64,000 nt of DNA from Williamsia herbipolensis (lineage in GTDB: Bacteria > Actinomycetota > Actinomycetes > Mycobacteriales > Mycobacteriaceae): positions 62,001 through 126,000 of the forward strand of contig NZ_JXYP01000029.1 of the NCBI RefSeq assembly GCF_000964005.1, written 5' to 3'. Made by a program: the position numbers and the translations under genes. This document shows positions 1 to 64,000 of this stretch, in pieces. Each line of letters begins with the position of its first letter. Position 1 is the first letter of the stretch. The notes under the pieces were generated by a model. The model worked only from the letters and a program-made list of their open reading frames with translations. It had not been told where the DNA came from and made no database searches.

Positions 1-1096
1 TCCGTTTCTTAAGGAGACCAAGCAACTGTTTCTCGAAGTTCGATTGCCTGAACGGAGATAGTTCCACAGCCTGGATATCGACCCGTTCCAAGTTCGGCAT
101 AGTTGAGAAATCGGACTTCGCCAGTGGAACTATATGCCCGAGACTCCGGAGCTCCGGCGGGAAACCCGCGAATGCGAATGGCGTCCCAATGACCGGCACT
201 CCTCGGGAAAAGGATTCGATAACCTTCACTTTTGCGCCGCCACCGAGATGTACAGGAGCCAGCGTTACGTCGACTTTCGCGTAGAACTCGTCGACGTCCC
301 CGACCGGCCCCAGACACTCGACTCCGACAGGGATATCCAGGTTTTCAGATTCGTGGCCGGCGACGACCACGGTCCATCCAGCGTCGAGAAGCGGGCTGAG
401 CCAGTTTTCAACTAGGTGCCGATAGGCATCTCGATTCGGCCAGTAACGAAAGTTGGCGAGAAAGCCTGCAACTCGAGTGCCGTCACCTTGCCGCGCAACG
501 GAACGAAACTCCTGATCCGGCAACGGATTAGGTAGCCAGATTGCATCAATTCCACGTTTACGCAATACTGCGCAGTCGGACCATCCAGCACACGTAACGA
601 GGAGTGCGTGCTCGCATGCGTCACCTTCCAGCTTCTCCAGCCAGCGCGATTGGAGTTTCGATGTCGCGCGAGCTATACCGTGTCTGTCGCTTGCTTCTCT
701 TTTTGCAAAGTCACTCCATAGATCCATAAAGTCGACCCACAAGTATCTTGGGTCGCTCGCGTGCGCCAGACCCATCTGAGAGAGAACACAAACTGCAGTG
801 AGATCCGGCGCTTCAGACCTGCATCGTTGTCTGAGCTTCATATCGCGACCTGCAGCCTGTGTGGGCATTGGCAAGTAGATTTTTTTCAAACGTCTAAGTG
901 CTGAGACTACTGCTTTACGATACTCGTTCTGCTTATGGCCTGACTGAGACATACCGTCCGGATAAACGCAGTGTGTTAGTTCAGCAACACTCTCGATTGC
1001 AGACACGATCCCGCGGGTTCGCAGTGTGCCTCCATGCCGAGACGCATAGGGGTCATCGAGAGATATCACGAGGGCTTTTCCGATCAGCGACGGCAC
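1..1096 (-). CDS. Glycosyltransferase, GT4-like, 3' end outside window
   Basis: The open frame runs from a GTG at 1096 off the left edge, giving 365 codons here. An in-frame TAG lies directly upstream and a GAAAGG ribosome site sits about 8 bases before the GTG, so this start is well fixed. Near its C-terminal side the protein has GGGAKVKVIESFSRGVPVIG, the acceptor/donor-binding pattern of family-4 retaining glycosyltransferases (E-x7-E region and GxPVI loop). The N-terminal half is not recognisable to me. It follows the next glycosyltransferase after a few bases, so the two are probably co-transcribed, and should add a sugar to the lipid-linked polysaccharide on the cytoplasmic face. GC is near half, well below the rest of the window. 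Sugar specificity cannot be read. Confidence 0.8.
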   Translation of the reverse strand, partial: MPSLIGKALVISLDDPYASRHGGTLRTRGIVSAIESVAELTHCVYPDGMSQSGHKQNEYRKAVVSALRRLKKIYLPMPTQAAGRDMKLRQRCRSEAPDLTAVCVLSQMGLAHASDPRYLWVDFMDLWSDFAKREASDRHGIARATSKLQSRWLEKLEGDACEHALLVTCAGWSDCAVLRKRGIDAIWLPNPLPDQEFRSVARQGDGTRVAGFLANFRYWPNRDAYRHLVENWLSPLLDAGWTVVVAGHESENLDIPVGVECLGPVGDVDEFYAKVDVTLAPVHLGGGAKVKVIESFSRGVPVIGTPFAFAGFPPELRSLGHIVPLAKSDFSTMPNLERVDIQAVELSPFRQSNFEKQLLGLLKKR

Positions 1097-1100
1097 CTAG

Positions 1101-2279
1101 TCACCTTTCCCGAATCAGATTGAGTTTGCCGGCACGCTTCAATATCTCGTGCACATCGTTTAGATAACTGCTCATAGAAAATGTGGTTGACACGAAGTCT
1201 GAGCCGTTCTTTGCTATCCGGGCCGACAAATTAGTATCATCGAGGAGAACTTTGAGACCTTCGCTCAGGGCCTGGGCATTGTCGCGCTTCACGACGATTC
1301 CGGTGATAAGATGAGAAACAATTTCGCTGAGGCCATCTGCGTCCGTCACCACAACAGGTAGACCCGCTGCCATAGCCTCCGCAGCAACGGAGCCAAACGG
1401 CTCAATTCGGGATGGAACAACGGCTATGTCAGCTCCCGCAAGTGCGGCCGGGACGTCCTCAAGGTAGCCCCGAAAATTTACGCGGTTCTCAATTTTGAGG
1501 CGTCTTGCGATTTCGTGAAGATCATCTACAAACCATTCGTAGCCTGGAAATTCGTTACCAACGAGGTCAAGTGTGCAATCGTAGCCGTCGGCTAGAAGAT
1601 GGCTGAAGGATTCAAGTAAGACGTCTTGACCTTTTCGTGGGCTCAGACGCCCAACCGCAATCAGTCTTACTGATGCTTCGGTTCCCTTCGGCTGTACATC
1701 TGGGCTCAGCCTGTAGTCTTCCCACCGCTTTCCGTTGTAGACGACATTTGATTCTTTCTGCCACAGCAAGTTCCCGGCTACAAAACGCTGCGTTGCAGCC
1801 GAATTGCAAATGATTGATCCTGCGAGCAGCAGCGGGGCGGTTATAGCTAGGCGCGCGATCTTGCTGGCACTTGTCTCAGCCTCTCTAACGTGTACTACAC
1901 TAGGCCGTCGCGCGATGATGCTAGCGATAAGCCATACTGGCTGGATTATCGTGTTTACGTAAATGACATCGGGTTTCGTGTCGAGAATTAACCGAGTCGC
2001 TCGCATAATTGACCTAGGCAAGTCCAGCACTACCTTGATTAGCCCTCTGGCCGAAACGAGCGTTTTGCGCAAAGTAAGGATGTCGCACCGCACAATAGTG
2101 ACGTTCTGCTCGGCGGCGAAACGTTCGATCTTTCCCGTCGTGGACGGTACGACGAGATCAACAATACATCCCAATTCCTGGAGGCCAGCGGCCGTCAAGA
2201 CTGCCATGCGATCGCTGCCGTATAGATCCGTGCTGGGGTGGCACAGCATCACTCGCATCCCGCTCAGCGAGTCGCGCAT
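1101..2279 (-). CDS. Glycosyltransferase family 4 (GT-B fold)
   Basis: A 392-residue GT-B glycosyltransferase. The N-terminal domain begins at MRVMLCHPSTDLYGSDR, with the glycine/serine loop typical of GT4 enzymes. The C-terminal domain has the linker SVRLIAVGRLSPRKGQD and the nucleotide-sugar site EPFGSVAAEAMAAGLPVVVT with the E-x7-E pair. It would transfer a sugar from a nucleotide donor to a polyprenyl-linked intermediate. The ATG at 2279 is the longest start; the ATG at 2258 (MRVMLC) matches the family's N-terminus better and may be the real one, since neither has a strong Shine-Dalgarno. It lies in the GC-poor left 3 kb and precedes the partial glycosyltransferase. Likely an acquired polysaccharide-locus gene. 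Confidence 0.88.
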   Translation of the reverse strand: MRDSLSGMRVMLCHPSTDLYGSDRMAVLTAAGLQELGCIVDLVVPSTTGKIERFAAEQNVTIVRCDILTLRKTLVSARGLIKVVLDLPRSIMRATRLILDTKPDVIYVNTIIQPVWLIASIIARRPSVVHVREAETSASKIARLAITAPLLLAGSIICNSAATQRFVAGNLLWQKESNVVYNGKRWEDYRLSPDVQPKGTEASVRLIAVGRLSPRKGQDVLLESFSHLLADGYDCTLDLVGNEFPGYEWFVDDLHEIARRLKIENRVNFRGYLEDVPAALAGADIAVVPSRIEPFGSVAAEAMAAGLPVVVTDADGLSEIVSHLITGIVVKRDNAQALSEGLKVLLDDTNLSARIAKNGSDFVSTTFSMSSYLNDVHEILKRAGKLNLIRER

Positions 2280-3103
2280 GCTCTGCGGCAGTTTCGCGAA
2301 CTGAGTGTTCTCTCTGTCTGCGTCGCGCAGGGAACTGCTGATTCCGACACGTTACATTCCCTTCACTGGCCTGAGGTCAATTGGCTTCGCAGGCACGGGT
2401 GACGTGCGGCGGCGCGGACAACGTACATCGAACCGCCAAACATCATTTACGACAGGCGATTACGCCTGATGGACTCTTAGATGCCGTGCTCTAAGAAGCG
2501 CAGCGTCCCGCTGCAAACCTTGGCCTCTTCTGCCAGCGACCAAGCCCCGAGGAAATACTGTATGGCATATCCGTTCCACTGTCGCGGTGTGTAGTTCGAT
2601 CCGCCTACCGGCTGCGGACAGATATTGCTGGTGCGAAGTGCTCCTGGTAATGGTGCCACTGGTCGTGCGAGTCGAATCGACCACGGTGGCAGTGCTTTGT
2701 GGGCTCTCGGAGGGCAAGAGCCTCGTGTGCATTTTGTGAGCCGTTAGACCGGTTTGATGAGTTCCCGCGCCCATCCGGAATGAGCACACTCGCTACGAGT
2801 CGGATCACACCGTACTGGCTGGATCGGTCGTCACCAGTACAAACCCGCACGCTTTCGGACGAGGTCACCCCTTTTCTGTTAATCACTAACATAGTTCGCG
2901 TCCTACGACAGCTTCAGTGGCACCGTGGAAGCAAGTCCATGGGTCGGGCCTGAGCGTTACGGTTTCGTCTTCGTTCGGACGCATTGCGAATGACTAATAC
3001 TGGTGTTGATATCAGCATTCCTGAACACGAGAGTGAATTCGTAATAGAGTTCCGTACAGTTCTCCGTGATCCGCACGGACCAGGTGCCTCGAAGGTCAAG
3101 CGC
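2280..3103. other. Gene-poor stretch, possibly a decayed gene
   Basis: About 0.8 kb without an intact gene. On the minus strand between roughly 2460 and 2892, three frames carry short protein-like pieces that break off at stops, for example QWNGYAIQYFLGAWSLAEEA near 2550 and SSQYGVIRLVASVLIPDG near 2800. This is what a frameshifted pseudogene would look like, but I cannot name a family. Base composition is intermediate between the GC-poor left end and the GC-rich remainder, so the junction of an acquired segment may lie here. The 3' part should contain the promoter of the fcl gene. Confidence 0.35.
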
Positions 3104-4075
3104 ATGGACTCAGCACTCTTCGCCGATCGAGCGGTCTCCTCTGATGCGCGCGTGTATGTCGCCGGCCACCAAGGACTGGTGGGCTCTGCGGTGTGGCGGG
3201 CGTTCCAGGGCCGCGGTTTCGCCAATCTGATCGGTCGGTCGCACTCCGAACTCGAGCTCACCGATCGCCACGCGGTTTTCGACTTCTTCGCCAACGAGAA
3301 GCCAGACGTCGTGGTGCTCGCCGCCGCGAAAGTCGGTGGGATCATGGCCAACAGCACGTTTCCTGTCGACTTCATCAGCCAGAACCTTCAGGTCCAGGTC
3401 AATGTGCTCGACGCCGCTCTCGAGCATGGAGTCGAGCGCCTGCTGTTTCTCGGCTCCACGTGCATCTACCCCAAGTTCGCCGAGCAGCCGATTCGCGAAG
3501 ACGCACTCCTCACAGGCCTACTCGAGCCGACCAACGATGCTTACGCAATCGCCAAGATCGCGGGCATACTTCAGGTGCAGGCAGTGCGCCGGCAGTACGG
3601 GCTGCCATGGATCTCGGCCATGCCCACCAACCTCTATGGTCCGGGCGACAACTTCTCCCCCACCACCTCGCACGTGCTCCCGGCCCTGATCCGCCGCTAC
3701 GAGGAAGCACGCCTGTCCAACACCAAGAGTGTCGTCAACTGGGGCACCGGTACGCCGATGCGAGAGTTCCTCCACGTCGACGACATGGCAGCAGCGTGTC
3801 TTCACCTGCTCGACACATACGACGGACCGCAACAGGTGAACGTCGGGAGCGGGAAGGACCTCCCGATCAAGGACATCGCCACCATGGTCGCCGAGGCCGT
3901 CGGCTATGTGGGTGCCACCGAATGGGACACCAGCAAGCCCGACGGCACCCCACGAAAGTTGATCGACGTCAGCACCCTCCTCGGGAGCGGTTGGGAGCCG
4001 ACCATTGATCTACGCGAGGGTCTTACCTCCACAGTCGATTGGTTCCGGCAGAACGAACACGCAATCCGCGAGTAG
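3104..4075 (+). CDS. fcl: GDP-L-fucose synthase-like epimerase/reductase
   Basis: A 323-residue extended short-chain dehydrogenase. The ATG at 3104 is preferred over the in-frame ATG at 2984: GAAGG lies 8 bases upstream and the Rossmann motif GHQGLVG then falls at residues 21-27, as in the family. The S-Y-K triad is visible as LFLGSTCIYPK (S118) and NDAYAIAKIAG (Y147, K151), and the length matches Fcl/WcaG (about 310-320). Known Fcl enzymes convert GDP-4-keto-6-deoxy-D-mannose to GDP-L-fucose by 3,5-epimerisation and NADPH reduction, supplying fucose to exopolysaccharide. The usual partner gmd (GDP-mannose 4,6-dehydratase) is not in the window. It converges on the co-polymerase gene with only 6 bases between the stops. 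Confidence 0.9.
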   Translation: MDSALFADRAVSSDARVYVAGHQGLVGSAVWRAFQGRGFANLIGRSHSELELTDRHAVFDFFANEKPDVVVLAAAKVGGIMANSTFPVDFISQNLQVQVNVLDAALEHGVERLLFLGSTCIYPKFAEQPIREDALLTGLLEPTNDAYAIAKIAGILQVQAVRRQYGLPWISAMPTNLYGPGDNFSPTTSHVLPALIRRYEEARLSNTKSVVNWGTGTPMREFLHVDDMAAACLHLLDTYDGPQQVNVGSGKDLPIKDIATMVAEAVGYVGATEWDTSKPDGTPRKLIDVSTLLGSGWEPTIDLREGLTSTVDWFRQNEHAIRE

Positions 4076-4081
4076 CCCTCT

Positions 4082-5509
4082 TCAGATGTCGCCGGACCGT
4101 CTTTCCCGAAATCCGCTTATTCTTGCTTCGGGATCGCGAACGGTGCCGTTCAGGACGAGGCCGAGCACTCGCCCAGGCCCTTCGGAGAGTTCGGCGATCG
4201 TCTCGCCGAGATCGCCGAGTCGGGATACCCCCGATCGTGCTACCAACACCACGCCGTCGGCAACCCCGGCCATGATCGCTACGTCCGCGTCAGAATTCAC
4301 GGCGGATGTGTCCACGATGATGAATTCGAAGTGGTCGCGCAGCGTGTGGAAGAACATCGCTGCGGTATCCGACGTCAGGATGCGCGCTTTGTCGACCACG
4401 TCGGTTCCTGCTGTCACCACCGACAGATTGGTGACAGGGGTCGACTGCACCGCAGCGAGCGGATCGTGCGTTCGAAGCGCGTCAGTCAACCCGCCCACGC
4501 GATCGATGCCCATCACCGCATGGAGGGACGGCCGCCGCAAATTCGCGTCGACCAGCGCAACTCGGTGCTCGCCGAGGGCAGCGAAGGCCAGCGCGAGGTT
4601 GACGGCGATCAGGGATTTGCCCTCCCCTGCTACCGCACTCGAGACGACAAGTAGACGAGGTGGTTCGTCCACCGCAGCGAAACTGAGTGCAGTACGAATT
4701 CGACGGACAGCCTCGATCACCGCAGTCGATCGCTGGGTGAAGTCCAACTCGACGTGGCCGGCCAGCGCTGGGTCGAATGGGACCTCGCCCAACAGGGCGA
4801 TGTCGGGCAACGACGCCAGATCCTGCGGCCGCCGAATCCGGGAGCTCAGGCGATCCAACGCGACCGACACAGCGCAAGAGATCAGTAGAGCGGCCGCCAT
4901 GGCCAGGGGAATCTGCACGGCGCGATCGGGAAACAATGCAGAATCAGGCGCCGCGGCACCATCCACCGGCACGATCTTGACCGTCGGACCGTCAGTCGAA
5001 TTCTGTTCCAGAACAGCCACGTACGCCGTCACAGCCGACGCCACTGCATTGGCGAGTTCGACCGCTTGGCGTCTATCAGCTCTCCGCACGCTGAATTCGA
5101 TCACGGTGGTTCCGGGATCCACGGCGGCCGACAACGCGCCTCTGGCCTCATCGATCGACATCGCAGGACGCACCCCGCGCACGGCACGATTCAACACCTG
5201 CTCCGACGACGCCAGACCCGCATACGAGCGGGCGCGTTCCACCGACGACAGCGAACCCGCGTACACGTCCGCGGCCGTTTGCGTCGACTGTTGCGTATCG
5301 ACAGTCACATACACACTTGCGCGGGCCTCGTAGACCTTTTGCTGCTGACCCGTGAGGAGATAGGCCCCCACCCCACTCAGCAGGGTGAATATGAGGAGCA
5401 GGGGCCAACGCCGGCGCATGTTGCGTACCAAGAGGTTCAGGACTGGATCGTTCGCAGGATCGCGTCGGCCTTGGAGGACCGGACCGCGCCGGCTGTAGGC
5501 GAACGTCAT
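4082..5509 (-). CDS. Wzz/BY-kinase-type polysaccharide co-polymerase
   Basis: A 475-residue fusion of a Wzz-type chain-length domain (membrane segments near 36-53 and 200-217, extracytoplasmic loop between) and a P-loop domain of the bacterial tyrosine kinase family. Walker A is AVAGEGKS (293-300), the A' region is VALVDANLRRP (317-327) and the B region is FIIVDTSAV (396-404). The family consensus is DxD in A' and DTPP in B, so both are altered. No tyrosine occurs after residue 163, so the usual C-terminal Tyr cluster is absent and autophosphorylation is doubtful. It probably regulates polymer length with the Wzy-like protein encoded upstream. Its ATG overlaps the stop of the GT2 gene (ATGA), making it the last gene of a four-gene operon. 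Confidence 0.85.
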   Translation of the reverse strand: MTFAYSRRGPVLQGRRDPANDPVLNLLVRNMRRRWPLLLIFTLLSGVGAYLLTGQQQKVYEARASVYVTVDTQQSTQTAADVYAGSLSSVERARSYAGLASSEQVLNRAVRGVRPAMSIDEARGALSAAVDPGTTVIEFSVRRADRRQAVELANAVASAVTAYVAVLEQNSTDGPTVKIVPVDGAAAPDSALFPDRAVQIPLAMAAALLISCAVSVALDRLSSRIRRPQDLASLPDIALLGEVPFDPALAGHVELDFTQRSTAVIEAVRRIRTALSFAAVDEPPRLLVVSSAVAGEGKSLIAVNLALAFAALGEHRVALVDANLRRPSLHAVMGIDRVGGLTDALRTHDPLAAVQSTPVTNLSVVTAGTDVVDKARILTSDTAAMFFHTLRDHFEFIIVDTSAVNSDADVAIMAGVADGVVLVARSGVSRLGDLGETIAELSEGPGRVLGLVLNGTVRDPEARISGFRERRSGDI

Positions 5510-6381
5510 GACAACGCATACCGCCGATAGCGCGAGCGCATCAGTGACGGTCGTTCGGGATCGTCGCCGATCGTCCGCGACGATCCTGCGCCACCGGCGA
5601 TCACCGTGGCGCGGAAGCCGAGTTCACGGGCATACCCGCCGTTGACCACTTTGCTCGCAACCCTCACACCGCGCGCGTATCGCGCCCGCCAAGGCCCGGG
5701 AGTGATCCCGAACTTCTCGTCGAGTGCCGCGTGCTCGCGCTGAACGAGATCGGCCAGCCGCGCGGACGCCTGCTGATCGTGCCGTGTGAAACCCGCGTGA
5801 GCTCGCCCCGTGTAATGAAACCGACCGCCCGCCCGAAGGATCTCGAGCCAGAGTTCCCAGTCCATCATTGTCTTGTTCTCAACGTTCCACCCGCCGGCAC
5901 CTTCGATGAAAGACCGGCGAACGAAAGCGGTGCACGATGGCAGGCTCGAACCGAAGTGCTCCAGCACGATCGGGCGCATTGCGTGCTGGGTCACGAGGCG
6001 AATCACTCGATTTTCCGGGGTCACCTCGACGAAGTCCCCGTAGATCAGGTCGCATGAATCGCTTTGGATGATCGTCAGGATCTGTTCCAGCACACCATCG
6101 AAGTAGAACTCGTCACAGTTCAGCCAACCGATCCATTCGCCTGCGGCCATGTTCAGCGCGGTGTTGAGTGCATCGGATTGCCCTCGGTCGCGCTGCGAGA
6201 CCCACCGAGTGTCGGTCCTCTCGAGGTACGCGAGCGAACCGTCCGACGAGCCACCATCGGCCACGATGTGCTCGACTCGCCCGTCAAGGGCGCTCGGTAA
6301 CACCGAGTCGACGCACCGGGGGAGGAATGGCATGCCGTTGAAGGTCGGGGTCAAAACGGACAACAGCGGCGTGAATGTCAC
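5506..6381 (-). CDS. Glycosyltransferase family 2
   Basis: A 291-residue GT-A glycosyltransferase. The start chosen is the GTG at 6381, whose GTGA overlaps the stop of the polymerase gene; a longer in-frame start at 6480 would run 100 bases into that gene. The N-terminus LLSVLTPTFNGMPFLPRCVD and VEHIVADGGSSDGS are the classic GT2 nucleotide-binding segments. The metal-binding position reads LNCDEFYFDG, a CDE variant of the usual DxD. The C-terminus is positively charged. It should act on the cytoplasmic face, adding one sugar of the repeat unit. It lies between the polymerase and co-polymerase genes, with 4-base overlaps on both sides. Confidence 0.88.
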   Translation of the reverse strand: MTFTPLLSVLTPTFNGMPFLPRCVDSVLPSALDGRVEHIVADGGSSDGSLAYLERTDTRWVSQRDRGQSDALNTALNMAAGEWIGWLNCDEFYFDGVLEQILTIIQSDSCDLIYGDFVEVTPENRVIRLVTQHAMRPIVLEHFGSSLPSCTAFVRRSFIEGAGGWNVENKTMMDWELWLEILRAGGRFHYTGRAHAGFTRHDQQASARLADLVQREHAALDEKFGITPGPWRARYARGVRVASKVVNGGYARELGFRATVIAGGAGSSRTIGDDPERPSLMRSRYRRYALS

Positions 6382-7931
6382 GAAGTGACCACCGTTGACC
6401 GTCGTCGTGTTCTCCCGGTCCCGATCGATCTGGGCAAGCGGGACCCCGTCGTCCCGCCGCCTGAAACTCGGAGCGAGCAAGGCCGCCGGATCACCACCAG
6501 GGCTCCGGCGAGGAAAGTGAAGATGATCGCACTCGACGTCGGATTAACCACGATGGGATTGACCAATCCTCCGAACAGACCCGCGTTCGCCACCATCACC
6601 ATCACGACCGCGGCGTGAAACCGCGGGGCCGACACCATCGCCCGTGACCTCGAGACGGCGTACGTGGTCGCTCCGAAAACGCCCACGAACAATGCCGCGG
6701 CCACTACCCCACCACCCAGGTACATCGTCAGCACATCGCTGTGGGCCGGCACCACGCGACGCTCACCGGACAACACTGCGACGATGGACAGATTGTTGGT
6801 GAACAGCCTCGACACGATCGGGTTGTGCACTTCGGTGAAAACTTGATTGTAGAGATTCTCCCGAGTCACGGAGTTGTCGACTTTACCCACGGTCACGAAG
6901 TAGGACGAGCTCGCTTTTAGCAGGTAATCGACGTTGAAGGCCACGAGAAGAAGACCGACGACGAAGCCGCCCGACAGAAGCGCAGGCATCAGAGGACCCC
7001 GGTAACGAGGCAGCACAATGACGGCTGTCACTACCACCGAGATGACAACCAACACGTATGTGCCGGCCGGGTTCTGGATGAACGCAAACAATGTCGCCAA
7101 CACCCCGAAAGCAGTGAGCGAGGGCGATCGCGCAGCCAACCCGAACCCGATCGCCCCGACGAACACGATCGACTTCTCGTGGTTGAACACCAGGTCCGAC
7201 ACAGGCGAACCAGGCGTATACGCCAAACCCACCAGGATGATCAAGACCCCACACCCCGCACCCGCGTATTTCATCCACCGGCGGAACTGGTCTGGGGTCG
7301 AGGAATCGGCGACCGTGAACGGCACCGCGACAAGCAACATCGGAAGAAGCACGGGCAGTGCGGTGTTCGGAATTCCCGAGGCCAGCCGTCCCCACAGACT
7401 CCCGCCGATGCCGACCACGCACAGCACGAGAGCAAGGCCACTGGGGAGTACAAAAGCGCTGGACAGTGCTGGGCGAAGCGCGAGCACCGTCGCCGCCACC
7501 GCGAACAACGCCAGATACTTGCCGCCGGGGAAGAGGAACACCGCGCCATTGAAGTTCGCAAACGTGCATGCAATGACAACGAGGACGAGTGCGAACACAC
7601 AATGATTCGCAACCGCGTCAGCGCAGTACAGCCATGTGGCCCCGGCGAAGACAGCGCCTGCCACCGCCAGCGCAGCCAGAGCCGGCGACGACGCGACCAC
7701 CGCGCCGAAGCCGAGGCCCGAGGCAAAGAAGACGACGATCGCCGCAACGATTTTTGTGCGGTTGCGATGCGGATCAGGCTGAAGAACGAGCCGAATCTCC
7801 GATCGGAGGGACCGCGGATCGAAGCGATAGTTCTTCCGGCTCACGGCCTCGCGTGCATGCCGACCCCGAGGGGGCTGCGACCGGTCCGCCACGTCCCCCT
7901 TCCCGAACTCGAAGATCGGCGTCGAAGTCAT
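6378..7931 (-). CDS. Wzy-like polysaccharide polymerase / O-antigen ligase-like membrane protein
   Basis: A 517-residue protein with about 50 cytoplasmic residues, then about ten to twelve hydrophobic segments between residues 55 and 490, separated by a long loop (roughly 335-390) that contains charged and aromatic residues. This topology fits the Wzy/WaaL superfamily, whose members join lipid-linked repeat units on the outer face of the membrane. Sequence conservation in this family is low, so the call rests on topology and on its place between GT26, GT2 and co-polymerase genes. The start ATG overlaps the stop of the GT26 gene (ATGA) and its TGA overlaps the GTG of the GT2 gene. Whether it polymerises or ligates cannot be read from the sequence. 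Confidence 0.75.
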   Translation of the reverse strand: MTSTPIFEFGKGDVADRSQPPRGRHAREAVSRKNYRFDPRSLRSEIRLVLQPDPHRNRTKIVAAIVVFFASGLGFGAVVASSPALAALAVAGAVFAGATWLYCADAVANHCVFALVLVVIACTFANFNGAVFLFPGGKYLALFAVAATVLALRPALSSAFVLPSGLALVLCVVGIGGSLWGRLASGIPNTALPVLLPMLLVAVPFTVADSSTPDQFRRWMKYAGAGCGVLIILVGLAYTPGSPVSDLVFNHEKSIVFVGAIGFGLAARSPSLTAFGVLATLFAFIQNPAGTYVLVVISVVVTAVIVLPRYRGPLMPALLSGGFVVGLLLVAFNVDYLLKASSSYFVTVGKVDNSVTRENLYNQVFTEVHNPIVSRLFTNNLSIVAVLSGERRVVPAHSDVLTMYLGGGVVAAALFVGVFGATTYAVSRSRAMVSAPRFHAAVVMVMVANAGLFGGLVNPIVVNPTSSAIIFTFLAGALVVIRRPCSLRVSGGGTTGSRLPRSIGTGRTRRRSTVVTS

Positions 7932-8776
7932 CGCACAGTTCCGAAGGGGTCGCCGTGGCGGACCATCTTCCGCCCGAAACCGCGTCTCACCACAATCGAC
8001 AGGAACACTGCGTTACCGATCAGGTAACGCCGCCAGAGACGCCGCGGGTCGCTCCCCAGGCGAAACGCCCATTCCAATCCGGAGTTCTGCAGCCACAATG
8101 GAGCCTCGGGCATGGTTCCAGCGAGAAAGTCGAACGCGGCGCCGACGGCGACGAAGGTCGCGTCCACGCGATCGGCCAAGCCCACCACCGCTTCGTCCTG
8201 CTTGGGTGCACCGAGTCCCACCCACACGACGTCGGCGCGCGACTGCGTCACCACCTCGGCTCCGTAGCGGAAGAACTCCTCATCGAGCGGCGCGAACGGC
8301 GGAGCCCACGACCCGACAACCTGCAGGCCCGGGTACGCGGTTTCCGTAGCAGTGATCAGCTTCGTCAGGGTCTCCGGAGTAGTACCGAGAAAGAAGTGCC
8401 GGACATCCATGGCTCGGCCCGAATCGAGGGCGGTTCGAAAGAGGGTGGCGCCGCGAACGCGATGTGCTCGGTGCCGGAGGGAACGAGAACGCAGTTTCAT
8501 CACCCAGACAACCGGTAATCCGTCCGGGAAGTTGATACCCGGGCTTGCGAGCAAGTCACGGTAGGCGGCGTCTCGTGAGGCAAGGGCGACTTCCTTGGCG
8601 CCTACGAGCCGTACGGCCCAACCAGTACGAACACCGCCTCCGCGACATTCACGGCTCGTGAGGAATTGCGCCGCATCTGCGATGTCGGTGACCACCACCG
8701 GGACATCCCCGACCCACGCCAATTTCTGCCCTCCGTAAGAGGGCTTTCCACTCTGCGGATGAAAGGTTTTCTCCAT
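7928..8776 (-). CDS. WecG/TagA/CpsF family glycosyltransferase (GT26)
   Basis: A 282-residue protein with the hallmarks of GT26: INFPDGLPVVWVMKL around 90-100, ADVVWVGLGAPKQD near 195 with the GLGAPKQE-type signature, FVAVGAAFDFLAG, and the C-terminal GLEWAFRLGSDPRRLWRRY. Known relatives (TagA, WecG) add N-acetylmannosamine or its uronic acid to an undecaprenyl-linked GlcNAc as the second step of a glycan. That would place it early in repeat-unit assembly. It is the first gene of the minus-strand operon and is divergent from the GT-C gene at 8939, with about 160 bases between them that should hold both promoters. Confidence 0.9.
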   Translation of the reverse strand: MEKTFHPQSGKPSYGGQKLAWVGDVPVVVTDIADAAQFLTSRECRGGGVRTGWAVRLVGAKEVALASRDAAYRDLLASPGINFPDGLPVVWVMKLRSRSLRHRAHRVRGATLFRTALDSGRAMDVRHFFLGTTPETLTKLITATETAYPGLQVVGSWAPPFAPLDEEFFRYGAEVVTQSRADVVWVGLGAPKQDEAVVGLADRVDATFVAVGAAFDFLAGTMPEAPLWLQNSGLEWAFRLGSDPRRLWRRYLIGNAVFLSIVVRRGFGRKMVRHGDPFGTVR

Positions 8777-8938
8777 CAGGTCCCGTGGTTTCGAAGGTTT
8801 TTGCGGACAGTGCGCCTTTCACGATTTACGGAAAGCAGACCACCCGAACATTACTCACCTGAACGCCTCCCTGGGGCATCGAAAGCCGCAGAGTGTTCCC
8901 CGATTGACCAACATCGGCCGATGCCAGACACTGGGCGA

Positions 8939-10201
8939 ATGCCACGCCTCCGCGAATCACCACGCGGAGTCATCGTCGCCTTTGCACTGCTGTCACTGGC
9001 ACTGTTCGCCTACGCGGCGACTGCTGGTTCCCCACTCCGTTTTCAAGACGAGTTGGATTACCGCGCTGTCGCGCACGCGATCGCAACCGGTAGGGGGTTC
9101 GCTTTCGAGGGGCACGCGAGTGCATATCGGCCTCCCACGTGGCCGCTTGTCCTTGCCCCCTTCATCGTCCTCGGACTCCCCATGCAGGCTCTGGTCCTCA
9201 TATCGCCGGCGCTGCTCATCGCGGCGGGTGTCTTCGGTGCCGCCATCGGGCTGCACGTCACCGGGAATCGTTGGGGTTCGGTTGCGGGGATAGCGGTGCT
9301 GGTCTATCCGCTCAACGCCTACGCATCGGCAACGCTGTACCCACAGGCTCTGGCCACCGCCCTCGTCCTCGCATTGGCTCTCTTCGGCCTGACTCTCGAC
9401 AGCAGGCGCAACGATCACGGCGGCGGCGCTGCGGTCATGATCGGCCTGGCGGGTGCCGCGCTGACGCTCGCCGTGCCCGTGCTCGGTTTCACGGCCGTCG
9501 CCATGATCGCCGCGATGGCGTGGAGGCGCAGAAGCCGGCGAGCACGTTTCGCCACCCTGTCCGTTCTCGCGTTCGCGCTACCGATCGCAGCGTGGACGAC
9601 CCGCAACTGGATTCAATTCCATAAGTTCATACCTGTCAGTTCTTCCAGTGGCTTGAATCTTCTCATTGGCAACAATCCGGCGGCCACACCCACTTCCGGG
9701 GTCGATGTCGACATCACCAGCTATCGCGAACGCCTGTCTTCGATCTTTCCTGAGCGGTTCGACGACATCTCCGCAGACGGCCGGTATCAGCACGCTGCGA
9801 TCGAGTGGATCACCGGCCACCCAGGAGACGCGGCCGTCCTGTTCCTGGGTAAAACAGCCAACTACTTCGTCCCCTACAACGCGCCGGTGACCGCAGCTCA
9901 GGGAAGCTCTCTTCAAGAGCTGATCGCCTACGCTGCTTTTGCCTTGCTGTTGGCAGGCGTCGCCTGCCGGATCGCTCTCCGCAAGTCGTTACCCGTCACG
10001 TTTCCCGAGAAGCTATGGCTGTGGCTGTTCGTGGCCAACGCGCCGGTGATGGCTGTCTTTTTCACCCGTGTTCGATTCCGCCAGCCGCTCGACGCGCTGC
10101 TCGCGGTCGAGTTCGCGGTCGGGATGGTTGTGCTGATCGCGGCGATCAGGGCCCATCGGAGCGGGTCGGCGAAGGGCGGGCAACGTGCGAGTCACCTATG
10201 A
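8939..10201 (+). CDS. GT-C type membrane glycosyltransferase (ArnT/PMT-like)
   Basis: A 420-residue membrane protein from the ATG at 8939; the in-frame ATG at 8921 is also possible, and an ATG at 8666 inside the opposing gene is unlikely. After the first membrane helix (10-28) comes FQDELDY at residues 35-41, the acidic loop that is catalytic in polyprenyl-phosphate-dependent GT-C enzymes, followed by SAYRPPTWPLVLAPF, the typical YRPP-x-P segment before helix 2. About nine or ten helices follow. Such enzymes take a sugar from a polyprenyl-phosphate carrier outside the membrane, so this one may modify the polymer after export. It starts a plus-strand operon and overlaps the next glycosyltransferase by 17 bases. 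Confidence 0.75.
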   Translation: MPRLRESPRGVIVAFALLSLALFAYAATAGSPLRFQDELDYRAVAHAIATGRGFAFEGHASAYRPPTWPLVLAPFIVLGLPMQALVLISPALLIAAGVFGAAIGLHVTGNRWGSVAGIAVLVYPLNAYASATLYPQALATALVLALALFGLTLDSRRNDHGGGAAVMIGLAGAALTLAVPVLGFTAVAMIAAMAWRRRSRRARFATLSVLAFALPIAAWTTRNWIQFHKFIPVSSSSGLNLLIGNNPAATPTSGVDVDITSYRERLSSIFPERFDDISADGRYQHAAIEWITGHPGDAAVLFLGKTANYFVPYNAPVTAAQGSSLQELIAYAAFALLLAGVACRIALRKSLPVTFPEKLWLWLFVANAPVMAVFFTRVRFRQPLDALLAVEFAVGMVVLIAAIRAHRSGSAKGGQRASHL

Positions 10202-11276
10202 CGACCAGATTTTCGTCAGTCAGCGTCGCGGCGGGATCTCGAGATACTTCAGCGAGCTGATCGACCAGTTCAGCACAAGTGAGGATTTCGGAGTCGAGCC
10301 GCTGTTGGATTTCCGCTTCACCGCCAACGAGCACCTCCTCGGAGTGCCCGGCACCGGGGTCCGATCAAGCCCGCTGCCCGCACGCCTCGACAAGGCGCGC
10401 CTGCTGCGCCAAGTGAACCGGTACACGTCGCGCCGGCGTCCAGCGGAAATCCTTCACCACACCTATTACATGCGCGACGCATTGTCCCGAAGCGCCCCTC
10501 GCAGGGTGTGCACCGTCTACGACATGATCCCCGAGCTCTTCCCCGAGAACTTTCCGCAGGGAAACCCCCATCAGGCCAAGCGCGCGGTGGTGGAAGCCTG
10601 CGACGCCGTCATCTGTATCTCGGACACAACGCGGCGTGATCTCGTCCGCATCTACGGCCCCATCGGCAAACCGGTGATCGTCACACCCCTCGCCGTCGGG
10701 GCCGACTTTCACCTCGCAAGTCGGCCACCGCCTCCGCGTCCGCAGGCAAGGCCGTACGTGCTGTTCGTAGGCCAACGCGGAACGTACAAGAACTTCACCG
10801 TGCTGGCGCGAGCCTTCCGCGACATCGCGCACGAGTTCCCGCGGCTGGACCTGCTGTGTGTGGGAGGAGGCCCCTTCACCGCAGATGAGGCCGCCGGTCT
10901 CGGCGAACTTCTCGTGAGCGGCCGAGTTCGGCAGACGCACGTGCCCGACGCCGCCCTCCCCAACATTTACCGCGACGCCCGCTGCTTCGTCTTTCCCTCT
11001 CGCTACGAGGGTTTCGGGCTTCCGGCGCTCGAAGCCATGGCAGCGGGGTGCCCGGTGATCGTTGCCGACAACGATTGCCTCGCCGAGGTCGTCGCCGATG
11101 CCGCGGCACGATTCGACGCCGACGATTCCGAAGCGCTCGCCGAATTGTTGCGAGTCGCGGCCGACGACGGCCCGTGGTCGACGGCGCTTCGGGAGAAGGG
11201 CCGCTCCCGCGCGCGCGCGTTCACCTGGGAAGCCACGGCCCTGGCGACAGCAGAGGTGTATCGACGTGTTCTGTGA
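10185..11276 (+). CDS. Glycosyltransferase family 4
   Basis: A 363-residue GT-B enzyme with a GTG start inside the end of the upstream gene. The N-terminus has FVSQRRGGISRYFSELI, the loop that binds acceptor and phosphate in mannosyl/rhamnosyl-type GT4 enzymes. The C-terminal half has YVLFVGQRGTYKNF (domain linker), SRYEGFGLPALEAMAAGCPV (E-x7-E) and a conserved EVVADAAARFDADD tail. It probably adds mannose or another hexose to the repeat unit; specificity is not readable. Position 2 of a five-gene plus-strand operon that continues with flippase and acyl-transfer genes. Confidence 0.9.
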   Translation: MRVTYDDQIFVSQRRGGISRYFSELIDQFSTSEDFGVEPLLDFRFTANEHLLGVPGTGVRSSPLPARLDKARLLRQVNRYTSRRRPAEILHHTYYMRDALSRSAPRRVCTVYDMIPELFPENFPQGNPHQAKRAVVEACDAVICISDTTRRDLVRIYGPIGKPVIVTPLAVGADFHLASRPPPPRPQARPYVLFVGQRGTYKNFTVLARAFRDIAHEFPRLDLLCVGGGPFTADEAAGLGELLVSGRVRQTHVPDAALPNIYRDARCFVFPSRYEGFGLPALEAMAAGCPVIVADNDCLAEVVADAAARFDADDSEALAELLRVAADDGPWSTALREKGRSRARAFTWEATALATAEVYRRVL

Positions 11277-11309
11277 AGCCGGGTACCCCCCGTCACCCGC
11301 GGGCGACCT

Positions 11310-12683
11310 ATGACCCGCGACGCGCCCGACCCTGTGGAACTACTACCCGGGGCGACCAGCTCGGGCGCGGTCAACCGCGCGATCGTCGCCGGATTCGGCG
11401 GCAAAATCGCCATGACCGTCCTCAACCTCCTCGTCGTCGCGATCGCCGCGCGATCGCTCGGTACGGCCGGATTCGGTGTCGTCGCCATCCTCACCGGCCT
11501 GGTCACCACGCTCGGCTTTCTCGATCTGGGGATCGGGAACAGCACCATCTCGACGATCTCTTCGAGTCTCTCCGCTGGAGACCTGTCCCGCGCGAGACGC
11601 GATATCGGCATCGCAGTGGTGACCACCGCGGCGATAGGGGCAGTGGTCGCTGTCGCCGGAACGCTGGTGGCACTAGCCGTACCCCGCGCGCTCCTCTTCG
11701 AGACTCCCGGCATCACCGATCTCGATCTACGGCTGTCGATCGTGGTGTTCGCACTCGCGCTCGGCATCGCCATCCCGGGAACCCTGGGCTCGCGGATCTG
11801 TCTTGCCCGTGAACGCGGCGCGGTCAACAACTGGTATCTGGTCGCGGGGGCGGCCGCCGGCGTCGCAGCGACCGGAATCTGCGCTCTTCTCAACGCGTCG
11901 CTGTGGCTCTTCGTGGTCGCGACCGTACTCGTGCCCACCATCGCGTTGGCGGTTCAAACCGGCGTCTACCTGTCGGTTGCCGCCGGTGCGATCTCGCCGC
12001 TCTGGGATGCGGTGTCGTGGAAAGCGGTTCGGGCCGTCGGTCATTCGAGTTTCTACTTCATGGTTCTCGGGGCCTGTTCAGCCGTGTCGTTCCAGACCAA
12101 CACCCTTGTGGTGGCCTACGTACTGGATTCCCGAGCCGCAGGCATTCTGGGGATCGCAACTCGCGCGTACTCACTCGTATCGACGCTGTTCGTCGGGGGC
12201 CTTCAGCAGAGTTGGGCGAGTTCGGCGAGGGCGATGGCACAGGGAAACATCACGTGGGTACGCGTGAACTTCTGGCGCGTCTTTCGCGTCACCGGTATCC
12301 CCGTCCTCGTGATCTCCGCGGTCCTCGTCGTCATCGGTCGTCCGGTGATCGAGCTGTGGGCGGGCGGGGACTCGATTCCACCGCTCGCGCTTCTGGTCGC
12401 CTTGGCGGCGTGGACCTGCTACAGCTTCGTGATGACGCAGATCAGCTTCCTGCTCAACGCCGCTGACGTGTTGCGTCCGCAGGCGATCCTCTCTGCCGTA
12501 CTGCTTATCGCGACAATTCCACTGTCTGTCTATATGACCCGGCACTTGGGACTGGAGGGCTCCACATTGGCGATGCTCCTCGCGCATCTCTGCATCGCCG
12601 GGTTCCCCTTCGTTGTGATGGGCCGCAATGTCCTACGCCGACCCGATGGTATTCCGCAACGAAACTCCTGGAGCGCCACATGA
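11310..12683 (+). CDS. Wzx-type polysaccharide flippase (MOP superfamily)
   Basis: A 457-residue polytopic protein with about twelve to fourteen hydrophobic segments across the whole length. The N-terminal stretch FGGKIAMTVLNLLVVAIAAR and LGTAGFGVVAILTGLVTTLG is typical of the Wzx/RfbX branch of the MOP superfamily. These proteins move the undecaprenyl-diphosphate-linked repeat unit to the outer face for polymerisation. It starts at an ATG 33 bases after the preceding glycosyltransferase and its stop overlaps the next ATG (ATGA), so it is translationally coupled to the acetyltransferase. With the Wzy-like and Wzz-like proteins of the divergent operon it completes a Wzx/Wzy export set. Confidence 0.85.
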   Translation: MTRDAPDPVELLPGATSSGAVNRAIVAGFGGKIAMTVLNLLVVAIAARSLGTAGFGVVAILTGLVTTLGFLDLGIGNSTISTISSSLSAGDLSRARRDIGIAVVTTAAIGAVVAVAGTLVALAVPRALLFETPGITDLDLRLSIVVFALALGIAIPGTLGSRICLARERGAVNNWYLVAGAAAGVAATGICALLNASLWLFVVATVLVPTIALAVQTGVYLSVAAGAISPLWDAVSWKAVRAVGHSSFYFMVLGACSAVSFQTNTLVVAYVLDSRAAGILGIATRAYSLVSTLFVGGLQQSWASSARAMAQGNITWVRVNFWRVFRVTGIPVLVISAVLVVIGRPVIELWAGGDSIPPLALLVALAAWTCYSFVMTQISFLLNAADVLRPQAILSAVLLIATIPLSVYMTRHLGLEGSTLAMLLAHLCIAGFPFVVMGRNVLRRPDGIPQRNSWSAT

Positions 12684-13228
12684 CGAACCCCCCGGCGCTC
12701 GCGGCCGACCAACTCTGGCCCACCACCTCGACCGTGCGCGAGTTCATCAGACGCGACCGCGCCGCCAATCCGCGAGACCCGAAGGCGCAACTGGTACTCG
12801 TTCTCCTACGCGCCTGCCAGGTGGTGATGCGCGATCGCCGGAATCCGACACTGCCGGGGAAGGTGCTCAGCGCCGCGTATCGCGCGCTGACCGAGATGGT
12901 GTTCGGTATCGAATTGCGACCCAAGACCCGTGTGGGGCCGGGCGTGAGCATCTATCACGGCTACGGATTGGTAGTTAACGATCAGTGCGTCATCGGCTCC
13001 GACGTGAAGCTACGGAACGGCGTGACCATCGGACACGCACATGAGGGCGGACCGGTGCCGACCATCGGCGACGGTGTGTCGTTCGGCGCCGGCGCTATAG
13101 CCCTCGGAGGAATCACCATCGGAGGGGGAGCGACCATCGCAGCAGGTGCCGTCGTGGTCAAGAGCATTCCTGACGGGGCCACAGCAATCGGGAATCCCGC
13201 CACCGTCCGGCCCTCGCCGATGCGATGA
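12680..13228 (+). CDS. Left-handed beta-helix acetyltransferase (CysE/WcaB-like)
   Basis: A 182-residue serine-acetyltransferase-like protein. An alpha-helical N-terminal segment (residues 1-75) is followed by hexapeptide repeats from about 80: GPGVSIYHGYGLVVN, IGSDVKLRNGVTIGHAHEGG, IGDGVSFGAGAIALGG, IGGGATIAAGAVV. The catalytic histidine is probably in YHGYG or GHAHEG. In a polysaccharide cluster this type (WcaB-like) usually O-acetylates a sugar of the repeat unit using acetyl-CoA. A metabolic serine acetyltransferase would normally sit beside cysK, which is absent. The ATG overlaps the flippase stop. Confidence 0.85.
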   Translation: MTNPPALAADQLWPTTSTVREFIRRDRAANPRDPKAQLVLVLLRACQVVMRDRRNPTLPGKVLSAAYRALTEMVFGIELRPKTRVGPGVSIYHGYGLVVNDQCVIGSDVKLRNGVTIGHAHEGGPVPTIGDGVSFGAGAIALGGITIGGGATIAAGAVVVKSIPDGATAIGNPATVRPSPMR

Positions 13229-13270
13229 TTCGCCAGGCCAAACTACCTATTCAGTAGCTAGAATCACGCG

Positions 13271-14431
13271 ATGGCAGCGATCGTCGGTTCGGACAGACCA
13301 CACATCCGGCATCTGACCGGGCTACGTGCCATTGCCGCTTTCGCCGTCATCACGGTTCATTATCAAGAGATCCTCTACGCCCTCGCACCCATTACTCGGC
13401 ACGCGACAAAGCTGATCAACGGCGGAGGGCTGGGTGTGATGGTGTTCTTCACCCTCAGCGGTTTCATCATCGCCTATACCTATCTCGATCGACTCCATCC
13501 GTTCTCCTGGCCCGAATACGGCAGGTTCATGTGGGCGCGGTTCGCCCGTATGTACCCGATCCACCTCACTGTGCTGCTCGGGATTCTCGTGCTCTGGCTC
13601 GTTGCAGGTCGTGTGGGTGTCACACTCCCCAACCCCGAGTACTACCGCGCGAGTTCTTTCGCCGTGAATCTGGCACTGCTTCAGGGGGCCTTCCCGGCGA
13701 ACCCATGGAACGCGCCGGCGTGGACACTCACCTATGAGATGGCCGCCTACATAGCTTTCCCACTGCTCGCAGCACTACTGGTGAGGATCCGGTCGGTCTC
13801 CCAGGCCTACACAGGCGCCACGATCGTCGCACTCGCCGGCACCGGAGCGCTCATCGGCGCCTACAGCTATACCGGCAACCAGAACATCGGCGGGCCGATG
13901 TTCTGGATTCACGTCGCCACCGAGTTCGCCTGCGGCGCACTCATGTACGTCGGCTGGCAGAAGGCAGGATTTGGTGTGTCGATCCGGTGGGACGTCGCGG
14001 GCGTGATCGGAGCCGTCGCGCTTGCGGTGGTTCTGTGGGAACGCGGGGATTCGATCACCTTGCAGCTCGCGGTGGTTCCACTGGCCATCTTCAGCGTGAT
14101 GGCGGTGGCAGGCTCATCCGGTCCCCTGCGTGGCTTCCTCAGCTCCCGCCCGCTCGAGTGGCTCGGGCGCATCTCCTTCTCGCTGTACCTTCTGCATGTG
14201 ACCTGTCGTAGCGTTCTACGACAGCTCATCGACCCGAACGATTTCGTTGATTCGTCGCTGGTCGTACGTCTGGGCGTCATCATTTTGTTCTTCGGCGCAT
14301 CTGTGGTCTGCGGCGCTCTTCTGTACCACCTTGTCGAGGAGCCCGCCCGAAAGTGGCTACGGAACTGGCTGGCTCGGAGAACAGCCGCGCAGGCCGCCCC
14401 GGTTGACCGAGAAGCGACCGCTCAGAGGTGA
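13271..14431 (+). CDS. Acyltransferase family 3 (OafA-like) membrane protein
   Basis: A 386-residue protein with about ten membrane helices. The start region HIRHLTGLRAIAAFAVITVH is the Acyl_transf_3 signature, with the conserved R and H that are needed in OafA-type enzymes, and GVMVFFTLSGFIIAYTYLDR and FMWARFARMYPIHLTVLLG follow in the family order. It would move an acetyl or other short acyl group across the membrane onto the glycan. It has no SGNH domain, so it may work with the separate SGNH protein at 17690. Its TGA overlaps the GTG of the FkbM gene. Confidence 0.88.
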   Translation: MAAIVGSDRPHIRHLTGLRAIAAFAVITVHYQEILYALAPITRHATKLINGGGLGVMVFFTLSGFIIAYTYLDRLHPFSWPEYGRFMWARFARMYPIHLTVLLGILVLWLVAGRVGVTLPNPEYYRASSFAVNLALLQGAFPANPWNAPAWTLTYEMAAYIAFPLLAALLVRIRSVSQAYTGATIVALAGTGALIGAYSYTGNQNIGGPMFWIHVATEFACGALMYVGWQKAGFGVSIRWDVAGVIGAVALAVVLWERGDSITLQLAVVPLAIFSVMAVAGSSGPLRGFLSSRPLEWLGRISFSLYLLHVTCRSVLRQLIDPNDFVDSSLVVRLGVIILFFGASVVCGALLYHLVEEPARKWLRNWLARRTAAQAAPVDREATAQR

Positions 14432-15360
14432 ACCACTCACGAGCTGCCGGCCTCCTGATGAATCTCCTGGCCGCTGAGATTTCCGCATCCGATCGCGCCG
14501 TCGTGCGAAAACTGCTGAGCCTTCTCCGGAGAACGGTTGTCAAACTCCATGATCCGCCGATCTCGTACCGCCTCGACAGGGTCGACATCCTCATACCTCT
14601 GAGCCACGACCTGCCGATCAACCGGGCCTTCTTCCCGAAGTATTCGGCCAACTTGGGGGTGGCCGCCGCCGGCATCAGCCGGGTCCGCAATTTGGACCGC
14701 CCACTGCGCGTCATCGATATCGGGGCGAACGTCGGCGATTCTGTCGCCATCATCGAAAGCCACACCGCAACAGAGGCTCTCTGCGTCGAAGGCGACCCGG
14801 TGTACCTCCCCTACCTGGCCTGGAACGCCTCGGCGTTTCGATCGGTGGCGATCGAGAACTGCTACATAGCCTCTGCAGATGTCGAACTCGCGACCACCTC
14901 TGTCAATCGAGGCGCCGGGACCGCACGACTGGTCACCGAGTCGACTGCTGCAGAGTCGATCCCCGTGCGCACCATCACCCAGATCCTGCAGGATCACGTG
15001 CAGTTCGCCGATGCCGATCTCGTGAAGATCGACACCGACGGACACGACGTCGGCATCATACGATCGATGTCGCCCTGGCTTAACGCGGCGCATCCTGTCG
15101 TGTTCTTCGAGTTCGACCCCCGGCTCACCGAGGAGGTGAGCGGACACGACGCCGCGGCGATCTTCCACGAACTCGAGGAGCTCGGCTATCCGGAGGTCGC
15201 CGTCTACGACAACCTCGGAGCGATGGTGGGCAGATTCGCCTCCGGCGACCCCAGTCTGCTCGAGATGAGCTCGACTCTCGGCAAACCTGGACAGCCGCCC
15301 TATTGGGACGTCGTAGCCGTGTCCTCGGCGGACCGTGAAGTCCTCGACACTCTCCGCTGA
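14428..15360 (+). CDS. FkbM family SAM-dependent methyltransferase
   Basis: A 310-residue protein starting at a GTG that overlaps the previous stop. The Rossmann-type SAM motif is RVIDIGANVGDSVAII near residue 95, followed by CVEGDP as the acidic loop and VKIDTDGHDVGIIR (motif with the conserved DxDG of FkbM enzymes) near 200. FkbM-type enzymes O-methylate hydroxyls; in glycan loci they methylate sugars, sometimes capping the chain. Last gene of the plus-strand operon; it converges with the glycosyltransferase at 15368 with 7 bases between the stops. Confidence 0.88.
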   Translation: MNHSRAAGLLMNLLAAEISASDRAVVRKLLSLLRRTVVKLHDPPISYRLDRVDILIPLSHDLPINRAFFPKYSANLGVAAAGISRVRNLDRPLRVIDIGANVGDSVAIIESHTATEALCVEGDPVYLPYLAWNASAFRSVAIENCYIASADVELATTSVNRGAGTARLVTESTAAESIPVRTITQILQDHVQFADADLVKIDTDGHDVGIIRSMSPWLNAAHPVVFFEFDPRLTEEVSGHDAAAIFHELEELGYPEVAVYDNLGAMVGRFASGDPSLLEMSSTLGKPGQPPYWDVVAVSSADREVLDTLR

Positions 15361-15367
15361 GGCCGGC

Positions 15368-16570
15368 TCACGATGCCCACGGCTGCGCATCGATCACCGC
15401 GGCGAGGCGATCACGAAAGCTCTGTGCGCCGAACTCCCGCTGTGCCGTCGCGAACGCGTTGTCTGCTCGCGCTTGCGCACCCTCTGGATCGGTGAGCACC
15501 TCACGCAGCTTCTCTGCGAGATCATCGGCGTCACCGGGCACGAAGAGCAGACCGTTTTCCCGGTCCGACACCACCTCCGGGATCCCGTTGATACGACTGG
15601 CCACAATCGGCGCACGTGAAAACATCGCCTGCGACACCACCGTTGGCAGATTGTCGTACCACTCAGAGGGAACGACGAAGATCCCGGCAGACCTCAGTTC
15701 ATCCCATACCTGCTCGCCGTACCGGCTACCCAGCCAGACGACGTTGGCCAGACGTAGACGCTGGGCGTACGCCTGCGCCTCGTCGAGATGGTCACCGACC
15801 CCGACGATTCGGAAGGTCACGTCTGGATCGCTCACCTGAAGCCGGCCGGCGGCGTCGAGCAGCGTGAAGATGCCCTTCTCTCGAACGATGCGCCCGACGA
15901 ACAGAACTGTTCGGCCACGCCCGTTCGGGGCCGGGACGTCCTCGGGCGGTTTCGGCGCCCGCACCCGAACTGTGATGCGTGGATGCGCCGCCAGCCACGG
16001 ACGAAGCTTCTCGATGAGGAAGTCTGTCGAGGGTAGGTAGGTCTGGGCCCCCCACCGCCACAGCCCGAGCACCTTCCACAAGCGGAGACTCGAGGCGAGC
16101 AGCGCTGATTGGATCCGGCTCCCGCGGTAGCACCGATAGCGGACCGCGTTCGTGAAACTCCCACCGAGACAGCGCTCGCAGATCGAGCCCTCGGTGAAGA
16201 GGATGCCGTTGGCGCACATCACTCGGTAGTTGAGGAGCCGTTGCATGACGGGAACACGCGCGAGTCGGAGTGCGACGTACACCGAGGGTGACAGGAGCGG
16301 GAAGACGTTCTGCACGATCGCGACATCGGGGCCGAATCTTCGAGCGGCCCGGAACACTCGCACGAAGCTTGCCGGGTTGAAGTAGATGGACACGAGCAGA
16401 TAGGGAGCGAACACCATGCGCCGCAGACGTGACGACGGGATCTCGTCGTTGTGTTTCGTCAACACCAACGTCTCGTGCCCGAGGTCGTCGAGTGCGGCAA
16501 CAGTCTCCTCGAAGGCGTTGTCCTCTCCGGCGTAGAGCTGATAGAAGTTGTGAATCAACAGTATTCGCAT
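15368..16570 (-). CDS. Glycosyltransferase family 4
   Basis: A 400-residue GT-B enzyme. The ATG at 16570 is chosen because it overlaps the stop of the epimerase gene in a TGATG junction and gives the canonical start MRILLIHNFYQLYAGEDNAF; a longer start at 16615 is less likely. A Cys-rich segment (CANGILFTEGSICERCLGG) lies near residue 145, a feature seen in some GT4 enzymes. The C-terminal half has VLFVGRIVREKGIFTLLDAA and PTVVSQAMFSRAPIVASRIN, where the usual EAM is QAM: the second Glu of the E-x7-E pair is replaced by Gln. Donor and acceptor are unknown. Co-transcribed with the epimerase. Confidence 0.87.
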   Translation of the reverse strand: MRILLIHNFYQLYAGEDNAFEETVAALDDLGHETLVLTKHNDEIPSSRLRRMVFAPYLLVSIYFNPASFVRVFRAARRFGPDVAIVQNVFPLLSPSVYVALRLARVPVMQRLLNYRVMCANGILFTEGSICERCLGGSFTNAVRYRCYRGSRIQSALLASSLRLWKVLGLWRWGAQTYLPSTDFLIEKLRPWLAAHPRITVRVRAPKPPEDVPAPNGRGRTVLFVGRIVREKGIFTLLDAAGRLQVSDPDVTFRIVGVGDHLDEAQAYAQRLRLANVVWLGSRYGEQVWDELRSAGIFVVPSEWYDNLPTVVSQAMFSRAPIVASRINGIPEVVSDRENGLLFVPGDADDLAEKLREVLTDPEGAQARADNAFATAQREFGAQSFRDRLAAVIDAQPWAS

Positions 16571-17511
16571 CAGTGTGTCCGAACCTGCGCCGTGTCGGAT
16601 TGCATCCAATTCCACACGTTCGCCACACCCGTCGAGAAAGGCGTATCGGCAACCATTCCGAAGTCTGTGGCCAGCCGCGAGCAGTCGAGAACCACGTGTT
16701 GAACGAACGAGCTGGGGACCGGCCTCCGGGTCAGTTCCGCCGAATACCCCGTCACCGCCTCGATAGCCGAGATCACCTCCAGCACAGTCATTCCCACGCC
16801 TGACCCGCAGTTGTACAGATCGTGCGGCAGATCAGGTGTATCGAAGATCGACGCCATGCACGTCACGAGGTCACGAACATATATGTAGTCGCGCACCATG
16901 TCGCCTTCGCCCATGACGGTGAGCGGCCGACCCGACACCAGCAGATCGAGAAAGGTGGGCACGATGCCGAACTGGCCGTTCTTGGAGGCCTGGCCCTCAC
17001 CGTAGACGTTGGAGATCCGGAGGCTCAGCGAGTCGAGTCCGTGGCGAGCCCTGAAGTAGCGGAGGTAGCTCTCGATGGCACTCTTACCGATCGCGTAGGG
17101 CGACAGCGGCTCTATCCGATCCGTCTCGGAATGTCGTTCTCGCTGGACATCTCCATAGATCGCTCCGCCGGTGGACGCATAGATGACCCGTCTGACCCCT
17201 TGTTCGACGCATGCCTCCAACAACAGGACCGACATGCGAACGTTCGTCTCCACGTCGATGAACGGGTTCTCATCCGAGCTGGCGGGCGTGGTCAGGGAGA
17301 TCAGATGGAAGACGTAGTCCGCTCCGGTGATCGCCTCGTTGATCGTGCTGCGGTCCAAGAAGTCGCCAACAACGTGCCTGAATACGTCGGAATCCGGGTG
17401 TGGGGCACGTCGTCGTCCGAAGGTGGTCACGTGGTGGCCACGCGCGAGAAGTTCGTTCACGAGATGAGTTCCGATGAATCCCGACCCGCCCAGCACTGCG
17501 CACCGCGTCAT
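16570..17511 (-). CDS. NAD-dependent sugar epimerase/dehydratase
   Basis: A 313-residue extended SDR protein. The ATG at 17511 is chosen because GGAGG lies 9 bases upstream and the Rossmann motif GGSGFIGTHLVN then starts at residue 7. The active-site residues are in VIYASTGGAIYGD (Ser/Thr) and YAIGKSAIESYLR (Y-x3-K). It resembles UDP-glucose 4-epimerase and related UDP-sugar epimerases, so it probably supplies UDP-galactose or a relative to the neighbouring glycosyltransferases. Exact reaction is not certain from the motifs. First gene of a two-gene operon; divergent from the SGNH gene. Confidence 0.87.
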   Translation of the reverse strand: MTRCAVLGGSGFIGTHLVNELLARGHHVTTFGRRRAPHPDSDVFRHVVGDFLDRSTINEAITGADYVFHLISLTTPASSDENPFIDVETNVRMSVLLLEACVEQGVRRVIYASTGGAIYGDVQRERHSETDRIEPLSPYAIGKSAIESYLRYFRARHGLDSLSLRISNVYGEGQASKNGQFGIVPTFLDLLVSGRPLTVMGEGDMVRDYIYVRDLVTCMASIFDTPDLPHDLYNCGSGVGMTVLEVISAIEAVTGYSAELTRRPVPSSFVQHVVLDCSRLATDFGMVADTPFSTGVANVWNWMQSDTAQVRTH

Positions 17512-17689
17512 CTGTGTCGTCCTCCGTTCGCCCATGCAGACGCCGAGTGATCCGCCAGCGCTTCGGGTGTTCTGAGGCTACGCGCCGGGTCTCCAGTGCG
17601 GCGCCCATCGGGCGCACCTCATCCGTGTGGTCTGTCCGATGGACAGTTTTCGAGATGTCGAACCGTGCTGCATAGGTGACGATTCATCC

Positions 17690-18466
17690 ATGCGATCCGG
17701 CTTCCCCGCGACGAGATGGGCGTTCCAGCTCGCAGTGGTCGCCTGCGCTCTGGCCCTGCTCACGGGAGTCGTGGTCACGGAGGGTCGGGAGTTGAGTCCG
17801 ACCGATCCTTCGCTCTCCGCAGCACAGATCGACGAGCTCACAGACCCCTGGGCCGGGCAGGTACACGCGCTGGCTTTCGGCGATTCGTACTTCACCGGTT
17901 CTGACGGGGTGACCCGGTCGCAGACGTTCGGCCGGATCGCGCTCAACGGACTCGGCTACACCGTCACCCAGTCCGGCCATGGGGGAACTGGATACGTTGT
18001 CGAGTCACGCGTCGACGGATGGCCCGACTTCGTCAGTCAGGTGAGCGACTCCGCGCTCGGCGAGTTGCCAGTGCCGCCGATCTCGGTGGTGTTGCTCGAA
18101 GGTGGGGTCAACGATGCTCTGAGCAACGTGCCTGCCGCTCTGATACGAACCAACGCGGCTTGGGTGATGGCCAGCCTGCGGGATCGCTACCCTCTTGCGA
18201 AACACGTCGTCCTAGGTGTCCCACCCGACCGTGCGGGTCGCCTGACCGGCCCCCGCGCCGCGATCAACGTCGCAATCCGTGCCGCAGCGCTCGCCACGCG
18301 ATGGACCTTCGTCGACATGCGCCAATTCATCACGCCCGCAACCGGACCGACGATCATCGGACCGGACCGACTCCACCCGACCCTCGAAGGGCATCGGAAG
18401 CTGGCGTCGATGCTGTCCGAGCGGCTCGCTCCCTTGGGCGTCGGACGCGTGCCCACCCAGAAATGA
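17690..18466 (+). CDS. Secreted or membrane-anchored SGNH/GDSL hydrolase
   Basis: The ATG at 17690 (258 residues) is preferred because AGGTGA lies 10 bases upstream and a signal anchor follows (WAFQLAVVACALALLTGVVV, about 10-29). Longer in-frame starts at 17627 and 17639 exist. SGNH block I is ALAFGDSYFTG (Ser nucleophile), block III is VLLEGGVNDAL (Asn), and block V is GPDRLHPTLEGH (Asp and His). Such proteins act outside the membrane, cutting or transferring acyl groups on glycans. Together with the acyltransferase at 13271, which lacks this domain, it may add or trim acyl decorations of the polymer. Monocistronic or the end of the island. Confidence 0.82.
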   Translation: MRSGFPATRWAFQLAVVACALALLTGVVVTEGRELSPTDPSLSAAQIDELTDPWAGQVHALAFGDSYFTGSDGVTRSQTFGRIALNGLGYTVTQSGHGGTGYVVESRVDGWPDFVSQVSDSALGELPVPPISVVLLEGGVNDALSNVPAALIRTNAAWVMASLRDRYPLAKHVVLGVPPDRAGRLTGPRAAINVAIRAAALATRWTFVDMRQFITPATGPTIIGPDRLHPTLEGHRKLASMLSERLAPLGVGRVPTQK

Positions 18467-18476
18467 ACGTCGCGGC

Positions 18477-19391
18477 TCAGGGCTGCGCGGCCGTCATCTC
18501 CTGGTAGGTCGCGAACATCCGCCGACCGATGATGCGGCCTGCTTCGGCGGTGAAGTGGGGATCTTCTACGACGCCGGGAACACCGGGCGACCCGTTGAGC
18601 ATGCCGTCGGGCGGCTCGACGAATCGTGCGTTGGGATGTCGGTTGGGGGTGTCCTTGTGGACGGCGTCGATGCCGGCGAGTTTCGGCGGACCGAATCGCA
18701 TGTACTCCGGGCTGAGGCCTCCGAGGATGAACGGCACCGGTCCGTACCGGACCCGTAGCGTGGCGATCAGAAGGTCGAACTGCTCCTGGTAGAGCTCTGC
18801 CGGGGTGAGCGGACCGTCGGATTCGCCCTGGTGCCAAAGGATTCCGCTCAACGGCTGTCCGCTGAACTTCAACGCCGAGTCGATCTGCTTGCAGGCGTAC
18901 TTGAACAGGTTGACGCGCACGTCGGTGTTCGCCGGGTTCCACGAGTAGCCGTTCTTCGGCCAGAACGACGTATCGCCGCGCGCCGTCGGCACCAGCAAGA
19001 CGGGCTTGCCGGAGGCGTCGGCGAGCAGTGAACCGAACTCGGTCGCGAAACCCACGCCGTTGGTGGGCACCTCGTGGATGAGCGGATCGATCGCGGCGAG
19101 CGGCTTGCGGCCGCGGTACCGCCCGCACCCGGGCCACTGGTGCACCCGGGGATTCGGCGGAGTGGGCGTGGTGCCCCCGACCTCAATACCGGCACCGGCC
19201 GCGTTCGACTGCCCGAGGATGGCGATCACCGTGTACGGCTCGTCGAACGGTTCGACCGGCGTGCCGGTCGCGATGGCCTTCTTGACGATGGTCTTCGCAC
19301 GCATCAGCATCTGCAGCTTCAGCGGATAGTCGCCGTGGATCGCGCGGTCCTCGTCGTAGGTACGCAGTTCGGGATCGAACGGTGACGGCAT
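18477..19391 (-). CDS. SASA-family carbohydrate esterase (CE6-like)
   Basis: A 304-residue protein with an AAGGA ribosome site 6 bases before its ATG. VIAILGQSNAAGAG carries the nucleophilic Ser of the SASA domain (sialate O-acetylesterase/acetylxylan esterase type), LLVPTARGDTSFW is the following block, and GILWHQGESDGPL contains the conserved WHQGE oxyanion/Asp segment; the C-terminal HFTAEAGRIIG supplies the likely catalytic His. The family removes O-acetyl groups from sugars. No clear signal peptide, so it may act in the cytoplasm or be exported by another route. Placed at the end of the polysaccharide island, it could edit acetylation of the polymer. Converges with the SGNH gene. Confidence 0.85.
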   Translation of the reverse strand: MPSPFDPELRTYDEDRAIHGDYPLKLQMLMRAKTIVKKAIATGTPVEPFDEPYTVIAILGQSNAAGAGIEVGGTTPTPPNPRVHQWPGCGRYRGRKPLAAIDPLIHEVPTNGVGFATEFGSLLADASGKPVLLVPTARGDTSFWPKNGYSWNPANTDVRVNLFKYACKQIDSALKFSGQPLSGILWHQGESDGPLTPAELYQEQFDLLIATLRVRYGPVPFILGGLSPEYMRFGPPKLAGIDAVHKDTPNRHPNARFVEPPDGMLNGSPGVPGVVEDPHFTAEAGRIIGRRMFATYQEMTAAQP

Positions 19392-19425
19392 CGAGTTCCT
19401 TCGCGGGGTCGGGCAGTTGGCGGTA

Positions 19426-20478
19426 CTAGCTGATCATCTCCTTCAGGAGTCGAATCTGCTGAACGTTCGCGGCGTGATCGACATCCATCGGCGTGGCCAG
19501 GGCCATCGTGACACCACCCGCTTCGAACGCCTGGACGCGGTCTTTGACCTCTGATGCCGATCCGATCAGCGAGATCTGGCGCACCAGGTCGTCGGGCACG
19601 GCGTCGGCGGCCTCCTGCTTCTTGCCGTCGAGGTAGAGGTCCTGGATGGTCTTGGCCTCGTCGACGTAGCCGTAGCGCACGGCGAGATCGTTGTAGAAGT
19701 TCTTGCCGCGGGCACCCATGCCACCGACGTAGAGCGCCACCTGGTGCGAGACCAGCGCGCGGGCGTTGTCCTTGGCGGTGTCGTCGTCACTGATGAGCAG
19801 TGCGGTGGTCACCGAGATCTGCAACTCCCCCAGCTCGGCGTCGCGCTTGGCCTTGCCGGCCTTGAGCGGTTCACCGAAGGCGGCGTCGACGTGATCGGGG
19901 TGGAAGAAGATCGGCTGCCACTCCTCGAACTTCTCCGCGGCAAGCGCGACATTCTTCGGTCCGATCGCGGCCAGGGCCATCGGGATGCGATCGCGGATCG
20001 GGTGGTTGATGAGCTTGAGCGGCTTACCGAGGCCGGTGCCGCCGTCCTCCTTGGTGAGCGGCAGCTTGTAGTACTTGCCGTCGTACTCGACGCGCTCGCG
20101 CTTCCACACCTTGCGGCAGATGTCGGCGTACTCGCGGGCACGACCCAGCGGGGCGTCGTACTTCACGCCATGGAAACCCTCGATGACCTGCGGGCCGGAG
20201 GCACCGATGCCGAGCACGGCGCGGCCACCGGAGATGTAGTCGAGGCCCGCGGCGGTCATCGCGATGTTGGTGGGCGTGCGGGTGAACAGCGGCAGGATGC
20301 CGGTGGCCAACTCGAGGGTTTCTGTCTTCGCCGCGATGTAACCGAGCTGGCTCACCGCGTCGTAGCTGTAGGCCTCCGGGACCGCCACGCGGTCGAGGCC
20401 GGCGGCCTCGAACTCGAGCAGGTTGTTGATGGTCTCGCTGAAATCTCCGGCGTAGTTGATGCCCATACCGATTCTCAT
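19426..20478 (-). CDS. F420-dependent LLM-class oxidoreductase
   Basis: A 350-residue luciferase-like (TIM barrel) oxidoreductase. The ATG at 20478 has AGGAAGGGC upstream and the expected N-terminus MRIGMGINYAGDF; the longer start at 20544 has no support. Motifs of F420-dependent members are GIGASGPQVIEGFHGVKYD and LGRAREYADICRKVW, plus a TGILPLFTRTPTNIAM strand. Family members move hydride between reduced F420 and small molecules; substrate unknown. F420 use fits a mycolic-acid actinomycete. Starts away from the VOC gene with about 140 bases between them. Confidence 0.85.
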   Translation of the reverse strand: MRIGMGINYAGDFSETINNLLEFEAAGLDRVAVPEAYSYDAVSQLGYIAAKTETLELATGILPLFTRTPTNIAMTAAGLDYISGGRAVLGIGASGPQVIEGFHGVKYDAPLGRAREYADICRKVWKRERVEYDGKYYKLPLTKEDGGTGLGKPLKLINHPIRDRIPMALAAIGPKNVALAAEKFEEWQPIFFHPDHVDAAFGEPLKAGKAKRDAELGELQISVTTALLISDDDTAKDNARALVSHQVALYVGGMGARGKNFYNDLAVRYGYVDEAKTIQDLYLDGKKQEAADAVPDDLVRQISLIGSASEVKDRVQAFEAGGVTMALATPMDVDHAANVQQIRLLKEMIS

Positions 20479-20619
20479 GCGACTGCCCTTCCTCGACGTT
20501 GAGGTCGATGATGCCCGACCGCCGATCCGCCGCCGGGAGCACACCTACCATAAGTGAGGTTACGGAGGTTGGCCACGGTTTCCTTCATGGACAGCTGCGC
20601 CGATGGGTAGACAGGTCGC

Positions 20620-21021
20620 ATGGAGATCCTCAGCGCACGCGTTCTGCTCCGGCCCCGAGATCCCGAGACGACGTTGCGGTTCTACCGAGACTCTCTCGGG
20701 CTCGCGATCGCTCGCACCTATCCGGGCGGCGTGGTGTTCTTCGCGGGATCAACTCTCATCGAAGTCGCCTCGCACCTGAGCGACGACAGCTCCGACGACA
20801 CGACGACCGCGTTGTGGCTGCAGGTCCGCGACATCGAGGCGGCCCAGAAGAACCTCATCAACCAGGGCGTCACGATCGACCGCGAAGCCCGCACCGAACC
20901 GTGGGGCCTCCGGGAGATGCACATCGCCGATCCGGACGGTCGTCAGATCATCGTCGTCGAGATCCCAGCCGACCATCCTCTGCGCAGCGATCAACGCGCA
21001 CAACCTGTTTCGCACAGATAA
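20620..21021 (+). CDS. VOC (glyoxalase/dioxygenase superfamily) protein
   Basis: A 133-residue protein with the beta-alpha-beta-beta-beta fold of the VOC superfamily: MEILSARVLLRPRDPETTLR, FYRDSLGLAIARTYPGGVVF, then a second module with TALWLQVRDIEAAQKNLINQ and MHIADPDGRQIIVVE. The Asp-Pro-Asp-Gly turn and terminal Glu are typical of glyoxalase-like proteins with a metal site. Substrate is unknown; the family includes lactoylglutathione lyases, dioxygenases and resistance proteins. Alone on the plus strand. Confidence 0.8.
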   Translation: MEILSARVLLRPRDPETTLRFYRDSLGLAIARTYPGGVVFFAGSTLIEVASHLSDDSSDDTTTALWLQVRDIEAAQKNLINQGVTIDREARTEPWGLREMHIADPDGRQIIVVEIPADHPLRSDQRAQPVSHR

Positions 21022-21204
21022 CAAAGGAGCGCAGCAGGCAGAGGCGCCTCACTCATCAGGGACGGTGGCGGTGAGGAAAGAGTTACAGCACGCGACCGAA
21101 ACACGTAACGAGCGCGCACAACACAGCTGGTGAACTTGTGGACATCGCAGCCTCCCGAAGTCGTGAGCCGCGGTTTCATCGTCGTGCCGATCCAGGGGGA
21201 TCCC

Positions 21205-22383
21205 ATGCCCAATCTCTTCTCGCCCTACACACTCAAGGGCGTCACTCTTCGCAATCGAATCGTCATGTCGCCCATGACGATGTACCGCTCCACCGACGGG
21301 AAGATGGACGACTTCCACGTCAGCTACCTCGGCGCCCGCGCCGCCGGCGGGTTCGGGCTGGTTTTCCCCGAGCAGGTCGCCATCACGCCGGACGGTCGTA
21401 CGTCGACCACCTGCTCAGGGATCTGGAAGGACGACCAGATCGAGGGTCACAAGCGCGTCACCGACACCATCAAGATGTTCGGCGGCGTCGCGGCCATTCA
21501 GCTCGGCCACACCGGCCGCAAGGGCAGCGAGGTGCCGAAGTACAAGACCATCGACGGGTACCCCGGCGGATCGCAGCTGCCGCCGGATCATCCGCAGGGC
21601 TGGACCTGCAGTGCGCCGTCGGCCATCCCCTACGGCGGCGACCACTCGTTCCCCGTCCACGAGCTGACGAGGGACGAGATCAAGGATCTGTACAAGAGCT
21701 ACGCGGATGCGGCGCTGCGCGCGGTGGATGCCGGCTACGAATGGCTCGAGATGCACTATGCGCACGGCTATCTCGGCGCGAGCTTCTTCTCGCCGCTCGC
21801 GAACCAGCGCACCGACGAGTACGGCGGCAGCCTCGAGAACCGCACGCGGTTCCACCTCGAGGCGCTCGACGCAGTGCGTGAGGTGTGGCCCGCCGAGTAT
21901 CCGTTGACGATGCGCCTCGGGGCCGATGATCTGAACCCCGACGGCACCCAGTTCGAGGACGCGATCACCGCGATCGGGTGGATGAAAGAGCACGGCCTCG
22001 ATCTCGCCGACATCTCACTCGGCTTCAACACCGACGACATGCGCAACAACCCGATGGGCGAGCAGGCGTTCATGCTCTCGCGGGCAGAGCGCCTGAAGTC
22101 CGAGGTCGACATCCCGATCGCTACGAGCTGGAATCTCGGAGTGCCGGAGAAGGCCGATGAGGTCATCCAGAGCGGGATCATCGACCTCGCCTTCCTCGGC
22201 CGACCGGCCCTGTCGAACCCGCATTGGCCGGTGTGGGCCGCTCGAGAACTCGGCTACGACAACCCGTTCGAGCTGGTGCCCGATGACTGGCGGTGGTGGC
22301 TGGAGAACTTCCGCGGCCACGAGCCCAGCATCGGACTACCCGCTGCCGCCGACATCACGCTTGACGAGGAGTCCGCCGCCTGA
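21205..22383 (+). CDS. Old yellow enzyme family NADH:flavin oxidoreductase
   Basis: A 392-residue FMN TIM-barrel reductase. The ATG at 21205 is preferred because AGGGGGAT lies just upstream and the protein then begins MPNLFSPYTLKGVTLRNRIV; a start at 21130 would add 25 unrelated residues. The substrate-binding histidines are in HYAHGYLGASFFSPL and the FMN-phosphate segment is in the C-terminal half. In the YqjM branch the segment after NRIVMSPM is a Cys (MCMY); here it is Thr (MTMY), as in classical OYE. These enzymes reduce activated C=C bonds of enones, nitro compounds or nitrate esters with NAD(P)H. Physiological substrate unknown. Stands alone. Confidence 0.87.
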   Translation: MPNLFSPYTLKGVTLRNRIVMSPMTMYRSTDGKMDDFHVSYLGARAAGGFGLVFPEQVAITPDGRTSTTCSGIWKDDQIEGHKRVTDTIKMFGGVAAIQLGHTGRKGSEVPKYKTIDGYPGGSQLPPDHPQGWTCSAPSAIPYGGDHSFPVHELTRDEIKDLYKSYADAALRAVDAGYEWLEMHYAHGYLGASFFSPLANQRTDEYGGSLENRTRFHLEALDAVREVWPAEYPLTMRLGADDLNPDGTQFEDAITAIGWMKEHGLDLADISLGFNTDDMRNNPMGEQAFMLSRAERLKSEVDIPIATSWNLGVPEKADEVIQSGIIDLAFLGRPALSNPHWPVWAARELGYDNPFELVPDDWRWWLENFRGHEPSIGLPAAADITLDEESAA

Positions 22384-22419
22384 CCGTTGGCACGAGCCAC
22401 CTCCTACCGAATCTCGGCA

Positions 22420-23307
22420 TCAGATGGCGGTGAGACCGAACGCCCGGTTGTACTTCTCGGTGGCCCAGCGGATGTCGCTGCGAAGGGTCGAGGCGAGGAC
22501 CTCGAGCTCGGTCCGCGCCAGCGGCGGTGTGGTGGCCGACGTTTGGAACTTCGTGGTCTCGGCGAGGTAGGTCGTGTGCGGGTGGCCGGTGATGTCGGTG
22601 CCGACGCGGAAGTCGCACACGGGATCCCTGGAGTGACAGACCGACATCCGCCGAACGCCGGGGAGGGCATAGAACGCGTCAGCGCTCCGCTCGTCGACAC
22701 CGCTGACGAAGGCGCCGACCGGGTTCCGCCACACGCCTTCTCCGCCGTCGCCGGTTCCCCTGACCCCGTCGGCGCCGGGCTTCTGCATGGGGTCGCCCAT
22801 CAACAGCACCGCCGCCACCGCTGAGCGTTTTGCCAATTCGACCGCCACCCCATGGGCGACCGCAGCCCCCTGTGAGAACCCGACGAGCACGGCCATCGGT
22901 GCGCACCCGGGGCTGCCCTCGGATCGTGCGGTGTCGTAGGCGGCGACTGCCGTCGCAATCCCGGATGCCACCGACCGACCGAAGCTGCGGTGCCGGATCC
23001 CGTCCGCGGTGCCGACGGCCTGATACCCGCTGCCGACCGACAGGACCGGGACCGCGCGAAGCGCCACCTGATCGCGGTACGTGGCGGTGAGCAAGCGGCT
23101 CAGCGTCGCGCCCTCCCAGCCGTCGGTCACCATGTCGCCGTAGCCCTGGGGGCCGATACTGCCGTCGCCGCTCCCCCGGATCGGGATGACCACCGCCGGC
23201 GCGCACGACGCTGGTGTCGCGAGAGCGGGAGCAGCGGGAACGGCGAGGAAACCGATTGCCGAGAGCCCGACCACAGCCGCCGTCCACGAGCGAATCCTCC
23301 ACCGCAC
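22420..23307 (-). CDS. Secreted cutinase-like serine esterase
   Basis: From the GTG at 23307 this is a 295-residue precursor with a clear Sec signal (MRWRIRSW then a hydrophobic stretch ending PAAPALA); the ATG at 23352 would add 15 residues. The mature part has the cutinase plan: VVIPIRGSGDGSIGPQGYGD near the N-terminus, the nucleophile elbow VLVGFSQGAAVAHG, the Asp/Cys segment SVCHSRDPVCDFR, and a late HPHTTYL with the likely catalytic His. Cysteines near the start (SCAP) and in CHSRDPVCD fit disulphides. Mycobacterial relatives hydrolyse lipid esters or envelope lipids. No neighbour indicates a specific substrate. Confidence 0.82.
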   Translation of the reverse strand: MRWRIRSWTAAVVGLSAIGFLAVPAAPALATPASCAPAVVIPIRGSGDGSIGPQGYGDMVTDGWEGATLSRLLTATYRDQVALRAVPVLSVGSGYQAVGTADGIRHRSFGRSVASGIATAVAAYDTARSEGSPGCAPMAVLVGFSQGAAVAHGVAVELAKRSAVAAVLLMGDPMQKPGADGVRGTGDGGEGVWRNPVGAFVSGVDERSADAFYALPGVRRMSVCHSRDPVCDFRVGTDITGHPHTTYLAETTKFQTSATTPPLARTELEVLASTLRSDIRWATEKYNRAFGLTAI

Positions 23308-23385
23308 ACCGCCGATGATGCCGCACGACCGCTCGGCCAACCCACGCCTCAACTCGGCGACACGAAACGCTTGATCACGCGTTGA

Positions 23386-23526
23386 TCAGTCCCGGGTCCA
23401 CGTGCAGGCCGCGCAGGTGCACTCGGGTTCCGGGGCCTGGCGACGCCGCCGCGGGACTCGGTCACCGTCGCCGATCCGCGGCGCGATCAACGCGGCCACC
23501 AGAGCGACGAGCCGATGCACGAACAT
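23386..23526 (-). CDS. Possible small protein (46 aa) with a Cys-rich tail
   Basis: An ATG at 23526 opens 46 codons ending at TGA. GGAGG elements lie directly before and about 12 bases before the ATG. The product has a hydrophobic N-terminus (MFVHRLVALVAALIAP), a basic middle (RVPRRRRQ) and a C-terminal ECTCAAC cluster that could bind metal. It is too short to judge by composition and I know no family. It would lie upstream of, and in the same direction as, the cutinase gene. Confidence 0.35.
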   Translation of the reverse strand: MFVHRLVALVAALIAPRIGDGDRVPRRRRQAPEPECTCAACTWTRD

Positions 23527-23739
23527 CCCTCCACAATCCTCCGTTCAACCGACAATTGCGAGTAACAAATCGGTCTCTCAGTAACTCTTAAGACCCACCC
23601 GGCTGGCCGCCATTCACGCACCAGCGATTCGGCCAGATGAACAATCGGTAAACGCCGGCTGTAGTAAGCACAAAGCGCCTGGTCAGACCGTGAGTAACAG
23701 TCACGATCGCATGGACATTAACGCTTCGTTAGCACCACA
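23527..23739. promoter_or_regulatory. Intergenic region upstream of pitA
   Basis: About 210 bases between the small minus-strand ORF and pitA. A short perfect inverted repeat (TAACG-CTT-CGTTA, 23719-23731) sits just before the pitA start. Otherwise no recognisable gene. No PhoP-type GTTCACC direct repeat was seen. No good Shine-Dalgarno precedes the pitA ATG. Confidence 0.35.
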
Positions 23740-24984
23740 ATGAGCGCCATGAGCGCAGAGATGCTGATCCTGGTGCTGCTGGTCGTCACGGCACTGGGAT
23801 TCGACTTCACGAACGGCTTCCACGACACCGGAAACGCGATGGCGACCTCGATCGCAACCGGTGCATTGAAGCCGAAGGTCGCGGTGACCATCGCGGCGGT
23901 TCTGAACCTCGTCGGCGCTTTCCTGTCGGTTCAGGTCGCGGCCACCATCACCAAGGACGTCCTCAAGATCCAGCAGACCAAGGGCCCGGGCGCGGGCGAC
24001 CTGGTCAGCGGGCTCGACGGCCAGAAGGCGCTGGTCATCATTTTCGCCGGCCTCATCGGCGGCATCCTCTGGAACCTCTTCACCTGGCTGTTCGGCCTCC
24101 CGTCGAGCTCCTCGCACGCGCTGTTCGGCGGTCTGATCGGCTCGGGCCTCGCCGCCATCGGCACCTCGGGCGTCAACTGGGAGGGCATCACCCAGAAGAT
24201 CATCATTCCGGCGCTGCTGGCGCCGGTGATCGCGCTCATCGTCGCGGCGATCGGCACCTGGCTGATCTACGCCATCACCGCGAAGATCGTCGACTCCAAG
24301 AAGGAGGGCGGTTTCCGCACCGGTCAGATCGCGACCGCCTCGCTGGTCTCGCTGGCGCACGGCACCGGTGACGCACAGAAGACCATGGGCGTCATCGCCC
24401 TCGCCCTCATCGCCACCGGTCACCTCTCGGCCGGCTCGGTCAGCGAAGGCCTGCCGGTCTGGATCGTGTTCTCGTGCGCCATCGCCATCGCTGCGGGCAC
24501 CTACCTCGGCGGCTGGCGCATCATCCGCACCCTGGGCAAGGGCCTCGTCGAGATCAAGGCGCCCCAGGGTCTGGCCGCCGAAGCCTCCTCGGCCGCAATC
24601 ATCCTGACGTCGAGCGCCGCCGGCATGGCCCTGTCGACCACCCACGTCGCGACCGGCTCCATCCTCGGCTCCGGCGTCGGCAAGCCCGGCGCCTCGGTGC
24701 GCTGGAGCGTCGCCGGCCGCATGGTCGTCGCCTGGGTCACCACCCTTCCGCTCGCCGGACTGGTCGGTGCCGCCACCTTCTACATCGCGAACCTGATCGG
24801 TGGTGCCCCCGGCGCCATCGTCATCTTCGCCATCCTCGTGGTGCTCGCCGGCTACATGTACTGGCGCGCACAGCAGCAGAAGGTCGACCACAACAACGTC
24901 AACGCCGAATGGGACGAGTCGTCGAACACGGTCATCCCGGCCGAGATCGCCGCCGAGTCGCCGTCCACCGTCGGCTCGCGCTGA
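23740..24984 (+). CDS. pitA: Low-affinity inorganic phosphate transporter, PiT family
   Basis: A 414-residue membrane protein with about ten helices. The first PiT signature is TALGFDFTNGFHDTGNAMAT (residues 20-40) and the second is LVSLAHGTGDAQKTMGVIAL (about 205-225), both with the conserved GxxDxxNxxHD/GANDxxKxMG-type pattern. FGLPSSSSHALFGGLIGSG is the SSSHA loop. The protein imports phosphate, usually as a metal-phosphate complex with protons. The order pitA-small membrane protein-DUF3349-menE is the same as in M. tuberculosis (Rv0545c to Rv0542c), supporting the assignment. Two ATGs lie 9 bases apart; the first is given. Confidence 0.93.
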   Translation: MSAMSAEMLILVLLVVTALGFDFTNGFHDTGNAMATSIATGALKPKVAVTIAAVLNLVGAFLSVQVAATITKDVLKIQQTKGPGAGDLVSGLDGQKALVIIFAGLIGGILWNLFTWLFGLPSSSSHALFGGLIGSGLAAIGTSGVNWEGITQKIIIPALLAPVIALIVAAIGTWLIYAITAKIVDSKKEGGFRTGQIATASLVSLAHGTGDAQKTMGVIALALIATGHLSAGSVSEGLPVWIVFSCAIAIAAGTYLGGWRIIRTLGKGLVEIKAPQGLAAEASSAAIILTSSAAGMALSTTHVATGSILGSGVGKPGASVRWSVAGRMVVAWVTTLPLAGLVGAATFYIANLIGGAPGAIVIFAILVVLAGYMYWRAQQQKVDHNNVNAEWDESSNTVIPAEIAAESPSTVGSR

Positions 24985-25017
24985 TCGCCGGACACACACA
25001 GAACCAGGAAACCTGAG

Positions 25018-25302
25018 ATGGAAACCTTCGAAGCGATCTTCAAAGTCCTCGTGATCGGCCTCGTCCTCGGCGCCGGACTGCCCGCGGTGTTCGCCATCGG
25101 CCTGCGCCTCTATGCCGCCGGCTCCGGCGACGTGAACGCCGACGGCAGCACGTCGGCCTCGAATCCTGCTCTGCGGGCTGTGGGTATCGCGCTGTTCGTG
25201 CTGATCGCCGCGGTGATCGTGGTCGGGATCCTCTGGATCACCCGCACCACCATCAACTACCACTTCGGGGTGAACCTCTTCCCGTTCGCCCCGGTGAAGT
25301 GA
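25018..25302 (+). CDS. Small two-helix membrane protein downstream of pitA
   Basis: A 94-residue protein with hydrophobic helices at about 9-29 and 53-75, joined by a Ser/Gly/Asn-rich loop (SGDVNADGSTSASNPALRAV). It starts 33 bases after pitA and is followed 8 bases later by a DUF3349 gene, so it belongs to the operon; M. tuberculosis has a membrane protein at the same place (Rv0544c). Role unknown; by position it could be an accessory of the phosphate transporter. Confidence 0.75.
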   Translation: METFEAIFKVLVIGLVLGAGLPAVFAIGLRLYAAGSGDVNADGSTSASNPALRAVGIALFVLIAAVIVVGILWITRTTINYHFGVNLFPFAPVK

Positions 25303-25309
25303 GGACCCG

Positions 25310-25615
25310 ATGACCGAGAGCAACACGTTCGAATCGATCCTCGGCTGGCTGCGCGAGGGGTACCCCGAGGGCGTGCCGCCCAAGGACTACTTCCCGCTGC
25401 TGGCGCTGCTCAAGCGCTCGCTCGACGAGGAGCAGGTCACGCGCGCGATCCTGACGGTGTTCAAGGAGCATGGCACCGATGACCCGGTCACCGAGGACCA
25501 GATCCGCGACGCGATCCACAAGGTGATCGAGATCGAGCCGAACCCCGAGGAGATCAACCAGGTGGCGTCGCGCCTGGCGTCGGTGGGTTGGCCACTGGCG
25601 GCGCCCGCGCGCTGA
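25310..25615 (+). CDS. DUF3349 protein, first paralogue
   Basis: A 101-residue, mainly helical, acidic protein. LGWLREGYPEGVPPKDYFPL is the N-terminal DUF3349 signature, followed by LLALLKRSLDEEQV and a C-terminal RLASVGWPLAAP ending. The family is found in mycolic-acid actinomycetes next to menE; its function is not established. A second paralogue follows about 100 bases downstream. Tandem duplication and sequence divergence are described under findings. Confidence 0.85.
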   Translation: MTESNTFESILGWLREGYPEGVPPKDYFPLLALLKRSLDEEQVTRAILTVFKEHGTDDPVTEDQIRDAIHKVIEIEPNPEEINQVASRLASVGWPLAAPAR

Positions 25616-25717
25616 GCGCACCCTGGGCCCACCAGCCTTCTTGTGGGAAGATCGTGCGAACGGCGTGCAGGGAACAGCGCCGTCTGACACCTTGTCCATG
25701 CATGCCGGGAGGGACCC

Positions 25718-26053
25718 ATGGACCGACCGCAACTGATGCGCTCGATCATGAACTGGTTGCGCGCCGGATACCCCCACGGCGTCCCGCAGCAGGACTATGT
25801 TCCGCTCATGGCCCTGCTACGCCGACAGCTCACCGACGACGAAGTGCACGAGATCGCCGACTTGCTCGTCGCCGAGTTCGACGCCGACCCCACCCATGAA
25901 CCGATCAGCCGAATCGACGTGGGTGTCCTGATCACGAAGGTGACCGACGAGATGCCGTCGGACGCCGATGTCGAGCGGGTGCGAACACTGCTCGAAAAAG
26001 CGGGGTGGCAGTTCGACACCGACCAGTCCGGCGAGACCCCGGGCCCGTCGTGA
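25718..26053 (+). CDS. DUF3349 protein, second paralogue
   Basis: A 111-residue paralogue of the preceding gene: IMNWLRAGYPHGVPQQDYVP aligns with the same signature, then LMALLRRQLTDDEVHEIADL and a C-terminal LLEKAGWQFDTD. It starts at an ATG with GGGAGGG 5 bases upstream. Its stop TGA overlaps the GTG start of menE, so it is translationally coupled to menaquinone synthesis. It has a longer acidic tail than the first copy. Function unknown; the coupling suggests a role linked to MenE, but that is inference. Confidence 0.85.
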   Translation: MDRPQLMRSIMNWLRAGYPHGVPQQDYVPLMALLRRQLTDDEVHEIADLLVAEFDADPTHEPISRIDVGVLITKVTDEMPSDADVERVRTLLEKAGWQFDTDQSGETPGPS

Positions 26054-27207
26054 GAACCCTCACCGCACTCCCCTTGGCGTCGGGCCCGGCGGTTCTCGAT
26101 GCCGTCGACGACCTGCACGCCATCATCGACGGGTCGATTGCTGCGCTGCCCGTGCCGGCCGGTGATCCCCGCGAGATCGAACGGCTCACGTCCGCCCTGG
26201 GCGCCGGCGAGCAGATCGACGACGACATCGCGCTCGTGATCGCCACCTCGGGCACCACCGGCGTCCCCAAGGGTGCGCTCCACACCGTCGCCACCCTGGC
26301 CGCGTCGGCGGCCGCGACCGATGCGCGCCTCGGCGGGCCGGGCGGTTGGCTGCTCGCGCTGCCGGCCCACCACATCGCCGGGTTGCAGGTGCTGTTGCGG
26401 TGTCTGCGGGGCGGATTCACACCAGTGGTCATCGACGTCGCCCGCGGTTTCGACCCGGCAGATCTGATCCGCGGTATCGACGCGATCGAGGGCCCGCGTC
26501 GATACACCTCCCTGGTGCCGACGCAGCTCATCAAGGTGCTCGACGACCCGAATGCGACTGCTGCGCTGCGCGAGGTCGACGCCGTGCTGATCGGCGGCGC
26601 CGCGACGCCACAGTTGTTGCAGCAGCGAGCGATCGACGCGCAGCTACCGATCGTGCGCACCTACGGGATGAGTGAGACCTGCGGGGGCTGCGTCTACGAC
26701 GGCGTTCCGCTCGAGGGTATCGAGATCGTCCTGGACTCGGCGAACGCCGATGGCGTCGGACGGGTGATCCTGCGTGGACCGATGGTCGCTCGCGGATACC
26801 GGAACGTGGCGGACCACAGCGCGTTCGCCGCCCCGGGCGAGTACCGCACCGACGACCTCGGCCGTTTCAACGACGGCGTCCTGTCGATCATCGGTCGGGC
26901 CGACGAAGTCATCACCACCGGCGGCCTCACCGTGGTCCCCCAGGTCGTCGAGGCGGCCATCCTCAGCGATCCCGCGGTTGCCGAATGTGCCGTGTTCGGT
27001 CTACCCGATGAGCGTCTCGGCGAGAAAGTTATCGCGGCAGTGGTCCCGTCGATCGGCGCCACCATCGACCCCGAACGCGTACGCGCCGTCGTCATCGAAC
27101 GGCTCGACCGGTCTGCGGCACCGCGCGACGTCCACATCGTCGATGCGCTCCCGCTCCGCGGACCGGGCAAGGTCGACCGGGCAGCGCTGCGGCTGTCGCT
27201 GAGCTGA
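26050..27207 (+). CDS. menE: o-Succinylbenzoate-CoA ligase (menaquinone synthesis)
   Basis: A 385-residue acyl-CoA synthetase starting at the GTG that overlaps the DUF3349 stop. The AMP-binding P-loop is VIATSGTTGVPKGALH, followed by LPAHHIAGLQVLL (the HHI segment characteristic of MenE), TYGMSETCGGCVYDG and EYRTDDLGRFNDG (A8 hinge), and the C-terminal GPGKVDRAALR with the catalytic Lys. MenE activates o-succinylbenzoate to its CoA thioester in the cytoplasm, before MenB ring closure. It is shorter than long-chain ligases, as expected for the family. menB and the other men genes are outside; menA is 14 kb further on. Confidence 0.92.
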   Translation: MRTLTALPLASGPAVLDAVDDLHAIIDGSIAALPVPAGDPREIERLTSALGAGEQIDDDIALVIATSGTTGVPKGALHTVATLAASAAATDARLGGPGGWLLALPAHHIAGLQVLLRCLRGGFTPVVIDVARGFDPADLIRGIDAIEGPRRYTSLVPTQLIKVLDDPNATAALREVDAVLIGGAATPQLLQQRAIDAQLPIVRTYGMSETCGGCVYDGVPLEGIEIVLDSANADGVGRVILRGPMVARGYRNVADHSAFAAPGEYRTDDLGRFNDGVLSIIGRADEVITTGGLTVVPQVVEAAILSDPAVAECAVFGLPDERLGEKVIAAVVPSIGATIDPERVRAVVIERLDRSAAPRDVHIVDALPLRGPGKVDRAALRLSLS

Positions 27208-27221
27208 CGCTCGAATAGTCG

Positions 27222-27446
27222 CTAGTACACGCCCCCTGCGCGGATGCGCAGTACCTCGTCGACACCTGCGATCACATTGCCGCGATCGACGTTGCGCAGC
27301 TGGTCGACACACCCGAACGGTTGGGTACTGTGCGCCGCTGCATCCTCAAACGTCAGGATGTGGCCTGGAAGATCGCCGTGCTTGATGCGCTCGTCGATCT
27401 CGGAGACGACCCGTTCGACCAATTCTGTCCATTGCCCATGACTCAT
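27222..27446 (-). CDS. Hypothetical small protein, 74 aa
   Basis: A 74-residue ORF on the opposite strand to menE, with a GAGAGGGG ribosome site about 4 bases before the ATG. The sequence is balanced and helix-prone at the start (MSHGQWTELVERVVSEIDER) and ends DEVLRIRAGGVY. The composition looks more protein-like than the overlapping frame on the other strand. No family recognised. Its stop lies 15 bases from the end of menE. Confidence 0.6.
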   Translation of the reverse strand: MSHGQWTELVERVVSEIDERIKHGDLPGHILTFEDAAAHSTQPFGCVDQLRNVDRGNVIAGVDEVLRIRAGGVY

Positions 27447-27490
27447 AGAACCCCTCTCCCCGGCCGCGATGATAGCGATCGAACGCCGCG

Positions 27491-27823
27491 ATGGCGATCG
27501 CCAGAACCCGACATTCCACCCCGGGAGTTCTCATCCAGCACACTGGTCACATGCCCATCGCGCCGGACTTCTTTTACGCACTGGTGATCATGAACCTGCT
27601 GTTCGTGACCGCCGCGTGGTCGCTGGCCCGGCCCGGCGTGGCCTCCTCGGCGATCCTGACGACCGTCGCGGTCGTGTGGGTGCTCGCGAACGGCCCCATC
27701 GAGGGCCACGTGATCCTCAGCTTCACCCTCCACCACGGCGTCACCGAATCGGATCTGCTGTCCGTGATCGCCGTTGCGATCGCTGGAGTCGGCGTGTGGC
27801 GCGTACGACGTTCGCGGATCTGA
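27491..27823 (+). CDS. Small membrane protein, three predicted helices
   Basis: A 110-residue ORF from the ATG at 27491, or 90 residues from the ATG at 27551 (MPIAPDFFYALVIMNLLF), which may be the true start. Hydrophobic segments at about 27-43, 53-71 and 88-104 of the longer form. A short polar loop (GPIEGHVILSFTLHHGVTES) with several His lies between the second and third. No family recognised; divergent from the 74-residue gene. Confidence 0.6.
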   Translation: MAIARTRHSTPGVLIQHTGHMPIAPDFFYALVIMNLLFVTAAWSLARPGVASSAILTTVAVVWVLANGPIEGHVILSFTLHHGVTESDLLSVIAVAIAGVGVWRVRRSRI

Positions 27824-27915
27824 TCACGTCGGTCACACGTACGACAAGGTCTGTCGCGTCGTAGAGTCGTCAGTTAGCGTAACGAGCAAATACCCTCGTC
27901 TTCGGGAGCGCTGCC

Positions 27916-28503
27916 GTGAACAGAACCCTGCGATCGACCCTCACGACGACCTGCATCGCCGTCGCCATCGCGACGCTGTCGGGTGCCGTGGCGACTGCGA
28001 AACCCGAGCTGCCGCAGCCCCTTGTGTCGCAACTGCAGTCGCTCACGGGAATCAGCCCGAACGCCGACACCACGCCCTCGTTCATCCGGAACTCCGGCAC
28101 CGTTGCGCACGTGACGTCGGTCGGCAACACGGCCACCATCGTGTTCACCGCACCTGACCGCGGCGACTGCGGCGGCGGGGTGGTGAAAGGGACCTACGAG
28201 GACCTTCTCAATCTCCCCCCGACACCCGAGTCGCTCACCTATCTGGCCGACATCCCGGGACCCGATCTCTTCCAGTTCTACTCACCGAGCGTGATCGGCT
28301 CGAAGTACTACCCCACGATCCCGCCCGAGCAGCTCTCACCACATACCGTCGTCGCGACTCTGCCCCCGGGGCAGTACACGGTGTTCACCTTCTGCAGCAT
28401 CATCGGACCCGACGGCGAGACCACGCCAGGCCTCAGCAAGTACTACGCCGACGAGTTCACACTGCCGTCGGCGACGCAGACCCCCGCGTTCGGTAGTTCC
28501 TGA
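27916..28503 (+). CDS. Secreted protein of unknown function
   Basis: A 195-residue precursor starting at a GTG with GGGAG 7 bases upstream. The Sec signal is MNRTLRSTLTTTCIAVAIAT with a cleavage site near ATAKPE. The mature domain is beta-rich and has two Cys (DCGGG and FCSIIG) that could pair. Motifs such as GGVVKGTYEDLLNLPPTP and YYADEFTLPSA are not known to me. Likely exported to the envelope. No operon partners: the next gene converges. Confidence 0.72.
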   Translation: MNRTLRSTLTTTCIAVAIATLSGAVATAKPELPQPLVSQLQSLTGISPNADTTPSFIRNSGTVAHVTSVGNTATIVFTAPDRGDCGGGVVKGTYEDLLNLPPTPESLTYLADIPGPDLFQFYSPSVIGSKYYPTIPPEQLSPHTVVATLPPGQYTVFTFCSIIGPDGETTPGLSKYYADEFTLPSATQTPAFGSS

Positions 28504-28509
28504 CCGCCG

Positions 28510-29157
28510 TCACCAGCGATCGATGTGCAGCACCTCGTCGAGGTCGGCGCGCGGGGCGGGCTTGAAGGTGTCGCCGGTGTAGTACGCGGTGGGCAGAAGG
28601 GCTCCCTGGTGGAAGCCTGAGGGGATGTCGAGGATCTCGGCCACCTCGGCCTCACGGTTGAGATGCAGTGTCGTCCAGGCCGTTCCGAGTCCGCGGGCGC
28701 GGGCGGCGAGGGCGTAGCTCCATACCGCCGGCAGCAGTGATCCCCACAGTCCGGCCTGATTGCCGGCGGGCAGGTCCTTGCCCGCCTTGATGCACGGGAT
28801 CAGGAGCACCGGCACCCGGCCCATGTTCTCCCCCAACACCTCCACACTGGTGCCCACGCGACGCTGCACCTGCGAGCGATCCGGGTCATCGGCGAACAGC
28901 TTTGCCGCCGACGCATGCGACGCCAGGTACTTCTCGGTCTCCTGCCGATAGATCTCCCCGACCTTCGCTCGCTGCTCGGCGTCGGTGACCACCACCCACT
29001 GCCAGCCCTGCCGGTTCGAACCACTCGGCGCCTGCAACGCCACCTCGAGGCATTCGCGGATCAGTTCCATCGGCACGTCGCGATCGAGGTCGAGTCGCTT
29101 GCGCACGGTGCGCGTGGTGGTGAGCAGCTCGTCGGGGTTCAGATCCAGAATCGTCAT
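28510..29157 (-). CDS. Nitroreductase family protein (FMN)
   Basis: A 215-residue protein from the ATG at 29157 (MTILDLNPDELLTTTRTVRK); a start at 29211 would add basic unrelated residues. LQAPSGSNRQGWQWVVVTD is the conserved FMN-binding segment (residues 40-60), and the C-terminal GLGTAWTTLHLNREAEVAEI and LLPTAYYTGDTFKP complete the fold. Members reduce nitro- or quinone compounds with NAD(P)H; this one resembles the larger-loop mycobacterial type. Substrate unknown. It is encoded toward the secreted-protein gene and away from the two-component system. Confidence 0.85.
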   Translation of the reverse strand: MTILDLNPDELLTTTRTVRKRLDLDRDVPMELIRECLEVALQAPSGSNRQGWQWVVVTDAEQRAKVGEIYRQETEKYLASHASAAKLFADDPDRSQVQRRVGTSVEVLGENMGRVPVLLIPCIKAGKDLPAGNQAGLWGSLLPAVWSYALAARARGLGTAWTTLHLNREAEVAEILDIPSGFHQGALLPTAYYTGDTFKPAPRADLDEVLHIDRW

Positions 29158-29476
29158 ACGCCCACAGTGCCAGGCCGATCGCCGAGCCCGTCCGGCACTG
29201 CGCAGACGCATGCTGGATCAGACCCGAGCCCGGAAGCCACTTCCCGTGAGAAGGCCCGGCGCCCGTGTAGTTCGTTCTCACTACATTGGGGCTGCGTCGT
29301 CGGGTACAGCCGGCTCCGCGCAGGTCAGCGGGCGATAATTCTTCAGTGATCTCGATGATGCGGCGCATTCGCAGACGGCTGCGCACGCGCCTGCCCTATG
29401 AACTTGCGATTGTCATAGACCACCCCCGCTGTCACTCTCGAGGCACGGCGGCAGGAGCGTCCGGGACAGGCACCCG

Positions 29477-30154
29477 ATGACCGAGAGCCCATCGGCCACC
29501 GCCGGTCGGCCCGCCCGGATCGGAGTCATCGATGATCACGAGATCGCCATCCTCGGGCTCAAGGCGATGATGGAGACCACCTCCGACCTCGCCTTCGTCG
29601 GCGGCGGTGCGACCGTGAAGGACCTGCTCGCCATCACCACCGACCTCGATCTGGTGGTGCTCGATCTGCGGCTCGACGACGGAAGCTCCCCCCGCAAAAA
29701 CGTCGAGGAACTCCGCGCCCACGGCATCGAGTGCCTCGTGTACACCTCGGCCGAAGAGGCCTACCTCGTCCGGTCTGCCGCTGCCGCAGGCGTTTTGGGT
29801 GTCGTGCGCAAATCACCGCGCGCCGTGGAGATCCTCGAGGCCATCCGTGCCGCCGTGCGCGGCGAGACCATCGCGACCATGGACTGGGCCGCCGCCATCG
29901 ACGCCGACGAGGAGTTCGTGGAGGTCAACCTGAGCCCTCGTCAGCGAGAAGTGTTGGAGCTGTACGCATCCGGGGAAGCCAACGCCCGCGTGGCGAAGCT
30001 GACCGGACTCTCGGTCGACACCGTCAGCCAGTACCTCGGCCGCATCCGCAGCAAGTACGCCGCGGCCGGACGGCCCGCACCGACGAAGACCGACCTCTAC
30101 AAACGCGCAGTGGAGGACGGATGGCTACCGATGCCTCGCCGGCCCCGCGACTGA
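29477..30154 (+). CDS. NarL/LuxR-type response regulator
   Basis: A 225-residue regulator. The receiver domain has the acidic pair near IGVIDDHEIAILGLKAMM (D19, D20), phospho-acceptor D63 in VVLDLRLDDGS, T90/S91 in VYTSAEEA and the conserved K112 in VVRKSPRA. The C-terminal HTH (about 148-215) is LSPRQREVLELYASGEANAR, TLGLSVDTVSQYLGRIRSKY-like, ending KYAAAGRPAPTKTDLYKRAV. That tail is unusual for NarL and is shared with the solo HTH protein at 32548. The gene overlaps the kinase gene by 34 bases, so the pair is co-translated. Confidence 0.9.
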   Translation: MTESPSATAGRPARIGVIDDHEIAILGLKAMMETTSDLAFVGGGATVKDLLAITTDLDLVVLDLRLDDGSSPRKNVEELRAHGIECLVYTSAEEAYLVRSAAAAGVLGVVRKSPRAVEILEAIRAAVRGETIATMDWAAAIDADEEFVEVNLSPRQREVLELYASGEANARVAKLTGLSVDTVSQYLGRIRSKYAAAGRPAPTKTDLYKRAVEDGWLPMPRRPRD

Positions 30155-31344
30155 CCGAGCGCTCGCCGCGCGCCGGTGAACGAACGCCCGGCGACGCCGA
30201 ACTGCGCATCACGCGACAGTTCGCGATCTTCGTCGGCGCCGGTTACCTCGCATACGGCGCATTGTGTCTGGGAAACATCGCGAAATCGTTCGACTACATG
30301 GCCGGCTGGTGGGCGTTCGGTGCGCCGATCGTGGTGTTCGGCAGCGGCATCGCCGTCGGCGTCGTCGCGGCCGTCAACGCGCGACACCTGGTGCGCCCCG
30401 CCATCATCGTGGCCGTGATCGCCTATCTCGTCGCGGCCCTCCTGGTTCCGGTGGCGTGGAAGAACGGGATGTACAGCGACGAGCGGGGCCTGTGGTTCTC
30501 GCAGTTCCCGGGCCTGGTGGGTGTCGCGATCGGTGTCGGCTGGCCGCGGGGACGGGCCCTGCTGTATCTCCTCGTCCTCACCACCGTGGCCACGTTCATG
30601 TCGCGGGTCGTGCGTCCGTCCGACCTCGTCGTGCCGCTGGGCCCCGACCTCGCTTTCGCCTTCGCCTACTCGATGACGTTCACCGCCGCGGTCATCATCG
30701 GTGCACGAACGGCCCGACTGCTCGATGAGACCCGCGCGGACGCCTTTCACCTGGCCGCACGCGCCGCCGCTGCGCGCGCCCGCGAGTCCGAACGCGCCCG
30801 CTTCGACGCACTCACCCATGACGGCGTCATGACGGCACTGCTCGGCGCCGCCCGGATGGGCACCACCGATTCCCTACGGTCACTCGCCTCGAACACGATC
30901 GCCGAACTCGGTGTGGAACAGAGCGCCTCGTACGCCCTGCCCGCCTCCGCGGCGATCGCCCAATTGCAGAGCGCTGTCACCGACATCGACGACACCGTCG
31001 CGTTCACCGACACGCGACGGCCGCCGCTCGGTCTCACCGCGTACCCCCAGGATGTGGTGCGCACGATGTCGGCGGCGATGGCCGAGGCCGTCCGCAACGC
31101 GCTCCGTCACGCCGGTCCCGATGCGGTCATCGCCGTCCAGGTCTCGGTCGCGGCGAATCAGCTGAACGTCGAGATCACCGACGACGGAGTCGGATTCGAT
31201 CTCGGCCGGGTGCCACCGCACCGCCTCGGGCTGGCGGTCAGCGTCCGGGGCCGCATGGAACAGCTCGCCGGAGGCGAGGCCACCATCGACTCCGCTCTCG
31301 GACGCGGCACCCGGGTCACCCTCACGTGGACGCAGCCGTCATGA
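30121..31344 (+). CDS. Sensor histidine kinase, HisKA_3/NarX-like
   Basis: From the ATG at 30121, with GGAGG 5 bases upstream, a 407-residue kinase; a much longer in-frame reading from 29731 overlaps the regulator gene and is rejected. Five or six membrane helices fill residues 34-195 with only short loops, so the signal is probably membrane-borne. The phospho-acceptor region is FDALTHDGVMTALLGAA (H233), and the ATP site has AEAVRNALRHAGPDA (N box) and EITDDGVGFDLG (G1). It should phosphorylate the response regulator upstream. Its TGA overlaps the ATG of the next gene. Confidence 0.88.
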   Translation: MATDASPAPRLTERSPRAGERTPGDAELRITRQFAIFVGAGYLAYGALCLGNIAKSFDYMAGWWAFGAPIVVFGSGIAVGVVAAVNARHLVRPAIIVAVIAYLVAALLVPVAWKNGMYSDERGLWFSQFPGLVGVAIGVGWPRGRALLYLLVLTTVATFMSRVVRPSDLVVPLGPDLAFAFAYSMTFTAAVIIGARTARLLDETRADAFHLAARAAAARARESERARFDALTHDGVMTALLGAARMGTTDSLRSLASNTIAELGVEQSASYALPASAAIAQLQSAVTDIDDTVAFTDTRRPPLGLTAYPQDVVRTMSAAMAEAVRNALRHAGPDAVIAVQVSVAANQLNVEITDDGVGFDLGRVPPHRLGLAVSVRGRMEQLAGGEATIDSALGRGTRVTLTWTQPS

Positions 31345-32414
31345 CCGTCGCCTCGACCACCCGATTGGCTGCCGACGATCTCCGCGACGCGGGGTCCCTC
31401 ATCGGCCTGCACACCACGGGAGCGAAACTCCTCACGGCGATCTATGTGGCGCTCGTGTCGGCCGCGATCCTTCTGGTGACACCCGACGACGCCTCGTCGC
31501 TCATCGGCACCGCCGTGTCGCTCGTGGTGTTCGGCGCGGCGACGGCCGGCATCGTCGTGGCCCGCCAGGACCCGCTGCCGTTACGCGCCGCCATCCCCAT
31601 GGCCTGTGCAGGTGCCGTGGGATGCGGTGTCGCGCTGGCCACCCTCGACGCGTCGGCGAGGGCGGCCGGCCTCAACTGGATGCATGCAATGGGCACCGCG
31701 GTGCTCTGTTTCCTCTGTGTCCGTGGCCGGACGGCGCTCGCCTGGGCCGGGATGGCGCTCATGCTGGCCGCCTACCTCGTGGCGGCGATCGTGGGACCGA
31801 TGCGTGTCGGGGTGGGGCCGCAGGTCACCCTGATCGATGTCGCGCCGTTGTCGATGGCGACGGTGTTCAGTTTGACGTTGCGCCCCAGCGCGACACTGAT
31901 CTTCGATCTCCGGAGGTCGGGCGCACGGCGGAGTGCAGAACTCGCCGCCCAGACCGCCGCCGCGGCCGAGCGCGACGCGCAGATCGCCGAACTCGACAAG
32001 CTGGCGCGACCGATGCTCGACCGGATCGCGGCCGGCGACGAGCTGACCTCCGCCGAGCGGGAGACCTGCGAGCTGCTGGAGGCGCACCTGCGCGACCGTC
32101 TGCGTGCACCCGGACTCGCGACGCCGGAGGTCGCCGACGCCGCGCGTGCGGCCCGCAGCCGAGGGGTCGAGGTGATCCTCCTCGATGACGATCCTCTCCG
32201 GTCGGCCTCGGTCGACGCCCTGGTGCGAGTGCGTGCGGTGATCGTCGACGTCCTCGAGTCGGCGACATCAGGTCACGTCCGCGTGCGGCTTCTGCCGCCC
32301 CACCGCTCGGCCATGGCGTCGATCGTGAGGCGCGACGGCGGCGACATCGACCGACGTGATTTCGGTTCCGACGGCACCGAGATCGTGCGCTCACCGATCG
32401 ACGTCGACGCCTGA
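31341..32414 (+). CDS. Membrane protein with degenerate kinase-like C-terminus
   Basis: A 357-residue protein from the ATG at 31341, whose ATGA overlaps the kinase stop. Five or six helices occupy residues 32-180, like those of the upstream kinase. Then comes an alanine-rich coiled-coil-like stretch (SAELAAQTAAAAERDAQIAE) and a C-terminal part with RVRAVIVDVLESATSGHVRV that resembles the end of an ATPase domain, but the catalytic N, G1 and H motifs are missing. I read it as a non-catalytic partner or anti-kinase of the two-component system, which is inference. I cannot name a family. Confidence 0.7.
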   Translation: MTVASTTRLAADDLRDAGSLIGLHTTGAKLLTAIYVALVSAAILLVTPDDASSLIGTAVSLVVFGAATAGIVVARQDPLPLRAAIPMACAGAVGCGVALATLDASARAAGLNWMHAMGTAVLCFLCVRGRTALAWAGMALMLAAYLVAAIVGPMRVGVGPQVTLIDVAPLSMATVFSLTLRPSATLIFDLRRSGARRSAELAAQTAAAAERDAQIAELDKLARPMLDRIAAGDELTSAERETCELLEAHLRDRLRAPGLATPEVADAARAARSRGVEVILLDDDPLRSASVDALVRVRAVIVDVLESATSGHVRVRLLPPHRSAMASIVRRDGGDIDRRDFGSDGTEIVRSPIDVDA

Positions 32415-32433
32415 TTGCGTGTCCCATCTCATG

Positions 32434-32455
32434 GTGACCCCCGTTCGGGGGACAC
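32434..32455. promoter_or_regulatory. Hairpin between the kinase-like gene and the solo HTH gene
   Basis: GTGACCCCCGTTCGGGGGAC followed by AC forms a stem of five G:C pairs extended by three more pairs across one mismatch, with a 4-base GTTC loop. No T run follows, so it is not a clear intrinsic terminator. It lies in the 130-base gap before the solo HTH gene and could tune read-through or RNA stability. Confidence 0.4.
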
Positions 32456-32547
32456 CAGATGTTGTGTCTGTTCGATGTCGGTACGGCTTATTACCGTCAA
32501 CTCATCGCGTCGGAACCGTCGACGCCCCCCTGATCGGACACACCACC

Positions 32548-32814
32548 ATGACCGCAGTTCTCGATCCTTCGCCTCTGCGAACCCTGACCCCTCCGGCGCT
32601 GAGTGACCGCGAGAAGGAGGTGCTGCGTGCCTGGGTTCTCGCCGACAGCAAGGTCGGCGTCGGCCGGCGGCTCTACATCTCCGAATCGACGGTCAACACC
32701 CACATCACCCGTATCCGCGCGAAGTACGCCGCCGTGGGGCGCCCGGCGCCGTCGAAGGCGTCGCTGCTGGCGCGCGCTCTGCAGGACGGCATCGTCGACA
32801 TCACAGAGCTCTGA
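32548..32814 (+). CDS. Solo LuxR-type HTH protein, 88 aa
   Basis: An 88-residue protein made almost entirely of a LuxR/GerE helix-turn-helix: LSDREKEVLRAWVLADSKVG, then RRLYISESTVNTHITRIRAK and YAAVGRPAPSKASLLARAL. No receiver domain. The end KYAAVGRPAPSK is nearly the same as KYAAAGRPAPTK in the response regulator, so the two arose from a common ancestor, probably by duplication of the DNA-binding half. It could compete for the same operator. ATG at 32548; upstream extensions are not supported. Confidence 0.82.
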   Translation: MTAVLDPSPLRTLTPPALSDREKEVLRAWVLADSKVGVGRRLYISESTVNTHITRIRAKYAAVGRPAPSKASLLARALQDGIVDITEL

Positions 32815-32828
32815 GCGTCAGTTGACGC
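32815..32828. terminator. Short hairpin at converging stop codons
   Basis: GCGTCA-GT-TGACGC is a perfect inverted repeat lying on the stop codons of the solo HTH gene and the opposing LCP gene. The stem is short and no T run follows, so termination is only a suggestion. Confidence 0.25.
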
Positions 32829-34173
32829 AGGGCACTCCCGACGCGGTGCTGACGACGGGCGCGCCCTGATCGGGAGCGGGATCCTGCGACGTCGGGTCTG
32901 CCGGGTCGGTGCTCGGGGTGTCGGTGCCCGAGGTGTCGCTGCCCGAGGAGTCGGTGGTCGATGCGAGCTGCCTGGTGGCCGACGCGGCCGGTTGCGGCGG
33001 GATGATCCCGAACGCGGTCTGGACCTGGCTGCGGATCGCGGCCGGGTCGACGATGTTGACGTCCTGGTTGTCGACGGTGTCGTACCGGAGGACCGGCAGC
33101 GTCCGGAACGCGAGGTTCTGGCCGGAGATGTCGCCGATGCGGTGCGCGTAGTCGACGATGTCCCAGCCCGACGACAGCACGATGTCGCGCTGCGCCACCG
33201 TCACCAGCGCGTTGAGTTTGTCCAGGTCGCCGAAGATGCCCGACGACTGCAGTGAGTGCGCCACCGAGATCAGGAACGCCTGCTGGCGGTGGGTGCGGTC
33301 GAGGTCGCCGTTGTCGAGTCCGTGTCGCTGCCGGACGAAGGCCAACGCCTGCGACGCGTTCAGCGTGTGCACCCCGGCGCTGAAGTGGGCGCCCGAATAG
33401 CTGTCGGACACCGCGTGATTGAGACACACCTTCACGCCACCGAGTGCCTTGGCGATGTCGTAGAAGCCGACGAGGCTGACCTCGGCGAACCGGTCGATCG
33501 GCACCCCGGTCAGTTCACGCACCGTCTGCAGCGTCTCGGCCCGACCCGCGTCGCGGCCGTCGGTCTCCAGGGTCGCCTGATCGGTGACGCCCTCGTCGGC
33601 GAGCTTCTGTTCGGCCTGCGCCTTCATCAGGCCGTAGGCCTCTTTGATCTTCGCGTGGTCGTACCCGTCGATGCCGTGCACCGCGACGTAGTCGTCGCGC
33701 GGGATCGAGAACGCCACGATGTGCTGACCGTCGGCGGGCACGTGCACCAGGATCAGGGTGTTGGTGTTGTAGCCGCCCTCCTCCCCGTCGCCGGCGTGCA
33801 GCGCGGACAGCACCGACGCCGGCAGGTCGTTGCCGTCGCGGTCCTTGCGCGAGTCCAGCCCGATCAACAGGATGTTCTCGGCGCTGCCCGTCGACTTCGG
33901 CGCCCCGGCGAGCACATCGGACGTGTGGAACCCGCCGACGATGTGTTGTGCCTCGCCCCAGGCGAGTCCCGATCCGACCAGCACCGCGGCCGAGGCCAGA
34001 GCGACGAGAGGACGTCCGAGACCACGACGGAAGCGCCGCTGCGGCGCGGGACGTCGGGCCGTGCGTCGGTGGTGTCGCGGAGGTACCCGGGCGATGACCT
34101 CGGTCGGCGCGTCACCGATGTGACGACGGCGCGCGGAGGCGCCGGAGTATCTGCGTGAACGCTCGGGTGGCAT
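32818..34173 (-). CDS. LytR-CpsA-Psr (LCP) family cell-wall glycopolymer ligase
   Basis: A 451-residue type II membrane protein from the ATG at 34173; longer readings upstream are not real. A basic N-terminus is followed by a membrane anchor (LVALASAAVLVGSGLAW, about residues 56-72). The LCP domain has ILLIGLDSRKDRDGNDL, VAFSIPRDDYVAVHGIDGY, KIKEAYGL and FVRQRHGLDNGDLDRTHRQQ with the conserved Arg/Asp residues that bind the polyprenyl diphosphate. A Ser/Thr/Asp/Pro-rich linker leads to a terminal GVPCVN. Mycobacterial relatives attach arabinogalactan to peptidoglycan. It may also anchor the exopolysaccharide, which is inference. Confidence 0.92.
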   Translation of the reverse strand: MPPERSRRYSGASARRRHIGDAPTEVIARVPPRHHRRTARRPAPQRRFRRGLGRPLVALASAAVLVGSGLAWGEAQHIVGGFHTSDVLAGAPKSTGSAENILLIGLDSRKDRDGNDLPASVLSALHAGDGEEGGYNTNTLILVHVPADGQHIVAFSIPRDDYVAVHGIDGYDHAKIKEAYGLMKAQAEQKLADEGVTDQATLETDGRDAGRAETLQTVRELTGVPIDRFAEVSLVGFYDIAKALGGVKVCLNHAVSDSYSGAHFSAGVHTLNASQALAFVRQRHGLDNGDLDRTHRQQAFLISVAHSLQSSGIFGDLDKLNALVTVAQRDIVLSSGWDIVDYAHRIGDISGQNLAFRTLPVLRYDTVDNQDVNIVDPAAIRSQVQTAFGIIPPQPAASATRQLASTTDSSGSDTSGTDTPSTDPADPTSQDPAPDQGAPVVSTASGVPCVN

Positions 34174-34346
34174 GGCTGGTGTCCCACTGTCGATCAGGTG
34201 GCCCGATCCAGTGGGTCGGTCGCGTGCGAACCACCGAATGTATCGGAGGGAAGGAACCTCGGCGACTCGCGCAAACACCGGATACGTTGCGAAACAGACG
34301 CTTCGGGCGATTCTGTGGCGGTCGCTCGTCGTGCCCGACCCACGCG

Positions 34347-34399
34347 TCGATCGGGCAGCTATTCGCATCGATCGGGCACCTGTCGCCGTCGATCGGGCA
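34347..34399. repeat. Three direct repeats TCGATCGGGCA with exact 21-bp period
   Basis: TCGATCGGGCA occurs at 34347-34357, 34368-34378 and 34389-34399. The spacing is exactly 21 bp, two helical turns, and flanking bases agree further (C/A before, C/G after). The unit contains the palindrome TCGA. The array lies in the roughly 330-base gap between the divergent LCP gene and the first 13E12 element. It has the look of a multi-site operator. The rest of the gap, from 34174 to 34507, holds no gene that I can support. Confidence 0.75.
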
Positions 34400-34490
34400 G
34401 GTGTCTGCACAGCATGTGGATGACGCGGCGCTCGCTCCCAATTCGTGTCGGTGCCGTGCGGTAGCGTGATGATCGGGGGCGTCGCCCACG

Positions 34491-34505
34491 CGCAATCTGA
34501 TTGCG
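34491..34505. repeat. Inverted repeat CGCAAT-CTG-ATTGCG
   Basis: A perfect 6-bp-arm inverted repeat lying just outside the left end of the first 13E12 element. It could be an operator or mark the insertion target. It is not present at the matching place of the second copy. Confidence 0.4.
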
Positions 34506-34544
34506 TGTCAACAGTATTCGTCAAATTCGCCCTTGCGCTCCCGC

Positions 34545-34560
34545 TCGAACGTATGTACGT
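34545..34560 (+). promoter_or_regulatory. LexA-like SOS box upstream of 13E12 gene, copy 1
   Basis: TCGAACGTATGTACGT compared with the actinobacterial SOS box TCGAAC-N4-GTTCGA: the left half is perfect, the right half agrees at four of six positions. It ends 7 bases before the ATG. Known 13E12-family genes in M. tuberculosis have SOS boxes, and the second copy here has one too. Confidence 0.65.
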
Positions 34561-34567
34561 TTGACCC

Positions 34568-35842
34568 ATGACCGGGGGATCATTCATCGAACTCGCCGAC
34601 CTGGTGGTCGACGAGGTCGGTTCACAGGGAACAGTTGTCGCCGATATCGACGCCGAGATCGTCGCCGCCATCCGTGGCGCCGTCGCTCTCCGGGCGGTGG
34701 TCGACGGGGTGTTGGCGCGGTTGACGTCGCAGGCCGAGCGTGTCGGGGTCGCGACACACTGCGGGATGTCGTTGCGAGAACTGTTGGTCGCCAACGGTGT
34801 CGCGCCGGCCGTGGCGTCACGATTGATCCGCCTCGGACGGGCCGCGGAGGTCCTACCTCTGCTCGCTCGCCACTCCCGCGACGGTGACCTGTCGGCCGAA
34901 CACCTCGATGCGGTCGCGCGCGGAATCGAACACGTCGCCCGCCGCACCGGTGAAGCACTCGATTCCGATGTGGTGTCGGGCCTGGAGCAGCGGCTGATCG
35001 GGGCCGCGATCGCCGGCAAGAATCCCGCGGAGATCGTCCACGACGCCCGCGCCGCGGCGATCGCACACTCACCCGTCGAGCCTCCCGAGGTACCGGCCGC
35101 CGAAGACCCGGCCCTCAACGAACTGGGCTGGTCGCAGACCGGCGACGGCCGGCTACGCGGCGAGTTCGACCTCGACGCGGTCACCGGCGAACGACTCATC
35201 ACCGCCCTCGACTCGGCGTCACGCCCCCGCCCCGAACCCGACGGATCACCCGACCCGCGCGCGGCGGGCCGGCGACGTGCCGATGCGTTCGCCCAACTCC
35301 TCGAGGCCGGCACCCGCGGACTCGCACCCGAGGCCCTGTCAGGTCCGGCGTCCACCGAGTTGGTCCTCACGATCCCGCTCGAGGGATCGGCCCCCGCGGG
35401 GGCCGCGCGCCTGAACTGGCTCGGACCGGTCTCCGACCTGTCGGCACGACTTCTGGCCTGCGACGCGAAAGTCCTGGGGATCGGGGTCGACCTCAACGGC
35501 GCACCCGTCTCCGTCGCCGCCGAGAAGCGGCTCTTCACCGGCGCGGCACGCACGGTGATCCTCACCAGAGACCAGTGCTGCATCAAGTGCGGAGCGCCGA
35601 CGTCGTGGACCGACGTCCACCACATCACCCACTACGCCGACGGCGGCAAGACCGTCGTCGACAACGGATGCCTCCTGTGCCGCCGCTGCCACGTCGCCGT
35701 CCACACCGCCGGATGGGACATCGTCATGGGTTACGACCGACACCCATGGCTCATCCCACCGCCGGCCATCGACCCGAAGCGAACCCCGTTACCCGCTTAC
35801 AACAGAAGAACGTTGACAGCGATGGAACCGGCCGCGGCGTAG
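34568..35842 (+). CDS. DUF222-HNH endonuclease-like protein (13E12 family), copy 1
   Basis: A 424-residue protein. The N-terminal two thirds is the helical DUF222 region (for example VNGVAPAVASRLIRLGRAAE-like and LSAEHLDAVARGIEHVARRT). The C-terminus is an HNH nuclease domain: CCIKCGAP, DVHHITHYADGGKTVVDNG, CLLCRRCHVAVH, with the zinc-binding CxxC pairs and the His-His of the active site intact. Members are assumed to be DNA endonucleases, but their role is unknown. It is preceded by an SOS box and ends a repeat shared with 61589-62893. The HNH core differs from copy 2 at several positions, so the copies are not recent duplicates. Confidence 0.88.
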   Translation: MTGGSFIELADLVVDEVGSQGTVVADIDAEIVAAIRGAVALRAVVDGVLARLTSQAERVGVATHCGMSLRELLVANGVAPAVASRLIRLGRAAEVLPLLARHSRDGDLSAEHLDAVARGIEHVARRTGEALDSDVVSGLEQRLIGAAIAGKNPAEIVHDARAAAIAHSPVEPPEVPAAEDPALNELGWSQTGDGRLRGEFDLDAVTGERLITALDSASRPRPEPDGSPDPRAAGRRRADAFAQLLEAGTRGLAPEALSGPASTELVLTIPLEGSAPAGAARLNWLGPVSDLSARLLACDAKVLGIGVDLNGAPVSVAAEKRLFTGAARTVILTRDQCCIKCGAPTSWTDVHHITHYADGGKTVVDNGCLLCRRCHVAVHTAGWDIVMGYDRHPWLIPPPAIDPKRTPLPAYNRRTLTAMEPAAA

Positions 35843-35930
35843 CGCCGTCCTAGAACCAACGCCCCGCTCACCCGCGGGAGCGGTACGAACATTGACAACT
35901 CCACAGTGTGAAACGGGGCCGGGCGACAGG

Positions 35931-35981
35931 CCACGACAGTCCGCGACAGCGTCACGACAGAGCGGTCGCGGACAGTCGTGG
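35931..35981. promoter_or_regulatory. 17-bp-arm inverted repeat before the ABC exporter (likely operator)
   Basis: The arms CCACGACAGTCCGCGAC (35931-35947) and GTCGCGGACAGTCGTGG (35965-35981) are inverted copies with a single mismatch, separated by 17 bases. Within and around it, CACGACAG occurs as a direct repeat (35932 and 35953). The right arm ends one base before the ATG of the exporter ATPase and takes the place of a Shine-Dalgarno. This would suit a TetR- or MarR-type repressor, but no such gene is next to it. Confidence 0.7.
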
Positions 35982-35982
35982 C

Positions 35983-36987
35983 ATGACATCACCTCGCACC
36001 ACCGACACGCCGGCCATCGAGGCCCGCGGGTTGGTGAAACATTTCGGAAGCACCCGCGCGGTCGACGGTGTCGACCTGGTCGTACCCACTGGATCGGTGT
36101 ACGGCGTACTGGGCCCCAACGGCGCAGGCAAGACCACCACCGTCCGCATGCTCGCGACCCTTCTGCGTCCCGATGCCGGATCGGCACAGGTCTTCGGCCA
36201 CGACGTGGTCGCCGAACCCGTGGCGGTCCGCTCGCTGGTCGGGGTCACCGGTCAATACGCCTCGGTCGACGAGGACCTGTCCGCTCGCGAGAACCTCATC
36301 ATCTTCGCGCGGCTGCTCGGCAAGTCCCGAGCACAGACGCGGACCATCGCCTCCGACCTCCTCGAGGAGTTCGGGCTCGAAGAGGCCGCGAACCGGCCGC
36401 TCAACGAGTTCTCCGGCGGTATGCGGCGGCGGCTCGATCTCGCGGCCAGCCTGATCTCCGCTCCCCCGCTGCTGTTCCTCGACGAGCCCACCACCGGTCT
36501 CGACCCGAGGACCCGCGCTCAGATGTGGGAGACGATCCGTCGCCTCGTGTCCCAGGGGTCGACGGTGTTGCTGACGACGCAGTACCTCGACGAGGCCGAT
36601 CAGCTCGCCGATCGGATCGCGGTGATCGACCGCGGAGTAGTGATCGCCGACGGCACGGCCGACGAACTGAAGGACTCGGTGGGCGTCAACACCCTGCAGG
36701 TCCGTCCCACGTCGCCGTCGGATTGCATCGCGGCGCTGGAGATCGTCGAGCGGGTCACCGGCGAGAAGGGGTCGCTGAGCCCCGAGGCCGGGCGCGTCAC
36801 GGTTCCCCTGGCCCGACCCGATGCGGTGTCGGACGTGATGACCGCCCTGGTGGCGGCCGACATAGCGATCCGCGAACTGTCCGTCGCCAAACCCAGCCTC
36901 GACGAGGTGTTCATGACCATCACCGGCAAGTCCGCCGACGGCACCGAAACCGGTTCCGCCACCGAGTCCGAGGAGGACGCAGCATGA
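35983..36987 (+). CDS. DrrA-like ABC exporter ATP-binding protein
   Basis: A 334-residue ATPase from the ATG at 35983 (MTSPRTTDTPAIEARGLVKH); an earlier ATG at 35908 reads through the inverted repeat and is rejected. Walker A is GVLGPNGAGKTTT (about 41-53), the Q loop is GVTGQYASVDEDLSARENL, the signature is NEFSGGMRRRLDLA, and Walker B is LLFLDEPTTGLD. The C-terminal extension with VAKPSLDEVFMTITGK is the DUF4162-type tail of daunorubicin-resistance ATPases. It powers efflux with the permease encoded in the overlapping next gene. Substrate unknown. Confidence 0.92.
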   Translation: MTSPRTTDTPAIEARGLVKHFGSTRAVDGVDLVVPTGSVYGVLGPNGAGKTTTVRMLATLLRPDAGSAQVFGHDVVAEPVAVRSLVGVTGQYASVDEDLSARENLIIFARLLGKSRAQTRTIASDLLEEFGLEEAANRPLNEFSGGMRRRLDLAASLISAPPLLFLDEPTTGLDPRTRAQMWETIRRLVSQGSTVLLTTQYLDEADQLADRIAVIDRGVVIADGTADELKDSVGVNTLQVRPTSPSDCIAALEIVERVTGEKGSLSPEAGRVTVPLARPDAVSDVMTALVAADIAIRELSVAKPSLDEVFMTITGKSADGTETGSATESEEDAA

Positions 36988-37808
36988 CCACCCAGGCCCT
37001 CGATCGCCCCGCCGTCGCATCGCGCGACACAAGGTCGGTCCCGCGTTCGGTCGGACTCGCCGACACTGTCCGCCAGTCGTTCACCATGGGCTACCGCGGA
37101 ATGCTCAAGATCCGCCACAACCCCGAGCAGCTGTTCGACGTCGTGTTCCAGCCCGTCGTGTTCACGTTGATGTTCACCTACATCTTCGGTGGCGCGCTCG
37201 CCGGCAGTGTGTCGCAATACCTTCCGATCATCATCCCGGGCATCCTCGTCCAGACCGTGATCACCACCTCGGTGGTGACCGGCACCCAGCTCCGTGAGGA
37301 CATGAACAAGGGCGTGTTCGACCGCTTCAAGTCGCTACCGATAGCGCGGACCGCGCCCCTGGCCGGCGCGCTGCTCGCCGACGTCGTGCGATACCTCATC
37401 GCCACGGTCATCACGTTCGTGGTCGGCATCGCGATGGGCTGGCGGCCCGACCCGCTGGGTCTGATCGGCGCCACCGTCCTGGTCATCATCTGCAGCTTCG
37501 CGGTGTCGTGGATCTGGGCGCTGATGGGCATGCTGGTGAAGAAGGCCTCTGCGGTGCAGGGCTTCTCGCTGATGATCCTGTTCCCGTTGACCTTCGTCTC
37601 GAACGCCTTCGTGCAGCCCGAGACGATGCCGGGCTGGCTGCAGGCGTTCGTGAAGGTGAACCCGGTGTCGAACCTGGTGACGTCGGTGCGCGAGCTGACC
37701 AACAACGGTCACATCGGTATCCACGTGCTGTGGTCGCTGCTCGGCGCGGCCATCCTCGTCGCGGTCTTCGCGCCGCTCACCGTCCGGGCGTACATGCGCA
37801 ACGCCTAG
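36984..37808 (+). CDS. ABC-2 type exporter permease (DrrB-like)
   Basis: A 274-residue membrane protein whose ATG overlaps the ATPase stop (ATGA). Six helices, with the family segment FQPVVFTLMFTYIFGGAL, the cytoplasmic loop DMNKGVFDRFKSLPIARTAP and the late FVSNAFVQPETMPGWLQAFV with VNPVSNLVTSVREL. It forms the membrane channel of a DrrAB-type drug or lipid exporter. Its TAG overlaps the stop codon of the opposing regulator gene at a CTAG palindrome. A much longer in-frame reading upstream is a shadow of the ATPase gene. Confidence 0.9.
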   Translation: MTTQALDRPAVASRDTRSVPRSVGLADTVRQSFTMGYRGMLKIRHNPEQLFDVVFQPVVFTLMFTYIFGGALAGSVSQYLPIIIPGILVQTVITTSVVTGTQLREDMNKGVFDRFKSLPIARTAPLAGALLADVVRYLIATVITFVVGIAMGWRPDPLGLIGATVLVIICSFAVSWIWALMGMLVKKASAVQGFSLMILFPLTFVSNAFVQPETMPGWLQAFVKVNPVSNLVTSVRELTNNGHIGIHVLWSLLGAAILVAVFAPLTVRAYMRNA

Positions 37809-40800
37809 GCGAGAGCACCACGCATGGTCTGCAGGATGGTCTCGGCGGCGTGCCGTCGGGACATCCTGCTGATCTCGGTGTCGAGTTCCTCCCAGACGTC
37901 GGCCGCCACCGTGCTCAGGGACCGGGCCGTGGTGACGGCGTGGTCGAGGATCGGGAAATCGAGGCGGGCGCGCGAACGGACGCCGAGCAGGTGCAACCGC
38001 GCCGCGGTCACCGACCCGGCGTCGTGGCTCGTCAAGGCGGTGGCGAACGCGACGGCGCAGGCGCCGATCTGCGGGATGTCCTGGTAACCGGAGGGTTCGA
38101 ACTGTGCGGCCACGAAGTCGCCGAGCAACGGGAGCCGCTCGTGGGCGGCGCCACCGTTCCCGGTCACGGCCGCCATCGTCACCGCGGAGCTGAGGACGAG
38201 AAGCATCGTCGGGTCCGATGTCGCGCCCGCCATGCCGCCGAGAACCTGGTCGAGGACGCGCACCGCGATCGCCCCCGCCGTTGCGGCATCACCCTCGGCG
38301 TGGGCCACCTCGGCGCTGGCCATCATCAGCGTCCCGACCGCCTCGACACTGCCCGCCGGCACCGGCTGATCCACCGTCCACCCATCGGAGAGTTCGGCCA
38401 CGATCTCGCGTCCACGGTCGATCTCCCCGGCGCCGATGAAGCTGCACGCGAGATAGATCCGGACCTGGACGACCTCGTCGACCGAGCCGAGTTCGGTGAG
38501 CAACTCCACGGCCCGGGTGTAGCTCGCGATCGCATCGCCGTACCGTGCGCTCTGGCCGTGGATGTTGCCGATCTCCATCGCGCCGGTCGCGGTGATCCAG
38601 AGATCGCCCCGGTAGACGGCCAGCGCCTGGGCATCCTGCGAATCGCGCAGTGCGCCAATGAGGTCACCGACGTTTTCCCGGGCGTTCGAGCGCACCGACA
38701 GTGCGATCGCCCGAACCAGCGGAACCGGTGACCGGGCGCCGCGGGTGAGGATGCGGAGACCGCTGTAGGTGGTGCGCGACAACAGGATCGCGCTCACGAA
38801 GTCCGCGGGCAGCGCCATCACCTCGTCAGGGTGGAAGATGGCGCGGATGGCGACGCGCGCCCGAGCCAACAACCGCATGTCGGGCGCGATCATGATCAGA
38901 TGGCCGGCCACCATGAGGAGGGCGACCTGCCACAGCTCACGCTGGTCGTCGGGGAGGTCGCGGGGCGGCCGGCCCAGCAGCCTGACGATGCGGGGCGCCC
39001 AGTTGCGGACCTCGACGTGAAGCCCGCGTGCCACCCACCCGGATGTGATCACCGGGAACACCGCGACCACGGCCGCCACCGCGTCGGCGGGCCGGTCGGC
39101 GGCATCGATCTCGGTGCAGCGTCGCAGGATCCACACGATGTTGTCGTTGTCGGCGACGACGTTCGTCATCGCGGCCGCCTGCTCGCCCGTGTCGTAGAGG
39201 GCGCGGGTGTCCTTCGCCCACCCGATGGCCCAACGGATCATGGCCGCGTCGACGTCGTCCGCCTCGCCCGACGCGAGAAGTTGTTCCTCACCGAACTCGC
39301 GCACCATCTCGAGCATTCGGTAGCGGATGTGGCCGTCGACCTCGGTCACGGTGAGCAACGACTGGTTGACCAGCTGTTCGAGGACGTCGTCGACCAGGGT
39401 GAGGCCCGCGCCGCCGGCCACGACGACATCGGCTGCGGCGACGGTGAACCCGGCCGGGAAGCGGCACAGGCGCCGCAGGGCCGCCCGCGCATCGTCGTCG
39501 AGGAGATCCCAGCTCCACTCGATGACCGCGTGCAGCGTCCGATGCCGTCGGGGTGCGGTGCGATCTGCGGTGCGCAGCAAGCTGAGTCGACCACGGGCGA
39601 GGCGCTGCGACAGCAGGCGGGCGATCTCCGGGACGCTCAGGGTGCGCACCCGTGCGGCGGCGAGTTCGATGGCCAACGGCAGGCCGTCGAGGTCGCGGCA
39701 CAGTTCGGCGACGACATCGAGGTCGATGGCCACGTCGGAGCGAACTGCCCGTGCTCGCGCGACGAACAGTTCGACCGCCGGCGAGTCGGTGACGTCGCTC
39801 GACAGCGGCGCCAAGCGGTGGATGACCTCGCCCGCCACCATGAGCGGTGCGCGCGACGTGGTGAGGACGGTGAGGTCGGCGACAGCACCGATGAGGTCGG
39901 TCACGACCTGCGCGCTGCCGTCGATGATCTGCTCGCAGTTGTCGAGTGCGAGAACGGCGTTGCGTCCGACGAGGGTGTCGGCGAGGCGGTCGGCCAGGTC
40001 GCCGACGGGGATGCGCGGCGCACCCGACGGGGTGAGCTCGGACTCCCCGACACCGAGGGACGCGGCGATGGCCGCCACGACGTCGTCGTCGTTGCGCACC
40101 GACGCCAACTCGACGAGGTAGATCGTACGGCCCGCCTCGGCGATCCGGCGGCCGACGGCGTGCACCATGCGGGTCTTGCCGGCGCCGCCGGGTCCGGCGA
40201 TGGTGACCACCCGATGTCGGTCGATCGCGGCGAGGACGGCGGCGATGTCGTCTGCGCGGCCGAGCAACTCGTTGGGTTCCGACCGCAGCCCGACGGCACG
40301 GGTGGAGACCGACGGCCGCGGGATCACCGTCGACGGTGGCGTCAGGACCGGGGCGGGTGCCGGGGTGAGCAGCTCGCGATGCAGTGCCTCGATCTCGGCG
40401 CCGGGGTCGACCCCGAGCTCGGCGGACAGCGCACGACGAAGTCGGGCGTGCACGGCGAGGGCGTCGGCGGTGCGGCCCGACGCCGCCAACGCGCGCATGA
40501 GGAGCAGGTGCGCGGGTTCATCGAGAGGGTCGCGTTCACAGAGGTCCCCGGCGATGCGGCGGGCGGTCTCGTGGTCGCCGATCGCCGACGCCGCGGCGGC
40601 CCGCGCCTCGTCGAGGCGGCGACGCAGATCGTCGCCGAGAGTGCGCAACTCGCCGGCGAGCGGATCTCCGCCGGGGGTGTCGGGGCCGAGGTCGTCTCCG
40701 GGGACACCGCGCCACAGGGCGTCGGCCTCGGCCAGCGCATCGGGGGTCGCGACGGCCGCGAGTGCTCGGGCCCGGTCGACGTCGAGGGCGTCGCCGTTCA

Positions 40801-41086
40801 GGTCGAGGCGGTAGCCGTTGGCCGCGCCGGCGAGCATGCCCGACGGCAACACCTGTCGAAGACGGGAGATCTGGGTGTGCAGGGCGGCCTGCGGCGACTT
40901 GGGGCGGTCGTCGCCCCACACGAGGTCGATGAGGGCAGACGCCGAACGGACACCGCCACGGGCCAGGGCGAGGGCGACAAGCAGGCGCCGGGCCCGGACA
41001 CCGGGGACCTCGACCATCCCACCGTCGGTCGCGACCGCGACCGGACCGAGGAGGCCGATCGTCACCGCCGACGCGTCCACCGACAC
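37805..41086 (-). CDS. AfsR/SARP-like regulator with NB-ARC-type ATPase
   Basis: A regulator of about 1,090 residues. The start is uncertain: ATG at 41116, GTG at 41086 or GTG at 41080; an AGGTGAG site favours the last two. It has a winged-helix DNA-binding domain (VDASAVTIGLLGPVAVATDG, then RRLLVALALARGGVRS), a BTAD helical domain to about residue 250, and a STAND ATPase domain: IAGPGGAGKTRMVHAVGRRI (Walker A), NAVLALDNCEQIIDG (Walker B) and LDGLPLAIELAAARVRTLSV (GxP). The remaining 500 residues are helical and TPR-like. This type activates secondary-metabolite or stress genes. It faces the DrrAB-like exporter, whose expression it may control. Confidence 0.87.
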   Translation of the reverse strand: MSVDASAVTIGLLGPVAVATDGGMVEVPGVRARRLLVALALARGGVRSASALIDLVWGDDRPKSPQAALHTQISRLRQVLPSGMLAGAANGYRLDLNGDALDVDRARALAAVATPDALAEADALWRGVPGDDLGPDTPGGDPLAGELRTLGDDLRRRLDEARAAAASAIGDHETARRIAGDLCERDPLDEPAHLLLMRALAASGRTADALAVHARLRRALSAELGVDPGAEIEALHRELLTPAPAPVLTPPSTVIPRPSVSTRAVGLRSEPNELLGRADDIAAVLAAIDRHRVVTIAGPGGAGKTRMVHAVGRRIAEAGRTIYLVELASVRNDDDVVAAIAASLGVGESELTPSGAPRIPVGDLADRLADTLVGRNAVLALDNCEQIIDGSAQVVTDLIGAVADLTVLTTSRAPLMVAGEVIHRLAPLSSDVTDSPAVELFVARARAVRSDVAIDLDVVAELCRDLDGLPLAIELAAARVRTLSVPEIARLLSQRLARGRLSLLRTADRTAPRRHRTLHAVIEWSWDLLDDDARAALRRLCRFPAGFTVAAADVVVAGGAGLTLVDDVLEQLVNQSLLTVTEVDGHIRYRMLEMVREFGEEQLLASGEADDVDAAMIRWAIGWAKDTRALYDTGEQAAAMTNVVADNDNIVWILRRCTEIDAADRPADAVAAVVAVFPVITSGWVARGLHVEVRNWAPRIVRLLGRPPRDLPDDQRELWQVALLMVAGHLIMIAPDMRLLARARVAIRAIFHPDEVMALPADFVSAILLSRTTYSGLRILTRGARSPVPLVRAIALSVRSNARENVGDLIGALRDSQDAQALAVYRGDLWITATGAMEIGNIHGQSARYGDAIASYTRAVELLTELGSVDEVVQVRIYLACSFIGAGEIDRGREIVAELSDGWTVDQPVPAGSVEAVGTLMMASAEVAHAEGDAATAGAIAVRVLDQVLGGMAGATSDPTMLLVLSSAVTMAAVTGNGGAAHERLPLLGDFVAAQFEPSGYQDIPQIGACAVAFATALTSHDAGSVTAARLHLLGVRSRARLDFPILDHAVTTARSLSTVAADVWEELDTEISRMSRRHAAETILQTMRGALA

Positions 41087-41268
41087 CTCACCTCTCCGGC
41101 CGTCTGTTCGGCGCAATCCGCTCGTAGCGCCCAGATGTCCACAGTAGTGGCGACCACCTGCGACGACTCGTCACCCGTACAGCGGTTCGGGCAAAACGGA
41201 CCGCACGCGTCGGCCGCACATCGAACCACCGCCGAGTGGCGCCACGGGGGTAGGTCAAGATTGTCGAC

Positions 41269-42138
41269 ATGGCTACCCCCAAGCAGTGGTTCGACGGTGC
41301 GCGGCCGCGCACGTTCCCGAATGCGATCGCCCCCGTGGTGGCGGGCACCGGCGCGGCGGGCTGGCTCGGCGACGCGGTGTGGTGGAAGGCGCTGCTGGCG
41401 CTCGCGGTGTCGTTGTCGCTGATCGTCGGGGTCAACTACGCCAACGACTTCTCCGACGGCATCCGCGGCACCGACGACGACCGCGTCGGACCGATGCGCC
41501 TCGTCGGGTCGAAGGCCGCCCCCGCGGTGGCGGTGCGCAACGCCGCGTTCGCCGCGTTCGGTCTGGCCGCGGTCTGCGGTCTGGTCCTGGCGCTGAGCAG
41601 TGCGTGGTGGCTCGTCATCGTGGGCGTCGTGTGCATCGCGGGCGCCTGGTTCTACACCGGCGGCACGAGGCCGTACGGCTACGCCGGCCTCGGCGAGGTC
41701 GCGGTGTTCGTGTTCTTCGGGCTCGTCGCGGTGCTGGGCACACAGTTCGTGCAGGCCGAGCGGATCGACTGGGTCGGCGTGATCTGCGCGGTCGCCGTCG
41801 GTTCCTACTCGAGCGCCGTGCTCGTCGCGAACAATCTGCGCGACATCCCGTCGGACACCGTGTCGGGCAAGAACACCCTCGCGGTCCGCCTCGGCGACAC
41901 GCGCACCCGCACCACGCACCTGGCGTTGGTGGCCCTGCCGTCGGTGCTCAGCCTCGTGCTCGTCATCGCGACGCCGTGGGCGCTGCTCGGTCTGGTCGCC
42001 GCACCGCTGGCGTGGCGGGCCAACGCACCGGTCCGCGGCGGCGCACTCGGGCCGGCCCTGATCCCTGCGATCGCGCAGGCCGGCATGGCGATGGTGGCGT
42101 GGGCCCTGGCGACCGCAGTCGCGTTGTTCCTCGCCTGA
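41269..42138 (+). CDS. menA: 1,4-dihydroxy-2-naphthoate polyprenyltransferase
   Basis: A 289-residue UbiA-superfamily membrane protein with about eight helices. The first aspartate-rich motif is [17 protein letters not shown] and the second is [20 protein letters not shown], both matching MenA. The N-terminus [19 protein letters not shown] is also typical. MenA joins the polyprenyl chain to dihydroxynaphthoate, releasing CO2, to give demethylmenaquinone in the membrane. It stands alone here, far from menE; a strong terminator follows it. Confidence 0.94.
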
Positions 42139-42154
42139 GCAGACGACACAACAC

Positions 42155-42181
42155 TGCGCCCGCGAGAAGCTCGCGGGCGCA
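42155..42181. terminator. Bidirectional hairpin terminator
   Basis: TGCGCCCGCGAG-AAG-CTCGCGGGCGCA is a perfect 12-bp stem with a 3-base loop, between the convergent menA and Clp-N genes. It lacks a long T run, as is usual in high-GC actinomycetes. Confidence 0.75.
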
Positions 42182-42198
42182 GCATGGTCGGTCACGGA

Positions 42199-43026
42199 TC
42201 AGACGGTGGCGCTCAACGCGTCGCGCAGCTTCTCGGGGGTGGTGACCGACTCGATCAATGCGCGGGAACGCTTGTCGTCGGTCTTGAGGATGCCGAGCAG
42301 CACGTGCTCGGCGGTGATCCGGTCGCTGTCCGACTCGCGGGCGATCTGCACGGCGTTGGCGATCGCGGCCCGCGCGTCGACCGAGAACCGCGGCCGACCG
42401 AACGGGCCGCCCCGTCCGCGGGGACCGCGCCGGCCCCGGCCGCGCTCCCACGGGCCATCCGCGCTGTCGGGATCACCCAGCGGGCCGCCGAAACCACGAC
42501 CCGGGACATCGCCGCGACCGGGGAACTCGCCACCGGGGAAGCCGGGGCGACCGAATGCGTCGTGCGGGTGGCCATGGCCGTGGCCGTGTCGGTGACCGCG
42601 GTGCCCACGGGGACCGGAGTCCTCGCCACCGCGCCGCGGTCCGCCACGACCGCCCCGTCCGCGGCGGTCGGCACCTCGCTGCGACCAGCCGTCGGTGATG
42701 TCGGTGCCGAAGGCGTTCTTGATCGCCGTGGCGACCTTGTCGAGGTCGATGCCGACGGACTTGAGGGCCTCGCGGTCCTCGTCGACCTGTGACGCGTCGG
42801 CGTCGTCGCTGTCGTCGGCGTCGCCGCGCACCTCGCGGACGGTGTCGCGGGCCGCGTCGAGCGTGAAGCCCTCGGCGGTGAGCCGGGTGAAGATCGGGGC
42901 GCGTGCGTTGCACAGCATCCCGAGGATCAGGTGATCGTTGCCGAGTTGGGTGTGCCCGAGGTCGGCGGCCTCCTCCATGGCGAAGGACAGGATGTGCCTG
43001 TTCTCGCGGGTGAAGTGTTCGAACAT
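42199..43026 (-). CDS. Clp-N domain protein with Gly/Arg/His-rich linker
   Basis: A 275-residue protein with two Clp-N half-repeats and no AAA ATPase domain. The first (residues 2-70) is MFEHFTRENRHILSFAMEEA, LGHTQLGNDHLILGML; the second is at the C-terminus (SVDARAAIANAVQIARESD, ITAEHVLLGILKTDD). Between them lies a disordered stretch rich in Gly, Arg and Asp with a GHGHGHPHD cluster that could bind metal. It would act as an adaptor or substrate receptor for Clp, or a decoy. Encoded 36 bases after the small HTH gene in the same operon. Stand-alone Clp-N proteins of this kind are common in actinomycetes and of unknown role. Confidence 0.85.
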   Translation of the reverse strand: MFEHFTRENRHILSFAMEEAADLGHTQLGNDHLILGMLCNARAPIFTRLTAEGFTLDAARDTVREVRGDADDSDDADASQVDEDREALKSVGIDLDKVATAIKNAFGTDITDGWSQRGADRRGRGGRGGPRRGGEDSGPRGHRGHRHGHGHGHPHDAFGRPGFPGGEFPGRGDVPGRGFGGPLGDPDSADGPWERGRGRRGPRGRGGPFGRPRFSVDARAAIANAVQIARESDSDRITAEHVLLGILKTDDKRSRALIESVTTPEKLRDALSATV

Positions 43027-43062
43027 GATGTGTCTCTTCTCAGTCGTGTGGTGGGTGTTGAT

Positions 43063-43302
43063 TCAGTCCCTCTCGCGAGCCGAGTGCTTCTGATGCACGG
43101 CCTGGCGGCTGATCTGCAGGACCTCTGCGATCGCCTGCCAGCTCCATCCCTGCTCGCGGGCACTGGCCACCTGCACCTCTTCGAGGCGGTCGGCCAGAGT
43201 TCGCAGGGCGCGCACCGCGGCCAGTCCCTGTGCGGGATCTGTGCTCGCCGCGGCCGTGGTGATGGTGTCGTTCTGTTCGGTGTCCACGTCGTCGCTCTGC
43301 AT
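43063..43302 (-). CDS. Small HTH regulator upstream of the Clp-N gene
   Basis: A 79-residue protein. The C-terminus QVASAREQGWSWQAIAEVLQ and ISRQAVHQKHSARERD is a helix-turn-helix of the type found beside Clp-N proteins in actinomycetes. The N-terminal 25 residues are acidic and disordered. It is probably the repressor of its own operon; the repeated TTGACA/TGTCAA array lies a few bases upstream. Co-transcribed with the Clp-N gene. Confidence 0.82.
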   Translation of the reverse strand: MQSDDVDTEQNDTITTAAASTDPAQGLAAVRALRTLADRLEEVQVASAREQGWSWQAIAEVLQISRQAVHQKHSARERD

Positions 43303-43316
43303 GGTGTCAGGTTAAG

Positions 43317-43350
43317 TTGACACTCACGGTGTTGTCAACATTTATTGACA
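43317..43350. promoter_or_regulatory. Triple TTGACA/TGTCAA array before the HTH-ClpN operon
   Basis: TTGACA at 43317-43322, TGTCAA at 43333-43338 and TTGACA at 43345-43350 form two overlapping inverted repeats (spacers of 10 and 6 bases). On the minus strand one half-site can serve as a -35 element. The arrangement suggests an autoregulated operator for the adjacent HTH protein. It also lies just upstream of the stop of the ABC permease gene. Confidence 0.6.
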
Positions 43351-43374
43351 GGCAATATTTCGGCGGCCGGTCCG

Positions 43375-45942
43375 CTACTCGTCGAGGACGGCTTCGCTGA
43401 TGTTCATCCGCGCGGCACGCGCGGCGGGCAGGAAGGCGCCCGCGGTGCAGAGAACGAACGCGACGACGACGTAGAGGATCGTCGAGGCCTGCGGGTGGTA
43501 CCCGATGTCGACCGAGGTGGTGGTGCCGAGCACCCGATCGCTCACGATGTGGAGCAACTCGCCGCTCGCGACGCCCAGCACTGCCCCGACCGCGGCGATC
43601 GAGGCCGCCTCGGCCAACACCATCCGCGACACGAACTGCCGCGACGCACCCATCGCACGCAGCACCCCGAGTTCGCGGCGCCGTTCGATCACCGACAGCA
43701 GCAGCGTGTTGAGCAGGGCGATCGCGGCGACCAACGCCACGATCCACTGGATGGCGACGGTGAACGCGCCCGACTGTTTGACCGAGGCCCGCGTGGCGTC
43801 GAGGGTCTCGGCGCCGCTGTAGACGAACACCGGGTGCGACGGGTCGGCGTCGGCCTGCGCGGCCGCGTTCACCGCGCGACGCACCTGTGCGCCGTCGACC
43901 CCGGGGGCGTACCGCACCTGCAGGAAGGTGTTGCCGGGCCGCTGGAACCATTGCGACAGAAGCTGATCGGAGAGGGCGGCGGTGCCCGAGTCGAGGGTCA
44001 CGTAGTCGACGGTCTGCAGAATCGGCAGCTCGTGGAACCCGGTGGGGGTCGCGAGTCGGAATCGGTCACCGACACCCAGTTTCAGCGTCCGCGCCAACAC
44101 CTTCGACACGACGACACCCTCGCCGGCGAGCACCCGGCGCAGCACCTCCGGCGAGGTCTTCTTCACGTACGGGGCCTGGATACCCGGCGCGAGACCCTGG
44201 ACGAGGATGCGCGCCTCGCCGACGTTCACCGTCGCCCACTGACCACCGACGACCGCCGCGACACCGGGTACCGCGGCGACACGTCCGGCGACGCCCGAGT
44301 CGAGGATCGGTCCGCTGGGGATCTTCTCGACCGGCTGCGAGGAGACGTAGAGATCGGGATCGGCGAGACCGTCGAGCGCACCCGACACCGATCCGACGAG
44401 ATCGTTCATCGCCCCCGATGTGCCGACGCCGACCGACACCGCGACGGTGACCGTCATCAGCGTCGCCCAGGCACGGCGCGGGGAGCGTTCGGTGTTGACC
44501 GCGGCGAGCGTCCCCGGGCCACCGAGCCGCGCGGCCAACGCCGTGACCGCACGGATCAGCGGTCCGGTGACCGCGAAGAAGAACAGGAGCGTCCCGATGC
44601 TGGTGAGCACGGCGCCGCCGAACACGAGTCGCCCCTCGACGGTGTGCGCGATGAGCCACCCCGCCCCGACGAGCCCCAGACCGCCGATACCGGCGAGCCA
44701 CACCAGCGGACCCGGACCGCGGTCGCGGGCGAGCACCTCGCCGGGCACCATCGCCTCGATCGGCGACAGCGCGAACACCGACCGCGCGGCGAGCACACTG
44801 GCCGCCACGCACGACGCCACACACGCGATGACCGCGATCGGCCCGACATACCAGGGCAGGTGGTAGCCGACCGTCGCGCCGACGGCCTCCGACGACACCT
44901 CGGGCAGTCGGCCGATGATCCACCGGCCGGCGAGCACCCCGACCGGGATGCCGATCAGGCCTCCGACCAGTCCGAACAGGGCGGCCTCGCCGATGAGGTC
45001 GCGCACGAGTTGCCCGCGGCGCCCACCGATCGCGCGGACCATCGCCAACATCTGTCGCCGCGAGGCGACGGCCATGTTCATGGTGTTGAACACGAGGAAC
45101 GCGGCGATCACGAGGGAGATGAGGGCGACGAGCAGCGTCGAATCGCGGGTCACCGAGCTCGCCGTCTCGACCTGACCCGCCCGGTAGTCGGGACGGTTCA
45201 CCGCGGCACGCCCGGCGACCACCCGCTCGATCGAGGCCCGCAGAGCGGCCTTGTCGACGCCGGGCGCGGCGCCGATGAGGATCGAGTCGAGGCGGCCCTG
45301 CTTGTCGGTGAGCCGTTGCGCGAGTGGCAGATACGCCGCGATGAACCGGCCACCGTTGATGGGTTTCGCCGCCGCGCTGTCGATGACCTCGACCACCGTC
45401 AGCGCGACGCCGTCGATCGTCACCTTCTGCCCCGCACTGAACCCGAGGCCCGGGCCGACCGCGATCGACGTCGAGGCATCGGGGCGGTTCGGCGACAACG
45501 CCTGTCCCGCGCCCGATCCCCCGGCGAGCACCTGACGCAGGGCACCGCCGAGACCGAGGATCGACACGTCGGCGCCGAGCACGGTGACGGGTTTCGCGTC
45601 GAGGTAGATGGTGTCCTGGATCAGCGGCGCCACGGTCGACGCCTGCGGCACCTGCGCACGGATCTCACCGACGAGCGATTCGTCGAGGCCGCGGTCGCCG
45701 ACGGAGGTGACGTCGAGATCGGCGGTCCCGGCGACCGTCGCCGACAGCTCACGCACCGAGGCGGTGATCGACCCGTAGGTACCGAGCACGGCGACGAGCA
45801 GCGTCGACGACACCGTGATCACCATCAGCGAGGTGATCACCCGCAGACGGTGGCTGCGCAGCTCGCGCAGGTTGAGCACCCGCACCCGTGTCCACGTCGC
45901 GACCGGATCGAACCGACGTCGCGCTCCCCCGCCTCCCGACAT
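43375..45942 (-). CDS. FtsX/MacB-type ABC transporter permease
   Basis: An 855-residue membrane protein with the double FtsX plan: a helix near residue 35, a large extracytoplasmic domain, three helices around 265-375, two or three helices near 425-480, a second extracytoplasmic domain, and three helices near the end. Segments such as LRVITSLMVITVSSTLLVAV and VIERRRELGVLRAMGASRQF are the FtsX/MacB signatures. Such permeases do not import but work by mechanotransmission, exporting lipids or activating wall enzymes. Its ATG follows the TAG of the ATPase gene directly. No partner is named by context. Confidence 0.9.
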   Translation of the reverse strand: MSGGGGARRRFDPVATWTRVRVLNLRELRSHRLRVITSLMVITVSSTLLVAVLGTYGSITASVRELSATVAGTADLDVTSVGDRGLDESLVGEIRAQVPQASTVAPLIQDTIYLDAKPVTVLGADVSILGLGGALRQVLAGGSGAGQALSPNRPDASTSIAVGPGLGFSAGQKVTIDGVALTVVEVIDSAAAKPINGGRFIAAYLPLAQRLTDKQGRLDSILIGAAPGVDKAALRASIERVVAGRAAVNRPDYRAGQVETASSVTRDSTLLVALISLVIAAFLVFNTMNMAVASRRQMLAMVRAIGGRRGQLVRDLIGEAALFGLVGGLIGIPVGVLAGRWIIGRLPEVSSEAVGATVGYHLPWYVGPIAVIACVASCVAASVLAARSVFALSPIEAMVPGEVLARDRGPGPLVWLAGIGGLGLVGAGWLIAHTVEGRLVFGGAVLTSIGTLLFFFAVTGPLIRAVTALAARLGGPGTLAAVNTERSPRRAWATLMTVTVAVSVGVGTSGAMNDLVGSVSGALDGLADPDLYVSSQPVEKIPSGPILDSGVAGRVAAVPGVAAVVGGQWATVNVGEARILVQGLAPGIQAPYVKKTSPEVLRRVLAGEGVVVSKVLARTLKLGVGDRFRLATPTGFHELPILQTVDYVTLDSGTAALSDQLLSQWFQRPGNTFLQVRYAPGVDGAQVRRAVNAAAQADADPSHPVFVYSGAETLDATRASVKQSGAFTVAIQWIVALVAAIALLNTLLLSVIERRRELGVLRAMGASRQFVSRMVLAEAASIAAVGAVLGVASGELLHIVSDRVLGTTTSVDIGYHPQASTILYVVVAFVLCTAGAFLPAARAARMNISEAVLDE

Positions 45943-46623
45943 CTACGCGTCTATCCGCCCGTCGCGGACGGTGACGGTGGTGTCGGCGAACTCGGCGGCT
46001 TTCGTGTCGTGGGTGACCATCAACACCAGTCGCCCCGAGTCGTCGTGGGCGAGTTCGGCCAGCAGTCCGAGGATCGCCGCACCGGTGTGCGAGTCGAGGT
46101 TGCCGGTCGGTTCGTCGGCCAGCACGATCCGCGGATCCATGATCAGCGACCGCGCGATCGCGACGCGCTGCATCTGCCCGCCCGACAGCTCCGACGGCCG
46201 GTGGCCGGCGCGGTTGCCGAGCCCCACGCGGTCGAGCAGCGCCACCGCGTCGGCCTTCGACCTCCGCAGCGACGTCCCGTCGAGCAACCGGGGCAGCGCG
46301 ACGTTCTCCCACGCCGACATCGTCGGCACCAGGTTGAAGAACTGGAAGATGAAACCGATGGTGCGCCTGCGGAACTCGGACTGCTCGTCGTCGGACAGCG
46401 AGCCGATGTCGGAGCCCGAGACCACGATGCGACCCGAATCGGGGGCGTCGAGGGCCCCGATGACGTGCAGCAGCGTCGACTTGCCCGCACCCGAGGGCCC
46501 CACCACCGACACGAACTGACCGCCGTCGAGGCGCAGGGTGAGGCCGTCGAGGGCGCGGACGGTCTCCTCACCCATGCGGTACTCCCGCACGAGGTCGGTC
46601 GCCTCGATCGCGGGCGCGGTCAT
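45943..46623 (-). CDS. LolD/MacB-type ABC ATP-binding protein
   Basis: A 226-residue ATPase from the ATG at 46623, whose ATGA overlaps the stop of the Cds1-like gene; a longer reading of 586 codons runs across that gene and is rejected. Walker [18 protein letters not shown] loop [18 protein letters not shown], signature [16 protein letters not shown], Walker [17 protein letters not shown]. Short single-domain ATPases of this kind pair with FtsX-type permeases. Operon with the permease that starts at 45942. Confidence 0.92.
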
Positions 46624-47747
46624 TCCGGCCATCGACCGTGAGTCCAGAACTCGTCGAGCACGGCGCGCGGCTCGTCGAGCGACCAGCCGCACCCGGCGAC
46701 CCAGTCGTCGTCGAAGTAGGTGTCGCCGTACCGGTCGCCGCCGTCGCAGAGGAGTGTGACCACGCTGCCGCCGGTGCCTGCGGCGAGCATGTCGGCGATG
46801 ACGGCGAACGCGCCCCACACGTTGGTGCCCGTCGACCCGCCGACGCGACGGCCGAGGTGATCGGACACCAGCCGCGCGGTGGCCACCGACGCCGCGTCGG
46901 GGACCCGCAGCATCGCGTCGATCACCTGCGACACGAACGACGGCTCCACCCGCGGTCGCCCGATGCCCTCGATCTTCGACCCGATTGCCGAGGTCACCGC
47001 TCCGTCGCCGGTGGCGTAGGCCGGGTGGAACACCGAGTTCTCGGGGTCGACCACGCACAGCCACGTGGGGTGGCGGCGGTAGCGGATGTAGCGGCCGATG
47101 GTCGCCGAGGTGCCGCCGGTGCCCGCGCCGACGACCACCCATGTCGGGATGGGGTGACGCTCGAGGCTCAGCTGCTGGTAGATCGACTCGGCGATGTTGT
47201 TGTTGCCGCGCCAGTCGGTGGCGCGTTCGGCCATCGTGAACTGGTCGATGAAATGCCCGCCGAGCTCCTCGGCGAGGGCGGCCGCGGCGGTGTACACCTC
47301 CGACGGCGAGTCGACGAAGTGGCACCGACCGCCCTGACGCTCGATGAGCGCGACCTTCGACGTGGAGGTGCTGCGCGGCATCACCGCCACGAACGGCACC
47401 CCGATGAGCGCCGCGAAGTAGGCCTCGGAGACCGCGGTGGACCCCGACGACGCCTCGATGACCGGCGTCGATTGCGTGATCCAGCCGTTGCACAGCGCGT
47501 AGAGGAACAGCGAGCGCGCCAGGCGGTGCTTGAGCGAACCCGTGATGTGGGTGCTCTCGTCCTTCAGATACAGGTCGATGGCGGTGGGCTCGCCGTCGGC
47601 ACCGACGAACCTCGACCACTCCGGCAGCGGGAACCGCACGAGGTGGGTGTCGGCGCTGCGGGTGGCGTCGGCCTCGATCAGCCGGATCGCGGTGTCGACC
47701 CACTCGCGCGACGCCCGATGGTCGACCAGCGGGCCCCCCGACGTCAC
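46620..47747 (-). CDS. cds1: PLP-dependent cysteine desulfhydrase (Cds1-like)
   Basis: A 375-residue fold-type II PLP enzyme. The lysine segment is [15 protein letters not shown], the phosphate loop is [16 protein letters not shown], and the [13 protein letters not shown] segment matches the substrate-binding loop of cysteine synthases. It is longer than CysK and has the DYLKDEST and [12 protein letters not shown] features of the mycobacterial Cds1 (Rv3684) group, which cleave L-cysteine to H2S, pyruvate and ammonia. The gene symbol is by resemblance only. It overlaps both the DUF4229 gene upstream and the ABC ATPase gene downstream by 4 bases. Confidence 0.8.
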
Positions 47748-48124
47748 GATCGGGGGTCGCCGGAACCGTCGGGACGCGGCGATCCCTGCAACCGCGCCTG
47801 CAACGCGTCGCGCTTGGCGCGGCGGTCGGCGTCGACCGCGGAGATGGCGGAGTTGACGTCGGTGCGCAGCCGCTTGAACAACAGCATGCCCAGCGGCAGC
47901 GCGATCACGACGGCGAAGATCGCGGCGACGAGGATCGGCACGTCGACCCCCGCGAGGTGCCCCACGCCGTAGATGATCGCGGCCAACACGATGACAAGGC
48001 CAAGGCGCGCAACGGTGTACAGGATCAACGCCGTCGCGAGACCGCGTCCGGCACCGACCGCAGCGGCGTCCGTGGGGGCACCCGTGGGAGCCGGCTGGGG
48101 AGCGGATGAGTCACGTTCGTTCAC
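47744..48124 (-). CDS. DUF4229 membrane protein
   Basis: A 126-residue protein with a disordered N-terminus, two helices (about 30-56 and 61-81), and a basic C-terminal tail with [20 protein letters not shown], typical of DUF4229. Common in actinomycetes; function unknown. Its stop overlaps the start of the Cds1-like gene (ATGA), so it heads an operon of DUF4229, Cds1, ABC ATPase and permease. Confidence 0.8.
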
Positions 48125-48336
48125 CCTGTCAGCCTACGTCGAGAGGGCCCTGCGCCCGCGATGCCCGATTTTTACCATTGATTTACCAACAGCTGACCGT
48201 TCGAACACCTTGGATTCTCGGTGTAATCATGTTGTCGGGCAGCGAAACAACAGTTTCATCGGTCACAGCCAGATCAGATGCCCACCACCGCCGATCTCGG
48301 TCGACGGTCGGGGGCCCAGCACGAGGAGAACGACAC

Positions 48337-48579
48337 ATGACTGCAGCATTCAACGCCATGCCCGGGGGCGCACTCCCGACGTCGATGCCGATCACCCCGC
48401 GGGTGGCCAGTCAGCACACGCTGACCCCCGGACAGGTGGCGGCGATGTTCAACGTCAACCCCAAGACCGTGGCCCGCTGGGCCAGCTCCGGCCTGCTGGG
48501 CGCCATCCGTACCCCCGGTGGTCATCGCCGGTTCCGCGAGGCCGATGTCGTGGCCCTGCTCAACCGCAAGACCGACTGA
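48337..48579 (+). CDS. bldC: BldC-type MerR-like DNA-binding protein
   Basis: An 80-residue protein from the ATG at 48337, with AGGAGAA upstream. The core LTPGQVAAMFNVNPKTVARW, ASSGLLGAIRTPGGHRRFRE, DVVALLNR is the stand-alone winged HTH of BldC, which binds direct repeats cooperatively and controls development or differentiation in actinomycetes. The N-terminal 25 residues are a low-complexity extension (AFNAMPGGALPTSMPITPRV). Followed by a strong hairpin. The gene it controls cannot be read. Confidence 0.87.
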   Translation: MTAAFNAMPGGALPTSMPITPRVASQHTLTPGQVAAMFNVNPKTVARWASSGLLGAIRTPGGHRRFREADVVALLNRKTD

Positions 48580-48604
48580 CCTCTCTCGCACCACTCGTCG
48601 AGCC

Positions 48605-48644
48605 CGCGGGCCGCATCCGGACTCACCCCCGGGTGCGGCCCGCG
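48605..48644 (+). terminator. Hairpin terminator after bldC
   Basis: Arms CGCGGGCCGCATCCGG (48605-48620) and CCGGGTGCGGCCCGCG (48629-48644) pair over 16 positions with one G:T pair and an 8-base loop. TTCGTCGTC follows. Confidence 0.6.
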
Positions 48645-48747
48645 TTCGTCGTCACACCGGGCCGCGGTCGGCCTGCGACCAGCATCGACGGCCCGATTCG
48701 TCGGACTCCCGTAACGTGGACCTACCCATACGTTCGTGGAGGTTCTC

Positions 48748-49026
48748 GTGGTCGTCGTCGTTGCCCTGGTCGTCGCGATAGGTGTCGCCTATCTGGTGTG
48801 GAAGGCGTTCGGGCCGGACACGACGACGCCTAGCGCACCGACGTCGTCCCGGCGCGGCCCCATCGGCCCGGACGACGACCCCGATTTCCTGCTCGACCTC
48901 GGTCACGATCGTCGCACCCCGCGCAGCCCGCGACGCGACACGAACGGCACCGATCCGACCGGCGACGACACGGTCACTCCCCCGGCCCCCGACGCCGACG
49001 ATCCGCGCCCCGGAACGGGCTCCTGA
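48748..49026 (+). CDS. Small membrane protein with acidic/proline-rich tail
   Basis: A 92-residue protein from the GTG at 48748, placed 5 bases after GGAGG; a GTG at 48736 is also possible. A single N-terminal helix (about 1-17 after VVVVVALVVAIGVAYLVWK) is followed by a disordered region with DDDPDFLLDLGHD and many Pro, Thr and Asp. No family recognised. Probably a single-pass membrane protein. It lies between bldC and the EspR-like gene. Confidence 0.6.
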   Translation: MVVVVALVVAIGVAYLVWKAFGPDTTTPSAPTSSRRGPIGPDDDPDFLLDLGHDRRTPRSPRRDTNGTDPTGDDTVTPPAPDADDPRPGTGS

Positions 49027-49181
49027 TCGATGTTCGGCTCGTAGTACCTGATGAACGACCACTAAAGGTAGAGTTCACCGAAGAAATAAAAGCAAGGTGG
49101 ACACATTCTTGTCCGCACGGTGAGTTCAATCTGCTGCGAAGGTGATCTGGTCGGTCATCTTCTCTAGATCGGGGAGCACGA

Positions 49182-49613
49182 ATGACCACGACGAGCGACG
49201 TTCACACAGCCCGGTCTTTTGCCGAGAGTCTCAATGAACTGTTCGATACCGTTCGCGATGAGAACGGAATTCCCTACACGGGGAAAAAGATCGCGCTGAA
49301 GGCGAATCGACTCGGTTACACCCTGAGCGACGCCTACATCTCACAACTGCGCACCGGTAAGGCCAAGACACCGTCTTTCCGCACGGTGGAAGCGATTTCG
49401 CGCGCGTTCGAGATCAGCGTGACCTACTTCCTGTCCGATCCGGACGAGGATCTCAAGCGGGTCGAGCAGCAGCGCGAATACGTCGCGATGGCCGCCGAGA
49501 CCGGCGCCCATCTCGCCGCGTTCCGGCACGGCGAACTGTCGGTGTCGACCATCGACACCATCATCGAATTGCTCAAGGTGGTTCGTCAGCAGAATCTGCG
49601 CGACGGAGAGTAA
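49182..49613 (+). CDS. EspR-like XRE-family DNA-binding protein
   Basis: A 143-residue protein. The N-terminal HTH domain has ARSFAESLNELFDTVRDENG, YTLSDAYISQLRTGKAKTPS and FRTVEAISRAFEISVTYFLS, the plan of mycobacterial EspR, whose first helix-loop and SxxYxSQLRxG recognition helix are recognisable here. A C-terminal helical dimerisation segment (DLKRVEQQREYVAMAAETGA and STIDTIIELLKVVRQQNL) also fits. EspR is a nucleoid-associated regulator. It is preceded by an AT-richer 150-base region and followed by a strong terminator, so it is a monocistronic gene. Confidence 0.78.
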   Translation: MTTTSDVHTARSFAESLNELFDTVRDENGIPYTGKKIALKANRLGYTLSDAYISQLRTGKAKTPSFRTVEAISRAFEISVTYFLSDPDEDLKRVEQQREYVAMAAETGAHLAAFRHGELSVSTIDTIIELLKVVRQQNLRDGE

Positions 49614-49640
49614 TTCGTTCGCTCGCACGCACGATCACAG

Positions 49641-49679
49641 ACAGGTGTGGCCCGGTCCGATGGACCGGGCCACACCTGT
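49641..49679. terminator. Strong bidirectional hairpin terminator
   Basis: ACAGGTGTGGCCCGGTCC (49641-49658) pairs with GGACCGGGCCACACCTGT (49662-49679) over 18 bases with a 3-base loop, with T residues following. Ends the EspR-like gene and the convergent ccsB gene. Confidence 0.85.
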
Positions 49680-49701
49680 TTCGCTAGCAGCGCGAAATGC
49701 T

Positions 49702-50709
49702 TTACAGCCCCGCGTAGGAATGCAGTCCCGACACCACCAGGTTGATGATGAAGAGGTTGAACAGCATCGCCACGAAACCGGCGATGTTGATCCACGCCGC
49801 CGACGTGTTGCGCCAGCCCGCGGTCGCGCGGGCGTGCAGGTAGGCCGCGTAGATGATCCAGGCGATGAACGAGACCGTCTCCTTGGGGTCCCAGCCCCAG
49901 AAGCGTCCCCAGGCCGACTCGGCCCAGATGGCGCCGCAGATGACGCCCAGGCCGAACAACGGGAACGCGAAGACGACGGTCTTGTAGGCGAGCCGGTCGA
50001 GCGCCTGCGCGCTGGGCAGCCGGTCGAGGATGCGCCCACCGATCCCGTTCCCCGCCTCGGGGTAGCGCAGTTTGATCAGGTACAGCGCGCTGGCCACACC
50101 GGAGACGAGGAACACCCCGGACCCGACCGACACGATGGAGACGTGGATGGCGAGCCAGTAGGACTTCAGGGCGGGCACCACGGGCGCGGCCTGCGTGTAG
50201 AGCCACCGGCCCGCGATGAACATGAGCAGGGCGACCGGGACCAGCACGAACGACAGCAGCGGCCGGTTCTCGGGGCGGCGCAGCACCACGATGCCGGCGA
50301 CGACACCCGCCGCGCACGACAGGCTGATGAACTCGTACATGTTGCCCCAGGGCATGCGGTCGGTCGCCAGACCACGGATCACGATCGACGCGATGTGGGC
50401 CAGCGCGCCGACGATCACCACCGGGAACGCCATCTTCGCGACGCGCTCACCGAACGGGGTGCGTACCTGCGGACCGATCTTGCCCGGCGTCCGCACGTCG
50501 GTCACCGGACCGGGGGTGCGGACGTCGTTGCCGCCACCCGCCTTGACCAGCACGTTGGCCTCGGCCGCGGCCGGAGCGGCGGCGGTGGTGCGCGACGACG
50601 CGAGGGCGGCCAGGAACATGATCATCGCCAGCACGTACAGCGTGAGCGTGGTGCCGAAGAGCAGGTCGGAGTACCGGGACAGGTTCTCGTCGATGTTCAC
50701 AGGTGTCAC
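49702..50709 (-). CDS. ccsB: Cytochrome c biogenesis protein CcsB (System II)
   Basis: A 335-residue membrane protein; the GTG at 50709 overlaps the resB stop, but a GTG at 50700 with better spacing to AAAGG is also likely. About eight helices. The tryptophan-rich haem-handling segment is AESAWGRFWGWDPKETVSFI, and conserved His residues are in HIASIVIR, AIHVSIVSVG, and SGLHSYAGL. With ResB it exports haem and ligates it to apocytochrome c outside the membrane. The tail has the LHSYAGL end. Last gene of the operon. Confidence 0.92.
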   Translation of the reverse strand: MTPVNIDENLSRYSDLLFGTTLTLYVLAMIMFLAALASSRTTAAAPAAAEANVLVKAGGGNDVRTPGPVTDVRTPGKIGPQVRTPFGERVAKMAFPVVIVGALAHIASIVIRGLATDRMPWGNMYEFISLSCAAGVVAGIVVLRRPENRPLLSFVLVPVALLMFIAGRWLYTQAAPVVPALKSYWLAIHVSIVSVGSGVFLVSGVASALYLIKLRYPEAGNGIGGRILDRLPSAQALDRLAYKTVVFAFPLFGLGVICGAIWAESAWGRFWGWDPKETVSFIAWIIYAAYLHARATAGWRNTSAAWINIAGFVAMLFNLFIINLVVSGLHSYAGL

Positions 50710-52409
50710 CTTTCGCCGGTGCGCGTGGAGCGTGCGCCGGGTGGGTCGATCTCGAGGAGTCTGCGGACGAGGTCACCGAAGCCCTCGCCCCACCCGGCCT
50801 GATCGGTCCGGGCGAGACCCGCCATCTCTACTACTGTAAGTCGTTTGTCGGTCGCGGCGGAATCCAGGAGCGAGGAATCCGCGGGGGTGATCCGCGCCCA
50901 CACCCGACGTCGCTTGATCAGCAGCGACACCAGCAGCCCGACGAGCATCGCGATCGCCGAGATCAACACGTACTGCTGCGCGGGGTCGTGGCTGACCTGC
51001 AGCGACACCCACTGCTGGTAGCCGTCGAAGCGGACGGTGGTGCCGTCGTCGATGGTGCTCGACTGCCCGACCGCGAGGTTGACCTGCGCCTTCTGCAGCA
51101 GGCGGCCCTGGTTGATGAGGTTCTGGTCGAGGGAGTAGACGTTCTGCGGGCGCCCGGTGTCGAGGCCGGTGTCGCCCTTGTAGATGCGGATCGCGACCTG
51201 CGGGTCACGCGCCTCGGGGAACGACGACGACAGCAGCGAACCGGTCGCGCCGGTGAGCAGCGCGGTCGGTGCGAACAGGCCCTCCACGGCGATCTGGTTC
51301 TTGCGGCGGACATCGGCGTTCGGGTATAGCCCGGCGGGGGTGTCGAAGCGCGCGGCACCCGACGACAGCAGCGTGACCGCCTCGTTCGGGGTGAACGGCA
51401 CGGTCTGGGTGCGCTTCTCCCCGCCCGGGAAGGTGACGGTGAAGGTGGGCGCGTAGCCGTGGCCGAGGAGGTAGACGCGGTCGCCGGCGACACGCAGGGG
51501 GTCGTTGACCTTCAGGGTCGCCGATTTGGTGCGGTCGTTCTCGAGGTCGGAGCCGGCCTGGTAGTCGACGCGGGCGGAGTACATGTCGGCCTGCCCGCTG
51601 GGCAGGTACTTGGCGGTGAAGTCGTCGACCTGCACACAGAACGGCGCGAGGTCGGTGCCGTCGACGAGGTTGCCGCCGCGGAACGAGTCGTAGACCGCGG
51701 TCGAGGTGTTGCACAGGCCCTGCTGGCCGTCGGCGACGAGGATGCGGGTGCCCTCGTAGCCCCACATCTTCCCCGCGGCGATCGACACCAACAGCGCGAG
51801 CAGCGCGAAGTGGAACACCAGATTGCCGAACTCGCGCAGGTAGCCCTTCTCGGCGGAGATCTCGATGATCTCGATCTGCTCGCCGTCGGGCCCGGTGACA
51901 CTGCGGGTGGTCCGGATGCGTCGCCAGCCGCGCAGGTTGCCCATCACGCGGTCGGCGATCTCGGAAGGCGCACCGTCGACCTCGTGGCGGTCGTGGCGGG
52001 GCAGGCGGGTGAAGTTGCGGGGCGCGGCGACCGGTGTCGCACGCAGGGCCTTGCCGTGCTCGATGAGGCGCGGGGTGAGGCAACCGACCAGCGAGATGAA
52101 CAGCAGCACGTAGATCGCGGTGAACCAGACGCTGGAGAACACCTCGAAGAACTGCAGGCGATCGAGGATCCGGGCCGGCAACCCGTGGTCGTCGATGTAG
52201 GCCTGGGTCTTCTGCGAGTTCAACGAACGCTGCGGCAGCAGTGCACCGGGGACGGCGGCGAGCGCCAGCAGGAACAGCAACGCCAGCGCGGTGCGCATCG
52301 ACGTCAGCGACCGCCAGAGGTTGCGGGCGGGCCACAGCAGGCGTCGTTTCCACACCGGGGGCGGTGACGACGCGGCGGGGGTCGCGTCGCGGACGATGGT
52401 GTCGGTCAT
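50706..52409 (-). CDS. resB: Cytochrome c biogenesis protein ResB (System II)
   Basis: A 567-residue protein from the ATG at 52409, overlapping the ccdA stop; a reading of 806 codons across ccdA is an artefact. N-terminal helices near 40-60 and 95-115, one near 200-220, then a large extracytoplasmic domain, and a final helix ([20 protein letters not shown]) near 495-515. [20 protein letters not shown] and FRTWRS-like basic loops are typical of ResB. It partners CcsB in haem ligation. The C-terminal cytoplasmic tail has a [20 protein letters not shown] segment common in actinomycetes. Confidence 0.92.
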
Positions 52410-53212
52410 ATCGGTAACTCCGTGTTGGTGACGAACGCGTCGCGCACCCAGGTGACGAACGAGTCCCACATACCGGTGACGAGTGCGATGCCGACCGCGA
52501 TGAGCAGCACGCCGCCGACGATCTGGATGGTGCGGGCGTGGCGACGCATGAAGCCCACGGCGCGCAGTGCGCTGGCCGATCCGAACGCGAGGATGACGAA
52601 CGGCAGGCCGAGCCCGAGGCAGTACGCGATGATCAGGGTGACCCCGCGGACGGCCGTGGAACCCTCTGTGCCGCTGGCGGTCGCGATGACCGCGGCCAAC
52701 GTCGGACCCAGGCACGGTGTCCAGCCGAGCGCGAACACCGCGCCCAGCAGCGGTGCGCCGACGAGGTTCGACACCAGCCGCGGATGGAATCGGGCGTCGC
52801 GCTGCAACATCGGGACGAGACCGATGAACACCAGGCCCATGGCGATGGTCACGACACCGCCGATGCGTTGCAGCACATCGCGATTGAGCACGAACGCCGA
52901 GGTGATGCCGAAGACGGTGGCGGTCGCGAGCACGAACACGACGGTGAACCCGAGCACGAACAGCAGTGCGGCACCGGCCACCCGGGCCCGGCCGGTCGTC
53001 TTCGGCTCGCCTGCGCGCACCGGCGGTGCCTCGGCGCCGACGAGCCCGGCGAGATACGACAGATAGCCCGGCACCAGCGGCACCACGCAGGGCGAGGCGA
53101 ACGACACCAGTCCGGCGAGCGCGCACGCGCCGAGCGCCAGGAGGATCGGGCCGGTGCTGACGGTGGAGGCGAAGGTCTCGCCGATACCCGAGGCCAGCAC
53201 CACGCTGCTCAC
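52406..53212 (-). CDS. ccdA: Thiol:disulfide interchange protein CcdA
   Basis: A 268-residue membrane protein with six helices. The redox cysteines are in [17 protein letters not shown] and [17 protein letters not shown], both in CcdA context. It moves electrons from cytoplasmic thioredoxin to the ResA-like protein outside, keeping apocytochrome c haem-binding cysteines reduced. Start overlaps the resA stop (4 bases) and its end overlaps resB. Confidence 0.94.
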
Positions 53213-53850
53213 GACGGCACCGTCGCCGTCGACGGCGCGGTCGATGCCTGGGGACCGTCGTACGGCTCGGCGGCCAGGCGACGGACCAGCGGTTCGAGTT
53301 CCTCGGCGGAGATCGTCCGCAGGAACACCGCGGCCGCGCGGTGGTAGCGGTCGAGGACGACGGTGGTCGGGACGACCGAGGTCGGCGTGGTCAGGCGGAC
53401 CAGCGTGCGGCCGGGGTAGTCGAAGATCGAGGGGTAGCTGATCTTGTTGTTGGCGATGTAGTCCTGCGCGTCGGTCTGGTTGTCGCGGAAGTTGATGCCG
53501 AGGAACGCGACGCCGAGGCTGCGGGTCCGTTCGAAGGTCTGCTCGAGGTCACCGACCTCGGCGCGACACGGCGCGCACCACTGTCCCCACACGTTCACCA
53601 CCACGACGTCGCCGGTGAAATCCGACAGCGCGAGCGGGCTGTTGTCGACGACGTTCTCGCCGCGCAGGTCGGCGACGCGTTTGCGCGCCGACGGCGGGTC
53701 GTAGGTGATCGAGGTCTGACCGTTCGGCGACACGAACTCGAAGGTGTCGCCCTGGGCGACGGCGTCGTCACCGGTACCGCAGCCGGCGAGGACCACCACC
53801 AGCGCCACGATGGCCGCGAGCACCGCGCCTGTCTTCACAGCTGGGGTCAC
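53209..53850 (-). CDS. resA: ResA-like thioredoxin lipoprotein
   Basis: A 213-residue lipoprotein from the GTG at 53850, overlapping the stop of the phosphatase gene; a reading upstream is a shadow. The lipobox is VVVLAGC (residues 16-22). The thioredoxin domain has [20 protein letters not shown] with the WCxPC redox pair and [27 protein letters not shown] (cis-Pro segment). It reduces apocytochrome c outside the membrane, recharged by CcdA. Gene order matches M. tuberculosis Rv0526-Rv0527. Confidence 0.92.
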
Positions 53851-54476
53851 GCCCCCGTGGCGAGGGGGTCGGACGCGCCGGCCGGCTCGGAGTACACGAT
53901 GTCGACGAGGGCGTCGCCGTCGTAGAGGAGGCTGGTCAACGAGGCCAGCGAGCACTGGCGACGCCGCGGGTCGTGCCACAGGCGCTGGCCCTCGAGGAAC
54001 CGGCGCAGCGTGTAGACGGGCAGCTGGTGGCTGACGCAGACGGCCTCGTGACCGCGGGCGGCGTCGCGGGCCTTGGTGGCGACGGCCAGCATGCGGTGCG
54101 CGAGCTGGATGTAGGGCTCACCCCACGACGGCGTGAACGGGTCGCGCATCTTCGGCCAGTGCCGCGGGCGGCGCAGGGCGCCGTCACCGATCGACACCTT
54201 CAGACCCTCGAAGACGTTCTCGGCCTCGATGAGGCCCTCGTCGGTGATGATCGACAGCCCGTGGCGCGCGGCGATCGGGGTGGCGGTCTCCTGTGCGCGC
54301 TGCAGCGGCGAGGCGAAGACGGCGGTGATGTCGTGGTCGGCGAGCTCGTCGGCGACACGGCCGGCCTGTCGGGTGCCCGTGGTCGACAACCCGAAATGCG
54401 GCAGACGGCCGTAGAGGATGCCGTCGGGGTTGTGCACCTCGCCGTGTCGCATCATGTGCACGATGGTGCGCTGCAT
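53847..54476 (-). CDS. Histidine phosphatase family protein (phosphoglycerate mutase-like)
   Basis: A 209-residue protein. The catalytic RHG is in IVHMMRHGEVHNPDGILYGR, followed by TGTRQAGRVADELADHD, FASPLQRAQETATPIAARHG, GLIEAENVFEGLKV and the second His in VCVSHQLPVYTLRRFL. It is probably a phosphatase for a small phosphorylated compound rather than a glycolytic mutase. The ATG at 54476 overlaps the hemL stop (TGATG). Gene order matches M. tuberculosis Rv0524-Rv0525. Confidence 0.88.
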   Translation of the reverse strand: MQRTIVHMMRHGEVHNPDGILYGRLPHFGLSTTGTRQAGRVADELADHDITAVFASPLQRAQETATPIAARHGLSIITDEGLIEAENVFEGLKVSIGDGALRRPRHWPKMRDPFTPSWGEPYIQLAHRMLAVATKARDAARGHEAVCVSHQLPVYTLRRFLEGQRLWHDPRRRQCSLASLTSLLYDGDALVDIVYSEPAGASDPLATGA

Positions 54477-55846
54477 CAGTGGAGCTCCTCGCCGGACGTG
54501 GCCGCGGCAGCCGCGGCGGCCGCCGCAGGCATCGCGTCGGCCAGGACACCGAAAGCATCCTCGTCGAGCGCTGCCGACACAAACCACGCCTCGAACGCGC
54601 TGGGCGGCGGGTACACCCCACGTGCCAGCAGCGCGTGGAAGAACGGCGCAAACCGCCAGGTCTCGCTGCTCTTGACCGCGGCGTAGTCGGTGATCGCCAC
54701 CTCGGGGGTGGAGGTGAAGAACACACTGACCATGTTGGCCGCGTACTGCACGCGGTGTCCGACACCCGCGGCGTCGAGCGCACCGGTGATGAGGTCGCCC
54801 AGGCGGTGGGAGTTGGCGTCGAGTGCGGCGTACACAGCGGCGTCGGCGGTGCGCAATGTGGCCAGTCCGGCGGCCACGGCGACAGGATTCCCCGACAGGG
54901 TGCCCGCCTGGTAGACCGGCCCGGCCGGCGCCAGATGGCCCATGATGTCGGCGCGACCGCCGAACGCGGCCGCGGGGAGGCCGCCGCTCATCACCTTGCC
55001 GAAGGTGTAGAGGTCGCCGGCGACACCGTCGATGCCGAACCAGCCCGACGGACTCACCCGGAACCCGGTCATCACCTCGTCGACGATGAGCAGCGCGCCG
55101 TTGCGGGCGGTCAGCTCCTTGAGTCCGGCGTTGAACCCGGGGCCCGGGGCGATGGCACCCATGTTCCCGGCGGCGGCCTCGGTGATCACGCAGGCGATGG
55201 TGTCGGGGTTCTCGGCGAACGCGGCCTCGACCGCGGGGAGGTCGTTGTAGGGCACGACGATGGTGTCGGCGGCCTGGGCGCCGGTGACGCCGGGCGAGGT
55301 CGGCAGACCGAGCGTCGCGACGCCGGAGCCCGCGTCGGCGAGCAGCGCATCGACGTGACCGTGGTAGCAGCCCGCGAACTTGATGATCTTGGTGCGGCCG
55401 GTGAAGCCGCGGGCCAGACGGACCGCCGACATCGTGGCCTCGGTACCGGAGTTGACCAGTCGCACCCGTTCGACAGGCGCGACGCGTCCGATGATCTCCT
55501 CGGCGAGTTCGATCTCGGCCTCGGTCGGGGCACCGAACGACAGGCCGGTGGTCGCGGCGCGCTGCACGGCCTCGACCACGGTCGGATGGGCGTGGCCCAG
55601 GATCATCGGGCCCCAGGAGCTGATGAGGTCGATGTAGGTGGTGCCGTCGGCGTCGGTCATGCGACAGCCCTGCGCCGAGGTGATGAACCGCGGTGTGCCG
55701 CCGACCGCCGAGAAGGCACGCACCGGCGAGTTCACCCCGCCGGGGATGACACCACTGGCCCGCGCGAACAACTCGGCCGAACGGGCCGTCGAGGCCGGCG
55801 AGCCGTCGGTGGTGGGTGCTGCGGACGAGGAGGGGGGCGGGGTCAC
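54476..55846 (-). CDS. hemL: Glutamate-1-semialdehyde 2,1-aminomutase
   Basis: A 456-residue class III PLP aminotransferase from the GTG at 55846, which matches the known N-terminus (about 20 variable residues before [18 protein letters not shown]). [54 protein letters not shown] and the PLP lysine in [16 protein letters not shown] are all family motifs. It makes 5-aminolevulinate for haem in the C5 pathway, and it feeds haem to the cytochrome c genes that follow. The C-terminus has an alanine run ([16 protein letters not shown]). First gene of the operon. Confidence 0.95.
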
Positions 55847-56041
55847 CTCCCCAGTGTTCCAAACTTTTCTCCCCCGCCGCCGTGAGGCCGGTCTCCGCCC
55901 CGGCGGGAGCACCCACTCGGCGGTGTCGGTGGAACGTGCGATTGCGACACGCGCCGACGTGCACGTTCTTGCGCGACCGGTCCACGCCAACGATGATCAA
56001 CAGTGGTTCGGGAGACCGGCTAGAGACAGGCGTGACCTGCG

Positions 56042-57310
56042 ATGACCTACGACCACCGGCGCGCCGAGCGCGCCCTGGCGTCTCCGGTCGTGCCCGTGTT
56101 CCAGCCCATCGTCGACCTCTCGACCTCCACGACCGTCGGGTACGAGGCGTTGTCGCGCTGGCCCGCCGAGCCCGACGTCTCCCCTCTCGAGGTCTTCGAC
56201 CATGCGCGCAGGTCGGGGCGCCTCGCCGAACTGGACTGGGCCTGTCGCCGCGCCGCGGTCGTCTCGTCGTTGCGTGAGGGTCTCGTCCGCCCGCTGAGCG
56301 TCTTCATCAACGTGGAACCCACGGCGCTCGGGACGTCACCGACGTGGCATTTCCCCGGGGACCGGTTCCGGGAGATCACGAGCAACGACCTGCAGATCAT
56401 CATCGAGCTCACCGAGCGCGACGTCCTCGCGAACCCGGCCGCGGTGATGGCCACCATCGACTGGGCCCGCGAGCGCGACTGCGGCATCGCTCTCGACGAC
56501 GTGGGCCCGAACCCGGAATCGTTGGCGCTGCTGCCGCTGATCCTCCCCGACGTGGTGAAGCTCGACCGGCGGATCATCACCGACCCGACGGCGCCCGGTT
56601 CCGACGACACCATCTCGTTCGTCATCGACTACGCCGCGGAGACCGGTGCCCACATTCTCGCCGAGGGCATCGAGGACGAGGGCGACATCGCCGTGGCCCG
56701 AGCGGTCGGCGCGACCCTGGGCCAGGGTTTCCTGCTCGGACGCCCCGGCGACCCATCGACGGATCCGCCGCTCGCCGACCCGCACCGCATGATCCGGCCG
56801 TTCTCGGCCGGTCCGCCGCCCCTGCAGGCGCCGGCCGACATCCTCGACCGGCTCCCGACCCAGGTCATCGACTACGCGACCATCATGCGGGTCTTCGACA
56901 CCGTGACCTCGTTCGGCGACCAGCTCTTCACCCCCGGGTGCATGGTCGTCGCGGTGCAGAACGCCGACGCCTTCCAGACCCGGTTCGGGCACCAGTACGC
57001 CGAGTTCGCCCGCAAACACACCCTCGTCGGGGTCGTGGGGGCCGGCGAGTTCGACGTGCCCGGCGTGCGCGGTCCGATCGCCCCGAACGTCGGCTTCTCG
57101 CGCCAGTTCGCGTTGGCGATCCTGACCCAGAACTACGCCGCCACGATCGTCGCCCGCGACCTCGGCGACAGCGGGCCCCTCGCCGCGCGCCGATACGCCT
57201 GGTATTACACGCACGACCGGTCGGCCGTGCGCGACGTCGCGCGGTGCATCGTGTCGCGACTCGCCCCGCGCTCGTCGCCCACCCCGGTCGCGGCCGCCCC
57301 GCAGAGCTGA
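56042..57310 (+). CDS. EAL-domain c-di-GMP phosphodiesterase with DICT sensor
   Basis: A 422-residue protein. The EAL domain (about 10-240) has YEALSRW (EAL at 35-37), FINVEPTAL (Asn), IELTERD (Glu), GIALDDVGPN (Asp-Asp), VVKLDRRI (Lys), LAEGIEDEGD (Glu) and TLGQGFLLGRP (Gln), so the metal- and ligand-binding residues are present and hydrolysis of cyclic di-GMP is likely. The C-terminal 150 residues, with QLFTPGCMVVAVQNADAFQ and LAILTQNYAATIVARDLGD, resemble a DICT domain, a sensory module linked to c-di-GMP systems. No GGDEF protein is in the window. It is divergent from hemL. Confidence 0.88.
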   Translation: MTYDHRRAERALASPVVPVFQPIVDLSTSTTVGYEALSRWPAEPDVSPLEVFDHARRSGRLAELDWACRRAAVVSSLREGLVRPLSVFINVEPTALGTSPTWHFPGDRFREITSNDLQIIIELTERDVLANPAAVMATIDWARERDCGIALDDVGPNPESLALLPLILPDVVKLDRRIITDPTAPGSDDTISFVIDYAAETGAHILAEGIEDEGDIAVARAVGATLGQGFLLGRPGDPSTDPPLADPHRMIRPFSAGPPPLQAPADILDRLPTQVIDYATIMRVFDTVTSFGDQLFTPGCMVVAVQNADAFQTRFGHQYAEFARKHTLVGVVGAGEFDVPGVRGPIAPNVGFSRQFALAILTQNYAATIVARDLGDSGPLAARRYAWYYTHDRSAVRDVARCIVSRLAPRSSPTPVAAAPQS

Positions 57311-57315
57311 CACGG

Positions 57316-57819
57316 TCAGTCACCGACGGCTCGCGACACTGGTCCGGTCATCTTCTCGAACGGGTGCGGGACATGCTCCACGGACGGGGCCGTCGGATCG
57401 AACAGGGCGGTGTAGCCGGCCGCGAGATACAGCGCGACGGCTTCGGGCTGGCGCCATCCGGTGGTCAGATAGATACGGCGATAACCGAGTTCGGTGATCG
57501 CGCGCTCGAGTTCGACCAGAACCCGCCGGGCCAGACCCTGGCGCCGATGGGCGGCCGAGGTCCAGATCCGTTTCAGTTCGGCCGTGTCGTGGTCGTACCG
57601 GCGAAACGCCCCGCCGGCGACGACCTCGTCGCCGCGCAGGAGCACCACGAGCGCGCCGTCCGGCGGCGCGAACTCCGCGGCCGGGTAGTCGACGAGCTCG
57701 GAGTACATCGTCTCCGCGGACCCGCCGTAGCGGGTGCTGTACTCGACGGCCAGCTCGGTCAGCAGCGGCTGTGCTCGGGGGTCGGTCTGGTGCACCCGGA
57801 CGACGGTGAGGTCCGGCAC
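57316..57819 (-). CDS. GNAT family N-acetyltransferase
   Basis: A 167-residue protein starting at a GTG one base after the stop of the substrate-binding protein gene. The GNAT acetyl-CoA segment is IWTSAAHRRQGLARRVLVEL (motif A, RxxGxA type), and the C-terminal ALYLAAGYTALFD is motif B. Substrate unknown. By operon position it may be part of amino-acid uptake, possibly acetylating an imported amine, but that is inference. Confidence 0.8.
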   Translation of the reverse strand: MPDLTVVRVHQTDPRAQPLLTELAVEYSTRYGGSAETMYSELVDYPAAEFAPPDGALVVLLRGDEVVAGGAFRRYDHDTAELKRIWTSAAHRRQGLARRVLVELERAITELGYRRIYLTTGWRQPEAVALYLAAGYTALFDPTAPSVEHVPHPFEKMTGPVSRAVGD

Positions 57820-57820
57820 A

Positions 57821-58792
57821 TCAGGACTTCTTGGGCAGGCCGGGCGGATTGATGACCGAATTCTTCACTCCCTCGTCGTCGAGTCCCCAACGGTCGAGGA
57901 CCTTCTTGTAATCACCGTTGGCGATCACGTGGTTGAGGGCGTCGTTCACCGCCTTGATGACTCCGTTGCCCTTCTTCGTCAGCACCGCGATCTCGCCCTG
58001 CAGCGCGTCACCGGCGCCGGAATAGGTCGCGATGATCTTGGTCTCCTTCTTGCTGGCCACGTGGAACACCGCCGACGGGTTGGGTCCCAGGTAGCCGTCG
58101 ATGCGCTTCGAACTCAGAGCCAGGTAGTAGTCGGCGGCGTTCTGGTAGTAGAAGATCTGCGCCGGCTCGCGCCCCTCGGCGACGTTCTGGGCGTTCCAGT
58201 CGACCAGCAGTTGTTCCTGGTTGGTCCCAGAGCTGACGCCGATCTTCTTGCCCGCGATGTCCTTGCGATCCTTGTAGGTCCAGGTCGAGTCCTTCGGTAC
58301 CTCGAGCGCGAGGTTGTCGAGCCGATAGGTGGCGAAGTCGTATTTCTCCTTGCGCTCCTCGGTCACCGTCACGTTGTTGACGAACAGATCCACCTGGTTC
58401 GAGTCGATCTTCACGAAATTCTGCGCCCAGTCACCGTTCGTACGAACCACTTTGAGTCCGAGGACGTCGCCGATGAGGTGCGCGAAGTCGACCTCGCTGC
58501 CGATGACCGTCGCGTTGTCGGTGGCGTAGAACGCCAACGGTGGCGTGGTGCCGACCGTTCCGGTGACGCGCAGGGTGCCGCTGTCCCGGATCGCCGCGGG
58601 CAGCTCGGCGGCGATGGAATCCACTTTGGCGGTGGTGATCCGGCCGGACTGCTGCGGCGACAGGTCGAACGATTGGCCGTCCTGCGCGGTCAGGGTGTTG
58701 TCAGTGGTCGGCTCGCTGCACGCCGTGGCGAGCAGGGCGACGACCGCGAATGCGGAGAGGGCGGACGCGAGGCGGCGGGTGGGCCTGAACAT
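57821..58792 (-). CDS. Amino-acid ABC transporter substrate-binding lipoprotein
   Basis: A 323-residue SBP_bac_3 protein. The lipobox is VVALLATACSEP (Cys about residue 25). The binding domain has GTLRVTGTVGTTPPLAFYAT, VDFAHLIGDVLGLKVV, QVDLFVNNVTVTEERKEKYD and AIKAVNDALN-like segments. The lysine/aspartate pattern is as in basic or polar amino acid binders, but specificity is not certain. It hangs outside the membrane and delivers to the permease encoded by the same operon (gene order permease, ATPase, binding protein). Confidence 0.88.
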   Translation of the reverse strand: MFRPTRRLASALSAFAVVALLATACSEPTTDNTLTAQDGQSFDLSPQQSGRITTAKVDSIAAELPAAIRDSGTLRVTGTVGTTPPLAFYATDNATVIGSEVDFAHLIGDVLGLKVVRTNGDWAQNFVKIDSNQVDLFVNNVTVTEERKEKYDFATYRLDNLALEVPKDSTWTYKDRKDIAGKKIGVSSGTNQEQLLVDWNAQNVAEGREPAQIFYYQNAADYYLALSSKRIDGYLGPNPSAVFHVASKKETKIIATYSGAGDALQGEIAVLTKKGNGVIKAVNDALNHVIANGDYKKVLDRWGLDDEGVKNSVINPPGLPKKS

Positions 58793-58831
58793 GGAACTGC
58801 TTTCTCGGAGGGCGACATCGGAGGCGGATGG

Positions 58832-59632
58832 TCAGAGGACGTGCGAGAGGAAAGTCTTGGTCCGTTCGTGGACGGGATTGTCGAAGACCGCAGCGGGAGA
58901 ACCCTGTTCGACGACGAGCCCGCCGTCCATGAACACCACCGAGTCGGCGACCTCGCGGGCGAAGCCCACCTCGTGGGTGACGATCACCAGGGTGGCGCCG
59001 TCGCGGGCGAGTTGGCGGATGACTTCGAGGACCTCGCCGACGAGTTCGGGGTCGAGCGCCGAAGTCGGTTCGTCGAACAGGATCACCTTGGGTCGCAACG
59101 CCAAGGCGCGGGCGATGGCGACGCGCTGCTGCTGGCCACCGGAGAGCCGTCGCGGATAGTCGTGCGCCTTGTCGCCGACGCCGACGCGTTCGAGTAACTC
59201 GCGTGCCTCGCGTTCCACCTCGGCGCGGTTACGCTTCTGTGCCGACAGCGGGGCCTCGACGACGTTCTCCAACACGGTCAGGTGCGGGAAGAGATTGAAG
59301 TTCTGGAAGACGAAGCCGATCTGGGAGCGCTGCCGCAGGATCTCGCGGGGTTTGAGCTCGTGCAGCCTGCGTCCCCTGAGGCGGTAGCCGACCAGCTCGC
59401 CGTCGACGCGGACGACGCCGCTGTCGACCTTCTCGAGGTGGTTCAGCGTGCGGAGCAGCGTCGACTTGCCCGAGCCAGAGGGGCCGAGGATCGCCGTGAC
59501 CTCCCCGGGGCGCACAGTCAGGTCGACGCCCTTGAGCACCTCGAGCGTTCCGAAGGATTTGTGGACGCCCCTGGCCTCGATGGCGTACCGCGAGTGCTCG
59601 ATTGCCGCGGTGACGGGTGCAGTAGTGGTCAT
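58832..59632 (-). CDS. Polar amino-acid ABC transporter ATP-binding protein
   Basis: A 266-residue GlnQ/HisP-type ATPase from the ATG at 59632 overlapping the permease stop. Walker A AILGPSGSGKSTLLRTL, Q loop FVFQNFNLFPHLTVLENV, signature RLSGGQQQRVAIARALA, Walker B VILFDEPTSALDPELVGEVL, and H loop VTHEVGFAREVAD. Powers uptake with the permease. A longer reading upstream is a shadow of the permease gene. Confidence 0.93.
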   Translation of the reverse strand: MTTTAPVTAAIEHSRYAIEARGVHKSFGTLEVLKGVDLTVRPGEVTAILGPSGSGKSTLLRTLNHLEKVDSGVVRVDGELVGYRLRGRRLHELKPREILRQRSQIGFVFQNFNLFPHLTVLENVVEAPLSAQKRNRAEVEREARELLERVGVGDKAHDYPRRLSGGQQQRVAIARALALRPKVILFDEPTSALDPELVGEVLEVIRQLARDGATLVIVTHEVGFAREVADSVVFMDGGLVVEQGSPAAVFDNPVHERTKTFLSHVL

Positions 59633-60609
59633 CGGGTCGCTCCCCGTGGTGAGAGCGGCAGCTCGGCGAGCTTGGCGCGGATCTGTTGGATCGGTGTCAG
59701 CGGCACGGTGCGCAATGCGCCTTTGGCGTAGTGCCGTTCGACGTAGAACTGCACGATCGACAGCAGCGAGGTGAGGATGATGTACCAGACGGTGGCGACC
59801 ATGAGCATCGGTACCACGCGTCCGCTGCGACCGTAGATGACCTGGACCTGGTAGAAGAGCTCGGCGATCGCCATCACGGACACGATCGAGGTGCCCTTGA
59901 ACAGGGAGATGACTTCGTTGGCCGCATTGGGCAGGATGCCGCGCATGGCCTGCGGGAGAACGATCTCGACGAACTCGCGTCGCTTCGGGATGCCCAGGGC
60001 CGCGGCCGCCTCGAGCTGCCCCTGGTCGACCGAGATGATCCCGGCGCGCACGATCTCGGCGGAGTACGCGGCCTGATGCAGCGCGAGGCCGATGATCGCC
60101 GCCGTCGACCCACTGATGACGCTGTTCACGTTGAACGTGAAGAACGCAGGACCAAAGGGGATCCCGAGCGACAGGCTTTGGTAGAGGTAGGCGATGTTGA
60201 ACCAGAACAGCAGCTGCACGATCAGCGGGATGGACCGGAACGCCCAGATGTAGAACCACGAGAGGACCTGTAGCACAGGGTTGTGGGACAGCCGGGCCGC
60301 GGCCAGCGCGATCCCGAGGGCGAAACCGATCAGGGTGCCCCAGAACGTGAGCTGGATGGTCAACCACAGGGCGGCGATCACCGACTTCGCGGTGAAGTAT
60401 TCGCCGAAGGTGCCCCAGTCCCAGCCGGCGTTGGTCGCCAGACCGTGGACGAACTGTGCGGCCAGGATCAGCGTCACGGCACTGATCACCCATCGCCACG
60501 GGTGCCAGGTCCGTGCGACGGTCAGTTCTTCTGCCGCGACGGGAAGGTCGTCGTCGTCTGGTGCGGTATCGCGCGAACGCGAAGTGTCACCGGGTATTAC
60601 AGCGGTCAC
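59629..60609 (-). CDS. Amino-acid ABC transporter permease
   Basis: A 326-residue protein from the GTG at 60609, with GGAG 10 bases upstream; a start at 60678 has no support. It has an N-terminal cytoplasmic stretch with helix near 42-62, then the HisM/GlnP domain: LTIQLTFWGTLIGFALGIAL, AFRSIPLIVQLLFWFNIAYL, and the EAA loop AYSAEIVRAGIISVDQGQLE, AAAALGIPKRREFVEIVLPQ, ALPNAANEVISLFKGTSIVS-like. A single permease probably works as a homodimer. First gene of the uptake operon. Confidence 0.9.
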   Translation of the reverse strand: MTAVIPGDTSRSRDTAPDDDDLPVAAEELTVARTWHPWRWVISAVTLILAAQFVHGLATNAGWDWGTFGEYFTAKSVIAALWLTIQLTFWGTLIGFALGIALAAARLSHNPVLQVLSWFYIWAFRSIPLIVQLLFWFNIAYLYQSLSLGIPFGPAFFTFNVNSVISGSTAAIIGLALHQAAYSAEIVRAGIISVDQGQLEAAAALGIPKRREFVEIVLPQAMRGILPNAANEVISLFKGTSIVSVMAIAELFYQVQVIYGRSGRVVPMLMVATVWYIILTSLLSIVQFYVERHYAKGALRTVPLTPIQQIRAKLAELPLSPRGATR

Positions 60610-60716
60610 GTCGTTGTTTCTCCATTCAGGACTGGGGAGAAACGTACGTGCGGACCGGATGCACCGCGATATTTCCAACCACCGCGATTCGAGCGGCGCG
60701 GGCGCCGGCCTCGACG

Positions 60717-61514
60717 TCAGTAGTAGACGGGCCCCGGTACGCCTCCACCGGCCGCGATGGCGTCGCCCGTGATCGCGATGCTGCGCGGCGACGCGAGGAA
60801 CGCGACGACATCGGCCACCTCGGAAGCGTCGACGACGCGTCGTATCGAGTTAGTCGCCAACTCCGCCTCGAGGTCCGCGAGTGGAACACCCTCGCGCTCC
60901 GACCGTTCCGCGAGCCTGGCCTCGAGTCATTCGGTTCTGGTCAGACCCGGATGGACCACGGTGACGTTGACTCCGTGCGGCCCCAGTTCATCGGCGAGGT
61001 TCTTGGTCAGCGCGGACACACTCACGTTGCGAATCGTCTGGGCGATCGAGTTCGCCTGCCGCGCGCCGAGTCCACTGATGTTGATGATGCGACCCCACCC
61101 CTGCTCGATGAGGTGCGGAGAGACTGCACGTGCGGTGCGCAGGTAGCCGAGGACCTTGATCTCGACCTCTTCGCGCACCACGTCATCGGTGATCGAGTCG
61201 AAGTCGGTGGGCTTGCCCGAGCTCCACGGGGTCGCGGCGGAGTTGACGAGGATGTCGACGCCTCCGAGTTCGGCGACGGTTCGTTCCACCAGACGGTCGA
61301 CCGACTCCTGACCACCCGTGTCGACGGTGATGCCGATGACGCGACCGCCGGTCTGCTCGGTCAGTTCGGTCGCCGCGGCGTCGAGTGCCTCCCGACCACG
61401 CGATGCGATCACGACGCTCGCGCCCTCTGCCGCGAGCGTTCGCGCGATGGCCCGACCAATTCCGCGACTTCCACCTGTGACGATCGCTCGCTTACCGTTC
61501 AGCTGCAGATCCAT
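60717..61514 (-). pseudogene. Short-chain dehydrogenase interrupted by an in-frame stop
   Basis: An SDR of 265 codons beginning at the ATG at 61514 (a GTG at 61523 falls inside the 13E12 repeat). RAIVTGGSRGIGRAIARTLA is the cofactor site, NSAATPW the NAG-like motif and INISGLGARQANSIAQT the Ser region. A TGA at 60927-60929 cuts it after VHPGLTRTE. The same frame then continues without another stop as LEARLAERSEREGVPLADL and IAITGDAIAAGGGVPGPVYY, the expected C-terminus of this family. So the protein is intact except for one codon, which a C-to-T change from CGA (Arg) would explain. The canonical Y-x3-K is not visible: the position reads IAQTIRN. Either a recent pseudogene, a sequencing error or read-through. 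Confidence 0.8.
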
Positions 61515-61588
61515 GGGTCTCACACTATGGAGTTGTCAATGTTCGTGCCGCTCCCGTGGGTGGGCGGGGCGTTGGTTCAATGACGGCG

Positions 61589-62893
61589 CTATGCCGCGGT
61601 CGGTTCCATCACGGTCAATGTTCTTCTGTTGTAGGCGGGTAGCGGCTTCCGGTGTGGGTCGACGCCGGCGGGTGGGATCAACCAGGGGTGGCGGTCGGTG
61701 CCCATGACGATGTCCCAGCCGTCGTGGTGGACCGCGGTGTGACAGGAGCGGCACAGGAGACATCCGTTGTCGACGGCGGTCGGTCCACCATCGGCAAACT
61801 GAATGATGTGGTGGACGTCGCACCACGAGGCGGGTGCCCCGCATTTGATGCAGCAGCGGTCGCGCAGGAGCACGACCCTGCGGGCAGCTCCGGTGAACAG
61901 CCGCGGCTCGGGTGCCGTCACCGACACTGGCGCGCCGTTGAGGTCAACTCCGACGCCGGTCACCCGAGCGTCGCAGGACAGCAGTTTCGCGGACAGTTCG
62001 GTGATCGGCCCCATCCACATCAACGAAGCGGTACCTGCGGTCACGGTCGCAGCGTCGACGTCGGCGTGGACGGGGATGGTCACGAGGATTTCGGTGCGTG
62101 GCGCCCCGGACAGGGCGTCGGGACCGAGTCCGCGGGTCCCGACCTCCAGTAGCTGTGCGAACGCGTCGGCGCGGCGGCGTGCGGCCGGTCGTGGATCGTC
62201 GGAGCCGTCGGGCTCGGGGCGGGGGCGTGATGCGGTGTCGAGGGCGGTGATCAACCGTTCGGCGGTCAGCGTATCGAGGTCGAATTCGCCGCGCAGGCGC
62301 CCGTCGCCACCGGTGTTCCAGCCGAGCTCGTTGAGGGTGGTGTCCTCAGCGGCCGGTATCCGATCCGGGTCGTCGTCGGGATTCTCGGCACGCATCTCGA
62401 TTGCCGCTGCCCGGGCCCGATCGTTGATCTCGACTGGCGTATTGCCGGCGACTGCGTATCCGATCAGACTGCGTTCCACCTCGCCGATGGCCTCGGAGTC
62501 GATCGTCTCACCGGTCCGCCCGACGACATGTGAAACCCCGCGGGCGACAGCATTGAGGTGTTCAGCTGACAGGGTGGCATCGCGACTGTGCCGAGCGAGG
62601 CCCGGCAGCACAGCGATGGCACGCCCGAGACGGATCACCCTCGCCGCAACAGCGGGCGCGACACCATTGGCGCACAACAGCTCCCGCAACCTCATGCCGG
62701 CGCGTCTGGCAGTACCGACACGTTCGGCCTGATCACTCAGACGTGCGAGCAGGTCGTCGGCGACCGCTCGCAGCGCGACAGCACCCCGGATGCCATCGAC
62801 GATCAGTTCGTCGACGTCGTCGACAATTGTTTCCCTGCAGCCGAACTGATCGACCAATTCGTTGGCGATCTCGGTCAGTGTCCCCCGACTCAT
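61589..62893 (-). CDS. DUF222-HNH endonuclease-like protein (13E12 family), copy 2
   Basis: A 434-residue paralogue of the protein at 34568. The ATG at 62893 is used because a start at 62908 would fall within the SOS box. DUF222 helices fill the first 300 residues (VNGVAPAVAARVIRLGRAIA-like, LSAEHLNAVARGVSHVVGRT), then an HNH domain: CCIKCGAP, CDVHHIIQFADGGPTAVDNG, CLLCRSCHTAVH. Active-site His and zinc Cys are intact. An insert near residue 175 (RAENPDDDPDRIPAAE) and another in the middle (HADVDAATVTAG) explain the extra length. Function of the family is unknown. Confidence 0.88.
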   Translation of the reverse strand: MSRGTLTEIANELVDQFGCRETIVDDVDELIVDGIRGAVALRAVADDLLARLSDQAERVGTARRAGMRLRELLCANGVAPAVAARVIRLGRAIAVLPGLARHSRDATLSAEHLNAVARGVSHVVGRTGETIDSEAIGEVERSLIGYAVAGNTPVEINDRARAAAIEMRAENPDDDPDRIPAAEDTTLNELGWNTGGDGRLRGEFDLDTLTAERLITALDTASRPRPEPDGSDDPRPAARRRADAFAQLLEVGTRGLGPDALSGAPRTEILVTIPVHADVDAATVTAGTASLMWMGPITELSAKLLSCDARVTGVGVDLNGAPVSVTAPEPRLFTGAARRVVLLRDRCCIKCGAPASWCDVHHIIQFADGGPTAVDNGCLLCRSCHTAVHHDGWDIVMGTDRHPWLIPPAGVDPHRKPLPAYNRRTLTVMEPTAA

Positions 62894-62900
62894 GCCTCTA

Positions 62901-62916
62901 TCGTACACACGTTCGA
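62901..62916 (-). promoter_or_regulatory. LexA-like SOS box upstream of 13E12 gene, copy 2
   Basis: On the minus strand TCGAACGTGTGTACGA: eleven of the twelve fixed positions of TCGAAC-N4-GTTCGA agree. It lies 7 bases before the ATG at 62893, the same geometry as in copy 1. Strong evidence for DNA-damage control of this family. Confidence 0.75.
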
Positions 62917-63095
62917 ACAGTGTGCAACCATTAATTTTGATGAATGTTGTTGAGCATGAGTGTATTTCGATTCTTCAGCCCACAGGGCGAGACACGCTAC
63001 ATCCCTCCTCTGACAATACTGGCTACGCAGCAGGAGTTGTCCACAGCCGAGAACCGGCGACCGGACAGCTCGGCCTCGACGGGGACCGCCGAGGA

Positions 63096-63554
63096 TCAGG
63101 GGGAATGCGATCGCAGCCGATCACAGAGCGAAACCAGCTCTGCCGCGGTGACCCGCGGACGTTCGGACCACGAATCCACGTCGTTCCATGCAACGGTGTC
63201 CGGCGTGCCCCGGGGCAGGACGAAGACATGCTGGTGAAAGTGCGCCACACTACGTCCGGCGATCAGGGAGAAGACGAACTGCGGGTGCAGCTCTCGTTCG
63301 AGCGCGCGCGACATGCGCCACGCAGCTCGCGCGACGGCCGCCACCTCCGACTCGACGAGCGGCGGCAGCACGGCTGCGTGCCGTCGCGTCTCGATGGAGA
63401 GGTAACCCGGAACGTACAGTCCGTCAGTCGGGGACAGACGATACGTGACCACAACCTGTTCGTCGCTGTGAATCACCGGGCAGCTCAAAGACCCGACACC
63501 CCGGTGCTTGTCGCAGATCGCACACTCAGTGGGATCAGAACCGGGAAGCGTCAC
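63096..63554 (-). CDS. HIT family hydrolase/transferase
   Basis: A 152-residue protein starting at a GTG. The N-terminal CAICDKHRG has the zinc-type CxxC of HIT proteins, and the active-site triad is SVAHFHQHVFVLPRG (HxHxH). Family members hydrolyse nucleoside phosphoramidates or dinucleotides. It is coupled by a GTGA overlap to the micro-ORF upstream, so probably part of a GNAT/micro-ORF/HIT operon. Substrate unknown. Confidence 0.85.
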   Translation of the reverse strand: MTLPGSDPTECAICDKHRGVGSLSCPVIHSDEQVVVTYRLSPTDGLYVPGYLSIETRRHAAVLPPLVESEVAAVARAAWRMSRALERELHPQFVFSLIAGRSVAHFHQHVFVLPRGTPDTVAWNDVDSWSERPRVTAAELVSLCDRLRSHSP

Positions 63555-63664
63555 CGATCTCGATCACTCGCGCCCGCTGCGCACGGTCGCGACGGTATGT
63601 GCCCGATCGCATCGGCCACCGACTCGTACACCCCGGAGGCGGCGGCGTTCTCGATCGACGTCAT
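63551..63664 (-). CDS. Candidate 37-aa micro-protein bridging GNAT and HIT genes
   Basis: A 37-codon ORF, MTSIENAAASGVYESVADAI then GHIPSRPCAAGASDRDR. Its ATG overlaps the GNAT stop (ATGA at 63664-63661) and its TGA overlaps the GTG of the HIT gene. Third codon positions are mostly G or C (about 27 of 37), like its neighbours. The double 4-base overlap is the normal way genes couple here, so a real small protein or a translational relay is plausible. I know no family. Chance is possible because the frame is short. Confidence 0.5.
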   Translation of the reverse strand: MTSIENAAASGVYESVADAIGHIPSRPCAAGASDRDR

Positions 63665-64000
63665 CCGCGCGCACGACCGGCGGGCGTCCGCACCGCCGTG
63701 AGCACCGAGCGCTTGCGGAGCGTGAACCCCAGCGACTCGTAGAGACGGATGGCGTCGTGGTTGTCGGCGCGGGCATGAAGGAACGGGATCTCACCGCGCG
63801 ACCGGATGCCGTGGCCGACGGCCCGGACGAGTCGGGTGCTCAGACCGCGGCGGCGGAACCTCGGATCGGTGCAGACGGCACTGATCTCGGTCCAGCCATG
63901 GGGGTGCATGCGTTCACCGGCCAGGGCGACCAGCTGGCCGTCGTGCAGGAATCCGAGGTAGGTGCCCATCTCGATGGTGCGTATCCGGAACGGGCCGGGT
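63661..64000 (-). CDS. GNAT family N-acetyltransferase, 5' end outside window
   Basis: The open frame enters from the right edge and ends at 63661, with 112 codons visible. GPFRIRTIEMGTYLGFLHDG, QLVALAGERMHPHGWTEISA, CTDPRFRRRGLSTRLVRAV (motif A with RRxGxS) and ADNHDAIRLYESLGFTLRKR (motif B) match the FR47-like GNAT group. It acetylates an unknown amine using acetyl-CoA. The internal ATG at 63969 is not the likely start because family sequence continues upstream of it. Confidence 0.82.
   Translation of the reverse strand, partial: PGPFRIRTIEMGTYLGFLHDGQLVALAGERMHPHGWTEISAVCTDPRFRRRGLSTRLVRAVGHGIRSRGEIPFLHARADNHDAIRLYESLGFTLRKRSVLTAVRTPAGRARG

What the first reader, a model, noticed from the sequence alone, without database searches (positions are those of the whole stretch)
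34508..35914. Two 13E12 elements with sharp shared ends and SOS control
Copies at 34508-35914 (plus) and 61517-62953 (minus) share not only a DUF222-HNH gene but also both non-coding ends. TCAACA lies exactly 37 bases before the SOS box in each, and the 72 bases after each stop match at 65 positions, then similarity stops. The proteins differ clearly (424 and 434 residues with indels), so the ends are better conserved than parts of the gene. This suggests a mobile or homing unit, or a DNA site under selection, induced by DNA damage. Known: the mycobacterial 13E12 family has SOS boxes and REP13E12 repeats are phage integration targets. Unknown: what the nuclease does.
Basis: partly seen in the sequence, partly recalled or inferred. 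Interest (0 to 1): 0.8.

Follow-up and report, generated by a model that had tools for sequence, protein, structure and literature searches.

The report
Damage-controlled nuclease repeat with sharp tail
Two copies of a DNA-cutting-enzyme gene, carried in Williamsia as a dispersed repeat whose one sharp end is a nearly unvarying 19-base tail, appear to insert in new places and to overwrite one another, under promoters that look switched on by DNA damage; the gene family is known, but this behaviour of its ends is not described in what I could search.

Summary
The proposed left end is wrong: the closest paralogues stay similar up to 223 bp upstream. That region looks like a double DNA-damage promoter (a PafBC/RecA-NDp-like site plus a LexA box inside a leaderless promoter). 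The right end is real and sharp. TTGACAACTNCACAG follows DUF222-HNH genes or remnants at 37 of 39 sites in 121 genomes of the family; one more lies at a contig edge, one is unrelated. Similarity between same-genome copies at different sites stops 0-15 bp after this tail in 44 of 44 pairs, while left ends scatter from -8 to -256. Empty sites in congeners show insertion. Gene bodies are homogenised within genomes: 18 of 24 testable copies are closer to a same-genome paralogue than to the same-site orthologue. Window copy 2 is itself a mosaic: an old site with the tail of copy 1's lineage. Best reading: a damage-inducible nuclease repeat, anchored at its 3' tail, that spreads rarely and converts its siblings often. 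That the nuclease drives this is inferred. Family known; tail, one-sided ends and promoter pair look new.

The parts
34446..34467 (+). copy 1 distal promoter, RecA-NDp (PafBC)-like TGTCGGTG-N8-TAGCGT
   Evidence: same motif once upstream of own recA; 19 of 29 subfamily copies against 0.07 expected from shuffles; 3 strict hits in the 64 kb window, two of them at copies 1 and 2. Motif definition recalled.
34508..34529 (+). copy 1 upstream stretch (TCAACAGTATTCGTCAAATTCG) in the place of the 5' block of other copies; does not match the full pattern
34533..34561 (+). copy 1 proximal promoter: TTGCGC, LexA-like box TCGAACGTATGTACG (34545-34559) in the spacer, TACGTT; ATG after 6 nt (leaderless, inferred)
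   Evidence: sequence
34568..35842 (+). copy 1 gene, DUF222-HNH, 424 aa
35843..35910 (+). copy 1 3' tail: hairpin CCCGC(35863-35867)/GCGGG(35874-35878) and terminal TTGACAACTCCACAGTGTG (35892-35910), the sharp right end
62994..63015 (-). copy 2 distal promoter, RecA-NDp-like TGTCAGAG-N8-TAGCGT
63036..63045 (-). TGTGGACAAC box upstream of copy 2 promoter (DnaA-box-like, recalled); similar TGTGGATGAC at copy 1 34415-34424
   Evidence: role unknown
62930..62953 (-). copy 2 5' block TCAACAACATTCATCAAAATTAAT shared with a second DUF222 family
62900..62927 (-). copy 2 proximal promoter: TTGCAC, LexA-like box TCGAACGTGTGTACG (62902-62916), TACGAT; ATG after 6 nt
   Evidence: sequence
61589..62893 (-). 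copy 2 gene, DUF222-HNH, 434 aa; last ~33 nt are of copy 1 type
61521..61588 (-). copy 2 3' tail of copy 1 type, terminal TTGACAACTCCATAGTGTG (61521-61539)

Best explanation
Each window copy is one member of a dispersed, selfish DUF222-HNH repeat of about 1.5 kb: a double DNA-damage promoter, one leaderless gene for an HNH nuclease with a helical N-terminal domain that may be a ParB/SopB-type DNA-binding domain, and a 3' tail made of a short hairpin and the nearly invariant TTGACAACTYCACAG[TA]GTG. I propose that DNA damage induces the protein, that its N-terminal domain recognises the tail (in its own and in sibling copies), that the HNH domain nicks or cuts there, and that recombinational repair then copies the unit leftward from the tail. 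Between existing copies this gives gene conversion that is sharp at the tail and fades within about 110 bp upstream of the start codon. Rarely the broken end is repaired at a new intergenic place, giving an insertion with an exact right end, a ragged left end that can drag along neighbouring sequence, and no target duplication. Shown by sequence: insertion polymorphism, sharp right and ragged left ends, near-exclusivity and conservation of the tail, within-genome homogenisation, the mosaic copy 2. Inferred: damage induction, tail recognition, cutting, and that the nuclease drives copying.
For: Tail: 25 hits of TTGACAACTNCACAG in 8 Williamsia genomes, 0 in the reversed control; 24 are at subfamily copies (24 of 29 copies carry it 52-96 nt after the coding match) and 1 is at a contig edge. 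In 121 genomes of the family: 39 hits, control 3; of the 14 hits outside the GTDB genus, 13 follow a DUF222-HNH gene or remnant (outside Williamsia mostly at 29-46% aa identity) and 1 does not. Ends: 44 of 44 same-genome different-site pairs stop 0-15 bp past the tail, left ends -8 to -256. Insertion: copy 1 site lacks the gene in 6 of 6 congeners where flanks were found; site K empty in 4, sites G and H empty in G001, site M with flanks only about 130 and 305 bp apart in G003 and G005 (not read further). Dragged flank: L108 and L119 carry the end of the site-G neighbour gene. Homogenisation: 18 of 24 copies, 13 of 13 in G001/G004/G007; tree by genome; -170..-110 goes the other way (same site 60.8%, same genome 52.4%); right flanks of same-site copies are mostly 79-93% identical (site E 71-73%) where the genes are 74-90%. 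Mosaic copy 2. Hairpin. Promoter motifs. N-domain model pLDDT 93, best PDB matches SopB, ParB, Noc; the HNH part of the full model resembles McrA. Parallel: Pseudonocardia copies share DNA up to ...DP[DE]QxPR, then mostly unrelated C-termini.
Against: No nuclease activity, binding or movement was observed. Structure matches are weak: no PDB match at E 0.001 or below; best 0.033 (McrA) and, for the N-domain, 0.29 (SopB). Most occupied sites are old and shared between species, so movement is rare. Six of 24 testable copies are closer to their same-site orthologue. Ordinary RecA gene conversion among repeats could homogenise copies without the nuclease. Over all 329 different-site pairs, between genomes too, the right end has median 0 but reaches down to -167, because tail types differ between lineages. 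In the hairpin count, the number of pairs with two-sided change (2) is reached by 436 of 500 shuffles, and the stem was drawn from one of the sequences. Left raggedness may partly reflect promoter divergence, and at sites F and H upstream similarity of same-site copies is absent. Ten of 29 copies lack the strict PafBC-like motif and 6 of 29 lack a LexA-like match by a loose pattern without a control; none of the family A regions (L001-L006, L008-L010, L012) has the PafBC-like motif. Absence of copy 2 in G001/G004/G007 rests on the right flank alone. Family A and the Pseudonocardia copies do not have this tail.
Confidence: 0.5

Rival explanations
1. Host-driven gene conversion only: dispersed DUF222-HNH paralogues are homogenised by ordinary RecA recombination because they are similar; the tail is a 3' regulatory element or terminator, and rare new copies arise by illegitimate recombination. 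The nuclease has another job.
For: Gene conversion among REP13E12 loci is among the most frequent in M. tuberculosis and was ascribed to homologous recombination (PMC13061034: passages and Discussion section). The tail hairpin lies where a terminator would be.
Against: A terminator does not explain 15-19 nt of nearly exact sequence, without a T run, kept in copies whose proteins fell to 29-46% identity, nor an exact right boundary shared by copies at different sites.
Confidence: 0.25
2. Repeated independent insertion into the same preferred sites in each species, not old shared insertions followed by conversion; copies then group by genome simply because each genome was colonised separately.
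For: Site H is occupied by a different DUF222 family in G000, G002 and G003 and by the window-type subfamily in G004 and G007, so sites can be re-used. At sites F and H upstream sequences of same-site copies are not alike.
Against: At sites E, G and I the -170..-110 and -300..-170 stretches are alike between species (68-86% and 79-84%; L105 excepted) although the gene bodies are closer within genomes; copy 2 keeps same-site promoter and body but another tail.
Confidence: 0.12
3. A host DNA-repair nuclease family under damage control (mismatch repair has been proposed for 13E12 proteins), multiplied by ordinary duplication.
For: LexA-regulated 13E12 HNH proteins were proposed as parts of a hypothetical mismatch-repair system (PMC4181829 passages); five putative HNH endonucleases are RecA-dependently induced by mitomycin in M. 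tuberculosis (PMC8151990 passage).
Against: PF02720 matches vary from 6 to 28 among 8 Williamsia genomes (lower bounds), several copies are broken (L131, L132), sites are polymorphic, and a private conserved tail is not expected of a repair gene.
Confidence: 0.08
4. A non-autonomous passenger moved by an unrelated transposase that recognises the tail.
For: Sharp right end and conserved terminal sequence.
Against: No second gene lies in the unit; tail-pattern hits without a DUF222 gene or remnant are 1 of 39, plus 1 at a contig edge, so solo ends are rare; no target duplication was seen.
Confidence: 0.05

Closest known systems
REP13E12 / 13E12 repeat family of M. tuberculosis (DUF222-HNH; PF02720+PF01844)
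   Same: DUF222/HNH repeats (PMC10589994 passages name REP13E12/HNH/DUF222 together), dispersed copies, LexA control proposed (PMC4181829 passages), frequent gene conversion between copies (PMC13061034 passages and Discussion).
   Different: The passages seen describe no 3' tail, no one-sided sharp end and no paired PafBC-like/LexA promoter for these units; no M. tuberculosis sequence was fetched here.
Free-standing HNH homing endonucleases of phages (e.g. of T4)
   Same: A nuclease spreading its own gene through repair is the model proposed.
   Different: Here copies sit at many non-allelic chromosomal sites, carry a conserved private tail and appear to convert one another; cutting is unproven (PMC2988022 seen only as a search listing).
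IS91/ISCR-type one-ended transposons (recalled)
   Same: One exact end with a hairpin next to a conserved terminus, one ragged end that can carry neighbouring DNA.
   Different: Pfam finds only DUF222 and HNH in the protein, no HUH domain.
MSMEG_1275 HNH nuclease of M. smegmatis
   Same: Actinobacterial stress-regulated HNH nuclease shown to cut chromosomal DNA (PMC9416677, abstract and passages).
   Different: DUF222 is not mentioned in that paper's main text; an HNN motif and a cell-death role are described.

Membership tests
13E12 / DUF222-HNH proteins | DUF222 (PF02720) followed by HNH (PF01844), both above curated cut-off | tested here: met
   49 and 46.6 bits against 24.4; 37.2 and 34.1 against 21.4
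13E12 / DUF222-HNH proteins | intact HNH metal and catalytic residues | tested here: met
   (31 sequences): C338, C341, H351, H352, N366, C371, H375, H379 invariant; catalysis itself untested
13E12 / DUF222-HNH proteins | SOS box in the promoter | tested here: met
   exact TCGAACRNRYGTWCG in both window copies; the right half differs from the M. tuberculosis consensus TCGAAC-N4-GTTCGA (PMC4181829 passage) at 1-2 bases; LexA binding untested
REP13E12 repeats | phiRv1-type phage attachment site inside the gene (recalled) | not tested
   no phage site was sought
DDE insertion sequence | transposase gene, terminal inverted repeats and target duplication | tested here: not met
   only DUF222 and HNH; no duplication visible, but flanks are 66-84% identical, so a few bp could be missed
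IS91/ISCR | HUH nuclease | tested here: not met
IscB/OMEGA | RuvC-like domain and adjacent guide RNA | tested here: not met
   no RuvC; Rfam at copy 1 only: two sub-threshold miRNA matches; one search lists IscB as a weak match
Homing endonuclease | cuts the allele lacking the element at the insertion site | not testable with these tools
   needs protein and DNA
PafBC regulon | RecA-NDp motif bound by PafBC | tested here: inconclusive
   motif enriched and also present at own recA; definition recalled, binding untested

The most novel reading that the evidence does not exclude
DUF222-HNH units are a separate class of mobile element: a single damage-induced nuclease, possibly with a ParB-like DNA-binding domain, recognises a hairpin plus 19-nt tail at its own 3' end, and copy-out from that one defined end both spreads the unit and forces concerted evolution of all copies in the genome. 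The large 13E12/DUF222 family of Actinobacteria would then be one of the most successful transposase-free mobile elements of bacteria.
Probability: 0.33. Interest if true: 0.87.

Novelty: new variant of a known kind. Interest (0 to 1): 0.64.

Why it matters
DUF222-HNH proteins are among the repeated genes of actinobacteria, including M. tuberculosis, where their repeats are hot spots of gene conversion without a known function. A defined cis end, empty sites and a testable protein-tail pair turn 'function unknown' into direct experiments: does the protein bind and cut its tail, and does damage trigger conversion? If true, a host stress response would be driving a selfish nuclease that rewrites its sibling genes.

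Tried and rejected
Left end at TCAACA: rejected. The TGTGGACAAC / TCCACAG box as a left terminus: it recurs upstream of many copies, but GGTCCACAG also stands upstream of own recA, so a promoter role is as likely; undecided. Phage origin: no relative in viral contigs (34 pattern matches, 0 confirmed). Known RNA in the tail: none above threshold at copy 1 (copy 2 not searched). Universal tail: Pseudonocardia sp. TRM90224 and family A copies do not share it. A base preference just after the tail (mostly a purine) was seen by eye only and is not claimed. Not searched: plasmid, phage and E. coli collections, PADLOC, PHROGs, NCBIfam.

Dropped rows and limits: L139 (one stop) and L160 (frame broken) were left out of alignment A2, and L153-L157, L159 and the lesser loci were not put in. 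One search used 27 of the 29 copies (L129 and L132 lack the tail). One search used 19 of 20 Pseudonocardia copies. One search aligned 14 of the tails. One search covered 8 of the 16 flank pieces prepared, the last cut to 140 nt. The identities use one gapped alignment that includes broken L131 and truncated L132. Site labels were first given by eye and checked: right flanks agree for all same-label pairs except C2/L099 (short contig; left flank agrees) and the two pairs with L110 (L110 and L122 agree on the left flank only; L105 and L122 on the right only). PF02720 counts are lower bounds: L099 and L130, found by DNA, are missing from the list.

Full report
What is there. Copy 1 (34568-35842, +) and copy 2 (61589-62893, -) encode DUF222 plus HNH. 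The genome shows 28 DUF222 matches and congeners 6 to 19; these are lower bounds, since L099 and L130, found by DNA, are missing from that list. The window copies belong to a subfamily with two further copies in the same genome, L131 (broken) and L132 (3' truncated).

The 5' side is mostly promoter. Both copies have a -35-like TTGC[GA]C and a -10-like TACG[TA]T, 16-17 nt apart, with a LexA-like box in between and the ATG 6 nt after the -10, so the mRNA would be leaderless (inference). About 100 bp upstream of the ATG sits a motif that fits the RecA-NDp promoter used by PafBC (definition recalled; the passages of PMC6789036 and PMC8223512 seen state that the motif exists and that some genes carry both controls, but do not print it). 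It is found in 19 of 29 subfamily upstream regions against 0.07 expected from shuffles, and in 26 of all 53 regions tested against 0.2; none of the family A regions (L001-L006, L008-L010, L012) has it. The genome's own recA has one such motif and a LexA box. In the 64 kb window the strict motif occurs three times, two of them at copies 1 and 2. A further 5' block, CAACANNATTCANNNAAATYAA, has 8 hits in 8 genomes, 0 in the control, all upstream of DUF222 genes of two families whose proteins are only 24% identical; it matches copy 2 but not copy 1.

The 3' side is the striking part. After the stop codon comes a short hairpin whose six-pair stem forms in 85.7% of cells on 14 tails; no shuffle of 500 reaches that percentage or the covariation score, but the count of two pairs with two-sided change is reached by 436 of 500, and the stem was drawn from one of the sequences. 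Then comes TTGACAACTYCACAG[TA]GTG. The 15-base pattern TTGACAACTNCACAG has 25 hits in eight Williamsia genomes and none in the control. 24 of the 29 subfamily copies carry it 52-96 nt after the coding match, and the 25th hit is at a contig edge. Across 121 genomes of the family, drawn from a larger group, there are 39 hits (control 3). The 14 outside the GTDB genus were all fetched: 13 follow a DUF222-HNH gene or remnant, and one (L209) does not. In other genera the proteins are mostly 29-46% identical to the window copies, so the tail outlives the protein. Of the 29 Williamsia copies, C2, L115 and L119 have variants of the pattern, L129 is diverged and L132 is truncated.

One sharp end, one ragged end. 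In 44 of 44 same-genome pairs at different sites, similarity ends 0-15 bp (median 1) past the tail; left ends range from -8 to -256 from the ATG. Over all 329 different-site pairs, between genomes too, the right end has median 0, quartiles 0 and 4, but reaches -167, since tail types differ between lineages. Two G004 copies, L108 and L119, carry upstream a piece of the gene that neighbours another site (site G), and L119 also a DUF222 5' fragment. In Pseudonocardia sp. TRM90224, 20 copies of a distant DUF222-HNH family share sequence to ...DP[DE]QxPR and then mostly have unrelated C-termini, though a few pairs (L169/L170, L167/L182) stay alike for some residues more: median identity 84% before that end, 30% in the next 50 nt for 19 copies. 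This is a second case of a sharp right end, without this tail.

Insertion. The copy 1 locus is present without a matching gene in G001, G002, G003, G004, G005 and G007: blastn with copy 1 finds only the flanks, and no PF02720 match is listed there. The gap is about 460-625 bp in G001, G004 and G007, too short for the unit, and 1.7-2.0 kb of other sequence in G002, G003 and G005; in G002 the left flank is only partly held at a contig end, and no syntenic match was listed for G006. Site K (L131) is empty in G002, G003, G005 and G006, where the flank matches are 5-43 bp apart. Sites G and H, occupied in G004 and G007, are empty in G001, with flanks about 24-64 bp apart. Site M has flanking pieces about 130 and 305 bp apart in G003 and G005, and 904 bp in G002 (not read further). 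The copy 2 locus is occupied in G002, G003 and G005; in G001, G004 and G007 only the right flank was found, with no matching gene in the 5.1-5.3 kb fetched.

Homogenisation. For 24 copies with both a same-site orthologue and a same-genome paralogue, 18 are closer to the paralogue, including 13 of 13 in G001/G004/G007; six go the other way (C2, L099, L111, L112, L113, L118). The tree groups the copies of G001, of G004 and of G007 by genome; some inner nodes are weak, and the place of C2 is not resolved. The right flanks of same-site copies are mostly 79-93% identical (site E 71-73%). Upstream at -170..-110 same-site pairs are more alike (60.8% against 52.4% mean), driven by sites E, G and I; sites F and H and the pairs of L105 are not alike. 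Copy 2 is a mosaic: -75..0 is 84-85% identical to same-site orthologues and 55% to copy 1, but the last 33 coding nt and the 72-nt tail are 85-90% identical to copy 1 and 42-61% to the orthologues. Gene conversion of REP13E12 loci in M. tuberculosis (87 events, passages of PMC13061034) is the closest published behaviour.

Protein. The full model is middling (mean pLDDT 69.3); its best PDB matches include McrA-type HNH (E 0.033) and SopB (E 0.40). The N-terminal 178 residues model well (pLDDT 93.0), and the best matches are SopB-DNA complexes, ParB and Noc, with E 0.29-1.2. None of the matches reaches 0.001: a lead, not a proof, for a ParB-like DNA-binding domain.

Mechanism and limits. The pattern asks for something that defines the 3' end exactly and the 5' end not at all, and that makes copies rewrite each other. 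A nuclease that acts at its own tail, followed by recombinational copying, explains this most simply; host gene conversion plus a conserved 3' regulatory element is the main rival. No binding, cutting, induction or movement has been shown here. Literature: ten searches, seen as listings and passages, gave no account of the tail or of one-sided ends. PMC10589994 (passages) lists REP13E12/HNH/DUF222 among repeats picked up by a search for transposon ends. The 1999 description of REP13E12 and the 2002 SOS-box paper are not held and were not read, so they could describe ends.

Noticed in passing
L001, L003, L004 (G000:C47, C23, C49): Family A DUF222 genes in the same genome are flanked by imperfect inverted repeats of roughly 55 nt (upstream ACAACGCACACTCGGCGTCCGGCTTCCGCACCGTCAGCGG..., inverted downstream), seen by eye; several other family A copies keep only the upstream one.
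   Followed up: partly
site H: L106 (G007), L108 (G004), L203 (G000), L204 (G003), L205 (G002), L199 (G001): One intergenic site holds different DUF222 families in different species and is empty in one, suggesting a re-used insertion hot spot.
   Followed up: partly
L119 (G004:C6:342000-347000): A DUF222 5' fragment, a piece of another site's neighbour gene and a complete copy are fused, as if two copying events were layered.
   Followed up: partly
L161-L182 (Pseudonocardia sp. TRM90224): About 20 DUF222-HNH copies, many at contig ends, most taking their C-terminus from flanking DNA after a shared DP[DE]QxPR end.
   Followed up: partly
window 34348-34399: Three spaced repeats of CGATCGGGCA upstream of copy 1; similar units stand upstream of L131.
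   Followed up: no
L207 (own recA), L020, L021, L102-L127: TCCACAG / TTGTCCACAG boxes stand upstream of many damage-type promoters, including that of recA; role unknown.
   Followed up: no
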